Assembly: GCF_010731595.1 (NCBI RefSeq)
Contig: NZ_AP022582.1
Coordinates: 4,588,001-4,652,000, forward strand
DNA length: 64,000 nt
Direction of reading: 5' to 3'
Source: Mycobacterium seoulense
GTDB lineage: Bacteria; Actinomycetota; Actinomycetes; Mycobacteriales; Mycobacteriaceae
The position numbers were made by a program, and so were the translations under genes. The notes below the pieces were generated by a model that saw only the letters and a program-made list of their open reading frames with translations, did no database searches and was not told the DNA's origin. Shown piece after piece: positions 1-64,000 of this stretch (positions within the stretch are counted from its first letter, which is position 1; each line of letters begins with the position of its first letter).

Positions 1-1420
1 GCGTGCCGCGGCGCGGCGGATCGGCGCCGCGGCCAGCGTCTCGGTGTTCGAAGACCTCGGGGTGCAACAGGCGCCCAACAGCACACTCTGCTCGTACCTG
101 AACAAGCTGCTGTGGATCCTCACCGGCAACTTCGCGAAAAAGGGTGGCCAGCATCTACATTCGTCGTTCGGGCCGCTGTTCGGCCAGTTCTCCGGGCGCA
201 CACCGGTGACCGGCGCGCCGATCATCGCCGGGCTGGTGCCCAGCAACGTGGTGCCCGAGGAGATTCTGACCGACCACCCGGACCGCTTCCGCGCCATGAT
301 CGTCGAGAGCAGCAACCCCGCCCACTCGCTGGCCAACTCGGCCGCGTGCCGCGAGGCCTTCCAGGCGCTGGAGCTGATGGTGGTCATCGACGTCGCGATG
401 ACCGAGACCGCCCGACTCGCGCACTACGTGCTGCCGGCGGCCTCCCAGTTCGAGAAGCCGGAAGCCACGTTCTTCAACCTTGAGTTCCCGCACAACGCCT
501 TTCAGCTGCGCCGGCCGCTGCTCGAGCCGCTGCCCGGAACCCTGCCCGAACCCGAGATCTGGGCGCGGCTGGTGCGGGCCCTGGGCGTGGTGGACGATGC
601 GGACCTGCGGCCGCTGTCGGAGGCGGCCCGGCGCGGCCGGCAGGCCTACGCCGAGGCCTTCCTGGGCGCGACCGCAACCAACCCGACCCTGGCCAAGGTG
701 CTGCCCTACGTCCTCTACGAGACGCTCGGGCCGACGCTGCCGGAGGGCATGCGCGGCGCGGCCGCCCTGTGGGGGCTCGCCCAGAAGGCCGCGCTGACCT
801 ATCCCGACGCCGTGCGTCGCGCCGGGCACGCCGACGGCAACGCGCTGTTCGACGCGATCCTCGACACCCCGTCCGGGGTGACGTTCACCGTCCATGACTA
901 CGAGGACGATTTCGCGCTGATCGGCCACCCCGATCGCAAGATCGCGCTGGAAATCCCGGAGATGCTCGACGAATTGGCGGCGCTGAGCGCCGGTCCGCCG
1001 CGGCTGACCACGCCCGAATTCCCGGTCGTGCTCTCGGTGGGCGAGCGCCGCGCCTACACCGCCAACGACATCTTCCGCGACCCGTCGTGGCGCAAGCGCG
1101 ACGCGGACGGGGCGCTGCGCGTCAGCGTCGAGGATGCGCAGGCCCTCGGGCTGGTCGACGGATGCCGGGCCCGCGTCAGCACCGCGGCCGGCAGCGCCGA
1201 GGCGACCGTCGAGATCACCGAGACCATGATGGCCGGACACGCGGCCCTGCCCAACGGTTTCGGGCTGGACTACGTCGACGGCGACGGGCATACGGTGGTC
1301 GCCGGTGTCGCCCCGAACGCCCTCACCTCGACCGGGTGGCGCGACCCCTACGCCGGCACGCCGTGGCACAAGCATGTGCCCGCGCGCATCGAGCCGGCGC
1401 CCGTCAGTTCCAGATCTTGA
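1..1420 (+). CDS. Molybdopterin-dependent oxidoreductase, 3' part (Rv0197-like)
   Basis: The gene enters from the left edge already in frame (reading from base 2) and stops at TGA 1418-1420, so only about the last 470 residues are present; M. tuberculosis Rv0197 is roughly 760 aa. The visible part resembles the central and C-terminal domains of the bis-MGD oxidoreductase (formate dehydrogenase/DMSO reductase) family. It includes a segment around SSNPAHSLAN, typical of the cofactor-binding core, and a C-terminal molydopterin dinucleotide-binding beta-barrel ending in a LTSTGWRDPYAGTPWHK-type stretch. The N-terminal Fe-S domain and the metal-ligand residue lie outside the window, so the substrate cannot be inferred. 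It ends tail-to-tail with zmp1, overlapping it by 17 bases. Confidence 0.85.
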   Translation, partial: RAAARRIGAAASVSVFEDLGVQQAPNSTLCSYLNKLLWILTGNFAKKGGQHLHSSFGPLFGQFSGRTPVTGAPIIAGLVPSNVVPEEILTDHPDRFRAMIVESSNPAHSLANSAACREAFQALELMVVIDVAMTETARLAHYVLPAASQFEKPEATFFNLEFPHNAFQLRRPLLEPLPGTLPEPEIWARLVRALGVVDDADLRPLSEAARRGRQAYAEAFLGATATNPTLAKVLPYVLYETLGPTLPEGMRGAAALWGLAQKAALTYPDAVRRAGHADGNALFDAILDTPSGVTFTVHDYEDDFALIGHPDRKIALEIPEMLDELAALSAGPPRLTTPEFPVVLSVGERRAYTANDIFRDPSWRKRDADGALRVSVEDAQALGLVDGCRARVSTAAGSAEATVEITETMMAGHAALPNGFGLDYVDGDGHTVVAGVAPNALTSTGWRDPYAGTPWHKHVPARIEPAPVSSRS

Positions 1421-3389
1421 CCCGGTGCTGCGGGGCTAGAAACAGCGCATCGTCCTCGGCGACGTCGAACGCTTCGTAGAAGGCGTCCATGTTGCGGACG
1501 ACGCCATTGCAGCGGAACTCCGGCGGGGAGTGCGGATCGGTGGCCAGCCGCCGGATGGCTTCGGCCTGACGGGATTTGGTGCGCCACACCTGGGCCCAGC
1601 CGTAGAACACCCGCTGCACGCCGGTGAGGCCGTCGATGACGGGCGCCGGCTTGCCGTTCAGCGACAGCTGGTAGGCCAGCAGGGCGATCGACAACCCGCC
1701 CAGGTCGCCGATGTTCTCGCCGACGGTGAATGCGCCGTTGACGTGGTAGCTCGCGTCCAGTCCCCGGGGCGTGTACGCGCCGTACTGCTCGATGAGTGCC
1801 TTTGTCCGGGCGTCGAATTCGGTGCGGTCGGCGTCGGTCCACCAGTCGACCAGGTTGCCGTCGCCGTCGTACTTGGCGCCCTGGTCGTCGAAGCCGTGGC
1901 CGATCTCGTGCCCGATCACCGCGCCGATCCCGCCGTAGTTGGCGGCGTCGTCGGCCCCCACGTCGAAGAACGGTGGCTGCAGAATCGCTGCGGGAAAGAC
2001 GATTTCGTTCATCCCCGGGTTGTAGTAGGCGTTGACCGTCTGGGGGGTCATGAACCACTCGTCCTTGTCGACGGGGCCGCCCAGTTTGGCCATTTCCCGA
2101 TCGTGGTTGACCGTGTAGCCGCGGCGGAAGTTGCCGTAGAGGTCATCGCGGTCGATCACCAGCGCGGAGTAGTCACGCCACTTCACCGGGTAGCCGACCT
2201 TGGCGACGAACTTGTCCAGCTTCGCCAGCGCGCGCTGCCGGGTCTGCGGCGTCATCCAGTCCAGCTCGTTGATGGACAGGCGGTACGCCGCCTTCAGGTT
2301 GTCCACCAGCGCGTCGATGTGGGCCTTGGCGTCCGGCGGGAAATGCCGCTGCACGTACAGCTTTCCGACGGCGTCGCCCATCAGGTTCTCCACCAGCGAC
2401 ACCGCCCGCTTCCAGCGGTCGCGGATCTGCTCGGCCCCGGTGAGCAGGCGGCCGTAGAAGTCGAAGTCAGCGGTGACCAGCTCGTCGGTCAGCCAGGACG
2501 CGCGGGCGCGGATCACCCGCCAACGGGCCCAATCCTTCCAGTCCGCCAGGTCACCGCCGGCCCACAGGGCGGCGAACGCGGTGAGGTAGTCGGGCTGGCG
2601 CACAATGACTTCCGCCAGGTCGTGCGGTGTGCCGCCCAGCGCGTGGGCCCAACCGGCCCAGTCGAAGCCCCTGCCCTCGGTCTGCAGATCCGCGAAGGTG
2701 CGCAGGTTGTAGCTGAGGTCGGCGTCCCGTCGCTTGACCACGTCCCAGTGCGCGGCCGCCAGCTTGCCCTCCAGCGCGACGATGCGGGCCGCGGTCTCGG
2801 CGTGCGCTTCCGGGGGTCCGCCGTACACCAGGCCGAACATCCGCGCGATGTGCCCGGGGTAGGCCGCCAGCACCTGCGCGTGCTGCTCGTCGCGGAAGTA
2901 CGACTCGTCGGGCAGCCCGATGCCGGATTGGGTGAAGTGCACCAGGTAACGGGCCGAGTCCTTGGCGTCGGTGTCGATATACATCGCGACCCCGCCGCCC
3001 ACCCCGGTGCGCTGCAGCGCGCCCACCACCGCCGCCAACGCGTCCGCGTCGGCGGCGGCGTCGATGGTGGCCAGCTCGTCGAGCAGGGGCTGCAGGCCGC
3101 GGCCCTCGATCGCCGCCTCGTCGAGGAAGCTGGCGTACAGATCGCCGATGCGTTGCTCGTCGCTGCCCGGCGCGGCGCCGGCCTCGCTGGCCTCGATGAT
3201 CAGGTCGCGCACCTGTTCTTCGGCCTGGTCGAACAGGTGACGGAACGCGCCGTCGGTCGCCCGGTCGGGCGGTATGTCGTATTCGGCCAGCCAGCGGCCG
3301 TTGACGTGACCGAACAGATCGTCCTGGGGGCGGATGTCGGCGTCGACGTAGCTCAGGTCGATGCCGGAGCGAAAGGCCTCTACAGTCAC
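1404..3389 (-). CDS. zmp1: Zinc metalloprotease Zmp1 (M13, neprilysin-like)
   Basis: M13-family zinc endopeptidase, 661 aa from the GTG at 3389; M. tuberculosis Zmp1 is 663 aa. A GGAAGG element lies upstream of this start. The zinc site is intact: HEIGH at residues 494-498 supplies two histidines and the general-base Glu495, and Glu558 in GENIGDLGG is the third ligand. The family substrate-binding NAYYNP segment precedes it. No signal peptide is evident, as in the M. tuberculosis protein. In tuberculosis Zmp1 is tied to phagosome and inflammasome modulation (known for the family, not shown here). The gene is divergent from the Rv0199-like gene with a 41-base gap and converges on the oxidoreductase gene. 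Confidence 0.95.
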   Translation of the reverse strand: MTVEAFRSGIDLSYVDADIRPQDDLFGHVNGRWLAEYDIPPDRATDGAFRHLFDQAEEQVRDLIIEASEAGAAPGSDEQRIGDLYASFLDEAAIEGRGLQPLLDELATIDAAADADALAAVVGALQRTGVGGGVAMYIDTDAKDSARYLVHFTQSGIGLPDESYFRDEQHAQVLAAYPGHIARMFGLVYGGPPEAHAETAARIVALEGKLAAAHWDVVKRRDADLSYNLRTFADLQTEGRGFDWAGWAHALGGTPHDLAEVIVRQPDYLTAFAALWAGGDLADWKDWARWRVIRARASWLTDELVTADFDFYGRLLTGAEQIRDRWKRAVSLVENLMGDAVGKLYVQRHFPPDAKAHIDALVDNLKAAYRLSINELDWMTPQTRQRALAKLDKFVAKVGYPVKWRDYSALVIDRDDLYGNFRRGYTVNHDREMAKLGGPVDKDEWFMTPQTVNAYYNPGMNEIVFPAAILQPPFFDVGADDAANYGGIGAVIGHEIGHGFDDQGAKYDGDGNLVDWWTDADRTEFDARTKALIEQYGAYTPRGLDASYHVNGAFTVGENIGDLGGLSIALLAYQLSLNGKPAPVIDGLTGVQRVFYGWAQVWRTKSRQAEAIRRLATDPHSPPEFRCNGVVRNMDAFYEAFDVAEDDALFLAPQHRVKIWN

Positions 3390-3430
3390 CCCGCCATCCT
3401 TCCATCTTTCCCGGATGCGACGATCGGGCC

Positions 3431-4096
3431 ATGTCCGACGGCCAGCGAACCGAGCCAACCAACCAGGAAGTGGCGGAGGCGGAGGACGCCGACCCCGACG
3501 AAGCCCTCGACGACGAGTCCGGCGAAGCCGAGGCCGCGGGCGGCCCGATGTTCTCCCCGTACGGCATCGCGTCGACCGTGCTGGGGGTGCTGTCGGTGGC
3601 GGCGGTCGTGTTCGGGCTCTTCCTGTGGTCGGGGCACCGCGACGACACGGCCGAACGCCGCTACCTGAGCCGCGTCATGCAGACCGCCGCCGACTGGACG
3701 GGTGTGCTGATCAACATGAACAGCGGCAACGTCGACTCCAGCCTGCAACGGCTGCACGACGGGACGGTCGGCGAGCTCAACACCGATTTCGACGCCGCCA
3801 TGCAGCCGTACCGGCAGGTGGTGGAGAAGCTGCAGTCCAAGAGCGCCGGGCGGATCGATGCGGTGGCCGTCGAGACCGTGCGCCACGACCTGGACACCGA
3901 GCCCGGTGTCGCCCGGCCCGTGGTCACCACCAAGTTGCCGCCGTTCGCGAGCCGGATGGATTCGGTGATGCTGGTCGCGACGTCGGTCAGCGAAAACGCC
4001 GGAGCCAAACCGCAGACCGTGCACTGGAACCTGCGGCTCGACGTGTGCAACGTGGACGGCAAGCTGATGATCTCGGGGCTGGAATCGATCCGATGA
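3431..4096 (+). CDS. Mce-associated-type membrane protein (Rv0199-like)
   Basis: Small membrane-anchored protein of 221 aa. An acidic cytoplasmic N-terminus of about 40 residues rich in Glu, Asp and Ala is followed by a single membrane segment at about 44-66 and an exported domain of about 150 residues. This architecture, and a C-terminus ending on a short beta-rich stretch (WNLRLDVCNVDGKLMISGLE), match the Mce-associated/VirB8-like group that includes Rv0199. No enzymatic motif is seen. Its stop overlaps the start of the next gene (ATGA, 4093-4096), so the two are translationally coupled. The job is unknown; a scaffold or assembly role in the envelope is inference. Confidence 0.8.
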   Translation: MSDGQRTEPTNQEVAEAEDADPDEALDDESGEAEAAGGPMFSPYGIASTVLGVLSVAAVVFGLFLWSGHRDDTAERRYLSRVMQTAADWTGVLINMNSGNVDSSLQRLHDGTVGELNTDFDAAMQPYRQVVEKLQSKSAGRIDAVAVETVRHDLDTEPGVARPVVTTKLPPFASRMDSVMLVATSVSENAGAKPQTVHWNLRLDVCNVDGKLMISGLESIR

Positions 4097-4776
4097 GAAA
4101 CCTCTGGCGACTGCTCGCCTTCGACATCCTGGCCCCGCTGGCCGCGGTCGCGGCGTTGCTCGCGATCGGGCTGATACTCGGCTGGCCGCTGTGGTGGGTC
4201 TCGGCGTGCTCGGTGCTGGTGCTGCTGATCGTCGAGGGTATCGGCGTCAACTTCTGGCTGCTGCGCCGTGATTCGGTCAGCGTCGGTACCGACGACGACG
4301 CGCCGGGCCTGCGCATGGCCGTCGTCTTCCTGTGCACGGCGGCGCTGGTGGCCGCGGCGTTTACCGCATACACGCACTGGACACGGACGGACCGCCAGTT
4401 CAAGGACGACTCCCGCGACGTGGTTCGCGTCGCGACGGGGATGGCGGAGGCGATGGCGTCGTTCACCCCGGGCGCCCCGGACAGCTCCATCGACCGGGCC
4501 ACCGCGTTGATCGTTCCCGAACACGCCGCCGCCTTCAAAGAGCAGTACGCGAAGTCCAGCGCCGACTTGGCCCAGCACAACGTCACCGCGCAGGCGGCCA
4601 CGCTGGCGGCCGGGGTCGAGGCGCTGGGACCGTCGGCGGCCAGTGTGGCGGTGATCCTGCGGGTCACCCAGAACGCGCCGGGGCAATCCCCCAACCGGTC
4701 GGCGCCCGCGCTGCGGGTGGCGCTGACCAAGCACGGCGACACCTGGCTGGTGTCGGACGTGCTGCCGGTCAGGTGA
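4093..4776 (+). CDS. Membrane protein with exported C-terminal domain (Rv0200-like)
   Basis: 227-aa protein starting at the ATG that overlaps the stop of the previous gene by four bases. Three hydrophobic segments are visible, at about residues 10-30, 33-55 and 74-93, followed by a soluble domain of about 130 residues ending in a DTWLVSDVLPVR stretch. That C-terminal domain resembles the Mce-associated fold of its neighbour, so the pair probably arose by duplication and may form a complex (inference). Function is unknown. The stop codon at 4774-4776 abuts the stop of the convergent HTH gene with no spacer. Confidence 0.8.
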   Translation: MRNLWRLLAFDILAPLAAVAALLAIGLILGWPLWWVSACSVLVLLIVEGIGVNFWLLRRDSVSVGTDDDAPGLRMAVVFLCTAALVAAAFTAYTHWTRTDRQFKDDSRDVVRVATGMAEAMASFTPGAPDSSIDRATALIVPEHAAAFKEQYAKSSADLAQHNVTAQAATLAAGVEALGPSAASVAVILRVTQNAPGQSPNRSAPALRVALTKHGDTWLVSDVLPVR

Positions 4777-5304
4777 TCAGTTGGACTCGGCCGACCGCGT
4801 CGACTTCACCTTGACGAAGCGGTCCGAGAGTCGGCGCATCCGGATCATCAACGACGCCGACGGGCTGATGCTGCCGTCCAGGTAGGCCCCGAGTTCCTCG
4901 GCGGCCACGCCGATGCGGGAGGCGAATTCCTGCTGCGCCAGACCCGATCGGTCGATGAGCAGCCGCACGTGGCGGGCCACCTCGGCGCGCTCGTTGGCCT
5001 CGAGATGGGTGCGGGCGCGTTCCAGCACCTCCCACAGCGCCTTGGAGATGCCGTAGGGCCGGGTGCCTTCGAGCACCTCTTCGACCTGGCGGGCGGTCCG
5101 GCCGTACGGGTCGCGCTTCAAGGCGGCGGCGATGCGCTTCCAGGTGGCGATGTCGCCGCCCTGCAACGCGGCACGAATGGCGGACGTCGGCCAGAACTCG
5201 ACCGGCTGGTCGCCGTCGGGGGCAGGCGCCGCGTCACGCCCGCGCGGCTCGGTGTCCGGCCGCTGGGGTGGCGCTGCGGGGCGTCGGTCAGGTGCCAACG
5301 TCAC
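4777..5304 (-). CDS. XRE-type helix-turn-helix protein (Rv0201c-like)
   Basis: 175-aa soluble protein starting at GTG 5304. The C-terminal half (about residues 105-160) reads as a lambda-repressor-like HTH: ARHVRLLIDRSGLAQQEFAS followed by the recognition-helix region of RIGVAAEELGAYLDGS. The N-terminal third is Pro/Arg rich and probably disordered. The GTG overlaps the TGA of mmpL11 (5301-5303) by GTGA coupling, so it is the downstream member of an mmpL11 operon. It could regulate mmpL11 or the haem/lipid export function, but no operator can be assigned. Confidence 0.75.
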   Translation of the reverse strand: MTLAPDRRPAAPPQRPDTEPRGRDAAPAPDGDQPVEFWPTSAIRAALQGGDIATWKRIAAALKRDPYGRTARQVEEVLEGTRPYGISKALWEVLERARTHLEANERAEVARHVRLLIDRSGLAQQEFASRIGVAAEELGAYLDGSISPSASLMIRMRRLSDRFVKVKSTRSAESN

Positions 5305-8300
5305 CTCGCCTCCTCCAACATCGCTACGGCCACCGACAGGCAGCGCTGCCTGATCTCCTCCCAGTCCGAGTGGGCGTCGCCCTCAGGCCCCTGCTCGTCG
5401 TCGAGATCCCAGGGATCGGGATCAGCGAGTCGACGGACCAGCTGGGTGGCGATCCATTGCCGCCTGGGCGACTGACAACAGTAGTACCTGTCCATTCCGG
5501 ACAGCACCACCGCGGCGGTCTCGGGCTCCAACGTTTCAACCATATCGGCAAATTCGGCGTAATCGCGGCGGCTGTTACGGCACATGATGAGGTACCCCTT
5601 GAGGCGCAGCGTCTCGGCGCCGGTCGGGACCAGCAACCGGTCGCCCGTGGGCAGCTGCACGTGGGTGGTTTCCACCGGGGAGCGGCGCTCGTACATCGGC
5701 GACTCCGCGGGGTCCTTCTCGTTTTCCAGCGCGTCGATGGCGACCGAAAGCCGCCCGCGCCACAGCGTGACCGGGTGCACGGGCCGATCGGCCCCGACGA
5801 TCGCCTTGGCGATGCCGTTGCGCGATGTCAGCCCGCCGACCAGCTTCTTGGCTCCCGAGGTGCCGTTGGTGTGACCGTTGCTGCCGGTCTTGCGCTCGCC
5901 GGCGCCCACCCCGGCCCCCGCGCCCTCGTCGTCGATGTTGACCTGATGCGGAATCTGGCCGGGGTCCCGGCCGCGATCCTGCTGGGTCGCCTGCAGCGGG
6001 GCGCCCTGCCTCTGGCCGCCGCCGCGCCCGCAGCCGGTGAACGCCAGCGGGTCGGTCACGCAAATGGCGTCGGGCGCCAGGTGCTTGAGCTTGGCCGCCG
6101 ACTTGATCACCATTCGCAGGTCCGCGTTCGGCGCCGTCAGCGCCGATATGTCGTCGGGGATGACGACGACGTCGGCCAGGTCGACTGCTGGCAACGGCCG
6201 GTCGAAGTCGACCGACGGCAGCATCCGGGACAGCCACGGGGGCAGCCACCAGTTCCACTGGGCGAACATCGCCATCAGCGCGGGTACCAGCACCAGCCGC
6301 ACCACGGTGGCATCGACCGCGATCGCCACCGCGCACGCCACGCCGATCTCGGCGACCAGCGGCATGCCGGCGAAGGCGAACCCGACGAAGACCGCGATCA
6401 TGATCAGGGCCGCGCTGGTGATGGTGCGGGCGCTGGTGCTCACGCCGTAGGCCACGGCGTCGCGGGTGTTGCCGGAGTGCAGGAAGCGTTCCCGGATGCG
6501 GGTCAGCAGGAAGATCTCGTAGTCCATCGACAGCCCGAAGGTCATCGCGAGCACCAGCGGGGGAACGGTGCTGTCGATGGAGCTGATCTGGGCGAACCCC
6601 AGATCCTTCAGCCAGCCCCACTGGAACACCATCACCAGGCTGCCGTAGGCGGCCGCGACCGACAGCAACGTCATCAGCACGCCCTTGAGCGCCAGGAACA
6701 CCGAGTGGACCGAGAGCAGCAGCATCACGAACGCGATGAGCGCGACGATCGCCAGCACCAGCGGCTCGGTCTTGGACACCTGGTCGTCGAAGTCCTTGAT
6801 CAGCGCGGTGGGGCCGCCGACGTCCACTCGTGCGGTTCCCCGGTCGGGCACCTTGGGGAGTTGCGCGCGCATCCAGCCGACGGTCTCGCGGGCGCGCATG
6901 TCCTCCGGGTCGACCGACAACACCGCGGAGAGCAGGGCGCTGCCGTTGTCCTCGGCGAATTGCGGCGGTGCGACCGAGACGAGGTTGGGCGCCTGCGTCA
7001 TCCGCTGCCGGATCGCGCCGATGGTCTGGCTGTGTTCGGGTGAGGCGGCGCCGCCGTCCGGGAAGGTGACCAGCACCCGGATCGGTCCGAGCGCGCCGGG
7101 ACCGAGCGCCTCGGCCGCGGCGCCCACCCCGGCGCGGATCTCGTGCGACGAGTCGAACTGGCGCAGCAGGCTGTTGCCCAGCACCATCGAGGAGGCCGGC
7201 ACGGCCATGACGAGCAGGACCAGCGACGCCGCCAGCGCCGACATCCACGGCCGGCGCATCACCCATCCGATCCAGCGGTTCCAGAACCGGGATTGGCCGC
7301 CCTCCGGCCCGTGCGACCAGTGCAGGAAGGCCGACCTCTTCGCGGCCGACCGGCCGAACGTCGCCAGCGCCGCCGGGGTCAGGGTGGTCGACGTCAGCAT
7401 CGCGACCGCGACGGCCAGGATCGCTCCGGTCGCCATCGACTTCAGCGCCGGGGTGTTGATCACGTAGATCCCGGTGAGCGAGGCGACAACCGTCATCCCG
7501 GACAGCACCACGGCCAGCCCCGAGGTCGCCATCGCCGCGTCGACGGCCTCCCTCGGCTCGCGCCCGGACCGCAGCTCCTCGCGGAAGCGCATCAGGATGA
7601 ACAGCGAATAGTCGACGGCCAGCGCGATCCCGAACATGGACACCGTCGAGGTCACGAACACCGACATGGTGGTGTAGGCGGACAGCAGGTAGACCAGGCC
7701 CATGGTGACCACGACCGTGCACACGCCGAGGGCGAGGGGGATCGCCGCGGCGGCCAGGGAGCCGAACACGGCGAGCAGGACGATCAGGATCACCGGCAGG
7801 TTCCAGCGCTCGGCGGCGGCGATGTCGTGCTTGGTGTTCTGCGCGGCGGCGGCGCTGAGCGCCCCCTGCCCGATCACATACAGCCGCACCCGGCCGTTCG
7901 CGGTCTGGCCGGGCTGATCGCCGTTGACGCCGACCTTCTTGCGCAGCTGCTTGGCGACGTCGCTGGTGTTCCGCGAATCCAGCCGCAGCGACAGCACATA
8001 CGGCCGGTCCGGCTGCGGCGGCCGCTGGGTGGGGTTGGGCACCTCGGAGACACCGGGGACCTCGGCGGCGGTGCGGCGCAGCAGCGCGACCGCGTCGTTG
8101 ATGTCGGAGTAGCTGGCGTCCGGGCGCGGGGCCGCCACCAGGGCCAGCGAGGACGACCCCTGGTCGTGGTACAGCTCCTCGAGCTGATCGTGGACCAGCA
8201 GCGACTGCGAACCGGCCACCTCGAAACCGCCGCCGGTCAGGTTCCCCGACTGCGTCAGGGCCAGATAGACCGCCGGAACCAAAGCCAGCAACCAGCCGGT

Positions 8301-8348
8301 GAAGACCAACCAGCGGTACTTACGCAGGCTGCGGCTGAGGCGCATCAT
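5301..8348 (-). CDS. mmpL11: RND-family lipid transporter MmpL11
   Basis: About 1015 aa from the ATG at 8348; the next codon is also ATG, and the start matches the M. tuberculosis MmpL11 N-terminus MMRLSR. M. tuberculosis MmpL11 is 966 aa, so the cytoplasmic C-terminal domain is longer here. RND/MMPL layout: one membrane helix, a periplasmic loop, five helices, a second periplasmic loop, five or more helices, then a Gly/Gln-rich linker and a soluble tail. The proton-relay Asp-Tyr pairs are present in VDYSLFILMRFREE and MDYEIFLLTRIRER. In mycobacteria MmpL11 exports monomeromycolyl diacylglycerol and mycolate wax ester and has been linked to haem uptake with Rv0203. It is divergent from the Rv0203-like gene. 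Confidence 0.95.
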   Translation of the reverse strand: MMRLSRSLRKYRWLVFTGWLLALVPAVYLALTQSGNLTGGGFEVAGSQSLLVHDQLEELYHDQGSSSLALVAAPRPDASYSDINDAVALLRRTAAEVPGVSEVPNPTQRPPQPDRPYVLSLRLDSRNTSDVAKQLRKKVGVNGDQPGQTANGRVRLYVIGQGALSAAAAQNTKHDIAAAERWNLPVILIVLLAVFGSLAAAAIPLALGVCTVVVTMGLVYLLSAYTTMSVFVTSTVSMFGIALAVDYSLFILMRFREELRSGREPREAVDAAMATSGLAVVLSGMTVVASLTGIYVINTPALKSMATGAILAVAVAMLTSTTLTPAALATFGRSAAKRSAFLHWSHGPEGGQSRFWNRWIGWVMRRPWMSALAASLVLLVMAVPASSMVLGNSLLRQFDSSHEIRAGVGAAAEALGPGALGPIRVLVTFPDGGAASPEHSQTIGAIRQRMTQAPNLVSVAPPQFAEDNGSALLSAVLSVDPEDMRARETVGWMRAQLPKVPDRGTARVDVGGPTALIKDFDDQVSKTEPLVLAIVALIAFVMLLLSVHSVFLALKGVLMTLLSVAAAYGSLVMVFQWGWLKDLGFAQISSIDSTVPPLVLAMTFGLSMDYEIFLLTRIRERFLHSGNTRDAVAYGVSTSARTITSAALIMIAVFVGFAFAGMPLVAEIGVACAVAIAVDATVVRLVLVPALMAMFAQWNWWLPPWLSRMLPSVDFDRPLPAVDLADVVVIPDDISALTAPNADLRMVIKSAAKLKHLAPDAICVTDPLAFTGCGRGGGQRQGAPLQATQQDRGRDPGQIPHQVNIDDEGAGAGVGAGERKTGSNGHTNGTSGAKKLVGGLTSRNGIAKAIVGADRPVHPVTLWRGRLSVAIDALENEKDPAESPMYERRSPVETTHVQLPTGDRLLVPTGAETLRLKGYLIMCRNSRRDYAEFADMVETLEPETAAVVLSGMDRYYCCQSPRRQWIATQLVRRLADPDPWDLDDEQGPEGDAHSDWEEIRQRCLSVAVAMLEEAR

Positions 8349-8679
8349 TAACTGCTGGATTTCTTCCGCTCCCCGTGTGTCGCTTAACGCGTGCTGGCGA
8401 GAATACCGCAGCGGGCTGTGGATGATGTGCGCTTTCTGGCAGCTGAGCTGCAGCGACGGCGTTGTTGCCAAGACGCTGCCAAGTCGTTGTGCACCGGTTA
8501 TCGGGCGGGATTTTCCTCACACGTCCTCACGCGGGCTGGCAGGCCCGCTGCCTGCGATGGCAGGATGTCGGATGGCCTGCGGGGCCGTGGGGAACTCCGC
8601 GATCGACGAGGCCGTCCATTGCAGCCGTTTGCGAGGCGCCGTGCCGCGCGCGACGCCGCAAACACCTGAAGGAGTTTCC
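8349..8679. promoter_or_regulatory. Divergent regulatory region between mmpL11 and the haem-binding gene
   Basis: 331 bases without a convincing gene. It must hold promoters for both divergent genes. Two back-to-back inverted repeats are visible: GCGGGC at 8531-8536 with GCCCGC at 8543-8548, then a CTGCC/GGCAG pair immediately after. A strong GAAGGAG ribosome-binding site precedes the rightward gene. No IdeR iron box (TTAGG-rich palindrome) was found by eye. Confidence 0.45.
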
Positions 8680-9219
8680 ATGACGAGAGGCACCACGACC
8701 GGGCGCCGCAGGATCTTCGCCGGGCTGATCGCCGCCACCCTGCCGAGCGCCGCCCTGGCGGTCCTGGCGGGACCACCGGCGACCGGTGCCACCGACCCGT
8801 GCGCGGCCAGTGAAGTCGCCCGGACGATCGGTTCGGTGTCCAAGTCGATGGGCGACTACCTGGACTCGCACCCGGAGACCAACCAGACCATGACCTCGAT
8901 GCTGCAGCAGCAGGCCGGTCCGCAGTCGATGACCGGCCTGAAGTCCTACTTCGAGGCCAACCCCAAGGTCGCCGGCGACATGACGTCGATCGCCCAGCCG
9001 TTGACCAACCTGTCGCTGCAGTGCAAGCTGCCGATCTCGCCGGCCCAGGCGATGGGCATGATGCAGCAGGCGCAGGGCGCGGCCGGTGCGCTGCCCGCCC
9101 TGCCGGGTAACGCCGCGGGGGCGTCACCGCTGGGCGGCGCGCCGGCGGCCACCGGGCCCGCCGCACCGGCGCCGGCCAACGCGCTGTCCGGCCCGCCGCG
9201 GGGCAACACCGCCGGCTAG
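8680..9219 (+). CDS. Secreted haem-binding protein (Rv0203-like hemophore)
   Basis: 179 aa starting at the ATG behind GAAGGAG. Residues 1-36 form a signal peptide (Arg-rich start, hydrophobic stretch, cleavage probably near GATGATDP). The mature domain carries paired Cys and Tyr60 and His64 in the YLDSH segment, the same spacing as the haem-ligand Tyr59/His63 of M. tuberculosis Rv0203. At about residue 90, where the third M. tuberculosis residue (His89) would fall, the protein has Tyr90. The tail after about residue 135 is Pro/Ala/Gly rich and makes the protein about 40 residues longer than Rv0203. It is divergent from mmpL11, the transporter proposed to receive its haem, and overlaps the next convergent gene by four bases. 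Confidence 0.85.
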   Translation: MTRGTTTGRRRIFAGLIAATLPSAALAVLAGPPATGATDPCAASEVARTIGSVSKSMGDYLDSHPETNQTMTSMLQQQAGPQSMTGLKSYFEANPKVAGDMTSIAQPLTNLSLQCKLPISPAQAMGMMQQAQGAAGALPALPGNAAGASPLGGAPAATGPAAPAPANALSGPPRGNTAG

Positions 9220-10385
9220 CTTTCGGTTTCGGCGTTCCGGTCGGGCGGCAACGGCCCCTGCAGGGCGGTCTCGGTCGGATCGTTGACGGGCCCGCCCTGA
9301 GTCGCCGGCGGTTCGGGGTCCGGCGCGGTCGATTCGTCGTCCGGGACGGCGACGTTTTCGGTGCGGAACACGAAGAAGAACACCACCCAGCCGATGGCTG
9401 AGATGAGCAACCAGCTGATCAGCCGGTAGATCAGCATCGCCGAGATCGCGTTGGGTAACGACATGCCGCTGGACACCAGCCCCGGAACCAGCACCGCCTC
9501 GACGACCAGCAGCCCGCCGGGCATCAGCGGTATCGTGCCGACGGCGCGGGCGGCCGCGTAGGCCACCGTCAGCCCGGCGACCGACGCGTGATCGCCGGCG
9601 GCGTAGGCCGCGAAGCCGAGGCAGGCGACGTCGGCGATCCAGTTGAACATGGACCAGCCGAAGGCCACCCCCATGTCGCGCCGGCTCAGGCTCACCGATT
9701 CGAGCTGCATCAGCGTCTGGCGCCACCGGTCCAGGCCGGTCTCGGCGGGCCGGCCGCGCACGGAGTTGACCCACGACAACACCCGGCACCCGATCCCGTC
9801 GATCAGTTCCGGCCGCGACGCCACCGCCTGGGCGAGGATCAACAACGCGACGAAGCCGCCCAGGGTGAACAGCAACGAGAACGGGTTGTTCTTGGCGCCG
9901 AGGAAGAAGGCCCCGCCCAGCCCCAGCAGCGCCAGCCCCACGGCCTGCAGAACGCCCGCCATCACCAGCTGCCACGACGCCACCACCGTCGACGCGCCCC
10001 AAAGCCGTTGCTGCCGAAGCAAAAACGTGGCCGAGAGCACCGGCCCGCCGGGCAGCGTGGTGCTCAGCGAATTGGCGGCGTAGACGGCGGCTTCCGATCG
10101 CAGCTGCTTGACGTGCACGCCGGCCGATCGGAGCAGTGTGCGCTGGATCTGCGCGAAGCTGTGCATGGACGCGGCCGACGCGGCCACCGAGGCCAGCAGC
10201 CACCACCAGTTCGCTTCGTACAGGCTCATCCAGGCCTTGGCCAGCTGATGCCAGCCCAGCGCGACCTCGACGGCAAGCACGATCGCGACGATGCCGAGGA
10301 TCACCCATCGTGCCCACCAGTACTTCCCGCGCGGGGTCTCTTCGCGCGGGAAGTCGAGATTGCGGGCGGGGGCGTCGGGCGACAC
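9216..10385 (-). CDS. LPG-synthase-type multi-pass membrane protein (Rv0204c-like)
   Basis: 389 aa from GTG 10385. It has about eight hydrophobic segments and the layout of the lysylphosphatidylglycerol synthase TM/UPF0104 (YbhN) family: a short cytoplasmic N-terminus, a helix near residues 28-45, and the conserved central segment NSLSTTLPGGPVLSATFLLR at about 110-130. A GTIPLMPGGLLVVEAVL segment lies near 290, and a Pro/Glu-rich cytoplasmic tail ends the protein. No catalytic soluble domain follows, so it is not MprF itself. Lipid flipping or precursor handling in the inner membrane is inference. It is divergent from the AI-2E gene with 157 bases between. Confidence 0.8.
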   Translation of the reverse strand: MSPDAPARNLDFPREETPRGKYWWARWVILGIVAIVLAVEVALGWHQLAKAWMSLYEANWWWLLASVAASAASMHSFAQIQRTLLRSAGVHVKQLRSEAAVYAANSLSTTLPGGPVLSATFLLRQQRLWGASTVVASWQLVMAGVLQAVGLALLGLGGAFFLGAKNNPFSLLFTLGGFVALLILAQAVASRPELIDGIGCRVLSWVNSVRGRPAETGLDRWRQTLMQLESVSLSRRDMGVAFGWSMFNWIADVACLGFAAYAAGDHASVAGLTVAYAAARAVGTIPLMPGGLLVVEAVLVPGLVSSGMSLPNAISAMLIYRLISWLLISAIGWVVFFFVFRTENVAVPDDESTAPDPEPPATQGGPVNDPTETALQGPLPPDRNAETES

Positions 10386-10530
10386 GTGATTTAGGGTAAC
10401 GGTGCAGGTGGCGCCGGGATCGCCGTGCGGCGCCGACCGTGTCGTCGTCGTAACCGGATCGTGCCGGCGTGGTCGTGCCCCGCCGGGCTGCCGACGGGTC
10501 CGCGCACGTTTGGCAATGCCCCCCGCCGGA

Positions 10531-10542
10531 TAGGCTCACCCA
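10531..10542 (+). promoter_or_regulatory. Candidate -10 element for a leaderless AI-2E transporter mRNA
   Basis: TAGGCT (10531-10536, pattern TAnnnT) lies six bases before the ATG at 10543, and no Shine-Dalgarno sequence precedes that ATG. A TTGGCA stands 15 bases further up. This spacing fits transcription starting at the A of the start codon, a common arrangement in mycobacteria. Confidence 0.45.
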
Positions 10543-11685
10543 ATGCCGGCAAACACCGACGACGCTTCGGTCGAACCCCTCGTCCGCAAGACCGCAGCCT
10601 GGGCCTGGCGTTTGCTGGTCATCTTCGCCGCGCTGATCGCCCTGCTGTGGGTGGTTAAGAAGCTCGAGATCATCATCGTCCCGGTGCTGGTGGCGCTGCT
10701 GATCAGCGCGCTGCTGCTGCCGGTGGTGGACTGGCTGGACCGGCGCGGTTGGCCCCGCGGCGGTGCGGTCGCGATGGTGCTGCTGGGCGGATTCGCGATC
10801 CTGGGCGGCATCTTGGCGTTCGTCGTCATCCAGTTCATCGACGGCCTGCCGGGCCTGACCGAACAGGTGACCCGCAGCATCGAGTCCACCCGGCGCTGGC
10901 TCATCCATGGGCCGGCGCACCTGCGCCGCGAACAGATCGACAACGCGGGCAACGCCGCGATCGAGGCGTTGCGCAACAATCAGGCCAAGCTGGAAAGCGG
11001 CGCCCTGTCCACCGCGGCCACCGTCACCGAGCTGGTCACGGCGGCCGTGCTGGTGCTGTTCACGTTGATCTTCTTCCTCTATGGCGGACGCAACATCTGG
11101 GCATACGTGTCCAAGATCTTCCCGGCCGACGTCCGAGAACGGGTGAGCGAGGCGGGCCGCGCCGGTTACGGGTCGTTGACCGGATACGTGCGGGCCACCT
11201 TTCTGGTGGCCCTGACCGACGCCGCCGGGGTCGGCGCGGGCCTGGCGATCATGGGCATCCCGCTGGCGCTCCCGCTGGCCTCCCTGGTATTCCTGGGCGC
11301 CTTCGTCCCGCTCGTCGGTGCCCTGATCTCGGGCCTGGTGGCCGTCGTGGTCGCGCTGTTGGCCAAAGGCATTGTGTACGCGCTGATCACGCTCGGGGTG
11401 CTGATCGCGGTGAACCAGCTCGAGGCGCATGTCCTGCAGCCGCTGGTGATGGGCCGCGCGGTGTCGATCCACCCGCTCGGGGTGGTGCTGGCCATCTCCA
11501 CGGGCGGGGTGCTCGCCGGGATCGTCGGCGCGCTGCTGGCCGTCCCGACGGTCGCGTTCTTCAACAACGCGATGCAGGTGCTGCTCGCCCCGGATCCGGC
11601 GGCCGAAGCCGAGAAACAGACGGAAGAGGCCGACGGGGGCGGCACCATCCTGCAGGCCGAACCCGACGAGCCCGAGGCCAAGTAG
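10543..11685 (+). CDS. AI-2E/PerM family transporter (Rv0205-like)
   Basis: 380-aa membrane protein of the AI-2 exporter (TqsA/PerM/YdiK) superfamily with about eight hydrophobic segments. Family features include the N-terminal [19 protein letters not shown] region, a Pro-Gly containing extracytoplasmic stretch rich in Arg/Gln (about 95-160), and the C-terminal segments [20 protein letters not shown] and [21 protein letters not shown] Glu-rich tail follows. Substrate is unknown; relatives export signalling molecules or act in Na+/H+ exchange or division-protein stability. It converges on mmpL3 with a 20-base gap. Confidence 0.85.
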
Positions 11686-11705
11686 GGCCGACGCCTACAG
11701 CGGGC

Positions 11706-14636
11706 CTACAGCCGTCCCTCGCGACGCAGCAGGTCCTGGGCCGACAGGCCCCCTCCAGAGCGACGCCGCTGGCGCGCGTCGCCGTTCTCGGCCTGGCCGG
11801 GCGAGTTCAGCTTTTCCGTGGCCACGTCGGAGTCGTTCCCCTCCGACCGCATGGACGGGAAGGCGGTGGTGGGTTCGGCCGCATCGACCTGATCGTCAGG
11901 ACCGTTGGTGGGCACCGGAATTGCCCGCGTCTGGCCACCCGACGGTGGCGGCGGCGGTGCGGCGGGGCCCGGGGCGGGAGGTCGTGGCGGCGCCGGCGGC
12001 GCCGCGTTGGCCGGCCGCTCGTGGCCGGGGGACGCCGGTTGGGCCGGGGCGGCGTTGGGCACCGAGAGGCGTGTCGTCTTGGCCTCGGTCGGCTGACCCG
12101 GCCGGGTTTGCAACCGGGTGGTGTTGGCGGCATCGGCCGGCGGTGCCGCGGCGCGCGTCGCGGCGCCCGCGGGCACGTCCTGAGCGGGCTTGGGCTCGGC
12201 CGGCCCCGGACGCGTCGCGCGGGACGGCTCGAGCGCGGCGGGGTGCGTGGGGTCGTGCGGTGGGCGCGGCGCGGCGGCTACCAGGCTCGCCGCCACCGGC
12301 GGCCGCGCTGGACGCCCGTTGAGGGTCGGCCGCTTGCGCTCGTCGGGCAGGTCGATCTCGCCCAGCCCGATCTTGTTCTGCAGCCGCCGGGCCCAGCGGG
12401 GGGCCCACCAGCAGTCGTCGCCGAGCAGCTTCATCACGGACGGCACCAGGAACATGCGGACCACGGTCGCGTCCAGCAGCAGGGCCGCCATCAGGCCGAA
12501 CGCCAGGTATTTCATCAACACCAGATCGGAGAACACGAACGAACCCGCGACGACGGCCAGCACCAGGGCGGCGGCGGTGATCAGCCGCCCGGTCGTCGCG
12601 GTGCCGATCCGGATGGCCTCCGCCGTCGACATGCCGCGTTCGCGCGCCTCGACCATGCGCGACACCAGGAACACCTCGTAGTCGGTGGCCAGGCCGAAGC
12701 CCACCGCGACGACCAGCGCGATGAGCACCACCATCAGCGGGGTCGGCGTGAAGTTCAGCCACGTCGAGAAGTGCCCGTCGACGAAGATCCACGTCAGGAT
12801 GCCCATCGTGGACCCGAGCGTCAGCGCGCTCATCACCGCGGCCTTGATCGGCAACACCACCGATCCGAACGCCAGGAACATCAACAGCATCGTGGCGGTG
12901 AGCAACAGCACCAGCATCAGCGGAGCCTTGTCGAACAGGCTGTGGATGCTGTCCTGCTCGAGGGCGGGGGTGCCGCCGACATAGAGGTTGAGGCCCTTCG
13001 GCGGGTTTATCGACCGGAGTTCGCCGATCTTCTTGGCGGCGTCGTTCTTATTGACCAGCCCGTTCTGGATCACCCGCACCGAGCCGTCCTTGGGCACCGA
13101 TGTCCCGTTCGGGCCGGCGATGCAGGGGTTGCCGGCGATGGTGGGACACGGCCGCTCCTCCCACGTCTTGTCGGTGAACCCGTTGATGCCCGCGATCCTG
13201 CTGCGGATGTCGGCGACCTGCTGGTCGGTGACCTTGCTGTGGTTGGTGCTCTGGATCACCACCGTCAACTGCTCGGTGCGGTAGCCGGGGAAGAGCTTGT
13301 CGAAGTGTTCCTGGGCCAGGCGCACCGAATTGTCCGGCGGCAGGTACTTCTCGCTCATGCCGCCGAACGACAGGTTGCCCAGCGGGATGACCAACAAGAT
13401 CATGCCGACGGCGATCGGGATGGCGAAGGCCAGCGGCCGCTTCATCACGAAGTTGACCAGCTTGCCCCAGAACCCGGCCTCGACCTCTTCACGGGTCTTG
13501 GTCTTCTGCAGGCGGTCGGCCAGCCAGTTCAGGTAGGCGCGGGAGTACTTCCAGTTCCGCAGGAAGGGCACCCGGAAGGCGGTCCGCACGCCGAGCGCGT
13601 CGACGTGCCGGCCGAGGATGCCCAGGCAGGCCGGCAGAAACGTGATCGACAGGATCGCGGCAAGCCCCACCGCGGCGAAGATCGCGTAGGTCAGCGAGTG
13701 CACGAAGCCCTGCGGCAAGACGAGCAGGCTGGCGCTCGACGCGATGATCAGCACCGCCGAGAACGTCACCGTTCGACCGGCCGTCATGACGGTCCGGCGG
13801 ACGGCGGCCTCGGTGTCGTAGCCCTCGGCGATCTCTTCCCGGAACCGGCTCACCACGAAGAGCCCGTAGTCGATGGCGATACCGAGGCCGATCAGCGACA
13901 CCACCGGCTGGGCGAAGAAATGCACCGGCCCGAACATGGCGACCAGGCGCAGGATGCCCAGCGCGCCCGCGATGCTCAGCCCACCCACGATGGCCGGCAG
14001 GCCGGCGGCGACCGCGCCGCCGAACACCAGGAACAGCACCACCGTCACCAACGGCAGGGCCAGCACCTCCATGCGCCGCTGGTCCGTGGCGATGGTGCCG
14101 GTCAGGGCGTTGGCGATCGGCTCCAGCCCGGCCAGTGCCACGGTGCCGCCGTTGAGTTTCTGCAAGTCGGGCGCGATGGCCTTGTAATTGTTGAGGATCG
14201 TGTCGTCGTCGTCGCCCTTCAGCGGGATGGACACGAAGGTGTGCTTGCGGTCCTCGCTCACCATCCCCTTGATCAAGGGGTTCGTGCTGTCGGGCGCCGC
14301 CAGCCAGCCGGCCCAGCCGACGACCTGGTCGGGGTGGTCGGTCTTGAACTTGTTGAGTTCGCCGACGATCTTGTCTCGCCAGGCCGGGTCGTCCACCGTC
14401 TTGCCCTGCGGCGCGGTGAAGGTCGCGACGATGTGGCTGGTGCGGTCGCGGCCGTAGGTCTGGTCGCCCAGCACCGAGGCCTTCACGGATTGACTGCCCT
14501 CGTCGTAGAAACCGCTCTGTGTGACATGCTTACCGAGGCTCAGGCCGAACACCCCACCCAGCAGGCACAGAGCTACCGTGACCCCGATCACGATGTACCG
14601 GTAGCGGTACACAGTTCGACCCCACCAGGCGAACAC
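11706..14636 (-). CDS. mmpL3: Trehalose monomycolate flippase MmpL3
   Basis: 976 aa from GTG 14636, placed 6 bases after AAGGAG. The N-terminus MFAWWGRTVYRYRY and overall layout match M. tuberculosis MmpL3 (944 aa). Proton-relay pairs are Asp256-Tyr257 (AIDYGLF) and Asp652-Tyr653 (ATDYEVF), equivalent to Asp256-Tyr257 and Asp645-Tyr646 in tuberculosis; the second pair is shifted by seven residues, so a periplasmic loop is slightly longer. Cys497 and Cys505 in the second periplasmic domain could pair. After the last helix a tail of about 220 Pro/Ala/Arg-rich residues is probably disordered. The protein moves TMM across the inner membrane, is essential, and is the target of SQ109-type inhibitors (known). 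It is co-directional with the NYN gene and trmB upstream. Confidence 0.97.
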   Translation of the reverse strand: MFAWWGRTVYRYRYIVIGVTVALCLLGGVFGLSLGKHVTQSGFYDEGSQSVKASVLGDQTYGRDRTSHIVATFTAPQGKTVDDPAWRDKIVGELNKFKTDHPDQVVGWAGWLAAPDSTNPLIKGMVSEDRKHTFVSIPLKGDDDDTILNNYKAIAPDLQKLNGGTVALAGLEPIANALTGTIATDQRRMEVLALPLVTVVLFLVFGGAVAAGLPAIVGGLSIAGALGILRLVAMFGPVHFFAQPVVSLIGLGIAIDYGLFVVSRFREEIAEGYDTEAAVRRTVMTAGRTVTFSAVLIIASSASLLVLPQGFVHSLTYAIFAAVGLAAILSITFLPACLGILGRHVDALGVRTAFRVPFLRNWKYSRAYLNWLADRLQKTKTREEVEAGFWGKLVNFVMKRPLAFAIPIAVGMILLVIPLGNLSFGGMSEKYLPPDNSVRLAQEHFDKLFPGYRTEQLTVVIQSTNHSKVTDQQVADIRSRIAGINGFTDKTWEERPCPTIAGNPCIAGPNGTSVPKDGSVRVIQNGLVNKNDAAKKIGELRSINPPKGLNLYVGGTPALEQDSIHSLFDKAPLMLVLLLTATMLLMFLAFGSVVLPIKAAVMSALTLGSTMGILTWIFVDGHFSTWLNFTPTPLMVVLIALVVAVGFGLATDYEVFLVSRMVEARERGMSTAEAIRIGTATTGRLITAAALVLAVVAGSFVFSDLVLMKYLAFGLMAALLLDATVVRMFLVPSVMKLLGDDCWWAPRWARRLQNKIGLGEIDLPDERKRPTLNGRPARPPVAASLVAAAPRPPHDPTHPAALEPSRATRPGPAEPKPAQDVPAGAATRAAAPPADAANTTRLQTRPGQPTEAKTTRLSVPNAAPAQPASPGHERPANAAPPAPPRPPAPGPAAPPPPPSGGQTRAIPVPTNGPDDQVDAAEPTTAFPSMRSEGNDSDVATEKLNSPGQAENGDARQRRRSGGGLSAQDLLRREGRL

Positions 14637-14685
14637 GCAAGCTCCTTACTGGATCGTTAACGACCCGCGCATCGGTTTTCCAGTG

Positions 14686-15393
14686 TCACACACGCGCGGT
14701 CAACAGAGCGGACAGCGGCCGGAACGGCTGCAGCCATGCTCCCTGATCAGGCAGCGAATCTAGGCCGATTCGTGGCAACGGCTCCCGGAACACGCCGGTG
14801 ATGTCTTCCAGGTCGACGAAGTCCAAGGTATCCGACGCTAGCGCCCAACTCGCATGTTCGCGAAATCCGATGACCTGGACGGCGACCCCGCTGCGTGCTA
14901 TCTCCTCCAGCGGTTGACGAAACGCCTGCCCGTCGGCGGACGCCACCACCAGCGCCGCCAGCCCCTCGCTGCGCCGCAGTTCGATGTGGGCGAGCATGTC
15001 GCGGTCGACGTCGCTGTCCTCGTCGATCTTCGGTTTGGCGAACACCGCGAACCCCACATTGCGAAGGGCGTCGACCCAGGGCCGCACGACCTCGGCGCTG
15101 CCCGGCGCGATGTTGGTGAAGACGGTGGCCTCGGGTTCCACCACGGCACCCGGCCGGCCCGCGCTGACCTCGGCGGTGCGCGCCAGCAGCCAGCGCCCCA
15201 GGGCGTCGAAGCGCGGCCGTTCCAGCGCGGTGGGGCGCCGCCCCAGGATCGAGCCGAGCCCCATGTCGAGGTTGGGCGCGTCCCACACCAGCAGGACGCG
15301 TCCGCCCGGCGGGGTGAAGCCGCCCAGCGCGTCGTCGGGCAACACCGCCAGGGGCTCTGCCGCGGTCTGTTCTTCCGCCAGGCTCATGGTCAT
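14686..15393 (-). CDS. NYN/PIN-like domain protein (Rv0207c-like)
   Basis: 235-aa soluble protein with an NYN (PIN-like ribonuclease) domain. The first acidic residue lies in the strand WDAPNLDMG (about 37-45). Further acidic residues lie in IDEDSDVDRDMLAHI (about 123-137), and an ADGQAF segment near 150 completes a plausible metal-binding site. The start at 15393 has a second in-frame ATG six bases downstream. It lies 3 bases after the trmB stop and 49 bases before mmpL3, so a trmB-NYN-mmpL3 transcript is likely. RNA cleavage is inferred from the fold; the substrate is unknown. Confidence 0.75.
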   Translation of the reverse strand: MTMSLAEEQTAAEPLAVLPDDALGGFTPPGGRVLLVWDAPNLDMGLGSILGRRPTALERPRFDALGRWLLARTAEVSAGRPGAVVEPEATVFTNIAPGSAEVVRPWVDALRNVGFAVFAKPKIDEDSDVDRDMLAHIELRRSEGLAALVVASADGQAFRQPLEEIARSGVAVQVIGFREHASWALASDTLDFVDLEDITGVFREPLPRIGLDSLPDQGAWLQPFRPLSALLTARV

Positions 15394-15396
15394 CGC

Positions 15397-16176
15397 CTAC
15401 TCATGTCGTAGCCAGATGAATTCGGTCACGGCGCTGCCCGCTTCGTGGGCCTTCGTCTCGTATTTAGTGGTCGGCCGCACCACCGAGACGGGCAGGCCGT
15501 CGCCGGGTCCGACGCGACGCAGCCGTGGTTCGGCATCGCCGAGGGCGCCGATGTGTTCGGCGTAGCCCGGGTGGTCCGTGGCGACGTGGAGGACACCACC
15601 AGGGAGTAACCGGTCGGCGATCAGGCCAATCGTGCCCGGCTGCAGAAACCGCCGTTTGTGGTGGCGGGCCTTCGGCCAGGGATCGGGGAAGAAGACGCGG
15701 ACCCCGGTCAGGGTCCCGGGCGCGATCAGCCGCTGCAGCACGTCGAGGGCGTTGCCGCGGATCAGGCGAATGTTGCCGACCCCCGCGCGGTCGATCGCGC
15801 ACAGCAGTTGCGCCAGGCCGCGCTTGTAGACCTCCACCGCGATCACATCTATATCGGGCTCGTCCTGGGCCATCGCCAGCGTCGAGGTGCCGCTGCCGCA
15901 ACCGATCTCGAGCACCAGCGGCGCCTGTCGGCCGAACCACGCGCGGGTGTCCAGCGCCGGCTCGGCGCCTTCGGCGGCCGGCACGCCCACGGACAGGCCC
16001 AGCTCCGGCCACCGCCGTTCCCAGGTCTGCCGCTGGGCGTCGGACAGCGCGGAACGTCGGGAGCGAAAGGTCGATGCCGGGAGATAACGCTGGTCGCGCC
16101 TGCCGTCCGACCCCTCGGGCGCGTCCGGACGCACTTCAACCCCGGGTTGCGCATGCATTTGTCCATGGTGGCCCAT
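15397..16176 (-). CDS. trmB: tRNA (guanine-N7-)-methyltransferase TrmB
   Basis: 259-aa class I methyltransferase that makes m7G46 in the variable loop of tRNA using S-adenosylmethionine. Motif I is LEIGCGSGTST; the family signature DPWPKARHHKRR follows, and the C-terminal THP/KYE-type contact region reads TTKYETKAHEAG. The ATG at 16176 was chosen because the preceding in-frame codons lead only to a TTG at 16218 and the M. tuberculosis protein starts near the same HHGQMHAQPG segment. No strong ribosome-binding site supports either start. First gene of the cluster leading to mmpL3; divergent from the Rv0209-like gene. Confidence 0.92.
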   Translation of the reverse strand: MGHHGQMHAQPGVEVRPDAPEGSDGRRDQRYLPASTFRSRRSALSDAQRQTWERRWPELGLSVGVPAAEGAEPALDTRAWFGRQAPLVLEIGCGSGTSTLAMAQDEPDIDVIAVEVYKRGLAQLLCAIDRAGVGNIRLIRGNALDVLQRLIAPGTLTGVRVFFPDPWPKARHHKRRFLQPGTIGLIADRLLPGGVLHVATDHPGYAEHIGALGDAEPRLRRVGPGDGLPVSVVRPTTKYETKAHEAGSAVTEFIWLRHE

Positions 16177-16337
16177 AAACCGGTGATGTAGCCGCCCCTG
16201 GTCCAGATTGATACCCAACAGTTGCCTTCAGCTGGTAACAGTCAAACGGTGGCTCGCATCAAAGTGACGCAGGTGCCACCATTCGGTGGGACCCGATCGG
16301 CCCCCGGGTCGGATCCATCGAATCGAATGGGGAGGGA

Positions 16338-17432
16338 ATGAGGGGACAAGGACATCAGGATTTCGCCGACGAGCTGGCCCGGTTCGCCGCCGGCCACGCC
16401 GACCCGCGCGTCACGGTAATCGCCCAACGAACGGCCGCCCCGCTGCGCGTGCTGGTTCGGGGCCGCCCCGGCGTGGGCCGCGGCACGGTGGCCCGGGCGC
16501 TGGACGGGGCCGGAGCCGGCGCCGGCATCGCGGTGACCCCAGCCGACGGCGGTGACGCCGACATCGTCGTGCACGTGATCGCCGAGGTGGTCAAGCCCGA
16601 AGACGTCGACGCCATCGCCGTCGCCGGACGCCCGGTGCTGGCGGTGCTGAACAAGGCCGACCTGGCCGGGTCCCTCTCCCGTGGGGACGGCCCGATCGCG
16701 GCGGCGCGGACCCGGTGCGCCGAGCTGGCCGCCGTGGTGGGCGTGCCCATGGTTCCGATGACCGGCCTGCTCGCGGTCGCCGCGCTCGATCACCTGGACG
16801 CCCCGCTGTGGGCGGCCCTGCAGACGCTGGCCGCGCACCCCGGCGCGGCCGCTCTGCTCGACGGCTCGTTCCCCGGGTTCATGGCGGCGGACAACCCCGT
16901 GCCGGCCGGCGTGCGGCTGCGCCTGCTGGACACCCTGGACCTGTTCGGCGTCGCGCTCGCGGTGGCCGCGATCCGCCAGGGCCGGACGGCCGCGCAGGTG
17001 CGGGCCCTGCTCCGGCGGGCGAGCGGTGTCGATGCCGTCCTGTCCCACCTCTCCGGCGTCGGCGCCGAGGCCCGCTACCGGCGGGTGCTGGACGCCGTCG
17101 CGGAGCTGGAGGCGCTGGCCGTCGGCTCGGGCGAATCCGCGGAGCGGATCAGCGGCTTCCTTTCCCACGACGACACGGTGGTGGCGCGGATGGCGGCCGC
17201 CGTCGACCTGGCCGAGGCGGCCGGGCTGGACGCGGACAATTCGGGGCCGGCCGACTGGGACCGCGACCCGGCCGCGCACCTGCCGCGCGCGGTGCGGTGG
17301 CAGCGCTACAGCCGCGCGCCGGTGAGCGACCTGCACCGCGCCTGCGGCGCGGACATCGCCAGGGGATCGATGCGGCTGTGGTCGCAGGCGTGTGGCTCGC
17401 TGCCGGGGGAGCCGGTGGGGGACTGGCGGTGA
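16338..17432 (+). CDS. P-loop GTPase-like protein (Rv0209-like)
   Basis: 364 aa. A Walker A motif GRPGVGRGTV is at about residues 44-53, a G4-type motif NKAD near 109, and hydrophobic beta strands between them match a small-GTPase core (DADIVVHVIAEVV as the region before G4). The C-terminal 200 residues are mainly helical and Ala/Leu rich. No membrane segment is obvious. The ATG follows GGAGGGA closely. Its TGA overlaps the GTG of the next gene by four bases, so the two products are coupled. Function is unknown; possible relation to dynamin-like GTPases is discussed under findings. Confidence 0.75.
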   Translation: MRGQGHQDFADELARFAAGHADPRVTVIAQRTAAPLRVLVRGRPGVGRGTVARALDGAGAGAGIAVTPADGGDADIVVHVIAEVVKPEDVDAIAVAGRPVLAVLNKADLAGSLSRGDGPIAAARTRCAELAAVVGVPMVPMTGLLAVAALDHLDAPLWAALQTLAAHPGAAALLDGSFPGFMAADNPVPAGVRLRLLDTLDLFGVALAVAAIRQGRTAAQVRALLRRASGVDAVLSHLSGVGAEARYRRVLDAVAELEALAVGSGESAERISGFLSHDDTVVARMAAAVDLAEAAGLDADNSGPADWDRDPAAHLPRAVRWQRYSRAPVSDLHRACGADIARGSMRLWSQACGSLPGEPVGDWR

Positions 17433-19006
17433 GCGGCGAGCGGCACGACGATCCGGTCGCCGAGGTCGACGCGCTGGTGGCGGGCATCGGACCGGAGCTG
17501 GACGCCCCCGCCGTGCACCGCCGCGACGTGGTGCTGGTGACCGGGCCCTGGATGGCCGGGGTGAGTGCGGTGGCCGCGGCGCTGCGCGAACGGCTGCCTG
17601 AGCACAAGTTCGTCGAGTCGGCGGAGCTGGGTCCCGGCGAGGCGCCGATGGCGGTGGTGTTCGTCGTGTCCGCGGCGGCCCAGCTGACGCCGTCCGACTG
17701 CGCGCTGCTGGACGCCGCCGCCGCGCACACCGATGTGGTGGTTCCGGTGGTGTCCAAGATCGACGTGCACCGCGCCTGGCGCGACGTCCTGGCCGCCAAC
17801 CGCGAGGCGCTGGCCGCGCACGCGCCGCGGTACGGCGGCGTGCACTGGGTGGGCGCGGCCGCGTTGCCCGACCTCGGCGAGCGGGACGTCGACGAGCTGG
17901 TGGAGACGCTCGCGGCGCGGCTGGCCGACCCCGAGCTCGCGCGCAGAAACAGGTTGCGGGCGTGGGATTTTCGGCTCAAGACCGTCGCGCAGCGGTTCGA
18001 CCGCGACGCCGACGGCGCCGGGCGGCGGGCCCGGGTCGACGCGCTGCGTGACGAGCGCAGCACGGCCCTGCGCCGGCGGCGCGAGGCGAAAACCGAGCGC
18101 GCGATCACGCTGCGCGGCCAGATCCAGCAGGCGCGGGTTCAGCTGTCGCACTTCGCGCGCAACCGCTGCTCGTCGGTGCGCGGCGAGTTGCAGGAGGACG
18201 TCGCGGGATTGTCCCGGCGCAACATGCCCGGCTTCGAGGCGCACACGCGCGACCGGTTGGGCGAGGTGGTCGCCGAAGTCAACGAGGGCACCGCCACCCA
18301 CCTCGCGGACGTCGCGCAGGTGGTGGGGGTCTCGACGACCCTGCCGCCACTCGAACAGCTGCCCACGGTCGATGTCCCCGCGCCCCCGCTGAAGTCCCGG
18401 CGCCACGAAACCTGGCTGTTGATGCTCCTCGGCGCCGGCTTCGGCCTGGGTGTGGCGCTCACCCTGAGCCGGCTGATGAGCGGGCTGGCCACCCGGCTCA
18501 GCCCCGCCCTGTCCGTCGTCGCGGCCGTGACGTGCGTGGCGATCGGGCTGGCGGTCACCCTGCTGGTGATCAACATCCGCAGCCTGCTGCGCGACCGGGC
18601 GCTGCTGGACCGCTGGGCGGGGGAGGTGACCTCCTCGTTGCGGTCGGTCGCCGAGGAGTTGGTCGCCACCCGCGTCCTGGTCGCCGAGTCGGTGCTCACC
18701 AAGGCGGTGCTGGCCCAGGACGAGGTCGAGAACGCCGCGGTGAGCGACCAGGTCAACGCCATCGACCGCGAGCTGCGCGCACACGCCGCCGCGGCGTCGC
18801 GCGCCGCGGCCGCGCGGGACCGGGAGATGCCGACGGTGCTGGCGGCCCTGGACGCCGTGCGTGCAGAACTCGGCGAAGCGGGTATACCCCGGTCCGACGG
18901 CCCCTCGTCGGACGTGCAGCAAGACGCGGGAAACGAGGCAACCGAGAAACCGGCTTCTAGGAGCGGTGATGGCGATTCGCAGGGATCTTCTGAATCGTTG
19001 TTGTGA
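17429..19006 (+). CDS. Membrane protein with degenerate GTPase-like domain (Rv0210-like)
   Basis: 525 aa from the GTG overlapping the previous stop (GTGA, 17429-17432). The N-terminal 170 residues keep the outline of a GTPase fold: VTGPWMAGVSAV where a P-loop is expected, but without Gly-Lys-Ser/Thr, and SKID at a G4-like position. A long Arg/Glu-rich helical region (about 190-310) follows, then two close hydrophobic segments (about 330-350 and 360-385) and another helical region. A GTPase-like head, helical stalk and paired membrane segments are reminiscent of bacterial dynamin-like proteins. It likely works with the Rv0209-like partner, which retains a normal P-loop. Function is unknown. 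Confidence 0.7.
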   Translation: MSGERHDDPVAEVDALVAGIGPELDAPAVHRRDVVLVTGPWMAGVSAVAAALRERLPEHKFVESAELGPGEAPMAVVFVVSAAAQLTPSDCALLDAAAAHTDVVVPVVSKIDVHRAWRDVLAANREALAAHAPRYGGVHWVGAAALPDLGERDVDELVETLAARLADPELARRNRLRAWDFRLKTVAQRFDRDADGAGRRARVDALRDERSTALRRRREAKTERAITLRGQIQQARVQLSHFARNRCSSVRGELQEDVAGLSRRNMPGFEAHTRDRLGEVVAEVNEGTATHLADVAQVVGVSTTLPPLEQLPTVDVPAPPLKSRRHETWLLMLLGAGFGLGVALTLSRLMSGLATRLSPALSVVAAVTCVAIGLAVTLLVINIRSLLRDRALLDRWAGEVTSSLRSVAEELVATRVLVAESVLTKAVLAQDEVENAAVSDQVNAIDRELRAHAAAASRAAAARDREMPTVLAALDAVRAELGEAGIPRSDGPSSDVQQDAGNEATEKPASRSGDGDSQGSSESLL

Positions 19007-19154
19007 GAAGGCTTATACCTGCCCGAGGCTTCCCCGACAAGATGCTCACGATAACCTGTAGTTAACGCCACCATGTCAACCGTTGTGTGGGCGACCGCAT
19101 ACGCGATAGGCACGTAGAGAAGCCCGAGTACGACGAAGAATTCAGGAGACTTCG

Positions 19155-20984
19155 ATGACCTCAGCGACCATTCCCGGTTTGGACACCGCACCCACTAAAC
19201 ATCAGGGGCTGCTGTCGTGGGTACAGGAGGTCGCCGAGCTCACCCAGCCTGAGCGGGTGGTTTTCGCCGACGGCTCCGACGAGGAGTGGCAGCGGCTGAC
19301 GGATCAGCTGGTCGAGGCCGGCACGTTCAAGCGGCTGAACCCCAAGGAGTACCCGAACTCCTTCCTGGCGTTGTCCGACCCGTCCGACGTGGCGCGCGTC
19401 GAGTCCCGGACCTTCATCTGCTCCGAGCGGCAAATCGACGCCGGGCCGACCAACAACTGGATGGACCCCGCCGAGATGCGGTCCACCCTGACCGACCTGT
19501 ACCGCGGCTGCATGCGCGGCCGCACCATGTACGTGGTGCCGTTCTGCATGGGCCCCCTCGGCGCGGACGACCCCAAGCTGGGCGTGGAGATCACCGACTC
19601 CGAATACGTCGTCGTCTCGATGAAGGTGATGACCCGGATGGGCAAGGCGGCCCTGGAGAAGATGGGTGACGACGGCTTCTTCGTCAAGGCGCTGCATTCG
19701 GTCGGGGCCCCGCTGGAGCCCGGCCAGAAAGACGTGCCGTGGCCGTGCAGTGACACCAAGTACATCACCCACTTCCCGGAGACCCGCGAGATCTGGAGCT
19801 ACGGCTCCGGCTACGGCGGCAACGCCCTGCTGGGCAAGAAGTGCTACTCGCTGCGCATCGCCTCGGCGATGGCGCACGACGAGGGCTGGCTCGCCGAGCA
19901 CATGCTGATCCTCAAGCTCATCTCGCCGGAGAACAAGGCGTACTACTTCGCGGCGGCCTTCCCGTCGGCGTGCGGCAAGACGAACCTGGCCATGCTGCAG
20001 CCGACCATCCCGGGCTGGCGTGCCGAGACGCTCGGGGACGACATTGCCTGGATGCGGTTCGGCAAGGACGGCCGCCTGTACGCGGTCAACCCCGAGTTCG
20101 GCTTCTTCGGGGTGGCGCCGGGCACCAACTGGAAGTCCAACCCCAACGCCATGCGCACGATCGCCGCGGGCAACACCGTCTTCACCAACGTCGCGCTGAC
20201 CGACGACGACGAGGTGTGGTGGGAAGGCCTGGAGGGCGAGCCCGATCACCTGATCGACTGGAAGGGCAACGACTGGTACATCCGCGAGACGGAAACCAAA
20301 GCCGCGCACCCGAACTCGCGGTACTGCACCCCGATGTCGCAGTGCCCGATCCTGGCGCCGGAATGGGACGACCCGCAGGGCGTGCCGATCTCGGGCATCC
20401 TGTTCGGCGCCCGCCGCAAGACCACGGTGCCGCTGGTCACCGAGGCCCGCGACTGGCAGCACGGGGTGTTCATGGGGGCCACCATGGGCAGCGAGCAGAC
20501 CGCCGCTGCCGAGGGCAAGGTCGGCACCGTGCGCCGCGACCCCATGGCCATGCTGCCGTTCCTGGGCTACCACGTCGGCGACTACTTCCAGCACTGGCTG
20601 GACCTGGGCAAGAATTCCGACGAGTCCAAGCTGCCGAAGGTGTTCTTCGTCAACTGGTTCCGCCGAGGTGACGAGGGCCAGTTCCTGTGGCCGGGCTTCG
20701 GCGAGAACAGCCGGGTGCTGAAGTGGATCGTCGACCGCATCGAGCACCGGGCCGGCGGCCAGGACACCCCGATCGGTGTGGTGCCCTCCGCCGAGGACCT
20801 CGACCTGGACGGGCTCGACGCCGACAGCGCCGACGTCGCGCAGGCGCTCGCGGTCAAGGCCGACGAGTGGCGTCAGGAGCTGCCGCTGATCGAGGAGTGG
20901 TTCGAGTTCGTCGGCGACAAGCTGCCCACCGGCGTCAAGGACGAGTTCGAGGCGCTCAAGCAGCGGCTGGCCGACGCCGACTAG
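19155..20984 (+). CDS. pckA: Phosphoenolpyruvate carboxykinase (GTP)
   Basis: 609 aa, the usual length for the GTP-dependent enzyme that interconverts oxaloacetate and phosphoenolpyruvate in gluconeogenesis. The kinase-1a loop FPSACGKTN carries the hyper-reactive active-site Cys273 and Lys275. The Mn-binding and PEP-binding regions ([15 protein letters not shown], and [10 protein letters not shown] after the P-loop) are intact. CAGGAGACTTCG precedes the ATG. It stands alone, with 148 bases of upstream DNA and a convergent gene downstream. Mycobacteria need it for growth on fatty acids and in macrophages (known for M. tuberculosis), which suits the lipid-metabolism genes nearby. Confidence 0.97.
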
Positions 20985-21005
20985 GCCCCGGCGCTAGCCG
21001 CCGAG

Positions 21006-22103
21006 TCACCCCGCGCGCCGCCCAGGGTTCGTTTTCTTCTCCGCGTACATGAGTTCGTCTGCGCGGGCCAGCAGTTCGTCGACGGTCGCGTGCTCGGCGA
21101 CGGACGCCCGCACCAGGCCGATGCTCGCGGAAAGGCGGTAGGGGCGGGCGCTCGTCTCGTTGAACGAGCGGAACGCCTCGGCGAGCCGCTCTTTGAGAGC
21201 CGCCGTGCCACCGTCGCTTTCGGTGACCATGACGCAGAATTCGTCGCCGCCCAGGCGGGCGACGATGTCGGACTCGCGCCGCACGCCGCGCAGCACCCGG
21301 GCGAGATCTTTGATCAGGGTGTCTCCGGCATCGTGGCCCTGCTCGTCGTTGACCCGCTTGAGCCCGTCGATGTCGAGGAAGGCGAGCACGCAGTCGTGGC
21401 CGAGGTGGTGCGCGCCGCGCAGCTTCTGCTCGGCCAGCAGGTAGAAGCCGCGACGGTTGTTGAGCCCGGTCAGTTCGTCGGTGACGGACAGCCGGCTGAT
21501 CTCCTCGTTCGCGCTTTCCAGCTCGAAGGTGCGGTCGCGCACCCGTTGTTCGAGTTCGGCGTACACCTGGACGTTCTCCATGGCGATCGATGTCGAATCG
21601 GCCAGGGCCTGTAGCAGTCGCACTTCCTGCTCGGAGGGCGGATGCCGGTGGGCCCAGTAGTTGCCGATCGCCCCGATCGGGTCGAGCTTGCGGATGGGCA
21701 CCATCACCAGGCTCTTGACGAACGTCGCGCGGTAAATGCCTTGCGGGATACGCGAATCCCGGTAGACGTCCGGAATTATCGCCGCCTCGCGGTTGAGCAT
21801 TGCCCAACCGCTGACGCAGGCGTCGATGGGGAAGCGGCTGCCCTTCCACAGTGGGGCGATGGCGTCTTCGTCGGCGTAATAGCACTTGTCGTCGTTGCGC
21901 AGCACGAATGTGGCGCCATCACAGCCGGTGAGCTCGCGCGCCGAGGACCGGACGATGCGCTGAATCTCGTTGAGGCTGCGCGCCAGCGAGAGTTCCTGGA
22001 CCGCCTCGAGCAGGCGTTCCATCCCGTCGACATAGGCGTCGAGGCCGAATCGGCCGGGTGCCGAGCAACACGGCGCGGGCGCGGCTGGGCTCTCAGCCTC
22101 CAT
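21006..22103 (-). CDS. GAF-GGDEF diguanylate cyclase
   Basis: 365 aa from the ATG at 22103, five bases after GGAGG; an upstream in-frame start would lack a ribosome-binding site. A GAF sensor domain (about 30-180) is joined by a helical linker (180-205) to a complete GGDEF domain (206-360). Active-site GGDEF is at 285-289, metal and substrate residues Asp244 and Asn252 lie in FLDIDGLKRVND, and the inhibitory RxxD site is Arg276-Asp279, exactly five residues before GGDEF. All catalytic elements for making c-di-GMP from two GTP, with product inhibition, are present. No EAL domain follows. In M. tuberculosis this interval holds nadR and Rv0213c instead. Confidence 0.9.
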   Translation of the reverse strand: MEAESPAAPAPCCSAPGRFGLDAYVDGMERLLEAVQELSLARSLNEIQRIVRSSARELTGCDGATFVLRNDDKCYYADEDAIAPLWKGSRFPIDACVSGWAMLNREAAIIPDVYRDSRIPQGIYRATFVKSLVMVPIRKLDPIGAIGNYWAHRHPPSEQEVRLLQALADSTSIAMENVQVYAELEQRVRDRTFELESANEEISRLSVTDELTGLNNRRGFYLLAEQKLRGAHHLGHDCVLAFLDIDGLKRVNDEQGHDAGDTLIKDLARVLRGVRRESDIVARLGGDEFCVMVTESDGGTAALKERLAEAFRSFNETSARPYRLSASIGLVRASVAEHATVDELLARADELMYAEKKTNPGRRAG

Positions 22104-22214
22104 ACGCACCTCCGCACCAGACTGGCCTGAAATGCCGGCTTCGCCAAGGCACGGTACTTTACAGTGATCGGCGCCGAACCGCCTCCGAACGCGGTCGCTG
22201 CGCGGAACCTGACC

Positions 22215-22248
22215 ACTTGACACCCGTCAAGTTTTTCGGCGGTACAGT
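22215..22248 (+). promoter_or_regulatory. Operator-like palindrome and -10 element upstream of fadD4
   Basis: ACTTGAC at 22215-22221 and GTCAAGT at 22226-22232 form a perfect 7-bp inverted repeat with a 4-base centre. It contains a TTGACA (-35-like, 22217-22222). TACAGT (22243-22248, TAnnnT) lies six bases before the fadD4 ATG, and no Shine-Dalgarno sequence is seen, which suggests a leaderless mRNA. The -35 to -10 spacing would be long (20 bases), so the palindrome may serve mainly as an operator. Confidence 0.5.
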
Positions 22249-22254
22249 CTGCGC

Positions 22255-23784
22255 ATGCAGATTCGCGAGCACTGCGGCGCCGACAAGCCCGCCGTCATTC
22301 TTCACCCGTCCGGTACCGTCGTCACCTTCGATGAGCTGGAGGCGCGGGCCAACCGGCTGGCGCACTACTTCCGGCGCCACGGCCTTGCCGAGGGCGACGC
22401 CGTCGCGATCCTCATGGAGAACAACGAGCACATGCACGCGGTCATGTGGGCGGCGCGTCGCAGCGGCCTGTACTACGTGCCGATCAACACCCACCTCACC
22501 CCGGCCGAGGCCGCCTACATCGTCGAGAACAGCGCCGCCAAGGCGATCATCGGTTCGGCCGCGCTGCGCAAGACGTGTGAGAACCTGGGCGAGCACTTGC
22601 CGGGCGGGCTGCCCGAGCTGTTGCTGATCGCCTCGGAAAGGGGAGAGGCCGATCTCGAGGGCTGGGCGCGCTACCCCGAATGCGTTGCGGGCGAGCCGGA
22701 CACCCCGATCGACGACGAACGGGAGGGCGACCTGCTGCAGTATTCGTCGGGCACCACGGGCCGGCCCAAGGGCATCAAACGCGAATTGCCGCACGTGCCG
22801 CCGGCCGAGGCGCCGGGCATGATGTCGGCCCTGGTCGGCTTCTGGATGAACCCGGATTCGATCTATCTGAGCCCGGCACCGCTGTATCACACCGCACCGT
22901 CGGTGTGGTCGATGAGCGCGCAGGCCGGGGGGATCACCACGGTCGTGCTGGAGAAGTTCGATCCCGAAGGCTGCCTCGATGCCATCGCGCGCCACCGCGT
23001 CACGCACGGCCAGTTCGTCCCGGCGATGTTCACCCGGATGCTGAAACTTCCTGAGGCGGTGCGCAATTCGTACGACCTTTCCAGCCTGCAGCGGGTGATG
23101 CACGCGGCGGCCCCGTGCCCGGTGGAGATCAAGAAGCAGATGATGGACTGGTGGGGGCCGATCATCGACGAGTACTACGCCTCCTCCGAGGCGATCGGGT
23201 CGACGCTGATCAGCGCCGAGGAGTGGCTGGCCCACCCGGGCTCGGTCGGCAAGCCGATGGCGTGCGAGATCCACATCCTCGACGAGAACGGCAACGAGTT
23301 GCCGCCGGGGCAGGCCGGTGAAATCTACTTCGCGGGCGGCTATTCCTTCGAGTACCTCAACGACCAGGAGAAGACGGCCGCGTCCCGCGACACCCACGGC
23401 TGGGTGACCGTCGGCGACGTCGGCTACGTGGACGACGAGGGTTACCTGTACCTGACCGACCGGCGCCACCACATGATCATCTCGGGCGGGGTGAACATCT
23501 ACCCGCAGGAGACCGAGAACCTTCTGGTCACCCACCCCAAGGTGCTGGACGCGGCGGTGTTCGGCGTTCCCGACGACGAGATGGGGCAACGCGTGGTGGC
23601 GGCCGTGCAGACCGTCGACCAGGCCGACGCCACCGACGAATTCGCCGACGAACTGCTCACCTGGTTGCGAGACCGCCTGGCGCACTACAAATGTCCGCGG
23701 TCGATCGCGTTCGAGACGCAGCTGCCGCGCACCGACACCGGCAAGCTCTACAAGAACGGGCTGATCGAGAAATACTCGGTGTGA
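22255..23784 (+). CDS. fadD4: Acyl-CoA synthetase FadD4
   Basis: 509-aa ANL-superfamily adenylating enzyme that activates a carboxylic acid to its CoA thioester. The ATP-binding A3 motif YSSGTTGRPKG is at residues 163-173. YYASSEAIGSTLI forms the A5 region, GDVGYVDDEGYLYLTDRRHH contains the catalytic Asp and hinge, and the final lysine lies in DTGKLYKNGL. Position after pckA matches Rv0214 FadD4. The ATG sits behind a -10-like element, so translation may be leaderless. The enoyl-CoA hydratase gene follows after three bases and is probably co-transcribed. Substrate cannot be read from the sequence. Confidence 0.92.
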   Translation: MQIREHCGADKPAVILHPSGTVVTFDELEARANRLAHYFRRHGLAEGDAVAILMENNEHMHAVMWAARRSGLYYVPINTHLTPAEAAYIVENSAAKAIIGSAALRKTCENLGEHLPGGLPELLLIASERGEADLEGWARYPECVAGEPDTPIDDEREGDLLQYSSGTTGRPKGIKRELPHVPPAEAPGMMSALVGFWMNPDSIYLSPAPLYHTAPSVWSMSAQAGGITTVVLEKFDPEGCLDAIARHRVTHGQFVPAMFTRMLKLPEAVRNSYDLSSLQRVMHAAAPCPVEIKKQMMDWWGPIIDEYYASSEAIGSTLISAEEWLAHPGSVGKPMACEIHILDENGNELPPGQAGEIYFAGGYSFEYLNDQEKTAASRDTHGWVTVGDVGYVDDEGYLYLTDRRHHMIISGGVNIYPQETENLLVTHPKVLDAAVFGVPDDEMGQRVVAAVQTVDQADATDEFADELLTWLRDRLAHYKCPRSIAFETQLPRTDTGKLYKNGLIEKYSV

Positions 23785-23787
23785 CCC

Positions 23788-24747
23788 ATGCTGCGGGTGG
23801 TGGACCTGTCCGGCGCGCCGGACGCCGGGCCCGAAACGGTCACCGCAACGGCGCCGGGGGTGATCCTGGCCCACGGCGCCGCCGCCGGCCTCGCGCGGTG
23901 CCAATCATGGCTGAGCGCGGCGTCTTTCACCCTGACCGAGGATCGCTGCGACGATCGCCGGGTGGTCACCGTCGACTCGGTGCCCGACGCGCTCGCCGAG
24001 TTGACCGCGCGTTGTCACCATTGGCCGCACGCCAGCAGCGTCTGTGACGACGTGCTGCGCGCGGTGGAACCGGGCGGGCCGGCACTGCCCGCGGTGGTGA
24101 CGGAGTCGCTGGCGTACTCGACCCTGCAGGCCGGCCCCGAGTTCGCGCGCTGGCTGACCCGGCGCGGACCGGCCCGGATGCCCGACATCACCGACCCGGT
24201 GCGGGCCGAGCGCGACGGCGACACGCTGCGCATCGCGTTCAACCGGCCGCAGCGGCACAACGCGTTCTCCACCGACGCCCGCGCCGCCCTGCTGGAGGCG
24301 CTGGCCGTCGCGCAGCTGGACCCGTCGGTGACCGGGATCGTGTTGAGCGGCAACGGTCCGTCGTTCTGCAGCGGCGGAGACCTCGCCGAATTCGGCACCT
24401 TCACCGACCCCGCGAGCGCTCACCTCGCGCGGACCCGGCACAGCCCCGCCCTCGCGCTCGACGCGCTCACCGCCCGGTTGGGCCGCGCCTGCCGGGCGGA
24501 GGTGCACGGCCGCGTGCTGGGGAGCGGGCTGGAGATGGCGGCGTTCTGCGGTTGGGTGGCCGCGCGGGAGGATTCGGTGTTCGGGCTGCCCGAACTCGAG
24601 CTGGGGCTGATCCCGGGCGCCGGCGGGACGCTCAGCGTCACCCGCCGGATCGGCCGGTGGCGCACCGCCTATCTGGTGTTGTCCGGCCGCACCATCGACG
24701 CCGGAACCGCGCTGGCCTGGGGTCTTGTCGACGAGGTCTACGCCTAA
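23788..24747 (+). CDS. Enoyl-CoA hydratase/isomerase family protein with unusual N-terminal segment
   Basis: 319 aa, three bases after fadD4. The crotonase core begins late, at about residue 135 (RIAFNRPQRHNAFS). It shows the oxyanion-hole segment GPSFCSGGDLAEFG and the region FGLPELELGLIPGAGGT carrying a possible catalytic Glu. The protein stops soon after ALAWGLVDEVYA, where normal crotonases continue for another 60-80 residues. The first 125 residues contain ESLAYSTLQAGPEFARWL, which resembles the C-terminal helices of crotonases. The gene may encode a rearranged crotonase (inference). It probably acts on the CoA ester made by FadD4. Confidence 0.8.
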   Translation: MLRVVDLSGAPDAGPETVTATAPGVILAHGAAAGLARCQSWLSAASFTLTEDRCDDRRVVTVDSVPDALAELTARCHHWPHASSVCDDVLRAVEPGGPALPAVVTESLAYSTLQAGPEFARWLTRRGPARMPDITDPVRAERDGDTLRIAFNRPQRHNAFSTDARAALLEALAVAQLDPSVTGIVLSGNGPSFCSGGDLAEFGTFTDPASAHLARTRHSPALALDALTARLGRACRAEVHGRVLGSGLEMAAFCGWVAAREDSVFGLPELELGLIPGAGGTLSVTRRIGRWRTAYLVLSGRTIDAGTALAWGLVDEVYA

Positions 24748-24754
24748 AGCGTTG

Positions 24755-25198
24755 TCAGAAGCCCGAATACGTGGTGGTCGTGGTGGACGGCAGGTGGGAG
24801 ACGGCGAAGACGCCGATGGCGACGTAGACGAGCACGAGGATGACGGCGAAGACGGCCCCGACGACGGCACCGATGATGGCCCACTTCTTGGCGCTCTGCG
24901 CCGCCGCCTGCGCCTCGGCGTAGCGGCCCTGAGCCCACAGCCCGGACACCTTGGTGGAGTAGACGATCGAGACGATTCCGATCGGCAGGCAGCACAGCAC
25001 GGTGCACAGGATGGCCCAGACGAGGTAGTTCTCCGGTTCCGGCTGGCCTGGCCAACCCGGTTGGGGCGCCTGCCAGCCGGGCTGCTGGCCCGGCCAGCCC
25101 GGTTGCTGACCCTGCCAAGCCGGCTGCTGGCCCTGCCATTCCGGCGGCTGGCCCTGCCATTCCGGCGAGCCTTCGTACGGCCCAGGGGGATAACTCAT
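24755..25198 (-). CDS. CD225/dispanin-type small membrane protein with Gln-Pro-Gly-Trp repeats
   Basis: 147 aa. Residues 1-55 are a low-complexity cytoplasmic tail of six or so WQGQQP/GWPGQQP repeats. Then comes a membrane segment with the CD225 hallmark CCLP (69-72) in ILCTVLCCLPIGIVSIVYSTKV, a hydrophilic loop GLWAQGRYAEAQAAAQSAKK, and a second membrane segment (108-132). This is the dispanin/CD225 two-helix plan. It lies downstream of fadE3 on the same strand (117 bases apart) and converges on the enoyl-CoA hydratase gene. Function is unknown. Actinobacterial DUF4190-type proteins share this look and would be the alternative name. Confidence 0.8.
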   Translation of the reverse strand: MSYPPGPYEGSPEWQGQPPEWQGQQPAWQGQQPGWPGQQPGWQAPQPGWPGQPEPENYLVWAILCTVLCCLPIGIVSIVYSTKVSGLWAQGRYAEAQAAAQSAKKWAIIGAVVGAVFAVILVLVYVAIGVFAVSHLPSTTTTTYSGF

Positions 25199-25315
25199 GG
25201 CAGCCGACTTTCTTTCGTTGCAGTAACTTTTGCTCCCACGCAGCTTTGCTGGCGGGAGAAGTCAGGCAAGGATACAGCACGCCCCGACGTCAGGCCCGCA
25301 CATTCGGCCCCGCGG

Positions 25316-26461
25316 TCAGATGCCGCCCCGCGCGACCAGCTGCCCGGCGATCACGTTGCGCTGAATCTCGTTGGTGCCTTCACCGACGATCATCAGGGGC
25401 GCGTCGCGGAAGTAGCGTTCCACGTCGTACTCGCACGAGTAGCCGTAGCCCCCGTGAATCCGCACGGCGTTCAGGGCGATCTCCATCGCCACTTCGGAGG
25501 CGAACAGTTTGGCCATGCCGGCTTCCATGTCGCAGCGTTCGCCGCTGTCGTAGCGTTCGGCGGCGTAGCGGGTGAGCTGGCGGGCGGCGGTCAGTTTGGT
25601 GGCCATGTCGGCCAGGTAGTTGCCGACCGACTGATGCTGCCAGATCGGCCGCCCGAAGCTCTCCCGCTGCTGGGCATAGGCCAGCGCGTCCTCGAGCGCC
25701 GCCGTGCCCACGCCCAGCGCGCGGGCGGCCACCTGGATGCGGCCCGTCTCGAGCCCCGTCATCATTTGCGAAAACCCTTCGCCCATGCGGCCGCCCAGCA
25801 CCGCCGACTCGGGCGCAGAGAAGTCGTCGAAGGACAGCTCGCAGGACTCGACGCCCTTGTAGCCCAGCTTGGGCAGGTCCCGCGACACCGTCAGGCCCGG
25901 GCCGTGCCGGACCAGCACGATCGAGATGCCCCGGTGCCGCGGCGTGGCGTTCGGATCGGTCTTGCACAGCAGCGCGATCAGCCCGGACCGCCGCGCATTG
26001 CTGATCCACGTCTTGGCACCGTTGATCCGCAAGCCGCCGGAACCGTCCGGTAGCGCCGTGGTCGTCATGTTCTGCAGGTCCGAGCCGCCGCCCGGCTCCG
26101 TCAGCGCCATGGTGGCCCGCAGCTCGCCGGTGGCCATCGCCGGCAGGTAGGTCCGCTTCTGCTCCTCGGTCCCGAACAGCGTGAGCAGCTTGGCCACCAC
26201 GGTGTGCCCGCCCATCGCGCCGGCCAGGCTCATCCAGCCGCGGGCCAGTTCCTCGGTGACCCGCACGTGGCACGGCATGGACACCGGCGACCCCCCGTAT
26301 TCGTCGGGAACGGCAAGGCCGTAGATGCCGATCCGCTTCATCTGCTCGATCCACGCCTCGGGATAGGTGTTGGCGTGCTCGACATCGCGGACGGTCGGCT
26401 TGACGTCGCGGTCGATGAACGCCCGCACCGTGGCCACCAGCATCTCTTCTTCGTCATTCAC
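25316..26461 (-). CDS. fadE3: Acyl-CoA dehydrogenase FadE3
   Basis: 381-aa flavoenzyme for alpha,beta-dehydrogenation of an acyl-CoA, starting at GTG 26461 with GGAGG about ten bases upstream. Family blocks in order: YGLAVPDEYGG near residue 47, the FAD-contact block MALTEPGGGSDLQNM, NGAKTWISNA, FDDFSAPESAVLGG, and the C-terminal signature HGGYGYSCEYDVERYFRDA near 335-355, then GTNEIQRNVIAGQL. The usual catalytic Glu position fits the GTNEIQ block. The gene is divergent from the Rv0216-like gene (70 bases) in the Rv0215c position. Confidence 0.93.
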   Translation of the reverse strand: MNDEEEMLVATVRAFIDRDVKPTVRDVEHANTYPEAWIEQMKRIGIYGLAVPDEYGGSPVSMPCHVRVTEELARGWMSLAGAMGGHTVVAKLLTLFGTEEQKRTYLPAMATGELRATMALTEPGGGSDLQNMTTTALPDGSGGLRINGAKTWISNARRSGLIALLCKTDPNATPRHRGISIVLVRHGPGLTVSRDLPKLGYKGVESCELSFDDFSAPESAVLGGRMGEGFSQMMTGLETGRIQVAARALGVGTAALEDALAYAQQRESFGRPIWQHQSVGNYLADMATKLTAARQLTRYAAERYDSGERCDMEAGMAKLFASEVAMEIALNAVRIHGGYGYSCEYDVERYFRDAPLMIVGEGTNEIQRNVIAGQLVARGGI

Positions 26462-26531
26462 CTGCGAGCACCCTCCAGCGTCGACCCCCGGCGTTGACCC
26501 CCGATTCCATAGCCTGCCAGCATGTGGCGTT

Positions 26532-27548
26532 GTGACGAGTGAGGGGTATGCGGGGATCCGCGCCGGCGGGCCGTACTTCGACGACCTCTCGATCGGTCAG
26601 GTCTTCCACTGGGCACCGGCGATCACGCTGACGTCGGGATTGGCCGCCGCCCACCAGGCGATCGTCGGGGATCGGCTGCGGCTCGCGCTGGACGCCGACC
26701 TGTGCGCCGCCGTCACGGGCCTGCCCGCCCCCCTGGCACACCCGGCCCTGGTCTGCGACGTGGCGATCGGGCAGTCGACGCTGGCCACCCAGCGCGTCAA
26801 GGCCAACCTGTTCTACCGCGGGCTCACCTTCCACCGGTTCCCGGTCATCGGTGATTCCCTGTACACCCGCACGGAAGTGGTTGGGCTGCGGGCGAACTCG
26901 CTCAAGCCGGGTCGCGCGCCGACGGGGCTGGCGGCGCTGCGGATGACCACCGTCGACCAGGACGATCGGTTGGTGCTCGACTTCTACCGGTGCGGCATGC
27001 TGCCCGCAAGCCCGGATTGGGCGCCCGACGGCGCGGCGCAGGACGACCTGTCCGCCATCGGCGCCGACGTGCCCGGCCCCGCAGTCGATCCGACCGCACA
27101 GTGGGACGCCGCGGTGTTCCGGAACAGGGTGGCCGGTCCACACTTCGACGCGGGCCTGGCCGGTGCCGTACTGCAGAGCACCGGCGACGTGGTCAGCAGC
27201 GCGCCCGAACTCGCCCGGCTGACCCTGAATATCGCTGCCACCCACCATGATTCGCGGACGGGCGGGCGCCGGCTGGTGTACGGCGGGCATACCATCGGGC
27301 TCGCCCTCGCGCAGGCCGGCAGGCTACTGCCCAACCTGGTGACGGTGCTGGGCTGGGCGTCCTGCGACCACACCGGCCCCGTGCACGAGGGCGACACCCT
27401 GTACAGCGAACTGCACGTCGAATCCGCCGAGCCGACCGGCCGAGGCGGTGTGCTGGGGCTGCGGTCGCTGGTCTACGCCGTCGGTGACCCCGCGGGCGAG
27501 CCGGACCGCGCGGTGCTGGACTGGCGATTCAGCGCGCTGCACTTCTGA
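26532..27548 (+). CDS. Double hot-dog fold protein (Rv0216-like)
   Basis: 338 aa from GTG 26532; M. tuberculosis Rv0216 is 337 aa and its crystal structure is a double hot-dog of the MaoC type. The N-terminal hot-dog covers about 1-150 and the C-terminal one about 190-338, with VYGGHTIGLALAQAGRLLPN forming the long central helix of the second repeat. The canonical R-hydratase Asp/His motif is not clear, as reported for Rv0216, so it is probably a thioester-binding protein or atypical dehydratase. It is followed after 28 bases by the CoA-transferase gene. Confidence 0.85.
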   Translation: MTSEGYAGIRAGGPYFDDLSIGQVFHWAPAITLTSGLAAAHQAIVGDRLRLALDADLCAAVTGLPAPLAHPALVCDVAIGQSTLATQRVKANLFYRGLTFHRFPVIGDSLYTRTEVVGLRANSLKPGRAPTGLAALRMTTVDQDDRLVLDFYRCGMLPASPDWAPDGAAQDDLSAIGADVPGPAVDPTAQWDAAVFRNRVAGPHFDAGLAGAVLQSTGDVVSSAPELARLTLNIAATHHDSRTGGRRLVYGGHTIGLALAQAGRLLPNLVTVLGWASCDHTGPVHEGDTLYSELHVESAEPTGRGGVLGLRSLVYAVGDPAGEPDRAVLDWRFSALHF

Positions 27549-27576
27549 ACCGCGGCGCCACGAGCACAATGGGAGG

Positions 27577-28758
27577 GTGAGCTCGGCGACGTCGGTGTGG
27601 GGGAGCAGCGGGCTGGCCTATCTGACCGGCGAGCCGGACGGGCCGCCCGACTTCTCCCGGGCGAACGTCCTGACCCACGCCCAGCGGGTTGCGGCGGCCG
27701 TCGGTTGGCGGCTGGGGTTCGCCATCGACGCCGCCGGCCTGCTGGCCGGGCGGGCGGCATTGCTGGGCCTGACCCGCGGCGGCCGGGTCTCGGCCGGCCG
27801 CGCCACAAGATTGCTGGCCGCCGCCGACGGCTGGTGCGCGATCACGCTGTCGCGCCCGGATGACGCCGCCGCCGTGCCCGCGCTCGTGCAATCCGACGAC
27901 GCCACGGGGGATCCCTGGCCCGCGTTGCGGCGCTGGGCCGCAACGCAATCGCTTTCGGCGATCATCGAGCGCGCGACGTTGCTCGACCTGCCGGCGGCGC
28001 GCCTGGGCGAAGCCGTGGCCGCCGCGCCGCGAATTCGACCGTGGGGCGCGCGCGGACCGGCGCGCGGCAGCACGGGCCTACTGGTCGCCGACCTGTCGTC
28101 GATGTGGGCGGGCCCGCTGTGCGGGCAGCTGCTGGCCCGCGCCGGAGCGACCGTGGTCAAGGTCGAGAGCCCGGCCCGCCCGGACGGCACCCGAGCGGGC
28201 AACCAGGCGTTCTTCGACTGGATGAACGGTGAAAAGCTCTCGTACTGTGTCGATTTCGACCGGCAGGCGGGCGAGTTGCGGGAGTTGCTCGCCGTCGCCG
28301 ACGTCGTGATCGAAGGCTCGCGTCCCGCGGCGCTGACCCGGCGCGGGCTGGGGCCGGACGACGTCGCGGCGGGTGGCGGGCGAATTTGGTTGCGCATCAA
28401 GGGATACACCGATGGGCGCCCGGCGTTCGGTGACGACGCCGCGGTGGGCGGCGGGCTGGTCGGCGTCGCCGCCAGCGGGCCGGTGTTCTGCGGTGACGCC
28501 ATCGCCGACCCGCTGGCCGGGCTGGAGGCGGCCCGGGTGGTCGTCGACTCGCTGGGGCGCGGGGGCGGGGAGCTGATCGAGGTCTCGATGGCGGCGGTCG
28601 CCGCCGGCTATGCGGCGCTGCCGACGCAGGCGTCGGTCGCCAACCGTCCCGCGCCGCCGCCGCCGCCTCCGCCGCCCGCCCGGCCGGCGGCCCGGCTGGG
28701 CGCCGACAACGCCGCGGTGCGCCATATCGTGGCCCAACGGGGCTGCCTGTCATGCTGA
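27577..28758 (+). CDS. Type III (CaiB/BaiF) CoA-transferase with C-terminal half first
   Basis: 393 aa if GTG 27577 is used; GGGAGG touches this codon, so an alternative GTG at 27595 is possible. Residues 165-360 carry what is normally the N-terminal half of the family: LLVADLSSMWAGPLCGQLLA, GATVVKVESPARPDGTR and a possible catalytic Asp in PAFGDDAAVGGGL. Residues 1-160 (DGWCAITLSRPDDAAAVPAL and the ATLLDLPAARLGEA segment) resemble the normal C-terminal half. The protein therefore looks circularly permuted. A polyproline tract precedes the C-terminus. It overlaps the amidohydrolase start by seven bases. Confidence 0.75.
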   Translation: MSSATSVWGSSGLAYLTGEPDGPPDFSRANVLTHAQRVAAAVGWRLGFAIDAAGLLAGRAALLGLTRGGRVSAGRATRLLAAADGWCAITLSRPDDAAAVPALVQSDDATGDPWPALRRWAATQSLSAIIERATLLDLPAARLGEAVAAAPRIRPWGARGPARGSTGLLVADLSSMWAGPLCGQLLARAGATVVKVESPARPDGTRAGNQAFFDWMNGEKLSYCVDFDRQAGELRELLAVADVVIEGSRPAALTRRGLGPDDVAAGGGRIWLRIKGYTDGRPAFGDDAAVGGGLVGVAASGPVFCGDAIADPLAGLEAARVVVDSLGRGGGELIEVSMAAVAAGYAALPTQASVANRPAPPPPPPPPARPAARLGADNAAVRHIVAQRGCLSC

Positions 28759-30056
28759 TTCGGCGCGCCACCCTGCTGGATGGGACGGCAACCGATATCC
28801 GCTTCGGCGAGCGGATCGACGAGATGGGTGACGGGCTGGTCGCCCAACCCGGCGAGGGCGTGCTCTACGCCGGCGGGGGAACCGTCCTGCCCGGCCTGCA
28901 CGACCATCACGTGCACCTGCGCTCGGCGGCCTCCGCGCTCGATTCGTTCTTCGTCGGGCCGCCCGGAGTCAGCACCAAAACCGAGCTGACACAACTGCTG
29001 TCGAACGCGACGCCGGGCCCCGACGGGTGGATTCGCGCCGTCGGCTACCACGAGTCGGTGGCCGGCGACCTGGACCGGACCGCGCTCGACGCCATGGTGC
29101 GCGGCGCCCCGGTGCGTATCCAGCACCGCAGCGGTGCGCTGTGGATCCTCAACTCCGAGGCGCTGGGCCGGGTGGGCCTGGCCGAACATCCCGACGGGCG
29201 GCTGCGCAGCGCGGACCACGGCTGGTCGGACCTGCTGCAGCGGCGCGAGAGCGACCTGGCCGAACTGAGCCGGCGCATCACCGCGACGGGCGTCACCGGC
29301 GTCACCGACGCCACTCCCGACCTCGACGCCGACGACATGGTCTCGCTGGTGGTGGCGCACCGCCGCGGCGAGTTCCGGCCCCGGCCGAGCTTCCTATCCC
29401 CGGGCAAGAGGATCCTGCACGACGACCGCCTCGACCTGGACGGCCTGACCGAGTGGATCGCCGGCCAGCACGACGAGGGCCGGCCCGTCGCCGTGCACTG
29501 CGTGACCGCCGCGCAACTCGTGGTCGCCATCGCCGCCCTGCGGGCGGCCGGCGGCCATCCCCAGGACCGAATCGAGCACGCCGCCGTGGTGCCCGACGAC
29601 AACCTGGCCGACCTGGCCGACCTGCGCGTCACGGTGGTGACGCAGCCCAACTTCGTCGCCGAGCGCGGCGACCACTACCTCACCGACGTCCCCGCCGCCG
29701 AGCACGATCAGCTGTGGCGGGTCGCCTCCCTGCTGACGGCGGCGGTGCCGGTCGCGCTGTCCACCGACATGCCGTTCGGCCACGGCGATCCCTGGACGGC
29801 GATGCGCGCCGCCGTCTACCGCACCACCCCCAGCGGTGTCGTGCTCAACGCCGGCGAATGTGTCTCGGCCCGAAAGGCTTTGGCGATGTTCCTGGGCCGG
29901 CCGGAGAGTCCGGCCCAGCCACGGGCGGTGACGATCGGCGAGCCGGCGGACCTGTGCGTACTGAGCGAGCCGCCGGCGACGGCGCTGGCCGAGCTGGACG
30001 CCGGCATGGTGGCGGCCACCATCATCGCGGGCGAGCTCGTTTACTTCGCGATGTGA
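28752..30056 (+). CDS. YtcJ-like metal-dependent amidohydrolase
   Basis: 434-aa protein of the amidohydrolase superfamily. Metal-site residues are visible in LPGLHDHHVHL (HxH of strand 1), PVAVHCVTA (strand 5 His), RIEHAAVV (strand 6 His) and STDMPFGHGDP (strand 8 Asp). The beta-sandwich halves at both ends (GGTVLPGLHDH and GEPADLCVLSEP) are typical. Members hydrolyse amides or cyclic amides; the substrate is unknown. It starts inside the end of the CoA-transferase gene, so the two are coupled, and converges on lipW with a 7-base gap. This gene has no counterpart in the M. tuberculosis order. Confidence 0.85.
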   Translation: MLIRRATLLDGTATDIRFGERIDEMGDGLVAQPGEGVLYAGGGTVLPGLHDHHVHLRSAASALDSFFVGPPGVSTKTELTQLLSNATPGPDGWIRAVGYHESVAGDLDRTALDAMVRGAPVRIQHRSGALWILNSEALGRVGLAEHPDGRLRSADHGWSDLLQRRESDLAELSRRITATGVTGVTDATPDLDADDMVSLVVAHRRGEFRPRPSFLSPGKRILHDDRLDLDGLTEWIAGQHDEGRPVAVHCVTAAQLVVAIAALRAAGGHPQDRIEHAAVVPDDNLADLADLRVTVVTQPNFVAERGDHYLTDVPAAEHDQLWRVASLLTAAVPVALSTDMPFGHGDPWTAMRAAVYRTTPSGVVLNAGECVSARKALAMFLGRPESPAQPRAVTIGEPADLCVLSEPPATALAELDAGMVAATIIAGELVYFAM

Positions 30057-30063
30057 CCGGCGA

Positions 30064-30963
30064 TCACGGCGCGGCGGCGAGCGCGGCGCGCAGGATGGCG
30101 CACTGGCTGTCGAAAAACCGCTTAGACACTTGCGCTTTGGGCACGAAGAGGTCGAACCCGTGGAAGGCTCCGGGAACGGTCTCGACCTGGCACGGCACCC
30201 CGGCGGCCATCAGGCGCTCCGCGTAGGCCAGGTCCTCGTCGTGGAACAGGTCGTGGGTGCCGACCCCGATCCAGGCCGGCGGCAGCCCGCCCAGCTCTTC
30301 GCGGCGCGCCGGCACGGCGACGTGCGGGTCGGCGTCGCCGAGGTAGGCCGCCCAGCCGAACTGATTGCTGCGGTTGTCCCACAGCCGGTAGTTCGGGTTG
30401 TGGGCGGTGGCCGAGCTGCGGTCGTCGAGCATGGGATAGGTCAGCAGCTGGAACGCGGGGCTCACCTCGGCGCGGTCGCGGGCCAACAGGGCCAGGGCCG
30501 CGGCCAGTCCGCCGCCGGCGCTGGCGCCGCCGATCGCCACCCGGTAGCGGTCCACGGACGGCAAGCCGGCCAGCCAGGTCAGCGCCGAGTAGCAGTCTTC
30601 CAGCGGCGCGGGATACGGATGTTCGGGCGCCAGGCGGTATTCCACCGACGCGACGGTGATGCCCAGTCGGCGGCTGAAGCCGCTGCAGAGCCGGTCGTCC
30701 TGCCGGGCGGTGCCGATCACGTATCCGCCCCCGTGGATCCACAGCAGCGCCGGGGTCGGCGCGGCCACGCCGGCCGGCCGGAACAGCCGGACGCCGGCTC
30801 CCGAGCTCAGCGTGATCACCTCGACCCCGGGAACGGGCTTGGCGAGGCGCTCACGCACCGCCATCGCGGCCCGCATGATCCGCAGGGTCCGGGGACCGAC
30901 GAGTCGGCGTGGCGCGAAACGGGCGATTCGCTGCAGGTCAGGGTGAACATCGGTGTTCGGCAC
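30064..30963 (-). CDS. lipW: Esterase/lipase LipW (hormone-sensitive lipase family)
   Basis: 299-aa alpha/beta hydrolase. Oxyanion-hole motif HGGG is at 77-80, the nucleophile Ser148 in GGASAGG, the acid Asp238 in GTHDLFHDED and His268 in AFHGF, so the triad is complete. No signal peptide is present, which points to a cytoplasmic ester hydrolase. Length and neighbourhood match Rv0217c (302 aa). It converges on the amidohydrolase gene. Confidence 0.92.
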   Translation of the reverse strand: MPNTDVHPDLQRIARFAPRRLVGPRTLRIMRAAMAVRERLAKPVPGVEVITLSSGAGVRLFRPAGVAAPTPALLWIHGGGYVIGTARQDDRLCSGFSRRLGITVASVEYRLAPEHPYPAPLEDCYSALTWLAGLPSVDRYRVAIGGASAGGGLAAALALLARDRAEVSPAFQLLTYPMLDDRSSATAHNPNYRLWDNRSNQFGWAAYLGDADPHVAVPARREELGGLPPAWIGVGTHDLFHDEDLAYAERLMAAGVPCQVETVPGAFHGFDLFVPKAQVSKRFFDSQCAILRAALAAAP

Positions 30964-31294
30964 CGGATCAGTATCACCGACGGCGAAGGCCGGAGGCCCG
31001 CGGATCAGTGATAGGCGGCGGCTCAGACATCGGGTGGCAACGCGACCGGCACCAACTGATCAGTGGGAACCCATGTGGGAAGGCACTTCTGCCCAAGCCG
31101 ATCGCCAATGAACCATTCCGCCCCCGGGCGCGTACTCCAAGCGCGGTGGATTAGCCGGACGAAGATCGGGGTATCGGTTGGAGTGCTGGCGAGCGCGGCA
31201 GCCGTCGTGCACGCTGTCGCTGGTTCGTCGTCGCAACGTCCCTCACCGGGACCGAGCTAGGGCCGCCCGGTCGGGCAGGACGCGAGGGACGTGA
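30964..31294. other. 331-base intergenic region between lipW and the methyltransferase
   Basis: The region must hold the lipW promoter and the promoter of the methyltransferase. A 65-codon open frame (31063-31260, +) ends in a signal-peptide-like stretch (GVLASAAAVVHAVAGS) but has no ribosome-binding site. I do not call it a gene; it may be a remnant of a lost membrane protein, since Rv0218 and Rv0219 of M. tuberculosis are absent at this position. Confidence 0.4.
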
Positions 31295-31963
31295 ATGCTG
31301 GGGCATCTCTACGATCGGGCGCTCGGCGGCGAGCGATGTTGGATTCGCCACGACGACGGCGAGCTGCGGCCGTTGCCCGCGCACCGCTGGCTGGGTGTGC
31401 GATGTCCCGAGCACGAACGTCCCGGTGATTCATCCGGCGACGCCTTCGACGAAGACTTCGACGAAGCGGTCACGCGGATGTGCACCGGGCCGACGATCGA
31501 ATTGGGCTGCGGGCCGGGCCGGCTGGTGGCTCGGCTGATTCAGCGGGGGATACCGGCCCTGGGCATCGATCGCTCCGTGGCCGCGATCCGGCTGGCGGGC
31601 CGCGGCGGCGCGCCGGTCCTGCTGGGGGACGTGTTCGACCCGTTGCCCGCGATGGGCCTTTGGCAGACGGTGTTGCTGGTCGACGGCAACGTGGGCCTCG
31701 GTGGAGACCCGTGCCGCATCTTGGGGCGGGCCGCCGAGCTGCTGGCGCGGGGTGGCCGGTGCGTGGCCGAGTTCGACGCCGAGAACATCGGCATCCGTTC
31801 GCGTTGGGTCCGGCTGGAGTCGGCGTGTGAGGTGGGCCCCTGGTTCCGCTGGGCGTCGGTCGGCGTGGACAGCGCCGCCGCGCTGGCCGCGCAGGTCGGT
31901 CTGACGCTGACCGGCGTGCGCCTGATCGGCGGCCGGGTGATCGCCTGCCTCGCGGCGATGTGA
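31295..31963 (+). CDS. Class I SAM-dependent methyltransferase
   Basis: 222 aa, preceded by GAGGGACGTGA. SAM motif I is IELGCGPGRLVARL at about 67-80, followed by the acidic loop of motif II in ALGIDRSVAAIRLA and a post-motif VLLVDGNVGLGGDP. The C-terminal part ends on beta strands typical of the fold (LTLTGVRLIGGRVIACL). The N-terminal 60 residues contain several His, Cys and Arg (GERCWIRHDDGE) and may bind the substrate. It occupies the place of Rv0218-Rv0219. Related actinobacterial clusters put such a methyltransferase beside a molybdopterin-dependent oxidoreductase, which is missing here. Substrate unknown. Confidence 0.75.
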   Translation: MLGHLYDRALGGERCWIRHDDGELRPLPAHRWLGVRCPEHERPGDSSGDAFDEDFDEAVTRMCTGPTIELGCGPGRLVARLIQRGIPALGIDRSVAAIRLAGRGGAPVLLGDVFDPLPAMGLWQTVLLVDGNVGLGGDPCRILGRAAELLARGGRCVAEFDAENIGIRSRWVRLESACEVGPWFRWASVGVDSAAALAAQVGLTLTGVRLIGGRVIACLAAM

Positions 31964-32150
31964 GCGTGTCGCGGCCGGCCGTTTTTCACCGAATAGCAAA
32001 CGCTGCCGCCGCCTAGAGCAGGACGGATACCCGCGGGGCAATCCCAGGTCGGATGTCATTTCGATGTCGGAGGTCGCGTCGACGGAAACGTCAGTTTCGG
32101 ACCTGGAGCCGGGGGTACGCTGCCCTAACACCACGGCAAGGAGGCCGGCT

Positions 32151-33335
32151 ATGACATCGTGCGCGAAATGGTTGCTACGGGCCCGACCGGGCGACTACGC
32201 GCTGGCCCTGAGCGTCGCGGGCGCTTCGCTGCCGGTGGTCGGAAAGCACCTCGAGCCGCTGGGCGGCCTCACCGCGATGGGCATCTGGGGCGCCCGGCAC
32301 GCGCCCGACTTCTTCTCCGGGCTGACCAAGCCCCGGCGGCCGTCGGACGGCGGCGACGACGTCGGGCTCCCCGACGGGCTGAGCGCCCGGGAGGTGTCCA
32401 TTGCCGCGCTGCGGGGAATCGTGTCGGCCGCGGACCTCGAGCTGGAATGGCCGGCGGCGCTGCGGACGCCGCCGATCTGGGACGCGATGCGTCAGCGCCG
32501 CTACCTCCACCGTCGGGCGGTCCACTACGGGGACCATCCCGCGCAGGTGCTCGACGTCTGGCGCCGCAAGGATCTGCCCGCGCATCCCGCGCCGGTGCTG
32601 ATCTTCGTGCCCGGCGGCGCCTGGGTGCACGGCAAGGCCATGGGCCAGGGCTCGGCCCTGATGTCCCGGCTGGCCGAGCAGGGCTGGGTGTGCCTGGCGA
32701 TCGACTACCGCGTCGCCCCCCATCACCGCTGGCCGCGGCACATCATCGACGTCAAGACCGCCATCGCGTGGGCGCGCGCCAACGTCGACAAATTCGGCGG
32801 TGACCGCGATTTCGTCGCCGTGGCGGGTTGTTCGGCCGGCGGGCACCTGTCCGCACTGGCCGGCCTCACCCCGGACGACCCGCAGTTGCACGCGAAGCTG
32901 CCGGAAGGCGCCAACACCTCGGTGGACGCGGTGGTCGGCATCTACGGTCGCTACGACTGGGAGGACCGCTCGACCCCCGAGCGCGACCGGTTCGTCGAGT
33001 TCCTGGAGCGGGTGGTGGTCAAGCGCAGGATGGACCGCCACCCGGAGGTGTTCCGCGACGCGTCGCCGATGGCGCGCGTGCATCGAAATGCGCCGCCGTT
33101 CTTGGTGATTCACGGCAGCCGGGACAGCGTCATCCCCGTCGAGCAGGCGCGCAGCTTCGTCGACCGGATGCGGGCGGTCTCGCATTCGATGGTGGGCTAC
33201 CTCGAGCTGCCCGGCGCAGGCCACGGTTACGACCTCATCGACGGCGAGCGGGCGGGCGCGGCCGCGCACGCGACTTCGCTGTTCCTCAACCAGGTGTATC
33301 GCACCAAGGCGAACGCGGCCAAAGAGGTTATCTGA
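32151..33335 (+). CDS. lipC: Esterase LipC
   Basis: 394 aa from ATG 32151 behind AAGGAGG; M. tuberculosis LipC (Rv0220) is 403 aa. Alpha/beta hydrolase with the oxyanion segment FVPGGAWVHG, nucleophile Ser228 in GCSAGGHL, an acid in HGSRDSVIP and His in GAGHGYD. LipC of M. tuberculosis is a surface-associated esterase with phospholipase activity (known). A TACGCT -10-like element at 32116-32121 precedes it. It begins a likely operon with the wax-ester synthase (44-base gap) and echA1. Confidence 0.92.
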   Translation: MTSCAKWLLRARPGDYALALSVAGASLPVVGKHLEPLGGLTAMGIWGARHAPDFFSGLTKPRRPSDGGDDVGLPDGLSAREVSIAALRGIVSAADLELEWPAALRTPPIWDAMRQRRYLHRRAVHYGDHPAQVLDVWRRKDLPAHPAPVLIFVPGGAWVHGKAMGQGSALMSRLAEQGWVCLAIDYRVAPHHRWPRHIIDVKTAIAWARANVDKFGGDRDFVAVAGCSAGGHLSALAGLTPDDPQLHAKLPEGANTSVDAVVGIYGRYDWEDRSTPERDRFVEFLERVVVKRRMDRHPEVFRDASPMARVHRNAPPFLVIHGSRDSVIPVEQARSFVDRMRAVSHSMVGYLELPGAGHGYDLIDGERAGAAAHATSLFLNQVYRTKANAAKEVI

Positions 33336-33379
33336 GCAGCCACCGCTGAGTATGGTCCCTTTATGGGAATGGGGCAGCG

Positions 33380-34789
33380 GTGAAACGGCTGAGCGGGTGG
33401 GACGCGGTCCTGTTGTACAGCGAAACGCCGAACGTGCACATGCACACGATCAAAGCCGCTGTGATCGAACTGGATTCCGATCGGCGTGGCTTCGACATCG
33501 GCGCGTTCCGCGAAGTCATCCGCGGCCGCCTGAACAAGCTCGAGCCGTTCTGCTACCAGCTGGTTGAGATCCCGTTCAAGCTGCACCACCCGATGTGGCG
33601 GGAGCACTGCGAGCTCGACCTCGACTACCACATCCGGCCGTGGCGGCTGCCCGCGCCCGGCGGCCGCCGCGAGCTGGACGAGGCCATCGGGCGTATCGCC
33701 AGCACGGCCTTGGACCGCAGCCGCCCGCTGTGGGAGATGTACTTCATCGAGGGCCTGGCCAACAACCGGATCGCGGTGGTCGGCAAGATCCACCACGCCC
33801 TGGCCGACGGCGTCGCCTCGGCCAACCTGATGGCCCGCGGCATGGATCTGCAGCCCGGGCCCGAGGGTGGGCCGTACATGTGCGATCCGGCGCCGACCGC
33901 GCGGCAGTTGCTGAGCTCGGCCTTCACGGATCACCTGCGCCACGTCGGCCGGATCCCGCACACGGTCCGCTACACGTTCGAGGGGCTGGGCCGGGTGCGC
34001 CGCAGCTCACGCAAGCTGTCGCCGGAGCTGACCCGCCCGTTCGAGCCGCCGCCGACCTTCATGAACCACAAGGTCACCCCGGAGCGCCGGTTCGCCACCG
34101 CGACGCTGGCGCTGGCCGACGTCAAGGAGACCGGCAAGCGGCTGGGGGCGACGATCAACGACATGGTGCTGGCCATGTCGGCCGGCGCCCTGCGCACCCT
34201 GCTGTTGCGCTATGACGGCAAGGCCGAACCCCTGCTCGCTTCGGTGCCGATGAGTTTCGACTTCTCTCCCGAGCGGATCTCCGGCAATCGCTTCACCGGC
34301 GTCCTGGTGGGCCTGCCGACCGATTCCGACGACCCGCTGGAGCGGGTGCGGTGCACCCACGAGAACGCCATAGCCGCCAAAGAGAGCAACCAGCTGATGG
34401 GGCCGGAGCTGGTCAGCCGGTGGGCGGCCTACATGCCGCCCGCGCCCACCCAGGCCTTCTTCCGGTGGGCGTCGGGGCGCGACGGACACAACAAGATCCT
34501 CAACCTGAACATCTCCAACGTGCCCGGACCGCGCGAGCGCGGCCGCGTCGGCGGGGCGCTGGTCACCGAGATCTATTCGGTGGGACCGTTGACCGCCGGC
34601 AGCGGACTCAACATCACCGTGTGGAGTTACGTCGACCAGCTCAACATCTCGGTGCTCTCCGACGGGGCCACGCTCAAGGACCCGCACGAGGTGACCGAGG
34701 CCATGGTGGCCGACTTCATTGAAATACGTAGGGCGGCAGGGCTTTCCGAAGAGCTCACCGTGGTCGAGGCCGCGATGGCTCCGGCGTGA
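33380..34789 (+). CDS. Wax ester synthase/diacylglycerol acyltransferase (Rv0221-like)
   Basis: 469 aa of the WS/DGAT family, which joins an acyl-CoA to a fatty alcohol or diacylglycerol. The catalytic HHxxxDG motif is intact as His138-His139-Ala-Leu-Ala-Asp143-Gly144. Further family blocks are the N-terminal LSGWDAVLLYSETPNVHMH, a NDMVLAMSAGALR segment and the C-terminal NISNVPGPRERG and YSVGPLTAGSGLNITVWSY. Start is GTG 33380; two nearby ATGs are out of frame. Together with LipC and EchA1 the operon suggests storage-lipid turnover. Confidence 0.92.
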   Translation: MKRLSGWDAVLLYSETPNVHMHTIKAAVIELDSDRRGFDIGAFREVIRGRLNKLEPFCYQLVEIPFKLHHPMWREHCELDLDYHIRPWRLPAPGGRRELDEAIGRIASTALDRSRPLWEMYFIEGLANNRIAVVGKIHHALADGVASANLMARGMDLQPGPEGGPYMCDPAPTARQLLSSAFTDHLRHVGRIPHTVRYTFEGLGRVRRSSRKLSPELTRPFEPPPTFMNHKVTPERRFATATLALADVKETGKRLGATINDMVLAMSAGALRTLLLRYDGKAEPLLASVPMSFDFSPERISGNRFTGVLVGLPTDSDDPLERVRCTHENAIAAKESNQLMGPELVSRWAAYMPPAPTQAFFRWASGRDGHNKILNLNISNVPGPRERGRVGGALVTEIYSVGPLTAGSGLNITVWSYVDQLNISVLSDGATLKDPHEVTEAMVADFIEIRRAAGLSEELTVVEAAMAPA

Positions 34790-34898
34790 GCCGCCCCGGG
34801 GGAAATGGCACTCTCGCCTGACGTCAATGGCGTTCTGGTCGACCGCTACCATCTCCACGGACAGCAGCCACCCCGACACCGAAGGAGTTGTGCGGCAC

Positions 34899-35684
34899 GT
34901 GAGCACTGGGAGCGAAGAAGCCGGCGAACCCGAAGTTCTGGTCGAACAACGGGGCCGGATCCTCATCATCACGATCAACCGGCCGAAGGCCAAGAACGCG
35001 GTCAACGCCGCGGTGGCGAACGGCCTGGCCGAGGCCGTCGACCGGCTCGACGGCGACGCCGGCCTCTCGGTGGGCATCCTGACCGGCGCCGGCGGATCGT
35101 TCTGCGCGGGCATGGACCTCAAGGCCTTCGCGCGTGGCGAACTGCCCATCGTCGCGGGCCGGGGCATGGGCTTCACCGAGCGCCCACCGGTCAAACCGCT
35201 CATCGCCGCGGTCGAGGGCTACGCCCTGGCCGGCGGCACCGAGTTGGCCCTGGCCACCGACCTGATCGTCGCGTCGAAGGAGTCGGCCTTCGGCATCCCC
35301 GAGGTCAAGCGCGGGCTGGTCGCCGGTGGCGGCGGCCTGCTGCGGCTGCCGCAGCGGATCCCGCCGGCCATCGCCATGGAGCTCGCGCTCACCGGCGACA
35401 ACCTGTCGGCCGAGCGCGCCCACGAGCTCGGGCTGGTCAACGTGTTGGCCGAGCCGGGCAAGGCGCTCGACGAGGCGATCGCGCTGGCCGAGAAGATCGC
35501 CGCCAACGGGCCGCTCGCGGTGGCCGCCACCAAGCGGATCATCGTCGAGTCCCGAGGCTGGAGCCCGGAGAACATGTTCGCCGAGCAGAACGCGATCCTG
35601 GCTCCGGTGTTCGCGTCCAACGACGCCAAGGAGGGTGCCGTCGCCTTCGCGGAGAAGCGCCCGCCGCGTTGGACGGGCACATAA
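34899..35684 (+). CDS. echA1: Enoyl-CoA hydratase EchA1
   Basis: 261 aa from GTG 34899, eleven bases after AAGGAG; an in-frame GTG at 34890 would be too close to that site. Crotonase blocks: ITINRPKAKNAVN, the oxyanion-hole segment GGSFCAGMDLKAFA, VEGYALAGGTELALATDLIV and FGIPEVKRGLVAGGGG, with the C-terminal helices complete. M. tuberculosis EchA1 (Rv0222) is 262 aa. It likely hydrates an enoyl-CoA in beta-oxidation and is co-oriented with the wax-ester synthase. Confidence 0.93.
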   Translation: MSTGSEEAGEPEVLVEQRGRILIITINRPKAKNAVNAAVANGLAEAVDRLDGDAGLSVGILTGAGGSFCAGMDLKAFARGELPIVAGRGMGFTERPPVKPLIAAVEGYALAGGTELALATDLIVASKESAFGIPEVKRGLVAGGGGLLRLPQRIPPAIAMELALTGDNLSAERAHELGLVNVLAEPGKALDEAIALAEKIAANGPLAVAATKRIIVESRGWSPENMFAEQNAILAPVFASNDAKEGAVAFAEKRPPRWTGT

Positions 35685-35744
35685 CCTCCCGGGTTACACT
35701 ATGGCTTGAATCTGTAAACCGTCGGGAAACCGGAAAGATCGAGG

Positions 35745-37253
35745 ATGAGCATTTCGCTGCTGCTTGAGATGGCTGCGTCGAGCAACCCCGATCGGACGGC
35801 CGTTGTTTCCGAAGACACCCGGCTGACGACGCAGCAGCTCAGCGATCTCGCCGACGGCGGCGCGGGGGTCGTCGCCGGATCAGGTGCCAGGCACCTGGCT
35901 TACGTGGGAACCGGCGGCGCGACGCTGCCGCTGCTCATCTTCGCCGCGGCCCGCGCCGGGGTTGCCTTCACGCCGATCAACTACCGGCTGTCGGCCGACG
36001 GCATCCGGGCACTGATCGGTCGCCTGCCCGAGCCGCTCGTGGTCGTCGACGGCCGGTATCGCGACATGCTGGGCGAGGCCACACCGCGGCTGATGGCCAC
36101 CGAGGAGTTCCTGACGGCTGCGCGCAGCGCCGAGCCGGCCGCCGAGTTTCCCGACCCCGAGTCCGTCGCGATCGTGTTGTTCACGTCGGGCACCACGTCG
36201 CAGCCCAAGGCCGTAGAACTCTCGCACAACAATCTGACCAGTTATGTCACCGGGACCGTGGAGTTCGAATCGGCCGACGCCGGCGAGGCAGCACTGATCT
36301 GCGTGCCGCCCTATCACATCGCCGGAGTCAGCGCCGCGTTGTCCAATCTTTATGCCGGGCGCAAGATGGTCTACCTGCCCACCTTCGACGCCCAGGAGTG
36401 GGTGCGGCTGGTCGACGCCGAGCGGGTCACCACGGCGACGGTGGTGCCCACCATGCTGGACCGGATCGTCACGGTGCTGGAGAGCGGCGGCCACGAGCTG
36501 CCGTCGCTGCGCAACCTCGCCTACGGTGGCTCCAAGGTGGGCCTGCCGCTGGTGCGCCGGGCGCTGAAACTGCTGCCGCACGTGGGTTTTGTCAACGCCT
36601 ACGGCCTGACCGAGACCAGCTCGACGATCGCGGTGCTGGGCCCCGACGACCACCGGGAGGCCCACTCGGCATCGGAGGCGCACGTCGCCAAGAGGCTTGG
36701 ATCGGTCGGACGCCCGGTCCCGGGCATCGAACTGCAGATCCGCGACGAGGACGGCAAGGTGCTCGGACCCGGTGAACCCGGTGAATTGTTCGTCCGCGGC
36801 GAGCAGGTGTCGGGGCGCTACACCGGGATCGGCTCGGTGCTCGACGACGAGGGCTGGTTCCCGACCCGCGACGTGGCCCTGCTGGACGAGGACGGCTACC
36901 TCTTCATCAGCGGACGCAGCGACGACACGATCATCCGCGGCGGCGAGAACATCGCGCCGGCCGAGCTGGAGGAGGTGCTCATCGAGCACTCCCATGTCCG
37001 CGATGTCGCCGTGGTCGGTGTCGAGGATCCGCAATGGGGTCAGGCGATCGTCGCCGTCGTCGTGCCGGCCCTCGGGATCGATCCCGATCCCGAGGAGCTG
37101 CGCGAGCACGTCCGCAAGAGCTTGCGCGGGTCGCGCACGCCGGACCACGTTGTGTTTCGCGACGAGTTACCCACCACGGCGACCGGCAAGGTCCTGCGCC
37201 GGGAGATCGTCAAGGACTTGGGTGCGTTGCGCGCCGCGCCGGTCGAGCAGTAG
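35745..37253 (+). CDS. Acyl-CoA synthetase (FadD-type)
   Basis: 502-aa ANL enzyme. A3 motif FTSGTTSQPKAVELS lies at about 145-160, A5 NAYGLTETSSTIAVLG near 285, the A7-A8 region WFPTRDVALLDEDGYLFISGRSDDTIIRGGENI near 370-400, and the final catalytic lysine in TATGKVLRRE. A TACACT -10-like element (35694-35699) precedes it. It is not in the M. tuberculosis order between Rv0222 and Rv0223c, so it is an addition. It is followed after 18 bases by a 98-aa gene, probably in one transcript, and both converge on a TetR gene that may control them. Confidence 0.88.
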   Translation: MSISLLLEMAASSNPDRTAVVSEDTRLTTQQLSDLADGGAGVVAGSGARHLAYVGTGGATLPLLIFAAARAGVAFTPINYRLSADGIRALIGRLPEPLVVVDGRYRDMLGEATPRLMATEEFLTAARSAEPAAEFPDPESVAIVLFTSGTTSQPKAVELSHNNLTSYVTGTVEFESADAGEAALICVPPYHIAGVSAALSNLYAGRKMVYLPTFDAQEWVRLVDAERVTTATVVPTMLDRIVTVLESGGHELPSLRNLAYGGSKVGLPLVRRALKLLPHVGFVNAYGLTETSSTIAVLGPDDHREAHSASEAHVAKRLGSVGRPVPGIELQIRDEDGKVLGPGEPGELFVRGEQVSGRYTGIGSVLDDEGWFPTRDVALLDEDGYLFISGRSDDTIIRGGENIAPAELEEVLIEHSHVRDVAVVGVEDPQWGQAIVAVVVPALGIDPDPEELREHVRKSLRGSRTPDHVVFRDELPTTATGKVLRREIVKDLGALRAAPVEQ

Positions 37254-37271
37254 GGGAGTTAAGGAAAAAAC

Positions 37272-37568
37272 ATGATCAAGAACGGAACCCGCCTGGCCAG
37301 CCAGGTGTGTGACACGCAGGTGATCGTCGTCAGGAGCGCCGACAGCCTCGACGATTTGCGTTGTGGCGGTGCGCCGATGGTGCCGATAGGCGCCGAGCGT
37401 TCGGGTGAGTTGGATCCGGCGTTCGCCGACGGCACCGTGATGGGCAAGCGCTACGTCGACGAGACGGGCGCCGAGGTGCTGGTGACCAAGCCGGGCGCCG
37501 GGAGCCTGAGCGTCGGGACTACCGCGCTGCAGCTCAAAGAGGTCAAGCCGCTGCCGGCCAGCGACTGA
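37272..37568 (+). CDS. Small conserved-looking protein of unknown function
   Basis: 98 aa, starting at ATG behind AAGGAAAAAAC. No signal peptide or membrane segment. Two cysteines (Cys13 in SQVCDTQ and Cys31 in DLRCGGAPMVPIG), a Gly/Pro-rich middle and beta-strand-like stretches (TQVIVVRSA, AEVLVTKPGAG) suggest a small beta domain. I do not recognise the family. The tight spacing after the acyl-CoA synthetase (18 bases) suggests it works with that enzyme, for example as a carrier or binding protein, but that is inference. Its stop lies 4 bases from the convergent TetR stop. Confidence 0.65.
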   Translation: MIKNGTRLASQVCDTQVIVVRSADSLDDLRCGGAPMVPIGAERSGELDPAFADGTVMGKRYVDETGAEVLVTKPGAGSLSVGTTALQLKEVKPLPASD

Positions 37569-37572
37569 GGGA

Positions 37573-38205
37573 TCACTCCGCGATCTTGTTGCGGACCACG
37601 AATTCCCTTGCCTTGATCAGGAATTCGAGCTGATCGCCGACCTCGCGCAACGGGTCGATGCTGGCGGTTGAGCGGGACAGCACAATGGCGCCTTCGAGGG
37701 CGGCGATCGACATCACCGCCAGCGATGCCGCGCAGGGCTCGTCGAAGCCGTCGTGAGTGAACGCCCGGGTCAGCGCCGCGCACCAGCGGCCCAGAATGGC
37801 GCCGGCCTCGGCGGAGAGCTTGGCGTCGGCTTCGTCCGAGCCGATCGCCGCGGCCACCACCGGGCAGCCGGCGCTGAAGCCGCCCTCGGTGAGCAGACGC
37901 TCCCAGAACTCGACGAACTTGCGCAGCAGCACGCGGGCGCCCTGGTCCGCGGCGTCGTCGATCATCGCGGTGATGGAGTCACCGGAATACCGCAGCGCCT
38001 CGATCAGAATCTGATTGCGACCGTCGGGGAAGTGGTAGTAGACGGAGCCACGCGGGGCGCCGCTGCGAGCGAGCACCGCGTCGATCGTCACCCCGGCGGC
38101 GCCGCGTTCACGCATCACCTCGGCCGCGCTGGCCAACATCTTCTTGCGCGTGCCGCCGCGCTTCGTCGGGGCGAGGTCCTGCACCGTTTCGGTCGTGGTC
38201 GCCAC
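37573..38205 (-). CDS. TetR-family transcriptional regulator
   Basis: 210 aa from GTG 38205, seven bases after GGGAGG. N-terminal HTH: KKMLASAAEVMRERGAAGVT with the recognition helix region SGAPRGSVYYHFPDG. The C-terminal ligand-binding domain is of the length and style of the LmrA/YxaF group (FVEFWERLLTEGGFSAGCPV). It sits downstream of a 43-codon small gene and converges on the fadD-type operon. Two identical-length palindromes upstream (38393-38408 and 38523-38538) are the natural candidates for its operators. Confidence 0.9.
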   Translation of the reverse strand: MATTTETVQDLAPTKRGGTRKKMLASAAEVMRERGAAGVTIDAVLARSGAPRGSVYYHFPDGRNQILIEALRYSGDSITAMIDDAADQGARVLLRKFVEFWERLLTEGGFSAGCPVVAAAIGSDEADAKLSAEAGAILGRWCAALTRAFTHDGFDEPCAASLAVMSIAALEGAIVLSRSTASIDPLREVGDQLEFLIKAREFVVRNKIAE

Positions 38206-38228
38206 TCTCGTGCCTCCCGGAGCCAACG

Positions 38229-38360
38229 TTATGCAGCGTGTGAGTGCCGCAGTACCGGCCAATGCATGCTGCGCGGGCTGAAGCGGAAACTCCGGCGCTT
38301 CAGGTCGGGCATCTCGCGGGTGAATTGATAGCCGCCGATGTTCAGCTCGATGATCCACAT
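38229..38360 (-). CDS. Putative 43-aa small protein ahead of the TetR gene
   Basis: Short reading frame from ATG 38360 to TAA 38229-38231, preceded by a good ribosome-binding site (GGGAGAG, four bases before the ATG). It ends 23 bases before the TetR GTG, so the two would be co-transcribed. The product starts MWIIELNIGGYQFTRE and continues basic and aromatic (three Arg-Phe/Arg-Ser-type steps, a HWPVLRHSH end). It is soluble, with no signal peptide or cysteine. I do not recognise it. It could be a leader peptide, a small effector of the regulator, or a peptide precursor. Confidence 0.5.
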   Translation of the reverse strand: MWIIELNIGGYQFTREMPDLKRRSFRFSPRSMHWPVLRHSHAA

Positions 38361-38392
38361 AATTCTCTCCCGGCCTTAGCGCCGCCGATGAT

Positions 38393-38408
38393 TATGCTGA
38401 GAAGCATA
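38393..38408. promoter_or_regulatory. 16-bp palindrome, probable regulator operator (copy 1)
   Basis: TATGCT-GAGA-AGCATA is a perfect 6-bp inverted repeat with a 4-base centre, 33 bases upstream of the small-gene ATG. A weak minus-strand promoter (TTGCTT at 38431-38426, TATATG at 38410-38405, 15-base spacer) overlaps it, so binding would repress. It matches the second copy in outline TATGC-N6-GCATA. Confidence 0.6.
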
Positions 38409-38522
38409 TAAGACAGCGGTCCAGTAAGCAAGTTTCATTGCCTATGTAAACCCTGCACCACGAGAAACACCGATATGCGTTGTTGTGAATCGTGGTTGAC
38501 GCGGGTGTAACAAGCAGGTTTC

Positions 38523-38538
38523 TATGCTCTTTTGCATA
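38523..38538. promoter_or_regulatory. 16-bp palindrome, probable regulator operator (copy 2)
   Basis: TATGC-TCTTTT-GCATA has the same total length and the same outer half-sites as copy 1, 130 bases upstream of it. The surrounding 200 bases are AT-rich compared with the neighbouring genes. Two matching sites suggest cooperative binding or looping by the TetR protein encoded downstream. Confidence 0.6.
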
Positions 38539-38583
38539 ATTCTACAGGTGCGCGAACCGGCGTCGATGGCCTGAAACGCCGAA

Positions 38584-38631
38584 CGTGCACTCACCGCGAG
38601 GTTGGTCCTGATTCGTCGCGGTGGGTGCACG
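38584..38631 (-). terminator. Long hairpin 18 bases after the aldehyde dehydrogenase stop
   Basis: Arms of 16 bases (38584-38599 and 38616-38631, CGTGCACTCACCGCGA against TCGCGGTGGGTGCACG) pair with one mismatch around a 16-base loop. On the minus strand it follows the aldehyde dehydrogenase stop and has no T-run, like the mycobacterial I-type terminators. It separates that gene from the small gene and TetR. It may also be a dispersed repeat. Confidence 0.6.
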
Positions 38632-38648
38632 CTCGGTGCGTTCCGGGG

Positions 38649-40115
38649 TCAGCTCTCGATGGTGTAGCCCATCGGCATCAGCACGCTCTTCTGCTGAGTG
38701 AAGTGCTCCACACCTTCGGGACCGTTCTCGCGGCCGATGCCGGAGTTCTTGTAGCCGCCGAACGGGCAACACGGGTCGAAGGCGTACCAGTTGATCGCGT
38801 ACGTCCCCGTGCGAATCTTCTCGGCGATCTCGATGCCGTGCGGCACGTCGGACGTCCACACGCTGCCGGCCAGCCCGTACGCCGAGTCGTTGGCGATCTT
38901 GATCGCGTCCTCCTCGGTGTCGTAGGGGATGATGCTCAGCACCGGCCCGAAGATCTCCTCCTGGGCGATCGTCATCTTGTTGTCGACGTCGGCGAACACC
39001 GTCGGCTGCACGAAGAAGCCGCCGTCCAGGCCCTCGGGTCGGCCGCCGCCGCACACCAGCCGCGCGCCCTCCTCGACGCCCTTGGCGATGTAGCCCTCGA
39101 CCCGGGCGCGCTGCTTCTCCGAGATCAGCGACCCGATCTGGGCGGCCGGGTCCGACGGCAGCCCCACCGGCAGCGCCTGCACGAAACCGCCTACCGCGTC
39201 CACGACTTCGTCGTAGCGCGAGCGCGGGGCCAGGATGCGGGTCTGGGCCACGCAGGCCTGCCCGGTGTTCATGATCCCGGAGAACACCAGCATCGGGACC
39301 GCGGCGGCCAGGTCGACGTCGTCGAGGACGATGGCCGCCGACTTGCCGCCGAGCTCCAGGGTGCACGGCTTGAGCATCTCCGCGGCGCGCCGGCCGATCT
39401 CCTTGCCGACGGCCGAGCTGCCGGTGAAGGAGAACAGGTCGACGCCCGGGTTGGAGGTCAGCGCCTGACCGGTCTCGATCCCGCCGGGCACCACCGACAG
39501 CACCCCCTCGGGCAGCCCCGCCTCGGCGAAGGCCTCGGCCAAGGCGTTTGCGCTGAGCGGGGTTTCGGCCGCCGGCTTGAGCACCACGGTGCAGCCGGCC
39601 AGCAGCGCCGGACCGAGCTTGTTGACCGCCAGGAACAGCGGCACGTTCCACGCGACGATCGCGCCCACCACGCCGATGGGCTCGCGGTAGACGATGCTCT
39701 GCCCATAGCCGCCGGTGCGGACTTCTTTCCACTTGACCTGGTCGACGGCCGGGCCGGCGAAGAAGTTCAGCGCGCCGATCGAGCTCATCCAGTGCATCGT
39801 CTCGATCCCCATCGGCGGCTGGCCGGTCTCGGCCGCCAGCAGCTGGGTGAACTGATCCTTGCGCTCCTCCATCAGCTTGAGCGCGTTGGCGATCACAGCC
39901 GCGCGCTCCTTGGGGGGCGTCGTGGGCCAGGGTCCGCTGTCGAAGGCCGCGCGGGCCGCGGCGACCGCGGCGTCGACGTCGGCGGCCGCCGCCAGGGGCA
40001 CCTTTCCGACGTACTCGCCGGTGGCCGGGCAGCGCACCTCGATCACCTCGTCGGTCGACGGCTCGGTCCACTTGCCGCCGATGAAAAGCTTGTCGTATTC
40101 GGTCATGTCGCTCAT
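38649..40115 (-). CDS. NAD(P)-dependent aldehyde dehydrogenase (Rv0223c-like)
   Basis: 488 aa from the ATG at 40115 (M. tuberculosis Rv0223c is 487 aa). Oxidises an aldehyde to the acid. Catalytic Cys288 in NTGQACVAQTR and general-base Glu254 in LELGGKSA are present, as are the NAD-binding VAWNVPLFLAVNK segment, the FTGSSAVGKEIGRR turn and the late PVLSIIPYDTEEDA block. It precedes the small gene and TetR on the same strand but is separated from them by a strong hairpin. It is preceded by the methyltransferase gene on the same strand with a 45-base gap. Confidence 0.93.
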   Translation of the reverse strand: MSDMTEYDKLFIGGKWTEPSTDEVIEVRCPATGEYVGKVPLAAAADVDAAVAAARAAFDSGPWPTTPPKERAAVIANALKLMEERKDQFTQLLAAETGQPPMGIETMHWMSSIGALNFFAGPAVDQVKWKEVRTGGYGQSIVYREPIGVVGAIVAWNVPLFLAVNKLGPALLAGCTVVLKPAAETPLSANALAEAFAEAGLPEGVLSVVPGGIETGQALTSNPGVDLFSFTGSSAVGKEIGRRAAEMLKPCTLELGGKSAAIVLDDVDLAAAVPMLVFSGIMNTGQACVAQTRILAPRSRYDEVVDAVGGFVQALPVGLPSDPAAQIGSLISEKQRARVEGYIAKGVEEGARLVCGGGRPEGLDGGFFVQPTVFADVDNKMTIAQEEIFGPVLSIIPYDTEEDAIKIANDSAYGLAGSVWTSDVPHGIEIAEKIRTGTYAINWYAFDPCCPFGGYKNSGIGRENGPEGVEHFTQQKSVLMPMGYTIES

Positions 40116-40160
40116 TTGCGCCACCCTACCCAAGCCGACGCAAAACGAGAACATGTTTCA

Positions 40161-40940
40161 TTATCGGGGCCGCAGCACCAGCACCAGATTGCTGACTCCG
40201 AACTCCCGCAGCAGCGGCACCGATGTCAGCCACCACGCCCATCGCGGGTGGTAGCGGGGAAATGCCGCCACCGCGGCGCCGGTGCTGGCGGCCCAGTCGA
40301 GGCCCTCGGCCGCGGACACGGCGAACAACGACGACCCGTAGTTGTTTTTCGCCGGATGCCCGTGTTTGCGCGCATATCGGGCGGCGGCCCGGGCGCCGCC
40401 GAGGTAGTGCGTCAGCCCCATCTCGTGCCCACCGAACGGGCCCAGCCAGACGGTGTAGGAGAGCAGGGCAAGCCCGCCCGGCTTGGTCACCCGCAGCATC
40501 TCGTTGCCCAGCTGCCACGGCCGAGGCACGTGCTCGGCGACGTTGGATGACAGGCAGATGTCCACCGAGTCGTCCGCGAACGGCAGGGCCATGCCCGAGG
40601 CGCGGACAAAGTTTCCGGGGCCGCGCGCGAGCGACGGCCCGGCCGCGTGCATCTCGCTCGGGTCGGGTTCGACACCCAGGTAGCGGAGCCCGGCGTCTTC
40701 GAACGCGGCCGAGAAGTAGCCGGGCCCGCCGCCGACGTCGAGCAGCGTGCGGCCGGCCGGGGGCTCGCCGTGCGCGGCCCGCCACAGGTCGCCCACCATC
40801 GCCGCGGTGTCCGCCGCCAGCGCGCCGTAGAACCGGGCCGGGTCCGATTGCTCGTAGCGGAACTCCGACAGCAGCCGCAGCGCACGGGCCAGGGTGGCCC
40901 GCCGCGCGAAGACTTGGGTGGGAGGCGGGGTCACGGCCAC
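40161..40940 (-). CDS. SAM-dependent methyltransferase, MtrP-like (Rv0224c-like)
   Basis: 259 aa from GTG 40940. Class I fold with motif I LLDVGGGPGYFSAAF (about 66-80), GVEPDPSEMHAAG as the ribose-binding acidic loop, and the methyltransferase-11 block LPFADDSVDICLSSNVAEHV. The corynebacterial homologue MtrP is reported to be needed for efficient membrane transport of trehalose mycolates, and its gene is in the same cluster with a glycosyltransferase and TmaT. That role is transferred by synteny, not shown here. Divergent from the glycosyltransferase with about 100 bases between. Confidence 0.82.
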   Translation of the reverse strand: MAVTPPPTQVFARRATLARALRLLSEFRYEQSDPARFYGALAADTAAMVGDLWRAAHGEPPAGRTLLDVGGGPGYFSAAFEDAGLRYLGVEPDPSEMHAAGPSLARGPGNFVRASGMALPFADDSVDICLSSNVAEHVPRPWQLGNEMLRVTKPGGLALLSYTVWLGPFGGHEMGLTHYLGGARAAARYARKHGHPAKNNYGSSLFAVSAAEGLDWAASTGAAVAAFPRYHPRWAWWLTSVPLLREFGVSNLVLVLRPR

Positions 40941-41030
40941 CGGCCAACCCTACGCATGGGTCCGCGTAGTCGCCGGGCTGCGCTTGACCGCCCACCTCGC
41001 GCCGCTCCGCGGCGCGCATCGTCGCCGGGC

Positions 41031-41041
41031 TAGGCTGACCG
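41031..41041 (+). promoter_or_regulatory. Candidate -10 element for a leaderless glycosyltransferase mRNA
   Basis: TAGGCT (41031-41036) ends five bases before GTG 41042, and ATG 41045 follows directly. No Shine-Dalgarno sequence is present. This matches the arrangement upstream of the AI-2E gene and favours starting at GTG 41042. Confidence 0.4.
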
Positions 41042-42211
41042 GTGATGTCTGCTCTGCGCTCCGTACTCCTGCTGTGCTGGCGCGATACCGGCCACCCGCA
41101 GGGCGGCGGGAGCGAAACCTACCTGCAGCGCATCGGCGCCCAGCTGGCGGCATCCGGCGTCGAAGTCACCCTGCGCACCGCACGCTATCCCGGAGCGCCT
41201 CGCCGTGAAGTCGTCGACGGTGTGCGCATCGATCGCGCCGGCGGCCGGTACTCCGTCTACGTCTGGGCCTTACTCGCGATGGCGGCGGCCCGGCTGGGGA
41301 TCGGACCGCTGCGGCGGGTGCGTCCCGACGTGGTCGTCGACACCCAGAACGGCCTGCCTTTCCTCGCCCGCTTGGTCTATGGCCGTCGGGTGGTGGTCTT
41401 GGTGCATCACTGCCACCGCGAACAATGGCCGGTGGCCGGGCCGGTGCTCGGCCGGCTCGGCTGGTTCGTCGAGTCGAGGTTGTCGCCGTGGCTGAACCGG
41501 CGCAATCAGTACGTGACGGTGTCGCTGCCGTCGGCCCGCGACCTGGTGACGCTCGGGGTCGACAACGCGCGAATCGCGGTGGTGCGCAACGGACTCGACG
41601 AGGCCCCGGCGCGTTCGCTGACCGGCCCTCGCGCCGCCGCGCCGCGGGTGGTGGTGCTGTCCCGGCTGGTGCCGCACAAGCAGATCGAGGACGCGCTGCA
41701 GGCCGTCGCGCAGCTGCGGCCCCGCGTGCCGGGCCTGCACCTCGACATCGTCGGTGACGGGTGGTGGCGCCTTCGGCTCGTCGACCACGTCCGTCGGCTC
41801 GGCATCTCCGACGCGGTCACCTTCCACGGTCATGTCGACGACCTGACCAAACACCACGTGCTGCAAAGCTCGTGGGTGCAGCTGCTGCCCTCACGCAAGG
41901 AGGGGTGGGGCCTCGCGGTCGTCGAGGCGGCCCAGCACCGGGTGCCGACCATCGGCTACCGATCCTCGGGCGGCCTGTCGGATTCGATCGTTGACGAGGT
42001 GACCGGCGTCCTGGTGGACACCCACGCCGAGCTGGTGGATCGACTCGAGGAGCTGCTGTCGGACCCCGTGCTGCGCGACCAACTCGGCGCCAAGGCGCAC
42101 ACCCGAAGCGGTGAATTCTCCTGGGGGCAAAGCGCCGACGCCATGCGCACGGTTCTGGAGGCCGTGCGAACCGGCCACCCGGTCAGCGGCCTCGTCAGCG
42201 GCCGGGGCTGA
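41042..42211 (+). CDS. Family 4 glycosyltransferase (Rv0225-like)
   Basis: 389 aa. GT-B fold: N-terminal domain with the Gly-rich LCWRDTGHPQGGGSETYLQR nucleotide-proximal loop, then the C-terminal domain with VVVLSRLVPHKQIEDAL and LPSRKEGWGLAVVEAAQH, the E(x7)E-type retaining-GT signature. No membrane segment. M. tuberculosis Rv0225 is 384 aa. The start is GTG 41042 or ATG 41045. Its end overlaps the convergent membrane-protein gene by 17 bases. In Corynebacterineae this gene lies in the cluster for lipoglycan and mycolate export; donor and acceptor are unknown. Confidence 0.88.
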   Translation: MMSALRSVLLLCWRDTGHPQGGGSETYLQRIGAQLAASGVEVTLRTARYPGAPRREVVDGVRIDRAGGRYSVYVWALLAMAAARLGIGPLRRVRPDVVVDTQNGLPFLARLVYGRRVVVLVHHCHREQWPVAGPVLGRLGWFVESRLSPWLNRRNQYVTVSLPSARDLVTLGVDNARIAVVRNGLDEAPARSLTGPRAAAPRVVVLSRLVPHKQIEDALQAVAQLRPRVPGLHLDIVGDGWWRLRLVDHVRRLGISDAVTFHGHVDDLTKHHVLQSSWVQLLPSRKEGWGLAVVEAAQHRVPTIGYRSSGGLSDSIVDEVTGVLVDTHAELVDRLEELLSDPVLRDQLGAKAHTRSGEFSWGQSADAMRTVLEAVRTGHPVSGLVSGRG

Positions 42212-43898
42212 CTGACCGGGATCGCCACCCGCCGACCAACGCCCCGGCGCCGCCCACGAGCAGGACCGCCAGCCACGCCAGATGCGCGATCAACGTCGTC
42301 GTGCGGACGGCGGGGGCGGCCCCGGCGGTGTCGCCGCCGGTGCGATACAGCGCGAGGTCGTCGTCGCGGTAGACCGGCGTCAGCGCGTCGACGGTGCGGG
42401 CGGAGGCCCCCATGTCGCCGGCGGTGTCCGACTCCACGACCAGCCAGGCCACGCCGGCCGGGGCGAGGGCGGACGGATCGGGCCCGGCCAGCAGCAACTG
42501 CTGCACCGCCCGGGCGTGAGTGCCCTCGCCCGGGATGACGGTGCCCGAGATCACCAGGTCGCCGGTGCTCAGCACGTCGGCGCGCACCCAACGGGGCAAC
42601 GGATCCAACACCGGCGCGCGACCCGACCACGAGTAGAGCCGCATGGTGCCGGCGGGCAACACCGCCACCGTCCCGGGTTGGGCGTTGATCGCGGCGGCCA
42701 CCGCCGCCCAGCCACGCGGATACTGCGCCGGCGACACCTGCCCCCACACCCCCCAGGCCAGGTCGGGCAGCGCGAAGATCAGCGCGAGGCAGCAAACCGG
42801 CGCCGCCACCACATCCGCGGGTGGCGGCACCCATCTGCGCAGCGTCACCACCACCCCCGCGCCGGCCAGGGCGTAGGCCGGCACGGCCAGGGCCACCCAC
42901 TTCTGCCCGTCGCGCAGCACACCGAAGCCGGGCACGGCGTCGACCCCGGCGGCCAGCAGGTGCAGACCCGGGCCGGTCGCCAGCGCGGCCGGCACCAGCA
43001 CGGCGGCAGCCGCCAGCGCCAGCAGCGGCCGCGCCGCCGGGCGGCGCACCACCGCCGGCAACCCGACCGCGACCACGCCCAGCAGCACCACCGCCGACAC
43101 CACCGCGAACGGGGTGGTCCGCGAGATCGGCACCGCCTCGCCGTTCCAGATCCCGCCCAGGCTGGCCAGGCTGGCGAGCGTGCCCAGACCCGGCTCGGCG
43201 CGCGGCGCGAACGCGGCGACCCCGAGGGTGTTCGCCGCCGTGTGGGAGGTCAACGACGCGCCCAGGGCCGACGCGGTCAGCCAGGGCAGCGCGGACACCA
43301 GCGCGGCGCCCGACGTCACCGCGGCGCACCGCCAGCGCGGCTCGCCCGGGCCCGGCGCGGCCACGCAGGCGAGCCCCACCGTCGCGGCGAGCAGCAGACC
43401 GGTTGGCGTCAGCCCGGCCAGCGCGATCCAGAAGGCCAGCGCGAAGAACGAGCCGGACGCCGTCCGCAGCCTGAGCATCGCCGTCGAAACCCAGGGCAGG
43501 CAGCCGTATCCGACCAGCAGGCTCCAGTGGCCCTGCAGCAGTCGCTCGGCGACGTAGGGGTTCCAGACCGCCACGGTGGTGGCGACGAACTGGCCGGCCG
43601 CGCCCGCGCCGGGCAGCGCCGTCGCGGTCAGCCGGGCCGCACCCCAGCCCGCGAGCCAGAGCCCCAGGACCAGCAGCGCCTTCACCACGACGCCGCCGTC
43701 CAGCGCGTGCGAGGCCAGCGCCACCGCGAAGTCTTGCGGCGTCGCCCGCGGCGCCGACGTCAGGCCCAGCGCGGTGTCGGAGACATACGAGCGCGGCGTG
43801 GACACGGCGTCGCGCAGCAGCAGGTAACCGGGCTTGAGCAGCGGCCCGACCACCAGCAGCGCCAAGGCCAACGCGTACCCGGGCCGGGACCAGCGCAC
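42195..43898 (-). CDS. Large multi-pass membrane protein (Rv0226c-like)
   Basis: 567 aa from GTG 43898. About ten to twelve hydrophobic segments, with an extracytoplasmic region near 390-510 containing VLPAGTMRLYSWSGRAPVLDP and a final helix near 540-560. The layout resembles GT-C-type mannosyl- or arabinosyltransferases, and an acidic residue lies in the first loop (LRDAVSTPRSYVSD), but no signature is certain. M. tuberculosis Rv0226c is 576 aa. Eight bases separate it from the upstream Rv0227c-like gene, so they form an operon. Polyprenyl-sugar-dependent transfer in the envelope is inference. Confidence 0.8.
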   Translation of the reverse strand: MRWSRPGYALALALLVVGPLLKPGYLLLRDAVSTPRSYVSDTALGLTSAPRATPQDFAVALASHALDGGVVVKALLVLGLWLAGWGAARLTATALPGAGAAGQFVATTVAVWNPYVAERLLQGHWSLLVGYGCLPWVSTAMLRLRTASGSFFALAFWIALAGLTPTGLLLAATVGLACVAAPGPGEPRWRCAAVTSGAALVSALPWLTASALGASLTSHTAANTLGVAAFAPRAEPGLGTLASLASLGGIWNGEAVPISRTTPFAVVSAVVLLGVVAVGLPAVVRRPAARPLLALAAAAVLVPAALATGPGLHLLAAGVDAVPGFGVLRDGQKWVALAVPAYALAGAGVVVTLRRWVPPPADVVAAPVCCLALIFALPDLAWGVWGQVSPAQYPRGWAAVAAAINAQPGTVAVLPAGTMRLYSWSGRAPVLDPLPRWVRADVLSTGDLVISGTVIPGEGTHARAVQQLLLAGPDPSALAPAGVAWLVVESDTAGDMGASARTVDALTPVYRDDDLALYRTGGDTAGAAPAVRTTTLIAHLAWLAVLLVGGAGALVGGWRSRSVSPGR

Positions 43899-43906
43899 GC
43901 GGCGGG

Positions 43907-45184
43907 CTACTCCCGTTCGGGTGGACTGGTGGGCTGGGGCGGCCCCGCATCGGGTGGGTCGTCGGCGCCCGGGGTGGGCGCGTCCGCACCGGGATCATCG
44001 CGCGAGGTGGGGCGCTGCGTGGGGAGCTTCTCGGTCTCGGCCTCGGCGCCCGGCACCGGCTCCTCGACCCCGCTGCGGCCGAAGAAGTCCTGATCACCGC
44101 GGTCCAGGCCGGGATCGGTCAGCGCGCTCTCGGTCCGCAGGCTGAACGAGGCGAGCAGGCCGCCACCCACCAGCGCGATCAAACCGACGGCGGTGAACGT
44201 GATCGGCAGCACCCGCGACCACAGGGCCAGCCGGTCGCGCTCGTCCCGGGCGGCGTTCACCTGCGATTCGACGGTGTCCTGGTTGGAGGTCACCTTGTAG
44301 TCGGCCAGGGTCAGCTCCGGCTTGAGTGGATCGCGGGCGAAGTAGTGGTTGGCGTGCTCGGTCTCCTTGACGATGGTGCCCGACACCGGGTCCACCCAGA
44401 AGGTCCGCTGCGCCGCGTAGTAGCGGGTCATGGTGATCTGCTCGTTCGGGTCGCCGCCCTGCACGCCCCACATCGATGCCGACGTGGTCTGCTTGGCGTC
44501 CTCGTTGCCGGCCAACAGCGACGGGTACGCCACCGGAGCCACGAGCTTGCCCTCGGCGTTGTAGCCGACGTTCTGGGTGAACTTGTAGGTGGTCAGGCCG
44601 TTGACGTCTTCCTGGCTGTCGTAGTTGACGTCGAACGGCTTCTGCGCGATCGGGTCGAAGTAGGGGTAGGTCTTCTTCTCGGTGTGGAACGGGAACCGGT
44701 AGGCCAGGCCGTCGTGCCGCAGCGGCATCGCGGTGGGCGGGTTCTCGTCGTTGAAGGCGCGCGGCTTCTGGACCGAGCCGCCGGCGTGGGTGTCATCGGA
44801 GACGGCCATCGCCGTCTTGCGGTTGAGGGTGACGGTGTCGACGATCGCCAGCAGCAGGCCGCTGTCCTTCTGCTTGTCGGTGCGCCGCACCGAGGTCCCG
44901 ACCTGCAGCGTGACCACGTCGGTGTTCGCGGGTGATTCGACGCTGATCTGCTGCTGCGACACCAGCGGCACGTTCTGGTTGACGACCACGTGATCGGTCG
45001 ACAGCGACGCGGAGTCGAGCGCGGTTCCGCTGCCGTCGCTGATCAGCGTGGCGTCGATGTCGAGCGGGACCTTGGTGATCCGGCTGGTGGTGTACGTCGA
45101 CAACAGCAGCGCGGCGATCAGCAGGGCGGCTCCGAGTCCGATGATCCCGCATGCGGCGAACCGCAACATGACTGCTCGGTTCAC
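43907..45184 (-). CDS. DUF3068 membrane protein (Rv0227c-like)
   Basis: 425 aa from GTG 45184 behind GGGAGGG. One membrane segment at 8-30, an exported domain of about 290 residues, a second segment near 330-350 and a Pro/Asp-rich cytoplasmic tail. The DUF3068 (PorA-like) domain includes KVPLDIDATLISDGSGTALD near 38-57 and a GDPNEQITMTRYYAAQRTFW block. Its mycobacterial and corynebacterial homologues have been linked to lipomannan maturation and lipoarabinomannan synthesis (from memory of work on MSMEG_0317/NCgl2760). It is the first gene of a pair with the Rv0226c-like gene and is divergent from the acyltransferase. Confidence 0.85.
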   Translation of the reverse strand: MNRAVMLRFAACGIIGLGAALLIAALLLSTYTTSRITKVPLDIDATLISDGSGTALDSASLSTDHVVVNQNVPLVSQQQISVESPANTDVVTLQVGTSVRRTDKQKDSGLLLAIVDTVTLNRKTAMAVSDDTHAGGSVQKPRAFNDENPPTAMPLRHDGLAYRFPFHTEKKTYPYFDPIAQKPFDVNYDSQEDVNGLTTYKFTQNVGYNAEGKLVAPVAYPSLLAGNEDAKQTTSASMWGVQGGDPNEQITMTRYYAAQRTFWVDPVSGTIVKETEHANHYFARDPLKPELTLADYKVTSNQDTVESQVNAARDERDRLALWSRVLPITFTAVGLIALVGGGLLASFSLRTESALTDPGLDRGDQDFFGRSGVEEPVPGAEAETEKLPTQRPTSRDDPGADAPTPGADDPPDAGPPQPTSPPERE

Positions 45185-45315
45185 GTTGCTGTGCCCTCCC
45201 TCATGGTCTCTCGCCGGGGCAAACCCGTTCGACCCTAACAGCAGAACGTAAGGCCCCGGCTTACCAATCTATTGGGACCGCCACGGGCCTTTCGGGTGTA
45301 CCCATTCGTCGGCCG

Positions 45316-46506
45316 ATGCATCCCAGGCAAACTGTGGGGGTGACGGATGGCCAGCAGGCGGGCGGGGTTCGCAGCTTCCTGCCCGCCGTGGAGGGGATGC
45401 GCGCCTGCGCGGCGATGGGCGTGGTCGTCACCCACGTCGCTTTCCAGACCGGACACTCCAGCGGGGTGACGGGCCGCCTGTTCGGCCGGTTCGACCTCGC
45501 CGTGGCGGTGTTCTTCACGCTGTCGGGATTCCTGTTGTGGCGCGGCCACGCCGCGGCCGCACGCGGCCTGGCCAGGCGGCCCCACACCGGCCACTATTTG
45601 CGGTCCCGGGTGGTGCGCATCATGCCCGCCTATCTGGTGGCGGTCGTCGTGATCCTGTCGCTGCTGCCCGACGCGGATCACGCCAGCCCGACGGTGTGGC
45701 TGGCCAACCTGACACTGACCCAGATCTATGTGCCGCTCACCCTGACCGGCGGGCTGACCCAGATGTGGAGCCTCTCCGTCGAGGTGGCCTTTTATCTGGC
45801 CCTGCCCATCCTGGCGTTGTTGGCCCGCCGCTTGCCGATCGGCGCGCGGGTGCCGGCGATCGCCGCGCTGGCCGCGTTGAGCTGGGCCTGGGGCTGGGTG
45901 CCCATCCATTCCGGATCCGGCACCAATCCGCTCAACTGGCCGCCGGCCTTCTTCTCCTGGTTCGCCGCGGGCATGGTGCTGGCCGAATGGGTCCACAGCC
46001 CGGTCGGCGTGCCGCACCGGTGGGCGCGGCGCCGCGTGGTGATGGGCGTCGCCGCGGTCCTGGCCTACCTGTTGGCGGCGTCCCCGCTGGCCGGGCCCGA
46101 GGGCCTGATTCCCGGCACGGCCAGCCAGTTCGCGGTGAAGACCGCGGCGGGGTCGGTGGTGGCGTTCGCGCTGGTCGCCCCGCTGGTGCTGGACCGCGTC
46201 GACACGTCGCACCGGCTGCTGGGCAGCACCGTCATGGTGACGCTGGGGCGGTGGTCCTACGGGCTGTTCGTCTGGCACCTGGCCGCGCTGGCCATGGTGT
46301 TCCCGGTGCTCGGGACGTTCGCGTTCACCGGCCGGATGCCCGAGGTGTTGGTGTTGACGCTCATCTTCGGGTGGGCGATCGCAGCGGTCAGCTACGGGCT
46401 GGTCGAGTCACCCTGCCGGGAAGCGTTGCGGCGCTGGGAGAAACGAGAGAAGCCGGCCGAAGGCCGCGATGCGGTCGACGCCGAGGCGGACGCGATCGCG
46501 CCCTAA
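45316..46506 (+). CDS. Membrane acyltransferase 3 family protein, TmaT-like (Rv0228-like)
   Basis: 396 aa with about ten membrane segments. The family signature at the start is LPAVEGMRACAAMGVVVTHV, with the conserved His in VVTHVAFQ. A second conserved block is LSGFLLWRGHAAAARGLA followed by YLRSRVVRIMPAYL, and MWSLSVEVAFYL lies near 150. The M. smegmatis and C. glutamicum homologues (TmaT) acetylate the mycolate of trehalose monomycolate, which is required for MmpL-mediated transport. This gives a direct functional link to mmpL3, 31 kb away in this window. The specific function is assigned from synteny. It ends overlapping the convergent YbjN gene by four bases. Confidence 0.85.
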   Translation: MHPRQTVGVTDGQQAGGVRSFLPAVEGMRACAAMGVVVTHVAFQTGHSSGVTGRLFGRFDLAVAVFFTLSGFLLWRGHAAAARGLARRPHTGHYLRSRVVRIMPAYLVAVVVILSLLPDADHASPTVWLANLTLTQIYVPLTLTGGLTQMWSLSVEVAFYLALPILALLARRLPIGARVPAIAALAALSWAWGWVPIHSGSGTNPLNWPPAFFSWFAAGMVLAEWVHSPVGVPHRWARRRVVMGVAAVLAYLLAASPLAGPEGLIPGTASQFAVKTAAGSVVAFALVAPLVLDRVDTSHRLLGSTVMVTLGRWSYGLFVWHLAALAMVFPVLGTFAFTGRMPEVLVLTLIFGWAIAAVSYGLVESPCREALRRWEKREKPAEGRDAVDAEADAIAP

Positions 46507-46979
46507 CCGGTTCGGTCCATCCACTCTTCCAGCGTGTGCGCGGACGGCAGGCAGATCGCGCGCTCGATCTTCTCAAATAGGTCGGCGCCGTACTCGACGG
46601 TGGAACGGACGAGGTTGCCCAGCGCCTCGATGTGGATCCCGTCGGTCAGCAGGTAAGCGTTCTCGCCGACGACGCTGACGTGGCCCGGGCGGGCGGTCTC
46701 GCGCACAAACGCCTTCGGCCAATGGGTTTCGCGGTTCCAGTCGTTGACCAGTTCCATCAGGCGCGGCCGCTCGGCGGCGGGGTAGTAGCCGGCGGGACTG
46801 ATCGAGATCTCGAAGACGTCGCGCCGCAGGCCGTTGATCCGCAGGTTCACGTGCAGCTTGCCGCACTCGTAGCCGGGCAGCATCAGGAACTCCTCGCCGT
46901 CGTCGCTGCGAAAGAACCGCAACTGACGCGATTGCAGGTAACGGTCGATCAGGTCCGTGCTCAGCGGTTCGATCTGCAT
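46503..46979 (-). CDS. YbjN-domain protein
   Basis: 158-aa soluble protein with the YbjN/type III secretion chaperone-like fold: an N-terminal helix LIDRYLQSRQLRFFRSDD, four or five beta strands (KLHVNLRINGLRRDVFEISI), and a helix LMELVNDWNRETHWPKAFV, a hallmark segment of the family. Strands near VSVVGENAYLL and a C-terminal helix follow. Such proteins act as stability factors or regulators without enzyme activity. It follows the acid-CoA ligase on the same strand after 54 bases, and no good ribosome-binding site is seen. In M. tuberculosis a PIN-domain toxin-type gene (Rv0229c) lies at this position instead. Confidence 0.8.
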   Translation of the reverse strand: MQIEPLSTDLIDRYLQSRQLRFFRSDDGEEFLMLPGYECGKLHVNLRINGLRRDVFEISISPAGYYPAAERPRLMELVNDWNRETHWPKAFVRETARPGHVSVVGENAYLLTDGIHIEALGNLVRSTVEYGADLFEKIERAICLPSAHTLEEWMDRTG

Positions 46980-47033
46980 GGCCCGATGGTGCGGCCGCGG
47001 CCTTGGAGGATTCTTGATGCGAACGGTCGCGCG

Positions 47034-48524
47034 TCAGACCGGCTCGGCGGCCTGCAGGCGCGCGATGATCTCGGCGCGCACCGCCGACCGCCGGGCCTTG
47101 CCGGCGTCGTCGCGCAGGGGAGTGTCGACGAACTCGATGAAGTCGGTGGTGGGCGGCACCTTGTACGCGGCGAGGTGTTCGCGCAGGAACTCCTGCACGC
47201 CCTCGGCGTCCAGCGTGGCGCCGTCGGCCGTGTGCACCAGCGCGTAGGGCACCTGGCCCAGGTCGCCGGAGTTCGGGTCGGGGACGCCGACGACGAGGCA
47301 GGACAACACGTCGGGGTGCGCCGACAACGCGTTCTCGACCTCGGCGGGGTACACGTTGCGGCCGCCCACGGTGAACATGTCGACGCGGCGGTCCGACAGA
47401 TACAGGAACCCGTCGGCGTCGAAATGGCCCAGATCGCCCAGCGAATCCCAGCCGTCGCGGCTCTTCGCCGTTGCGCCGACGTAGCGGTAGGTGGGCGCGC
47501 TGCCCGCACCGGGACGCATGTAGATCTCGCCGACCACGCCGGGCGGGCAGGGGTTGCCGTCGTCGTCGAGCACCTTCATCTCCCCGGCGACCACCACGCC
47601 CACCGAGCCGCGGTGGGTCAGCCACTGGTCGCCGGAGATGAAGGTGAGTGCCTGTAATTCGGTGCCGCCGTAGAGTTCCCACACCTTCTCCGGGGCCAGC
47701 AGGTCGATCCACGCCTGCTTGACGGCCGGCGGGCAGGGCGCCCCCATATGCCAGAACCGACGGATCGACGACAGGTCATACGACCCGGGGTCGGCGTGGT
47801 AGACGGGCAGCGCCCGCTGCATGATCGTCGGCACCGTCGTCAGGAAGGTCACGCCGTGGTCGGTGATCAGCCGCAGAAACCGCTCGGGGTCGAACCGGCT
47901 CATCACGACCAGGTGATGGCGCATCAGCAGGGCGAGCGTCGCGGTGGTGAAACCCGTGTTGTGGGACAACGGGATCGGGACCAGCGTGGTGTCGCCCTCC
48001 TGCGCGCCGAGGGGATAGCCGATGGCGGCCGGAATCCGGCTGTCACCGCCGGATTCGATGAGCTTGGGCCGGCCGGTGCTGCCACCGGATCCCATCGCCT
48101 TCCAGACCGGCGAGACCGCCTCCGGCAGCGCCGCGTCTGAGTGCTCCGGCCCTGGCGTGAAACCGGCTGGAACGCTGGGCATTTGGGGATGATCGCGACC
48201 GACCAGAAGCGCGGGCGGGCGCAGCTCCAGCAGGCCCTGCAGCTCCGCGTCGGGCAACCGGGCCGACAGCGGCTGGGGCACCGCGCCCAGCTTCCAGCAC
48301 GCCACCGCGGCCTGGATCCACTCGACGGAGTTGGGCAACACCATGGTCACGTAGTCGCCGACGCCGACACCACGCTCGGCGTACGCGCGGGCCAGCCGGT
48401 TCGTCGAGGCGTCGAGCTCCGCGCGGGTGAGGGTCAGTCCGTCGCAGGTGACGGCGGGCTCGTCGGGCGCCAGCTCGGCCAGCGCCGAAATCTGGGTACC
48501 GATCGGCGGGATCGGCTCACTCAT
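47034..48524 (-). CDS. Acid-CoA ligase (ANL superfamily)
   Basis: 496 aa. The A3 loop is shortened and reads SGGSTGRPKLI, with Gly-Gly where most FadDs have Gly-Thr-Thr, as in bile-acid and aromatic-acid ligases. Other blocks: LVPIPLSHNTGFTTATLALL, YGGTELQALTFISG (A5), DGWDSLGDLGHFDADGFLYL with the catalytic Asp, DRRVDMFTVGGRNVYPAE hinge and the late lysine in DDAGKARRSAV. The ATG overlaps the end of php by eight bases, so php and this ligase are coupled. This is not found in the M. tuberculosis order. A lactone opened by the php product could be activated here (speculative). Confidence 0.87.
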   Translation of the reverse strand: MSEPIPPIGTQISALAELAPDEPAVTCDGLTLTRAELDASTNRLARAYAERGVGVGDYVTMVLPNSVEWIQAAVACWKLGAVPQPLSARLPDAELQGLLELRPPALLVGRDHPQMPSVPAGFTPGPEHSDAALPEAVSPVWKAMGSGGSTGRPKLIESGGDSRIPAAIGYPLGAQEGDTTLVPIPLSHNTGFTTATLALLMRHHLVVMSRFDPERFLRLITDHGVTFLTTVPTIMQRALPVYHADPGSYDLSSIRRFWHMGAPCPPAVKQAWIDLLAPEKVWELYGGTELQALTFISGDQWLTHRGSVGVVVAGEMKVLDDDGNPCPPGVVGEIYMRPGAGSAPTYRYVGATAKSRDGWDSLGDLGHFDADGFLYLSDRRVDMFTVGGRNVYPAEVENALSAHPDVLSCLVVGVPDPNSGDLGQVPYALVHTADGATLDAEGVQEFLREHLAAYKVPPTTDFIEFVDTPLRDDAGKARRSAVRAEIIARLQAAEPV

Positions 48525-49497
48525 ATGCGCCCTGCCGCTCGAAGATGCGGCGGGGGTTGTCGACCAGCATCGTGTGCAGTTGCTCGTCGGTCACGCCGCG
48601 CTCCTTGAGCGCGGGGATGACGTCGTTGTGGATGTGCAGGTAGTGCCAGTTGGGCGCCATCTGGGGCACGAGCTCTTCGGGCAGCGCGTCGAAGTAGCAG
48701 TTCGCGTCGTGCGAGAGCACCATCTTGTCGGCGTGGCCGCGCTCGCACATCTGCGCCACGATCTTGACCCGCTCTTCGAAGGGTGAGATCACGTCGAGGC
48801 CGAACCGGTCCATCCCGAGATACGACCCCGCGGCGATGAGTTCTTCGAGGTAGCCGATGTCGGTGCTGTCGCCGGAGTGGCCGATCACGACCCGGCTCAG
48901 GTCGACGCCCTCCTCCTCGAAGATGCGTTGCTGCTCGAGGCCGCGGCGCAGCCCGGCGTGGGTGTGCGTCGAGATGGGCACCCCGGTGCGCTTGTGCGCC
49001 TGGGCGACCGCGCGCAGCACCCGCTCGACGCCCGGGGTGATGCCGGGCTCGTCGGTGGCGCACTTGAGGATTCCGGCCTTGACGCCGGTGTCGGCAATGC
49101 CCTGCTCGATGTCGCGGACGAACATGTCGGTCATGATCTCCGGGCCGCCCAGCAACCCGCCGGGCCCCTCGTAGTGGAACCGGAACGGGATGTCGTTGTA
49201 GGTGTAAAGCCCAGTCGCCACAACGATATTCAGCTCGGTCGCCGCGGCCACCCGCGCGATGCGCGGGATGTAACGGCCCAGCCCGATCACGGTGAGGTCG
49301 ACGATGGTGTCCACACCGCGGGACTTCAACTCGTTGAGGCGGGCGACCGCGTCGGCCACCCGCTTATCCTCGTCGCCCCAGGCGTCCGGGTAGTTGAGCG
49401 CGATCTCGGTGGTCATGATGAACACGTGCTCGTGCATGAGCGTCACGCCGAGGTCGGCGGTATCGATGGGGCCGCGGGCGGTATTGAGTTCTGACAC
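48517..49497 (-). CDS. php: Phosphotriesterase-like lactonase Php
   Basis: 326 aa from GTG 49497, the same length as M. tuberculosis Php (Rv0230c). TIM-barrel metalloenzyme: His22 and His24 (HEH) of strand 1, the bridging lysine Lys145 in AGILKCATDEPG, His178 in STHTHAG, His207 in IGHSGD and Asp264 in LSHDAN form the complete binuclear site. Homologues are quorum-type lactonases with weak phosphotriesterase activity. A well-spaced promoter (49505-49532) suggests a leaderless mRNA. The acid-CoA ligase follows with an overlap. Confidence 0.93.
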   Translation of the reverse strand: MSELNTARGPIDTADLGVTLMHEHVFIMTTEIALNYPDAWGDEDKRVADAVARLNELKSRGVDTIVDLTVIGLGRYIPRIARVAAATELNIVVATGLYTYNDIPFRFHYEGPGGLLGGPEIMTDMFVRDIEQGIADTGVKAGILKCATDEPGITPGVERVLRAVAQAHKRTGVPISTHTHAGLRRGLEQQRIFEEEGVDLSRVVIGHSGDSTDIGYLEELIAAGSYLGMDRFGLDVISPFEERVKIVAQMCERGHADKMVLSHDANCYFDALPEELVPQMAPNWHYLHIHNDVIPALKERGVTDEQLHTMLVDNPRRIFERQGAYE

Positions 49498-49504
49498 GTG
49501 ACTG

Positions 49505-49532
49505 ATGCTAGGTCGACTCGGTGGCAAAGCAA
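49505..49532 (-). promoter_or_regulatory. SigA-type promoter for leaderless php
   Basis: On the minus strand TTGCTT (49532-49527) and TAGCAT (49510-49505) are 16 bases apart, and seven bases separate the -10 from GTG 49497. The transcript should start at the first base of the start codon. The promoter lies within the 62-base gap left between php and the accessory operon, so the native php promoter survived next to the insertion. Confidence 0.6.
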
Positions 49533-49559
49533 CAGTGCCGTCTCGTCGACGTCGCTGGG

Positions 49560-50252
49560 TCAGCGGCGCGAGGGCACCGCTTCGAGCCATTCCGTCGATT
49601 CGGGACTGGCGGTGAGCAACCGCAATCCGGCACCGTCGAGTTCGCGCAGGAGCTCGTCGGCCGTCAGCACCTCGAGATGGAAGCATTGCCGCAACGTCGA
49701 CCCGTCGACGACCAACGCATATTCGCCCTCGACGAGCCCAGCGAGGTCGCTGTGGACCGTCACGCGGGCCGTCAGGTCGCCGATCGCTTTACATTCCGTC
49801 CAGCCGGCAGGTCGAGCCGCAAGATATGCCGGCGGCTTCCACTGGATGATCGCCTTGCCTGCCGGTTTCAGATGGTGCGCGACCGTAGCCAGCACCGCCC
49901 GTCGAAGCGCGACGCCCGGGTAGTGAATGAGGTTGGTCGGCAACAGGACCGCATCGAACTCCTGCGTCAGGCGCAGGTCCTCGATACGGGCGCGCACCGT
50001 GCGCGCGCACCGAACTTCGGCGAGCATGCGGTCGGAGTCGTCGACCGCGGTGACGTGGTGGCCGAGGCGGGCCAGCGGGTCGGCGATCCGTCCGGTGCCG
50101 GCACCGAGTTCCAGCACCGAGCTTCGCGGTCGAAGAAGGGCGTCGATCTGCTCGGGCTCTCCCGTCGGCGGCAGTCGGCGGTAGAGCTCGATCAGGCTTC
50201 CGTCGGCCGTGCGTTCGGTGTTCGCATCGGCTTGGCAGTGACAACACGACAT
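49560..50252 (-). CDS. SAM-dependent methyltransferase, last gene of the accessory operon
   Basis: 230 aa, ATG 50252 behind GAGGGG, 13 bases after the ATP-grasp gene. Class I fold: motif I VLELGAGTGRIADPLARL (47-64), TAVDDSDRMLAEV for the ribose hydroxyls, IEDLRLTQEFDAVLL for the adenine region and a PAGKAIIQWKPP strand. The N-terminus MSCCHCQADA has three cysteines within six residues. The family includes O- and N-methylating tailoring enzymes. Position suggests it methylates the product of the ligase or the aminoketone. Substrate unknown. Confidence 0.8.
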   Translation of the reverse strand: MSCCHCQADANTERTADGSLIELYRRLPPTGEPEQIDALLRPRSSVLELGAGTGRIADPLARLGHHVTAVDDSDRMLAEVRCARTVRARIEDLRLTQEFDAVLLPTNLIHYPGVALRRAVLATVAHHLKPAGKAIIQWKPPAYLAARPAGWTECKAIGDLTARVTVHSDLAGLVEGEYALVVDGSTLRQCFHLEVLTADELLRELDGAGLRLLTASPESTEWLEAVPSRR

Positions 50253-50265
50253 CGCGGCAATCCCC

Positions 50266-51546
50266 TCAAGCCAGCTCGTAGAAGCCTGGACCGTCGATGT
50301 AACGCAGCGTCCAGAGGTCGCGAGCCACGACTTCGCCGACCTCGTGCACCAGCCTGACGAAGATCGGGTAGGTCAGGTCGTTGGTGGTCAGCGACAGTTG
50401 TTCGCCGGGGTTCACCCGGACCCGCATGTCGTGGAAGCTGTCCAGCCCCTTGATGGCCTCCAAGCTTTGGTAGGAGGTTAGGGTGCCGCTGCGCGGGGCG
50501 ACCATGGCGGCGCCCGCAACCTGTTGGCGGAGGCGGTAGGGCCGCCCGCTGTTTTCGGCGAATTGCCCGGGTCGCGCGTAGGCGTCCACCGTCCATTCGA
50601 CCTGCGACCGCCCGGTGGCCAAGAGTGCCCCCTCGGGCAGGGTGCCGCCCGCGATTCGCGCCCCCACTTCGACCAGACATGGCCCGTCGGACGTCATCTT
50701 GATCTCGGCATGGGCCGCGCCGTGCCGGATCCCGAGGGCGTCGAGCACGGCGAACGCGTACGCAACCAGCTTGTCCTGCACTTCGCCCGTCGCCGGCAGC
50801 AGCCGCCAGGCCACCAGAAGGTCGGGGACCCCGTTTGCGTTGATGCGATACGTCTCCCAGATGTCGCACACGTGGTGGGCTCCATCTCGGCTGACCGTGT
50901 CGACGATGTATTCGGTGCCCATCAGGCATTCCTGGGCCACCACACCGTCATTGGGCTGCGACAGCACGTTTTTGCGTCCGTCGAGCCGGCGGAAGGCTTG
51001 CACGGAGTCGTCGGGGGTGTGGCACCAGGCGACACCGTCGCCGGCGGCGCTGCGCAGTGGCTTGAGGACGACCATGCCCCGAACTTCGGTATGCCAGTCG
51101 CGAAGCTGCCTTTCGGTTTCCACCAAGATCTGCCTGGCTCCCCGCAAACCTTGCTGTTTGATCCGCTCGATCATCAGATACTTGTCGCGCCGTGCGCTGC
51201 TCAGCGCGGTGCCGTTGGTCGGTGCGCCCGTGATGGGGTGGAGGGCCTCGCTGAGCGCGTCGGCCAGTTCCACTCCGGGTTCGGTGCCCGCCACAACCGC
51301 GACCGGGCGGAACGGAGACAGCGCTTGCAGCGTCGCGTGTAAGTCGCCGTGGTGCACGATGTCGACGTCGTAGGGATATCGATCCGGTTGGCCGCGTAAG
51401 GCTTCGGGCACCTCGGGGCTGCTTTGCACACGCAGCGGGGTATATCCCGCACTCAGGAAACCCTGGGCCAGTTCGGTGCCGATGGAGGCGTAGGTGTCAA
51501 CCAATACGACATGGCGCGTGGCGCCCTCGTGCACATCGCTCTTCAT
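50266..51546 (-). CDS. ATP-grasp carboxylate-amine ligase
   Basis: 426 aa from ATG 51546, one base after the MaoC stop. N-terminal Rossmann-like domain VVLVDTYASIGTELAQGF (13-30), central ATP-grasp with Lys162 in VVLKPLRSAAGDGV, GVVAQECLMGTEYIVDTVS (Glu206, Glu212), and metal-binding HAEIKMTSDGPCLVEVGAR (Glu281, Glu293). The pattern is that of amino-acid ligases such as BacD and DdaF that make an amide bond through an acyl-phosphate. A C-terminal domain of about 110 residues follows. It probably joins an amino acid or acid to the product of the upstream enzymes. No carrier protein is encoded nearby. Confidence 0.87.
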   Translation of the reverse strand: MKSDVHEGATRHVVLVDTYASIGTELAQGFLSAGYTPLRVQSSPEVPEALRGQPDRYPYDVDIVHHGDLHATLQALSPFRPVAVVAGTEPGVELADALSEALHPITGAPTNGTALSSARRDKYLMIERIKQQGLRGARQILVETERQLRDWHTEVRGMVVLKPLRSAAGDGVAWCHTPDDSVQAFRRLDGRKNVLSQPNDGVVAQECLMGTEYIVDTVSRDGAHHVCDIWETYRINANGVPDLLVAWRLLPATGEVQDKLVAYAFAVLDALGIRHGAAHAEIKMTSDGPCLVEVGARIAGGTLPEGALLATGRSQVEWTVDAYARPGQFAENSGRPYRLRQQVAGAAMVAPRSGTLTSYQSLEAIKGLDSFHDMRVRVNPGEQLSLTTNDLTYPIFVRLVHEVGEVVARDLWTLRYIDGPGFYELA

Positions 51547-51547
51547 C

Positions 51548-52072
51548 TCAGTACGCGGCCTGATCCTCGAGATCGTGCTCGCGCGTGGGCAACAGGAAGC
51601 TGCGTTCACACGTCAGGAAGAGCGTGCCGTCCGCCTTCAGTCCACGGGTGGCGCAGCTGACGATGCCCTGGTGTGCCCGGGATGCCGATAGGCGCTTACC
51701 CAGGTACTCGGTCTCGGCATAGATGGTGTCCCCGACGAACACGGGGGCGAGAAGGCGGATGTTGTCCCAGCCCAGGTTGGCAAGGCCCTTGGCGCTGGTG
51801 CTGGGAACGCTCATGCCCGAGACGATCGACAAGGTGACCAGGCTCGACACCAAAGGCCGCTTCCACTCGGTCTGTTCGCAGTAAGCGTTGTCGATGTGCA
51901 GCGGGTGCAGATTGAGTGAGAGCAACGACATCCAGACGTTGTCGGCTTCGGTGAGGGTTCGGCCCGGACGGTGCTCAACGATGACCCCGACCTCGACGTC
52001 TTCGAAGAAGAGGCCGCGCGACTCTCGCCAGCGCCGATCAGCAATCTTCTTGTAGGCACGGATCTCATCCAT
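51548..52072 (-). CDS. MaoC-family hydratase (mesaconyl/itaconyl-CoA hydratase-like)
   Basis: 174 aa from ATG 52072, which overlaps the CitE-like stop by eight bases. Hot-dog fold with the hydratase motif LNLHPLHIDNAYC (His59, Asp61). The adjoining GRTLTEADNVWMSLL and GLANLGWDNIRLLAPVFVGD segments are typical of the mesaconyl/itaconyl-CoA hydratase branch. Such enzymes add water to a C4-C5 dicarboxylyl-CoA, giving the hydroxyacyl-CoA that a CitE-type lyase cleaves. A MaoC-CitE neighbour pair also occurs at Rv2499c-Rv2498c of M. tuberculosis. The substrate here is unproven. Confidence 0.85.
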   Translation of the reverse strand: MDEIRAYKKIADRRWRESRGLFFEDVEVGVIVEHRPGRTLTEADNVWMSLLSLNLHPLHIDNAYCEQTEWKRPLVSSLVTLSIVSGMSVPSTSAKGLANLGWDNIRLLAPVFVGDTIYAETEYLGKRLSASRAHQGIVSCATRGLKADGTLFLTCERSFLLPTREHDLEDQAAY

Positions 52073-52949
52073 GGGTGATCCCGTAGCGCGGCGCCTCAAC
52101 CGCTATCGCCCGCGCCAGCAGGCGCCGCGCCGCGGCGACCATCGGCGGGCCAACCATCTGCCCGTCGAGGACACCGATCTCCCCGGATCGTTCGCGCGCC
52201 ATCTCGATGACACGGCGGGCTCGTTCCACCTCCGCAGGCAATGGCGTGAAGCCGTCATTGATCACCGGCACCTGGCGGGGATGAACCGCGGCTTTGCCGC
52301 CGAAGCCGAGTTCGCGCGACCGGTTCACATCGATCTTGAGGGCGAGATCGTCGCTCAGGTCGAAGGTGGGTGCGTCGATGGCCGGGATACCGGCTGCGGC
52401 GGCGGCCGTGACGATGCGCGACCGCGCATAGAGCAAGGGCTCCCACTCCATCGATATGCTCAGGTCGGCCGCGAAGTCGGCGGCTCCGAAGACCAGCGCC
52501 CGTACGCGTGGCGTGGCATTCGCGATCTCGTCAACCGCCGAGAGGCCGGCCGCGGTTTCGATCGTTGCCAGAAAAGCGACGTCCGCGAGCTGGTCACCCA
52601 GCATGTCTTCCAGGATGAGTAGGTCATGCGCACAATTCACCTTCGGGACCAGCAGCGCGTCGGGTCTGATGGCGCCGTAAAAGAGGGCGAGAATGTCGTG
52701 CAAACCGTCGGCGGTGCGCAGGCTGTTGATCCGCAGGGCACGAACGCAGCCCGTCGACTTCGTGTCGAACAGCCGAGACGCTACGCGACGAGCCGCTTCG
52801 CGCTGGGCGGGCGGCACCGCGTCTTCGAGATCCAGGGTGCATACGTCGGCGCCTGATTTCAGGGCAGCCCGATAGCGGCGCGGATGGACAGCGCTCGTCA
52901 TCAGCATCGTCCGAAAGACGTTATTTTGCGCCAACACTCGATTACTCAT
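52065..52949 (-). CDS. CitE-like CoA-ester lyase (HpcH/HpaI aldolase family)
   Basis: 294 aa from ATG 52949, overlapping the previous stop by ATGA. TIM-barrel lyase with DLEDAVPPAQRE (40-51), substrate-binding Arg73 in LRINSL, Mg ligands Glu131 (IETAAGL) and Asp158 (GAADFAADL), and the C-terminal GGKAAVHPRQV. These residues match CitE, malyl-CoA and citramalyl-CoA lyases. It should cleave a beta-hydroxyacyl-CoA into an acyl-CoA and a 2-oxoacid, or run in reverse. It could supply the acyl-CoA used by the alpha-oxoamine synthase encoded just upstream. Confidence 0.88.
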   Translation of the reverse strand: MSNRVLAQNNVFRTMLMTSAVHPRRYRAALKSGADVCTLDLEDAVPPAQREAARRVASRLFDTKSTGCVRALRINSLRTADGLHDILALFYGAIRPDALLVPKVNCAHDLLILEDMLGDQLADVAFLATIETAAGLSAVDEIANATPRVRALVFGAADFAADLSISMEWEPLLYARSRIVTAAAAAGIPAIDAPTFDLSDDLALKIDVNRSRELGFGGKAAVHPRQVPVINDGFTPLPAEVERARRVIEMARERSGEIGVLDGQMVGPPMVAAARRLLARAIAVEAPRYGITHG

Positions 52950-54196
52950 GCTGAAATACCGAACAGATCTTGTGATTCCGACGCCACCAATTCGCCGACG
53001 GTCTCGCAGAACCGGCGGATGTCCTCGGGGTCGTTGTCTGACCGCAGCATGATGCGCAGTCCCGCGTGGCCCATGGCGGTGACGGGAAAGAAGACCGCCG
53101 AGGTGTAGTAGCCGCGATCGAAGATTTCCCGCGACAGACCGATCGCTTTGGCGTCCTCGCCCGTCCGGATCAGCCGGATCGGGGTCAACGTGCCGGCCTG
53201 CGGGGTCGAGATCAGGCTGTCGAAGAGGGCGGCGTTGTCGCGCAGTTGTTGCTGTCGCTGTGCCAGCTCGGGTGAATTGTGCACGCGCAACGAGCCCAGG
53301 CACGCGCCGATCGTCGGCGCGTTCGCAGGCTTGGACCATGCCAGTGGGCCGCCGAAGCGCATGAGGACGTCGTAGTGCTTCTCTGGTCCCAACATGATGA
53401 CCCCGCCGCTGGCGCCGAAGGCCTTTCCGAGCGAGGCGACGATGACGGTCAGCGGGTTGAGCTGCTCGGGCATCATGGATCGCACGATTCCTTCGCCTCG
53501 TTCGCCGTACATGGACAACGAGTGGGCCTCGTCGAAAAAGAGGAACAGCCCGTAGCGGTCCTGCAACTCCATCAGCTCTTTGACCGGGGCGATGCCCCCC
53601 AGCGAGTAGGCGCCGTCGGCGACGTAGGCGACCCGCTGGTGCTTCTTGCACATGTCTTCGAGGTAGTTGAGGTCGTTGTGCGGGCAGGTGTAGACCGGAG
53701 CCTCGTCGGCGCAGATGGGCTTGACGTAGTTGAGCGAGAAGTGCGCATGCTTGTCGAACACCATGACGCGCGGTTCACCGTCGTCGGTCAAGTGCCCCGA
53801 GGCGATCAGCGGCAGCACGGCGGCGCTCGCCACCGCCGTGGAGATCGCGGAGATGCAGCGTGCCCGATACAACGCCGAGAGTCCGGTTTCGAGTTCGTCG
53901 ATGATGGAGAACCGGATCCGCAGCCGGGAGGCGGACAGCGCGAACGTCTGCTCCGAATCAATCGCCGCACGAGCGCTTTCCAGCACCCAGGGGTGGGAGT
54001 GCAGCCCGAGGTAGGAGCACGAAATCATGTTGATGAAACGGTGGCCATCGCTTTGCCGCTCCAGCCGATCGTTGCCGACGTAACGAACGCTGTTGTCCAG
54101 CAGCTTGTTGTCGGCTGCAGCCTGCCATGCGGGATTGCCCACGGCGACGGCCTTGGCGTTGTTCCGGAATCGGTGTATCCGGGGCTGTACATTCAT
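52946..54196 (-). CDS. Divergent alpha-oxoamine synthase (AONS/CqsA-like PLP enzyme)
   Basis: 416 aa from ATG 54196, eight bases after AGGAG; a TTG one codon upstream is less likely. Fold type I PLP enzyme: Asp222-Glu-Ala-His225 (FFDEAHSLSMYGERGEG), the PLP lysine Lys258 in ASLGKAFGASGG, and HAHFSLN near 150-156. These mark the alpha-oxoamine synthases that condense an amino acid with an acyl-CoA, releasing CO2 and CoA. The SGYxAN motif expected near 118 is replaced by ISTAVAS, so it is not ordinary BioF or KBL. First gene of the five-gene operon; product probably an alpha-aminoketone (inference). Confidence 0.87.
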   Translation of the reverse strand: MNVQPRIHRFRNNAKAVAVGNPAWQAAADNKLLDNSVRYVGNDRLERQSDGHRFINMISCSYLGLHSHPWVLESARAAIDSEQTFALSASRLRIRFSIIDELETGLSALYRARCISAISTAVASAAVLPLIASGHLTDDGEPRVMVFDKHAHFSLNYVKPICADEAPVYTCPHNDLNYLEDMCKKHQRVAYVADGAYSLGGIAPVKELMELQDRYGLFLFFDEAHSLSMYGERGEGIVRSMMPEQLNPLTVIVASLGKAFGASGGVIMLGPEKHYDVLMRFGGPLAWSKPANAPTIGACLGSLRVHNSPELAQRQQQLRDNAALFDSLISTPQAGTLTPIRLIRTGEDAKAIGLSREIFDRGYYTSAVFFPVTAMGHAGLRIMLRSDNDPEDIRRFCETVGELVASESQDLFGISA

Positions 54197-54525
54197 CAAC
54201 GGGTCTCCTCGAGAAGCGTCTTCGGTAACGCGGATCGCGCGTGGCTGAAGCCGTCCTCGAACGTCAATGTTTCGGAGATCCGCGACTAGCGATGGCCACC
54301 GTGGGTGTTACAAATCGCACGGTAGACAGGTCCGCGCGCTCAGGCCTCCACCAATCGGTTCGGGGGAGGAATGAATCTTCCGTCCCCTGATCGGGGGACA
54401 TGCGCGAGCGCCCCTGGAAGGTTGGCGGTTAATTTCGTCGATTCGCCAGCCGACTGTCGCCCTCACGGCCACGCTATTGGCGTACCGTCGAGCCGCGTCC
54501 TTTTCCGAGCCCCGGGAGTCCCGTC
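54197..54525. promoter_or_regulatory. Divergent regulatory region between the accessory operon and fadE4
   Basis: 329 bases without a gene. It must hold the promoters of the accessory operon (minus) and of fadE4 (plus). On the minus strand TTGACG (54267-54262) is the best -35, but no TAnnnT lies at the right distance. On the plus strand a TTAATTT is present near 54430, and GGGAG lies seven bases before the fadE4 ATG. A near-palindrome is annotated separately. Confidence 0.5.
54382..54399. promoter_or_regulatory. 18-bp near-palindrome, candidate operator upstream of fadE4
   Basis: GTCCCC-TGATCG-GGGGAC: six-base perfect arms around a centre that itself contains GATC, so only one pair in 18 bases breaks the symmetry. 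It lies about 190 bases from the accessory-operon ATG and 127 bases from the fadE4 ATG, suitable for control of either or both. Confidence 0.4.
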
Positions 54526-56223
54526 ATGTTGCTCAATCCCAACCACCTGCAACGCCAATACCCAGACCGGCGCTCGGCGGAGATCATGGCCGCGACCGTG
54601 GATTTCTTCGAATCGCGGGGCAAGGCGCGGCTGAAGGCCGACGACCACGAACGGGTCTGGTACTCCGAGTTTTTGGACCACATCGGGCGCGAGCGCATCT
54701 TCGCCTCGCTGCTGACACCGTCCGAGTACGGCGCCGGCGATTGCCGCTGGGACACCTACCGGATCAGCGAGTTCGCCGAGATCGTGGGCTTCTACGGGCT
54801 CAGCTACTGGTACCCCTTCCAGGTCACCGCGCTGGGGCTGGGCCCGATCTGGATGAGCGGCAATGAGGACGCCAAACGCAAGGCCGCCGCCCAGCTCGAG
54901 GCCGGCGAGGTGTTCGCCTTCGGACTCTCGGAGCAGACCCACGGCGCCGACGTCTACCAGACCGACATGATCCTGACGCCGTCGGAAGGGGGCTGGACCG
55001 CGAGCGGCGAGAAGTACTACATCGGCAACGCCAACGTGGCGCGGATGGTCTCGACGTTCGGCAAGATCGCCGGTTCTGACGAGTACGTGTTCTTCACCGC
55101 CGACTCCCAGCACGACCGGTACGACCTGATCAAGAACGTGGTGAACTCGCAGAACTTCGTCGCCAACTACGCGCTGCGCGACTACCCGGTCACCGAGGCC
55201 GACATCCTGCACCGGGGACCCGAGGCCTTCCACGCCGCCCTCAACACGGTCAACGTCTGCAAGTACAACCTGGGCTGGGGGGCGGTCGGCATGTGCACCC
55301 ACGCCATGTACGAGGCGGTCACGCACGCCTCCAACCGCGTCCTCTACGGCACCGTCGTCACCGACTTCAGCCACGTGCGGCGGCTGCTCACCGACGCCTA
55401 CCTGCGGCTGGTCGCGATGCGCCTGGTGTGCACCCGGGCCTGCGACTACATGCGCAGCGCGTCGGCGGACGACCGGCGCTACCTGCTGTACAGCCCGCTC
55501 ACCAAGGCCAAAGTCACCAGCGAAGGGGAGCGGGTCGTGATCGCCCTGTGGGACGTCATCGCCGCCAAGGGGGTGGAGAAGGACACCTTCTTCGAGGCCG
55601 TCACCCGCGAGATCGGTTTGCTGCCACGGCTCGAGGGCACGGTGCACATCAACATCGGGCTGCTGGCCAAATTCATGCCCAACTTCCTCTTCGCCCCCAA
55701 CAGCGAACTGCCCATCCTCGATCGGCGCGACGACGCGTCCGACGACGCGTTCCTCTTCGCCCAGGGGCCGACCGGAGGGCTGGGCAAGGTGCGCTTCCAC
55801 GACTGGCGGGCGCCGTTCGATGGCTTCGGCCACCTGCCCAACGTCGCGCTGCTGCGCAAGCAGATCGACGTGCTCGCCGACATGCTGGCCAGCGCGACCC
55901 CTGGCGCCGCGCAGCAGAAGGACGTCGACTTCGCGTTCGCCGTGGGCCAGCTCTTCGCGACGGTGCCCTATGCGCAGCTCATCCTCGAGGAGGCCGCGCT
56001 GTCGGACGTGGACGAGACGTTGATCGACGGGATCTTCGCGGTGCTGGTCCGCGACTTCAACGGCTACGCAGTGGAGCTGAGCGACAAGCCCGCCACGACG
56101 GATGAGCAGGCCCGCTTCGCGACGCGGATGATCCGCCGCCCGGTCCACGACCCCACGCGGTACGCCCAGATCTGGAAGGAGCACATCCTTCCCCTCAACG
56201 GCGCGTACCAGATGCGGCCATAG
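54526..56223 (+). CDS. fadE4: Acyl-CoA dehydrogenase FadE4
   Basis: 565 aa (M. tuberculosis FadE4, Rv0231, 568 aa). Long-form acyl-CoA dehydrogenase. Blocks in order: YGAGDCRWDTYRISEFAEIV near 68-87, the FAD-binding FAFGLSEQTHGADV near 131-144, GGWTASGEKYYIGNANVA, the LGWGAVGMCTHAMYEAVTHA helix near 250-270, and the NRVLYGTVVTDFSHVRRLLT flavin-contact region. A C-terminal extension of about 120 residues distinguishes it from FadE3. A substrate larger than short-chain acyl-CoA is plausible. In M. tuberculosis it directly follows php; here the accessory operon has been inserted between them. Confidence 0.93.
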   Translation: MLLNPNHLQRQYPDRRSAEIMAATVDFFESRGKARLKADDHERVWYSEFLDHIGRERIFASLLTPSEYGAGDCRWDTYRISEFAEIVGFYGLSYWYPFQVTALGLGPIWMSGNEDAKRKAAAQLEAGEVFAFGLSEQTHGADVYQTDMILTPSEGGWTASGEKYYIGNANVARMVSTFGKIAGSDEYVFFTADSQHDRYDLIKNVVNSQNFVANYALRDYPVTEADILHRGPEAFHAALNTVNVCKYNLGWGAVGMCTHAMYEAVTHASNRVLYGTVVTDFSHVRRLLTDAYLRLVAMRLVCTRACDYMRSASADDRRYLLYSPLTKAKVTSEGERVVIALWDVIAAKGVEKDTFFEAVTREIGLLPRLEGTVHINIGLLAKFMPNFLFAPNSELPILDRRDDASDDAFLFAQGPTGGLGKVRFHDWRAPFDGFGHLPNVALLRKQIDVLADMLASATPGAAQQKDVDFAFAVGQLFATVPYAQLILEEAALSDVDETLIDGIFAVLVRDFNGYAVELSDKPATTDEQARFATRMIRRPVHDPTRYAQIWKEHILPLNGAYQMRP

Positions 56224-56265
56224 GTCCAGCCGAATTCCGGCAAGCGCGGCAGGAGGTTGGCTCTG

Positions 56266-57483
56266 CTATTCGGCGGCGGCTGAGAGCGCGTCCAACAGAG
56301 CGTCGACGTTGAGCTGGGGTTGGATTCCTGCGGTTCCCGCCAGGCCCGGTGCGCTGGTGACAACGCCTGCCGCGGGTACCGCGCCTATCGCGCCGGAGGG
56401 GGTGGCGACAACGGGGGCGACGGGGAAGACGTAAGGGGTCGCGGTGACGGGGCCGGTAATGACGGTGCCGGCGTTGATCGCGGTGACGAGGCCGGTGCCG
56501 GCGTTGATGGTGACCTCGGCGCCTGCGCTGCCGGCGGTGACGGCGCCGCTGGGGATGGTGACCGCGGCGTTGACGCCGTTGATTTGGGTAACGGTGCCGG
56601 ACGTGATGGTCCACGTTCCGGGACCAAAGGAGAGGACACCTGTACCAATAGGAACGGTCACCCCGCTCGGCGTCGTAACGGATCCGGGGGTGGAGAAATT
56701 GAACGAGGCGGCAGACCCGGGTAGCTGAGTGAAGACGACGGGGTTGCCGGGGGTGGCGGTGAAGGTCACGCCCGGACTGATGGTGGCGCCGCCGGGTGCG
56801 ATGTTGGCGGTGCTGCCTGAAGGCAGGGGCGGGTCGACGAGGTTGGCCTGCTGAGTGGCCAGGGTCTGGGTCATCTGGGTCAGGGATTGGGTGCGGGCGC
56901 TGGTGGTGTTGGCGGCCGTCTGCGCCATCGACTGCGCTTGGGCGTCCTGGCCCGCCGGGTTGGTGGTCTGCGGCGGTTCATTGAATGACGTCATGGTGCT
57001 CGCGGTCGCCGAGTCGGCGGCGTAGACGTACATGGTGGCGGCGTCTTGGGCCCACATCTCGAAGTACTGGGCTTCGGTAACCGCGATCGCGGGGCCGTTT
57101 TGGCCGAAGAAGTTGGTGGCGATCAGCGCCATCAGCTGGGCGCGGTTGGCCGCGATCACCGGCGGAGGCACCGTCATCGCGAATGCCGCCGCATAGGCCG
57201 CGGCCGCCGCATACGCCTGCATGGCGGTGACTCCGGCTTGTGCGGCCGCGGCCTGCAGCCACGCCGCGTAGGGGGCGGCCGCGCCCGACATCGCCATCGA
57301 CGACGGGCCGAACCATGCCAAGCCGGTCAGGTCGGCGAGTTGTGAAGAGTAGCCCGCTGCCGTGGATTCAAGCTCGGCGGCCACCGCGTTCCAGGCCGCC
57401 GCAGCGGCCAGCAGCGGTCCCGATCCCGGGCCGGCATACATCAACCCCGAGTTGACCTCCGGGGGCAGCAACCCGAAATCCAT
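56266..57483 (-). CDS. Orphan PPE family protein
   Basis: 405 aa. The N-terminal 170 residues are a complete PPE domain: [20 protein letters not shown] with the Pro-Pro-Glu at 7-9, the WxG-type turn [14 protein letters not shown] near 55-68, and long Ala-rich helices. A Gln/Thr-rich linker (about 175-215) follows, then about 160 residues of short Gly/Thr/Val-rich strands ([29 protein letters not shown]) and an Ala/Pro end. The domain is normally exported by an ESX system with a PE partner, but no PE, Esx or ESX component lies in the window. It sits between fadE4 and a TetR gene that are adjacent in M. tuberculosis. Confidence 0.93.
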
Positions 57484-57567
57484 GGCCCCTCGCTCTCATT
57501 AGAACCAATGGCCAACGGACTCACCGACCATCGTCAACCTAACCACGACGGTTTAACCCGCGAGGGA

Positions 57568-57714
57568 CTACTGCATTTTCGGCCCCATCACCGACGGACT
57601 AGCGCAGTCACCGCAACGACGACGCGCCGCGCCAATGCGTAGGGCGACCAGCCGGCCGACCTCGTCGAGTTCCTCGCGTCTGCCGACAAAGGGCCACTGG
57701 TCCAGCGCCAGCAA
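57568..57714 (-). pseudogene. Remnant of a LuxR-family AAA/ATPase regulator N-terminus
   Basis: A 48-codon frame from TTG 57714 to TAG begins with DQWPFVGRREELDEVGRLV, the hallmark start of large mycobacterial LuxR-family AAA regulators (WPxxGRxEEL). After about 25 residues the similarity ends and no Walker A motif follows. It has no clear ribosome-binding site. It is best read as the broken end of a lost regulator, next to the orphan PPE insertion. Confidence 0.45.
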
Positions 57715-57780
57715 ATATTAGCCAGCAGCTGGGGTTTTCCCCGGCGATTCGGACCGACGGAACCCGCCCTGCCAAACCCC

Positions 57781-57821
57781 TTGACTGTGACGCAGCTCAC
57801 CGTAATATGACCAGTGGTCAT
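57781..57821 (+). promoter_or_regulatory. Promoter with overlapping perfect operator for the tetR-R2lox operon
   Basis: TTGACT (57781-57786) and TAATAT (57803-57808) form a SigA promoter with a 16-base spacer. ATGACCA-G-TGGTCAT at 57807-57821 is a perfect 15-bp palindrome overlapping the end of the -10 and the start site, the classic position for repression. AGGAGG follows at 57829-57834, five bases before the ATG. Autoregulation by the TetR protein is inferred. Confidence 0.75.
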
Positions 57822-57839
57822 CGACGCTAGGAGGCCGCA

Positions 57840-58532
57840 ATGCCAACGGTGACTTGGGCGCGGGTCGACCCCGCTCGTCGCGCCGCCATCATCGAAGCCG
57901 CGGAACACGAGTTCGGGACGCACGGCTTCTCCCGGGGCAGCCTCAACGTCATCGCCCGGCGCGCCGGCGTCGCCAAAGGCAGCCTCTTCCAGTACTTCGC
58001 GGACAAGCGCGACCTCTACGCGTTCATCGCCGACATCGGCAGCCAGCGGGTGCGGGCCTACATGGAAGACCGCATCCGCGAGCTGGACCCGAGCCGGCCG
58101 TTCTTCGACTTCCTGACCGACTGGCTCGACGCGTGGGTGGCGTACTTCGCCGACCACCCGCACGAACGTGCGCTGCACGCCGCGGCGACCCTGGAAGTCG
58201 ACACCGAAGCCCGCGTCAGCGTGCAGAACGTCATCCACCGGCACTACTTGGAAGTGATGCGGCCGCTCGTTCGCGACGCGAAGGCGCGCGGCGACCTGCG
58301 CGCCGACTCGGACACCGACGCGCTGTTGTCGTTGCTGCTCTTGATCTTTCCGCACCTGGCGCTGGCGCCCTACATGCGCGGGCTGGACCCGGTTCTCGGG
58401 CTCGACGAACCCACACCGGAACAGCCTGCTCTGGCGGTGCGCCGGCTCGTCGCGGTGCTGGCGGCCGCCTTCGCGGTGTCCCCGCGCCCTCCCGTCCACT
58501 CAGCCCCACAACAATCCGAGGAGGCCACATGA
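57840..58532 (+). CDS. TetR-family regulator of the R2lox operon (Rv0232-like)
   Basis: 230 aa, ATG five bases after AGGAGG. HTH at about 15-60: [20 protein letters not shown], then [20 protein letters not shown], a textbook TetR recognition helix. The C-terminal ligand-binding domain is helical and aromatic rich ([20 protein letters not shown]), ending in a Pro-rich tail. Its stop overlaps the R2lox ATG by ATGA, so regulator and oxidase are co-produced. The palindrome at 57807-57821 is its likely operator. A ligand related to fatty acids would fit the fatty-acid ligand of R2lox (inference). Confidence 0.92.
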
Positions 58533-59470
58533 CACGCACGCATTCGGGCTCGATGGTCAAAGGGGGGCTGAACTGGGACAGCCTGCCGTTGAAGCTGTTC
58601 GCCGGCGGCAACGCGAAGTTCTGGAACCCGGCCGACATCGACTTCTCCCGCGACCGCGCCGACTGGGAGCAGCTGACCGACGACGAACGCCACTACGCCG
58701 TCCGGCTGTGCGCGGAGTTCATCGCCGGCGAGGAAGCGGTGACCGAAGACATCCAGCCCTTCATGTCGGCGATGCGGGTCGAGGGCCGGCTGGGCGACGA
58801 AATGTACCTGACGCAGTTCGCGTTCGAGGAAGCCAAGCATGTCCAGGTGTTCCGGATGTGGCTCGACGCCGTCGGGGTCACCGACGACCTGCATCAATAC
58901 CTCGACGACATCCCCACGTACCGGACGATCTTCTACGAGGAGTTGCCGGACTGCCTCAACGCCCTGTCGGTCGACCCGTCACCGGCCGCCCAGGTGCGGG
59001 CCTCGGTCACCTACAACCACATGGTCGAAGGCATGCTGGCGCTCACGGGCTACTTCGGCTGGCACAAGATCTGTGTGGAACGCGGCATCCTGCCCGGCAT
59101 GCAGGAGCTGGTCCGGCGCATCGGCGACGACGAGCGGCGCCACATGGCGTGGGGCACGTTCACCTGCCGCCGCCACGTCGCCGCCGACGACGCGAACTGG
59201 GGCGTCTTCGAGACGCGCATGAACGAACTCATGCCGCTGGGGCTGCGCCTCATCGAAGAGGGCTTCGCCCTTTACGATCCGATGCCGTTCGGCCTCTCGG
59301 TGGACGAGTTCATGCAGTACGCGGCCGACAAGGGCATGCGACGCTTCGGCACCATCTCCAGCGCCCGCGGGCGCCCGCTCGAAGAGATCGACCTCGACTA
59401 CTCGCCGCTGCAGCTCGAGGACACCTTCGCCGACGAGGACGAGAAGGCGCTGGCCGCCGCGTCGGTCTAG
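58529..59470 (+). CDS. R2-like ligand-binding oxidase (R2lox; Rv0233-like, annotated nrdB)
   Basis: 313 aa from the ATG overlapping the regulator stop; the M. tuberculosis prototype is 314 aa. Ferritin-like four-helix bundle. All metal ligands of the Mn/Fe site fall at the prototype numbering: Glu68, Glu101, His104, Glu167, Glu202 and His205. The Val71 and Tyr162 that form the ether cross-link are also conserved. The radical-transfer features of class I ribonucleotide reductase R2 are not expected in this group, so nrdB is a misleading name. It binds a long-chain fatty acid near the metals and performs two-electron oxidation chemistry of unknown physiological substrate (known for the family). 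Confidence 0.95.
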
Positions 59471-60843
59471 CCGACCCACACCGTCTTGGCGTTGACGAAG
59501 GCGCGAATGCCCAGGCCCGCGAGTTCGCGGCCGTAGCCGGAGCGCTTGACGCCGCCGAAGCCCAGCTCCGGGTAGGACACCGTCATCCCGTTGATGAAGA
59601 CCTGCCCGGCCTCGATCTCGTCGATGAAGCGCCGCTGTTCGGCCTCGTCATTGGTCCAGGCGTTGGAACCCAGCCCGAACGTGGTGGCGTTGGCGATCTC
59701 GATGGCCTCGTCGATGCTCTCGGCGCGGTACATCGACGCGACGGGGCCGAACACCTCTTCGGTGTAGAGGGCCATGTCCTTGGTGATGTCGGTGACCACG
59801 GTCGGCGGGTAGAACCACCCCGGCCGGTCGATCGGCTTGCCGCCGGTGCGCAGCTTTGCCCCCGCCGCGACGGCGTCGTCGACCTGTTTGGCGATCTCGT
59901 CGCGCCCGGACTCGGTGGCCAGCGGGCCCACGTCGGTGTCGGGGTCGGTCGGGTCGCCGACCTTGAGCGCAGCCATCCGCTCGGTGAACTTGTCGACGAA
60001 CGCGTCGTAGATGTCGGCGTGAACGATGAAGCGCTTGGCGGCGATGCAGGACTGGCCGTTGTTCTGGACGCGCGCGGTGACCGCGGTCTTGGCGGCCTCG
60101 TCGAGATCCGCCGACGGCATGACGATGAACGGGTCGCTGCCGCCGAGCTCGAGCACGGTGGGTTTGATCTCGTCGCCGGCGATGGCGGCGACCGACTGGC
60201 CGGCCGGCTCGCTGCCGGTCAGCGTGGCCGCCGCGACGCGCGGGTCGCGCAGGATGCGCTCGACCGCGCTGGACGAGACGAGCAGGGTCTGGAAGCAGCC
60301 GTCGGGGAAGCCGCCGCGGGCGATGACGTCGGCAAGGTAAAGCGCGGACTGCGGCACGTTGGACGCGTGCTTGAGGATGCCGACGTTGCCGGCCATCAGC
60401 GCCGGAGCGGCGAACCGGACCGCCTGCCAGAGCGGGAAGTTCCACGGCATCACCGCCAGCACCACGCCCAGCGGCTGGTAGCGGATGTACGCCTTGGAGG
60501 CGCCGACCGCGGCCGCGTCGGCCGGCTCGTCGGCCAGCAGCTTCTCGGCGTTCTCGGCGTAGTAGCGGAAACCCTTGGCACACTTGAGCGTTTCGGCCTT
60601 GGCGGAGGCCAGCGTCTTGCCCATCTCCTGGGTCATCATCGCCGCGACCTCGTCCGCCTCCTTCTCCAACAGGTCGGCGGTCGCGTTTGCCCACCCCGCG
60701 CGCTGGGCAAAGGTGGTGTTATGGCGGTAGTCCTGGAACCGGGCGTACGCGCGGGCGATCGCCGCGTCGACTTCCTCGTCGGTGGCGGGGGTGAAGGTCT
60801 TTACCGTCTCGCCGGTGGCCGGGTTGATCGTGGCGATGGGCAC
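59467..60843 (-). CDS. gabD1: Succinate-semialdehyde dehydrogenase GabD1
   Basis: 458 aa from GTG 60843, eight bases after AAGGA. Aldehyde dehydrogenase with catalytic Cys266 in [11 protein letters not shown], general-base Glu232 in [10 protein letters not shown], and Asn135 in MPWNFPLWQ. Position and sequence match Rv0234c, an NADP-dependent enzyme that turns succinic semialdehyde into succinate in the 2-oxoglutarate/GABA route. It ends overlapping the R2lox stop by four bases and is divergent from the ThDP-enzyme gene with 79 bases between. Confidence 0.92.
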
Positions 60844-60922
60844 GCTGACATCCTTCGCTTCGGAGTTGGTAAGAGGTCCAACACCCAGCCTGCCACTATC
60901 GTTCCCCCAAGGGAGGTGCCGG

Positions 60923-62569
60923 ATGAGTAAAGCCGCCGAGCTGATGGTCAAGTGCCTGGAAAACGAGGGTGTTTCCGTGGTCTTCGGCCTGCCGGGGGAG
61001 GAGAACATCCGCTTCGTGCAGGCGTTGGCGTCGTCGAGCATCCGCTATGTGCTCACCCGGCACGAGCAAGGCGCGGCCTTCATGGCCGAGATGTACGGGC
61101 GGGTCACGGGGCGGGCGGCGGTGGTGTCGAGCACCCTGGGTCCGGGCGCCATCAACATGCAACTCGGCGTGGCCGACGCCACCACCAACAGCACGCCGCT
61201 GGTCGCCGTCTCCGCGCAGGTGGGTCAGGACCGGGAGTTCAAGGAGTCGCACCAGTACGTCGACCTGGTGTCGATGTTCGCGCCCATCACCCGGTGGGCC
61301 GCCGGGGTCCCCACCGCGCGCGCCATACCGGAGATGTTCCGCAAGGCGTTCAAGGTCGCCGAGACCGAACGCCCGGCCGCGGTCTACCTCGCGGTTCCCG
61401 AGCACATCGATGCCGACGAGACCGACTACGACCTGACGCCGTTGCCGCGCAACGTCGTCCGTCCCGACGCACCCGCACCCGGCCAGGTGGAACGCGCGGT
61501 TGACATCCTGCGCAGGGCGAAGCGGCCGGTCGTGCTCGCCGGGCACGGCGCCGCCCGGGGAAACGCCACCGCGGCCCTGGTCCGGTTCTCCGAAGCATTC
61601 GGCATCCCGGTGGCCAACACATTCCACGGCAAGGGCGTGATGCCCGACGACCATCCCAACAGCATCGGCACCCTCGGGTTCATGCGGCACGACTACGTGA
61701 ACTTCGGCTTCGACAATGCCGACGTGGTCATCGCCGTCGGGTACGAGCTGCAGGAGTTCGATCCCGTCCGGATCAACCCCCAGGCCGACAAGAAGATCAT
61801 CCACATCCATCGTTTCCCGGCCGAGGTCGACGCGCACTATTCGGTGGACGTGGGGATCATCGGCGACATCGGCGCTTCTTTGGATGCATTGACGGAAGCG
61901 CTCGACGGGCACGCCTACGAAGCCGATCCCGAGGTGCCCGGCCACGGCCTGCTGGCCGAGGAATTCGCTCGCGGACAACAGGATTCGCGTTACCCGTTGG
62001 CCCCCGCGCGGGTGGTGGCCGATACCCGCGCCGCGCTGGGCCGCAGCGACGTCGTCCTGGTGGACACCGGCGCCACCAAGATGTGGATGGCCCGGCTCTA
62101 CCCGACGTATGAGTGCAACACCTGCCTGGTGTCAAACGGGTTGTCCACCATGGGGTTTGCCCTACCCGGTGCGCTCGGTGTGAAGCTGGCGCGGCCCGAC
62201 ACGAAGGTGTTGGCGGTCGTCGGCGACGGCGCGTTCCTGATGAACTCGCAGGAAATCGAGACCGCCGTCCGCGAGCGGATACCGCTGGTCGTGCTGATCT
62301 GGGAGGACGGCGGCTACGGCCTGATCGAGTGGAAGATGGACCTCGAACTCGGCGCGCACTACTACGTGAAGTTCGGTAACCCCGATGTGGTGAAGTATGC
62401 GGAAAGCTTCGGCGCCAAGGGATATCGGATCAACAGCGCCGAGGAGCTGTTGCCGACGCTGCGGGCGGCGCTCGACGACGAAGGCGTCTCGGTGATCGCC
62501 TGCCCGGTCGACTACTCCGAGAACCTGCGGTTGACCGACCGGCTCGGCGAGCTGGACGAGACGCTGTAG
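60923..62569 (+). CDS. Acetolactate synthase-like ThDP enzyme
   Basis: 548 aa, ATG behind GGGAGG. Three-domain ThDP enzyme: Pyr domain with catalytic Glu48 in RHEQGAAFMAEMYGR, a central domain around RAKRPVVLAGHGAARGN, and the PP domain with Asp435 in VVGDGAFLMNSQEIETA. At the far end of the ThDP-Mg motif the protein has Trp460-Glu461-Asp462 where catabolic AlsS enzymes have Trp-Asn-Asp, so the Mg-ligand Asp is kept and the Asn is replaced. No FAD-specific feature stands out, consistent with catabolic acetolactate synthase. It is absent from the M. tuberculosis order beside Rv0234c. It converges on a methyltransferase gene. Confidence 0.87.
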   Translation: MSKAAELMVKCLENEGVSVVFGLPGEENIRFVQALASSSIRYVLTRHEQGAAFMAEMYGRVTGRAAVVSSTLGPGAINMQLGVADATTNSTPLVAVSAQVGQDREFKESHQYVDLVSMFAPITRWAAGVPTARAIPEMFRKAFKVAETERPAAVYLAVPEHIDADETDYDLTPLPRNVVRPDAPAPGQVERAVDILRRAKRPVVLAGHGAARGNATAALVRFSEAFGIPVANTFHGKGVMPDDHPNSIGTLGFMRHDYVNFGFDNADVVIAVGYELQEFDPVRINPQADKKIIHIHRFPAEVDAHYSVDVGIIGDIGASLDALTEALDGHAYEADPEVPGHGLLAEEFARGQQDSRYPLAPARVVADTRAALGRSDVVLVDTGATKMWMARLYPTYECNTCLVSNGLSTMGFALPGALGVKLARPDTKVLAVVGDGAFLMNSQEIETAVRERIPLVVLIWEDGGYGLIEWKMDLELGAHYYVKFGNPDVVKYAESFGAKGYRINSAEELLPTLRAALDDEGVSVIACPVDYSENLRLTDRLGELDETL

Positions 62570-62617
62570 ATCCCTTCCAAATCGTTTGCGGGAGTGCGCC
62601 TTCGGTTCATTCACCCG

Positions 62618-63271
62618 CTAGGCTGTGCTCGGAGTTGCGATGACGACATCGGTGACAAGTCCCAAGCGATGCACTCGTGAGTGATGCAGGATCTGCCAGT
62701 CGTGGCCAATCAGGGCGCTCATGTTGATGGGGCGACATCCGCCCACCAGTCGGGGCGCAACATCCCACAGCCCGGTCCAGGTTCGCGAAACGCCTCGTTC
62801 AGTCACGCGTTCCCCGTGGCCAAGGCTGGCCACGCACAGCCGGCCGTCGGGGGCCAGAATCCGCCGGAGATCGTTGAGGACCGCTCGGGCATACTCCGCC
62901 TCGAGTAGGTCGAACACGAACGTGGACAGCACACGGTCCGCGGATGCGTCATCGGCGGGCAACGGCAGGGAGCCGTCGACCAGTGTGGCCTTCGCCCGTT
63001 CCGGCCAGGCGGCTAACCGACTCTTGGCTAAGTTGATCATGACCGGGCTGATGTCCACGCCGAGGTAGGTGACACTGGATGGAAGTGCACGCAGCAGGCG
63101 CTGAGCCAAGCGTCCTGTGCCGCAACCGAACTCGAAAATTGTCTGGTTACCCCCGAGTTCTGCGTTGGCTACGAGCCGGTCCGTCGTCGCATCCTCGTAA
63201 AAGGCCTGCCAGTCCTGGACTCTTCCGATCCGGTCGTAGACCGCGCGGGCCTGTTTCAAGGTGAGCGCCAC
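62618..63271 (-). CDS. Class I methyltransferase (UbiE-like)
   Basis: 217 aa from GTG 63271 with GGGAGG about eleven bases upstream. Motif I IFEFGCGTGRLAQRLL at about 52-67, LGVDISPVMINLAKSRL, DGSLPLPADDASADRVLSTF and LNDLRRILAPDGRLCVASLG follow the UbiE/methyltransferase-11 order. The C-terminal segment YxxLIGHDWQILHHSRVHRLG is rich in His. It resembles small-molecule and phospholipid N-methyltransferases; the substrate is unknown. It follows the next methyltransferase on the same strand by 35 bases, forming an operon. Confidence 0.82.
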   Translation of the reverse strand: MALTLKQARAVYDRIGRVQDWQAFYEDATTDRLVANAELGGNQTIFEFGCGTGRLAQRLLRALPSSVTYLGVDISPVMINLAKSRLAAWPERAKATLVDGSLPLPADDASADRVLSTFVFDLLEAEYARAVLNDLRRILAPDGRLCVASLGHGERVTERGVSRTWTGLWDVAPRLVGGCRPINMSALIGHDWQILHHSRVHRLGLVTDVVIATPSTA

Positions 63272-63306
63272 GGTGCGCTTTCCCTCCCTGTCGTCGAGAA
63301 CGCCGG

Positions 63307-63993
63307 TCAGCTTGCGGTGCGACGGAGTTCGTAGCGCCACAGCTCGAACAGACCGTTCGCGCGCCGAATAGCCGCCGGTTCGACAGCGGTTGGCTCCGCG
63401 TCGACCAGTTCCCAGCCCGCAGTGCCGAAGCGTTGCTTGACTTCCTCGACGGTCACGCCGGCATGCATGGGCGCGGCCCTGGGTGGCCTGCGAAAGCCGT
63501 ACATCAGAAGAGTGGCGTCCGGCGCGGCGGCCTCGGAGAGGCCCGTGACGTAGGCGGCTCGCCGATCTTCGGGCAGCGTGTGAAAGCAGCCGAAGTCCAA
63601 CAGCAAGGTGTAGCCGTCGCCGATGCCGAGATCGTCTGAGCGGGTCACGTCGCCTTCGATCCATCGCGGTGCCACCCCAGCGGCGGTGGCCTTGCGACGT
63701 GCGAGGGCCAACGCCTTGGGCACCATGTCAACGCCTGTCACATCCCAGCCGTGAGCGGCGAGATAGATGGCGTCGGTGCCGGTGCCGCAGCCGACATCCA
63801 GGGCGCGTCCCGCCGGCAGTGCCGCGGGTCCTTCGACCAGCTCGACCAGCTCGGCCGGTGGCGTCGCCCGGCACCAGATGATGAGACCCACCCGGTAGAT
63901 GAACCGATAGACAACCTGATACCAGCGCAAACCGTCACGGGCGTGCCGACGGGGCATCAGCTGGTTGATCAACGCGCCGCCGACGGCAACCAT
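63307..63993 (-). CDS. Class I methyltransferase at the window edge
   Basis: About 228 aa from ATG 63993; GTG 63996 directly precedes it and the true start may lie beyond the window or at an internal Met (residue 13). Motif I is ALDVGCGTGTDAIYLAAHGW, then GVDMVPKALALARRKA, EGDVTRSDDLGIGDGYTLLLD and a FHTLPEDRRAAYVTGL segment, matching the thiopurine/TehB-like group. The N-terminal 45 residues are hydrophobic and aromatic (WYQVVYRFIYRVGLIIW) and may contact a membrane. Substrate unknown. It starts the two-methyltransferase operon. Confidence 0.8.
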   Translation of the reverse strand: MVAVGGALINQLMPRRHARDGLRWYQVVYRFIYRVGLIIWCRATPPAELVELVEGPAALPAGRALDVGCGTGTDAIYLAAHGWDVTGVDMVPKALALARRKATAAGVAPRWIEGDVTRSDDLGIGDGYTLLLDFGCFHTLPEDRRAAYVTGLSEAAAPDATLLMYGFRRPPRAAPMHAGVTVEEVKQRFGTAGWELVDAEPTAVEPAAIRRANGLFELWRYELRRTAS

Positions 63994-64000
63994 CACGAGT

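Follow-up and report, generated by a model that had tools for sequence, protein, structure and literature searches.

A five-gene mycobacterial operon with a ketomemicin-type core and a predicted ketomethylene pseudopeptide product

Based on gene content and homology we propose that five adjoining genes of Mycobacterium seoulense form a short biosynthetic operon that follows the logic of ketomemicin (ktm) biosynthesis, with a product of the ketomethylene pseudopeptide kind, a reading to which we give a probability of about 0.72. The genes lie at positions 49560-54196 of the window, i.e. the whole stretch of 64,000 nucleotides that was analysed, as five minus-strand open reading frames in one run: alpha-oxoamine synthase, CitE-type lyase, MaoC dehydratase, ATP-grasp ligase and methyltransferase. 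The operon is a changed finish on a known ktm-type core, with another ATP-grasp ligase, a methyltransferase and no reductase. Ketomethylene pseudopeptides are protease-stable peptide mimics for which we know of few described pathways. A five-gene mycobacterial version would be a further small-molecule route independent of NRPS and PKS, both of which are absent from the operon.

Organisation of the operon and its core enzymes

From the synthase to the methyltransferase gene, the junctions are a 4-base ATGA overlap, an 8-base overlap, a 1-base gap and a 13-base gap, and both these and the five minus-strand genes agreed with a preliminary description of the locus. The same description named php and fadE4 as neighbours, and these were indeed found on either side: php (48517-49497, minus strand; phosphotriesterase family protein, PF02126, 456 bits) and fadE4 (54526-56223, plus strand; acyl-CoA dehydrogenase, PF00441, 49 bits), presumably the adjacent Rv0230c-Rv0231 of M. 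tuberculosis. The operon and fadE4 are divergent, and the 329 bases between them (54197-54525) are presumed from their position to hold the putative operon promoter.

The first gene (52946-54196, minus strand, 416 aa) encodes a KtmB-type PLP amino acid C-acyltransferase that matched NF005697/PRK07505 with 514.7 bits, over the cut-off of 342. Its closest solved relative is Alb29, an alpha-oxoamine synthase of Streptomyces albogriseolus (PDB 8XHA, E 1.5e-86), which is named in PMC11906848. The second gene (52065-52949, minus strand, 294 aa) encodes a KtmA-type HpcH/HpaI (CitE-type) CoA-ester lyase/aldolase (PF03328, 107 bits) and the third (51548-52072, minus strand, 174 aa) a KtmC-type single-domain MaoC dehydratase/hydratase (PF01575 and PF19315). 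Residues H152, D222, H225, K258 and R381 were invariant in 18 synthase homologues, as were R73, E131 and D158 in 12 lyase homologues, and the hydratase motif N54-x-H-P-L-H59 is retained. These residues of the three enzymes have catalytic roles, so that the earlier claim of preserved catalytic residues held for the core. A choice of amino acid could not be read from the residue aligned to ThAOS V79, which is Ala or Val in mycobacteria and Thr in the KtmB candidate, and this approach was dropped as the position is too variable.

Synthase, CitE and MaoC occur in one locus at 24 of 30 named synthase loci, two of them mycobacterial, including clusters of Streptomyces, Myxococcus, Pseudomonas and others. 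At the remaining six loci CitE, MaoC or both are missing, and in a genus taken for Streptomyces from its likeness to named Streptomyces loci CitE lies within 1.5 kb of the synthase at just 12 of 26 places; the synthase family therefore also works in other settings. No synthase annotation was found beside the CitE matches on Azospirillum and two Streptomyces plasmids. For MaoC, the best-matching class had both synthase and CitE in the fetched stretch at 16 of 17 places (397 genomes). With 1.5 kb flanks the synthase was seen at 6 of 11 best-class loci versus none of 15 next-class loci, four of which had CitE; the classes were compared with unequal flanks, and the query alignment was itself made from clusters with the trio. 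The best MaoC class may be a useful marker of clusters with the same logic elsewhere.

Relation to ketomemicin and other gene clusters

The ketomemicin pathway leads to a ketomethylene (CO-CH2) mimic of the peptide bond, and its core reportedly makes a pseudodipeptide (Kawata 2017). One locus (L176), in a genome which we take to be that of Salinispora tropica CNB-440, holds all six ktm gene families, including the amidinotransferase, a PGM1-type ligase and the dehydrogenase. PMC11943689 describes the set as aldolase, PLP acyltransferase, dehydratase, ATP-grasp ligase, amidinotransferase and dehydrogenase (ktmA-F) and states that the S. tropica CNB-440 cluster gave ketomemicin in heterologous expression. 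Four of these six gene types are shared by the window operon, and three are clear homologues: the lyase is 45% identical to the KtmA candidate of L176 over 267 aa, the synthase 50% to the KtmB candidate over 400 aa, with both passing the NF005697 cut-off, and the dehydratase 57% to the KtmC candidate over 169 aa. The earlier remark that no pathway with this gene set was known does not hold for the core.

The two systems differ in gene order, which is CitE-synthase-MaoC in L176 and synthase-CitE-MaoC in the window, and in the synthase tree the mycobacterial clade lies outside the KtmB group, next to a Holophagales protein (support 98/96) at whose locus no CitE or MaoC was found within 2.7 kb before and 10 kb after. 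Both systems have an ATP-grasp ligase, yet the ktm ligase carries PF18604 and PF18105 and the window ligase belongs to another family, for which BLASTP gave no significant match to the PGM1-type KtmD candidate (E 0.91); a functional analogue of KtmD may be present. Where ktm has the amidinotransferase KtmE the window has the methyltransferase, and no KtmE-like protein was found among the five genes, php and fadE4, nor a KtmF-like dehydrogenase/reductase within the operon. The published survey of ktm clusters required homologues of all six genes (PMC11943689), so the operon would have escaped it. In the open-licence literature (titles and abstract beginnings) no description of the operon was found.

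Of the 28 non-mycobacterial named loci, Myxococcus-type clusters (L047 and L065) with the trio in the same order as in the window come closest in CitE (46% identity) and in MaoC (64%, tied with L053). They differ in having a zinc-type dehydrogenase (MDR) after the trio and a long open reading frame before it, whose first residues suggest an NRPS, and no match to the window-type ATP-grasp ligase or methyltransferase.

The fourth gene (50266-51546, minus strand, 426 aa) encodes an ATP-grasp ligase of the L-amino acid ligase kind (NF005543/PRK07206, 327.6 bits, over the cut-off of 302), in which PF13535 was the single domain at E ≤ 0.001 and whose best solved relative is an L-amino acid ligase (30vh, E 2.8e-48). 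These searches used 50269-51549 or 50266-51549, a protein one residue longer at the start. The family is shared with DdaF (dapdiamide synthase) and other L-amino acid ligases, but the DdaF model gave 199.8 bits, far below its cut-off of 840. The fifth gene (49560-50252, minus strand, 230 aa) encodes a class I SAM-dependent methyltransferase (PF13649, 49.4 bits) with the daptide methyltransferase as nearest NCBIfam model (69.7 bits, under the cut-off of 175). The target of this enzyme could not be read from the neighbours of its relatives, as one of two contexts was annotated but uninformative and the other had no annotation. Similarly, an apparent ligase-methyltransferase pair on a Streptomyces plasmid was set aside because the adjoining methyltransferase is just weakly similar (E 0.008).

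Distribution, base composition and selection

As had been proposed as a check, we determined whether the genes travel together. All five were found together and in the same order in all ten carriers among 396 genomes of the genus, and in nine of the ten the operon lies between fadE4 and php. Among 35 sampled non-carrier genomes php was matched in 31 and 30 loci were read; in these stretches no synthase, ligase or methyltransferase was found. In 9 of the 30 the starts of fadE4 and php lay 98-132 bases apart, the ninth having php split over two frames (gap 120 bases), and in the other 21 no fadE4 was found in the stretch read, which covered up to about 1.5 kb next to php.

The earlier view that the operon was inserted between php and fadE4 is uncertain, as the synonymous divergence and the php tree do not support a recent insertion. 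Carriers and non-carriers are interleaved on the php tree, forcing at least five changes of carrier state (a count this low was reached in 33 of 500 label shuffles), and in the same eight sequences the mean dS of the operon genes (0.56-0.79) is not below that of php and fadE4 (0.50 and 0.52). For these reasons an old presence with repeated loss suits the data at least as well as a recent insertion, and either repeated loss of an old operon or exchange within the group may account for the distribution.

A low GC content had also been claimed. The three 60-base lines on which the claim was built had the values given (41.7, 53.3 and 56.7%), but the contrast with the flanks was not borne out, the operon having 65.2% GC, php 66.8%, fadE4 66.7% and the whole window 69.2%; just 2 of 77 lines of the operon are below 55%. 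A foreign origin argued from GC was therefore rejected, although a mild difference in GC3 remains (0.78-0.84 in the operon genes versus 0.93-0.94 in php and fadE4). GC3 was below that of both flanks in the window and in all seven further carriers compared that hold both, and it was equally low in 3 to 10 of 43 other script-picked open reading frames of the window.

Proposed pathway and alternative explanations

The reactions, substrates and product of the pathway are predicted from sequence. The CitE/KtmA-type enzyme, working in the synthetic direction, would combine a 2-oxo acid with an acyl-CoA unit to give a 2-substituted malyl-CoA, from which the MaoC/KtmC-type dehydratase would remove water to give a substituted fumaryl- or itaconyl-type CoA. 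The KtmB-type synthase would then condense this acyl-CoA with an amino acid, with loss of CO2, to a 5-amino-4-oxo acid that mimics a dipeptide, CO-CH2 replacing CO-NH. The ATP-grasp ligase would attach an amino acid or a comparable partner to the pseudodipeptide unit, and the methyltransferase would add the cap, perhaps to a nitrogen. We expect a small pseudo-di- or tripeptide, methylated and with a ketomethylene group, which by analogy with the arphamenines and one of the tested ketomemicins would most plausibly be an inhibitor directed at peptidases. The scheme of the preliminary description, from lyase and hydratase through synthase and ligase to methyltransferase, fits the ketomemicin precedent, and the genes are inherited together.

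Two of the enzymes could instead serve a catabolic route for itaconate or citramalate (RipABC or Ict-Ich-Ccl), with CitE and MaoC acting as RipC (citramalyl-CoA lyase) and RipB (itaconyl-CoA hydratase) and the rest being unrelated passengers. Their top NCBIfam models are RipC_Ccl (250.2 bits) and RipB_Ich (208.2 bits), and the best solved relative of the lyase is 3qll, labelled citrate lyase, which we take to be Yersinia RipC. Both scores are, however, below the curated cut-offs (375 and 340), as are those of the L176 ktm enzymes (243 and 184), and no CoA transferase (RipA) was found among the five genes, php and fadE4. As the trio is tied to the synthase across several phyla, and to the ligase as well in the window, with all five genes together in every carrier, we consider this explanation improbable. 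Hardly less improbable is an antimetabolite resembling 5-aminolevulinate, in which itaconyl- or mesaconyl-CoA and glycine would give a substituted aminolevulinate acting against haem synthesis and masked by the ligase and methyltransferase. Such a route is chemically possible for the three core enzymes and the synthase weakly matched an aminolevulinate synthase model (80 bits, cut-off 338.55), but the PRK07505 match is far stronger and the homologous ktm core points to a pseudodipeptide. The first three steps would be alike in this and in the ketomemicin-type pathway; the target and use differ.

That the operon is a decaying remnant without present function is the least probable of these explanations. 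It would account for the patchy distribution and the lowered GC3, and one carrier (G485) has an in-frame TAA in its synthase gene. The other nine of ten synthase matches have no internal stop, and the median dN/dS of the five genes (0.09-0.25, nine sequences) is comparable with 0.11 for php and 0.15 for fadE4 (eight sequences), i.e. the operon genes are under purifying selection.

Returning to the ketomemicin-type pathway, the operon lacks a reductase, and for this reason the product may, as a tentative extension, keep the C=C bond made by the dehydratase, which would make it an unsaturated keto pseudopeptide, coupled by the ligase and methylated. If true, slow-growing mycobacteria would produce a new class of peptide mimics, electrophilic and possibly covalent in action, which some species have retained and closely related ones have lost. 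Mycobacterium gastri is one of the slow-growing carriers, and the on-off distribution beside fadE4 and php offers closely related carriers and non-carriers whose metabolites can be compared. In the one carrier with the operon elsewhere (G650), insertion at a tRNA was considered and set aside, as no tRNA was found in the 15 kb analysed there. A Mu-like prophage fragment was observed approximately 4 kb upstream of the operon in the same genome.

Gene content of the operon

In the 5.53 Mb genome from which the window covers positions 4,588,001-4,652,000, the interval between php and fadE4 is occupied by five tightly packed minus-strand genes, and the gene junctions given in the preliminary description were confirmed in the sequence. 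Among named genomes, those nearest at this locus are Mycobacterium sp. UM_CSW and M. gastri. Based on Pfam and NCBIfam matches the genes encode an alpha-oxoamine synthase, an HpcH/HpaI CoA-ester lyase (CitE), a MaoC dehydratase with a single domain, an ATP-grasp ligase and a class I methyltransferase. The synthase belongs to the PRK07505 subfamily and the ligase to the PRK07206 subfamily, each scoring above the curated cut-off. Alignments against homologues also bore out that the catalytic motifs are intact. The proposed low-GC contrast did not hold: it came from three chosen lines only, and the operon mean is about 65.3% (77 lines) versus 66.7-66.8% for fadE4 and php. For the methyltransferase, the nearest curated model was daptide methyltransferase, with a score far below the cut-off. 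Daptide methyltransferase is an N-methylating enzyme, and the match gives a weak hint of N-methylation.

Comparison with the ketomemicin genes

As a real and conserved unit, the operon contains the biosynthetic core common to the ketomemicins, with another ligase and a methyltransferase. For comparison, locus L176 was used, which lies on the single contig of genome G1258, presumably Salinispora tropica CNB-440. On the plus strand it encodes, consecutively, a PGM1-type ATP-grasp protein, a zinc-type dehydrogenase, an HpcH/HpaI lyase, a synthase and a MaoC protein, and on the minus strand an amidinotransferase whose solved relatives are inosamine-phosphate and glycine amidinotransferases, without a Pfam or NCBIfam match at E <= 0.001. 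These families comprise all six ketomemicin types as given in PMC11943689: aldolase (KtmA), PLP-dependent amino acid C-acyltransferase (KtmB), dehydratase (KtmC), ATP-grasp ligase (KtmD), amidinotransferase (KtmE) and dehydrogenase (KtmF). The window lyase, synthase and dehydratase share 45%, 50% and 57% identity with the KtmA, KtmB and KtmC candidates, respectively, whereas BLASTP finds no similarity between the window ligase and the PGM1-type ligase. With the itaconate-degradation models RipC and RipB, neither the window enzymes nor the ketomemicin ones reached the cut-off. Since the KtmD, KtmE and KtmF features were tested and found absent from the operon, it is classed as a variant and not as a ketomemicin cluster. 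The same genome has, in addition to the ketomemicin-like cluster, a second one with synthase, CitE, ornithine-cyclodeaminase (OCD) and MaoC genes (L175, G1258:C1:518000-532000).

In a tree of 47 synthases the nine mycobacterial sequences fall into a single clade (100/100) whose supported neighbour is a Holophagales protein (98/96), and a separate group (99/96) holds the KtmB candidate with its relatives; the deeper forks linking the two groups have weak support. It follows that the window set shares core and logic with the ketomemicin genes and is not nested inside them. The reactions of the operon enzymes are inferred from the ketomemicin precedent. The operon contains no reductase; either a reductase would be encoded elsewhere in the genome, or the double bond would be retained in the product.

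The shared core outside mycobacteria

Scanning the synthase alignment against the named genomes gave 30 loci, each inspected over at most 10 kb to either side. Both CitE and MaoC were present in 24 of them, two being mycobacterial; L050 and L070 (a 6.2 kb contig) had CitE without MaoC, and L045, L046, L066 and L071 had neither within this distance. Hosts of the trio of synthase, CitE and MaoC include Streptomyces, Kitasatospora, Nocardia, Myxococcus, Pseudoduganella, Duganella, Pseudomonas, Serratia and an Aminicenantes MAG, as well as a Rhizobium lusitanum plasmid. Family checks identified a zinc-type dehydrogenase after the trio in Myxococcus, an ornithine-cyclodeaminase-family neighbour in Pseudoduganella, and acetaldehyde dehydrogenase and a DmpG-like aldolase in Serratia. 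The window-type ATP-grasp ligase and methyltransferase were both hit in the two mycobacterial loci; among the other 28, only L050 gave an ATP-grasp match (31% identity) and none a methyltransferase match. In G389's genus, presumably Streptomyces, the synthase family (E <= 1e-45) was found in 25 of 295 genomes at 26 places, 12 of which had CitE within 1.5 kb. Some family members without CitE or MaoC, for example on plasmids of Pantoea and Rhizobium leguminosarum, count against the ketomemicin-like reading.

A MaoC alignment built from trio clusters was searched against 397 genomes of the order, and the scores fell into two classes, 17 places (L176 among them) at E <= 1e-73 and the remainder at 7.7e-58 or weaker, a split that the trio-derived query itself favours. 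Synthase and CitE were near 16 of the 17, at most about 8 kb away. The remaining place, L187, is about 1 kb short of the end of its 9.4 kb contig. Within 1.5 kb flanks, the synthase was found at 6/11 best-class versus 0/15 next-class loci, and CitE at 4/15 next-class loci.

A repeated cluster of MaoC, CitE and synthase genes was seen at L033 and also at L055-L062 (Streptomyces and one Nocardia), and looks like a natural product cluster. L033 additionally has isopropylmalate synthase-like, AurF N-oxygenase, aminopeptidase P-like and tRNA-synthetase-like genes, and L055 a 2OG-Fe oxygenase. In Serratia, L063 has a run of synthase, CitE, acetaldehyde dehydrogenase and DmpG-like aldolase with MaoC last, and L064 has synthase, CitE and MaoC spaced as in L063; the dehydrogenase and aldolase of L063 may supply an acyl-CoA or a 2-oxo acid. 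Two Streptomyces plasmid loci (L041, L042) carry a conserved KAS III-ACP-CitE-MaoC-GNAT set with a DmpG aldolase and an acylating acetaldehyde dehydrogenase, and no PLP synthase in their annotation.

Distribution and inheritance in Mycobacterium

The synthase (E <= 1e-60) was present in 10 of 396 genomes of the genus, including that of the window, and all ten carriers (the window, G029 and eight others) have the five genes in identical order. The gene set, the gene homology and the co-inheritance were shown in the sequences. In the named collection the carriers were M. gastri DSM 43505 and Mycobacterium sp. UM_CSW, the former probably being carrier G628. The operon is flanked by fadE4 and php in nine carriers; in G650 neither was found within the 15 kb examined, and the operon proteins are more divergent (62-79%). 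This sole carrier with the operon outside fadE4-php (L088) has a Mu-like prophage fragment about 4 kb upstream, possibly a trace of transfer.

From a sample of 35 non-carrier genomes, 31 gave a php match and 30 loci were examined, none of which had the synthase, ligase or methyltransferase. The fadE4 start was 98-132 bases from the php start at nine loci, in one of which php matched in two frames, and fadE4 was absent from the stretch examined at the other 21. In a tree built from the php sequences of 10 carriers and 27 non-carriers, both were intermixed inside one group of 19 (support 100/99), and the starred branches forced at least five changes of carrier state.

Median dN/dS over nine sequences was 0.09 for MaoC, 0.16 for the synthase, 0.18 for the ATP-grasp ligase, 0.22 for CitE and 0.25 for the methyltransferase, and over eight sequences 0.11 for php and 0.15 for fadE4. 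G650 inflates the operon means and has no flanks, and mean dS was compared over the identical eight sequences. It was 0.56-0.79 for the operon genes versus 0.50 (php) and 0.52 (fadE4), so divergence of the operon spans roughly the same time as that of its flanks. The synthase gene of a single carrier, G485, contains an in-frame TAA.

Downstream of php, at 46503-48524 of the window, lie acyl-CoA synthetase-like and YbjN-like genes. Neither turned up next to php in G029 (L032), M. gastri (L044) or G570 (L085), where, among the genes searched, the acyltransferase gene follows php.
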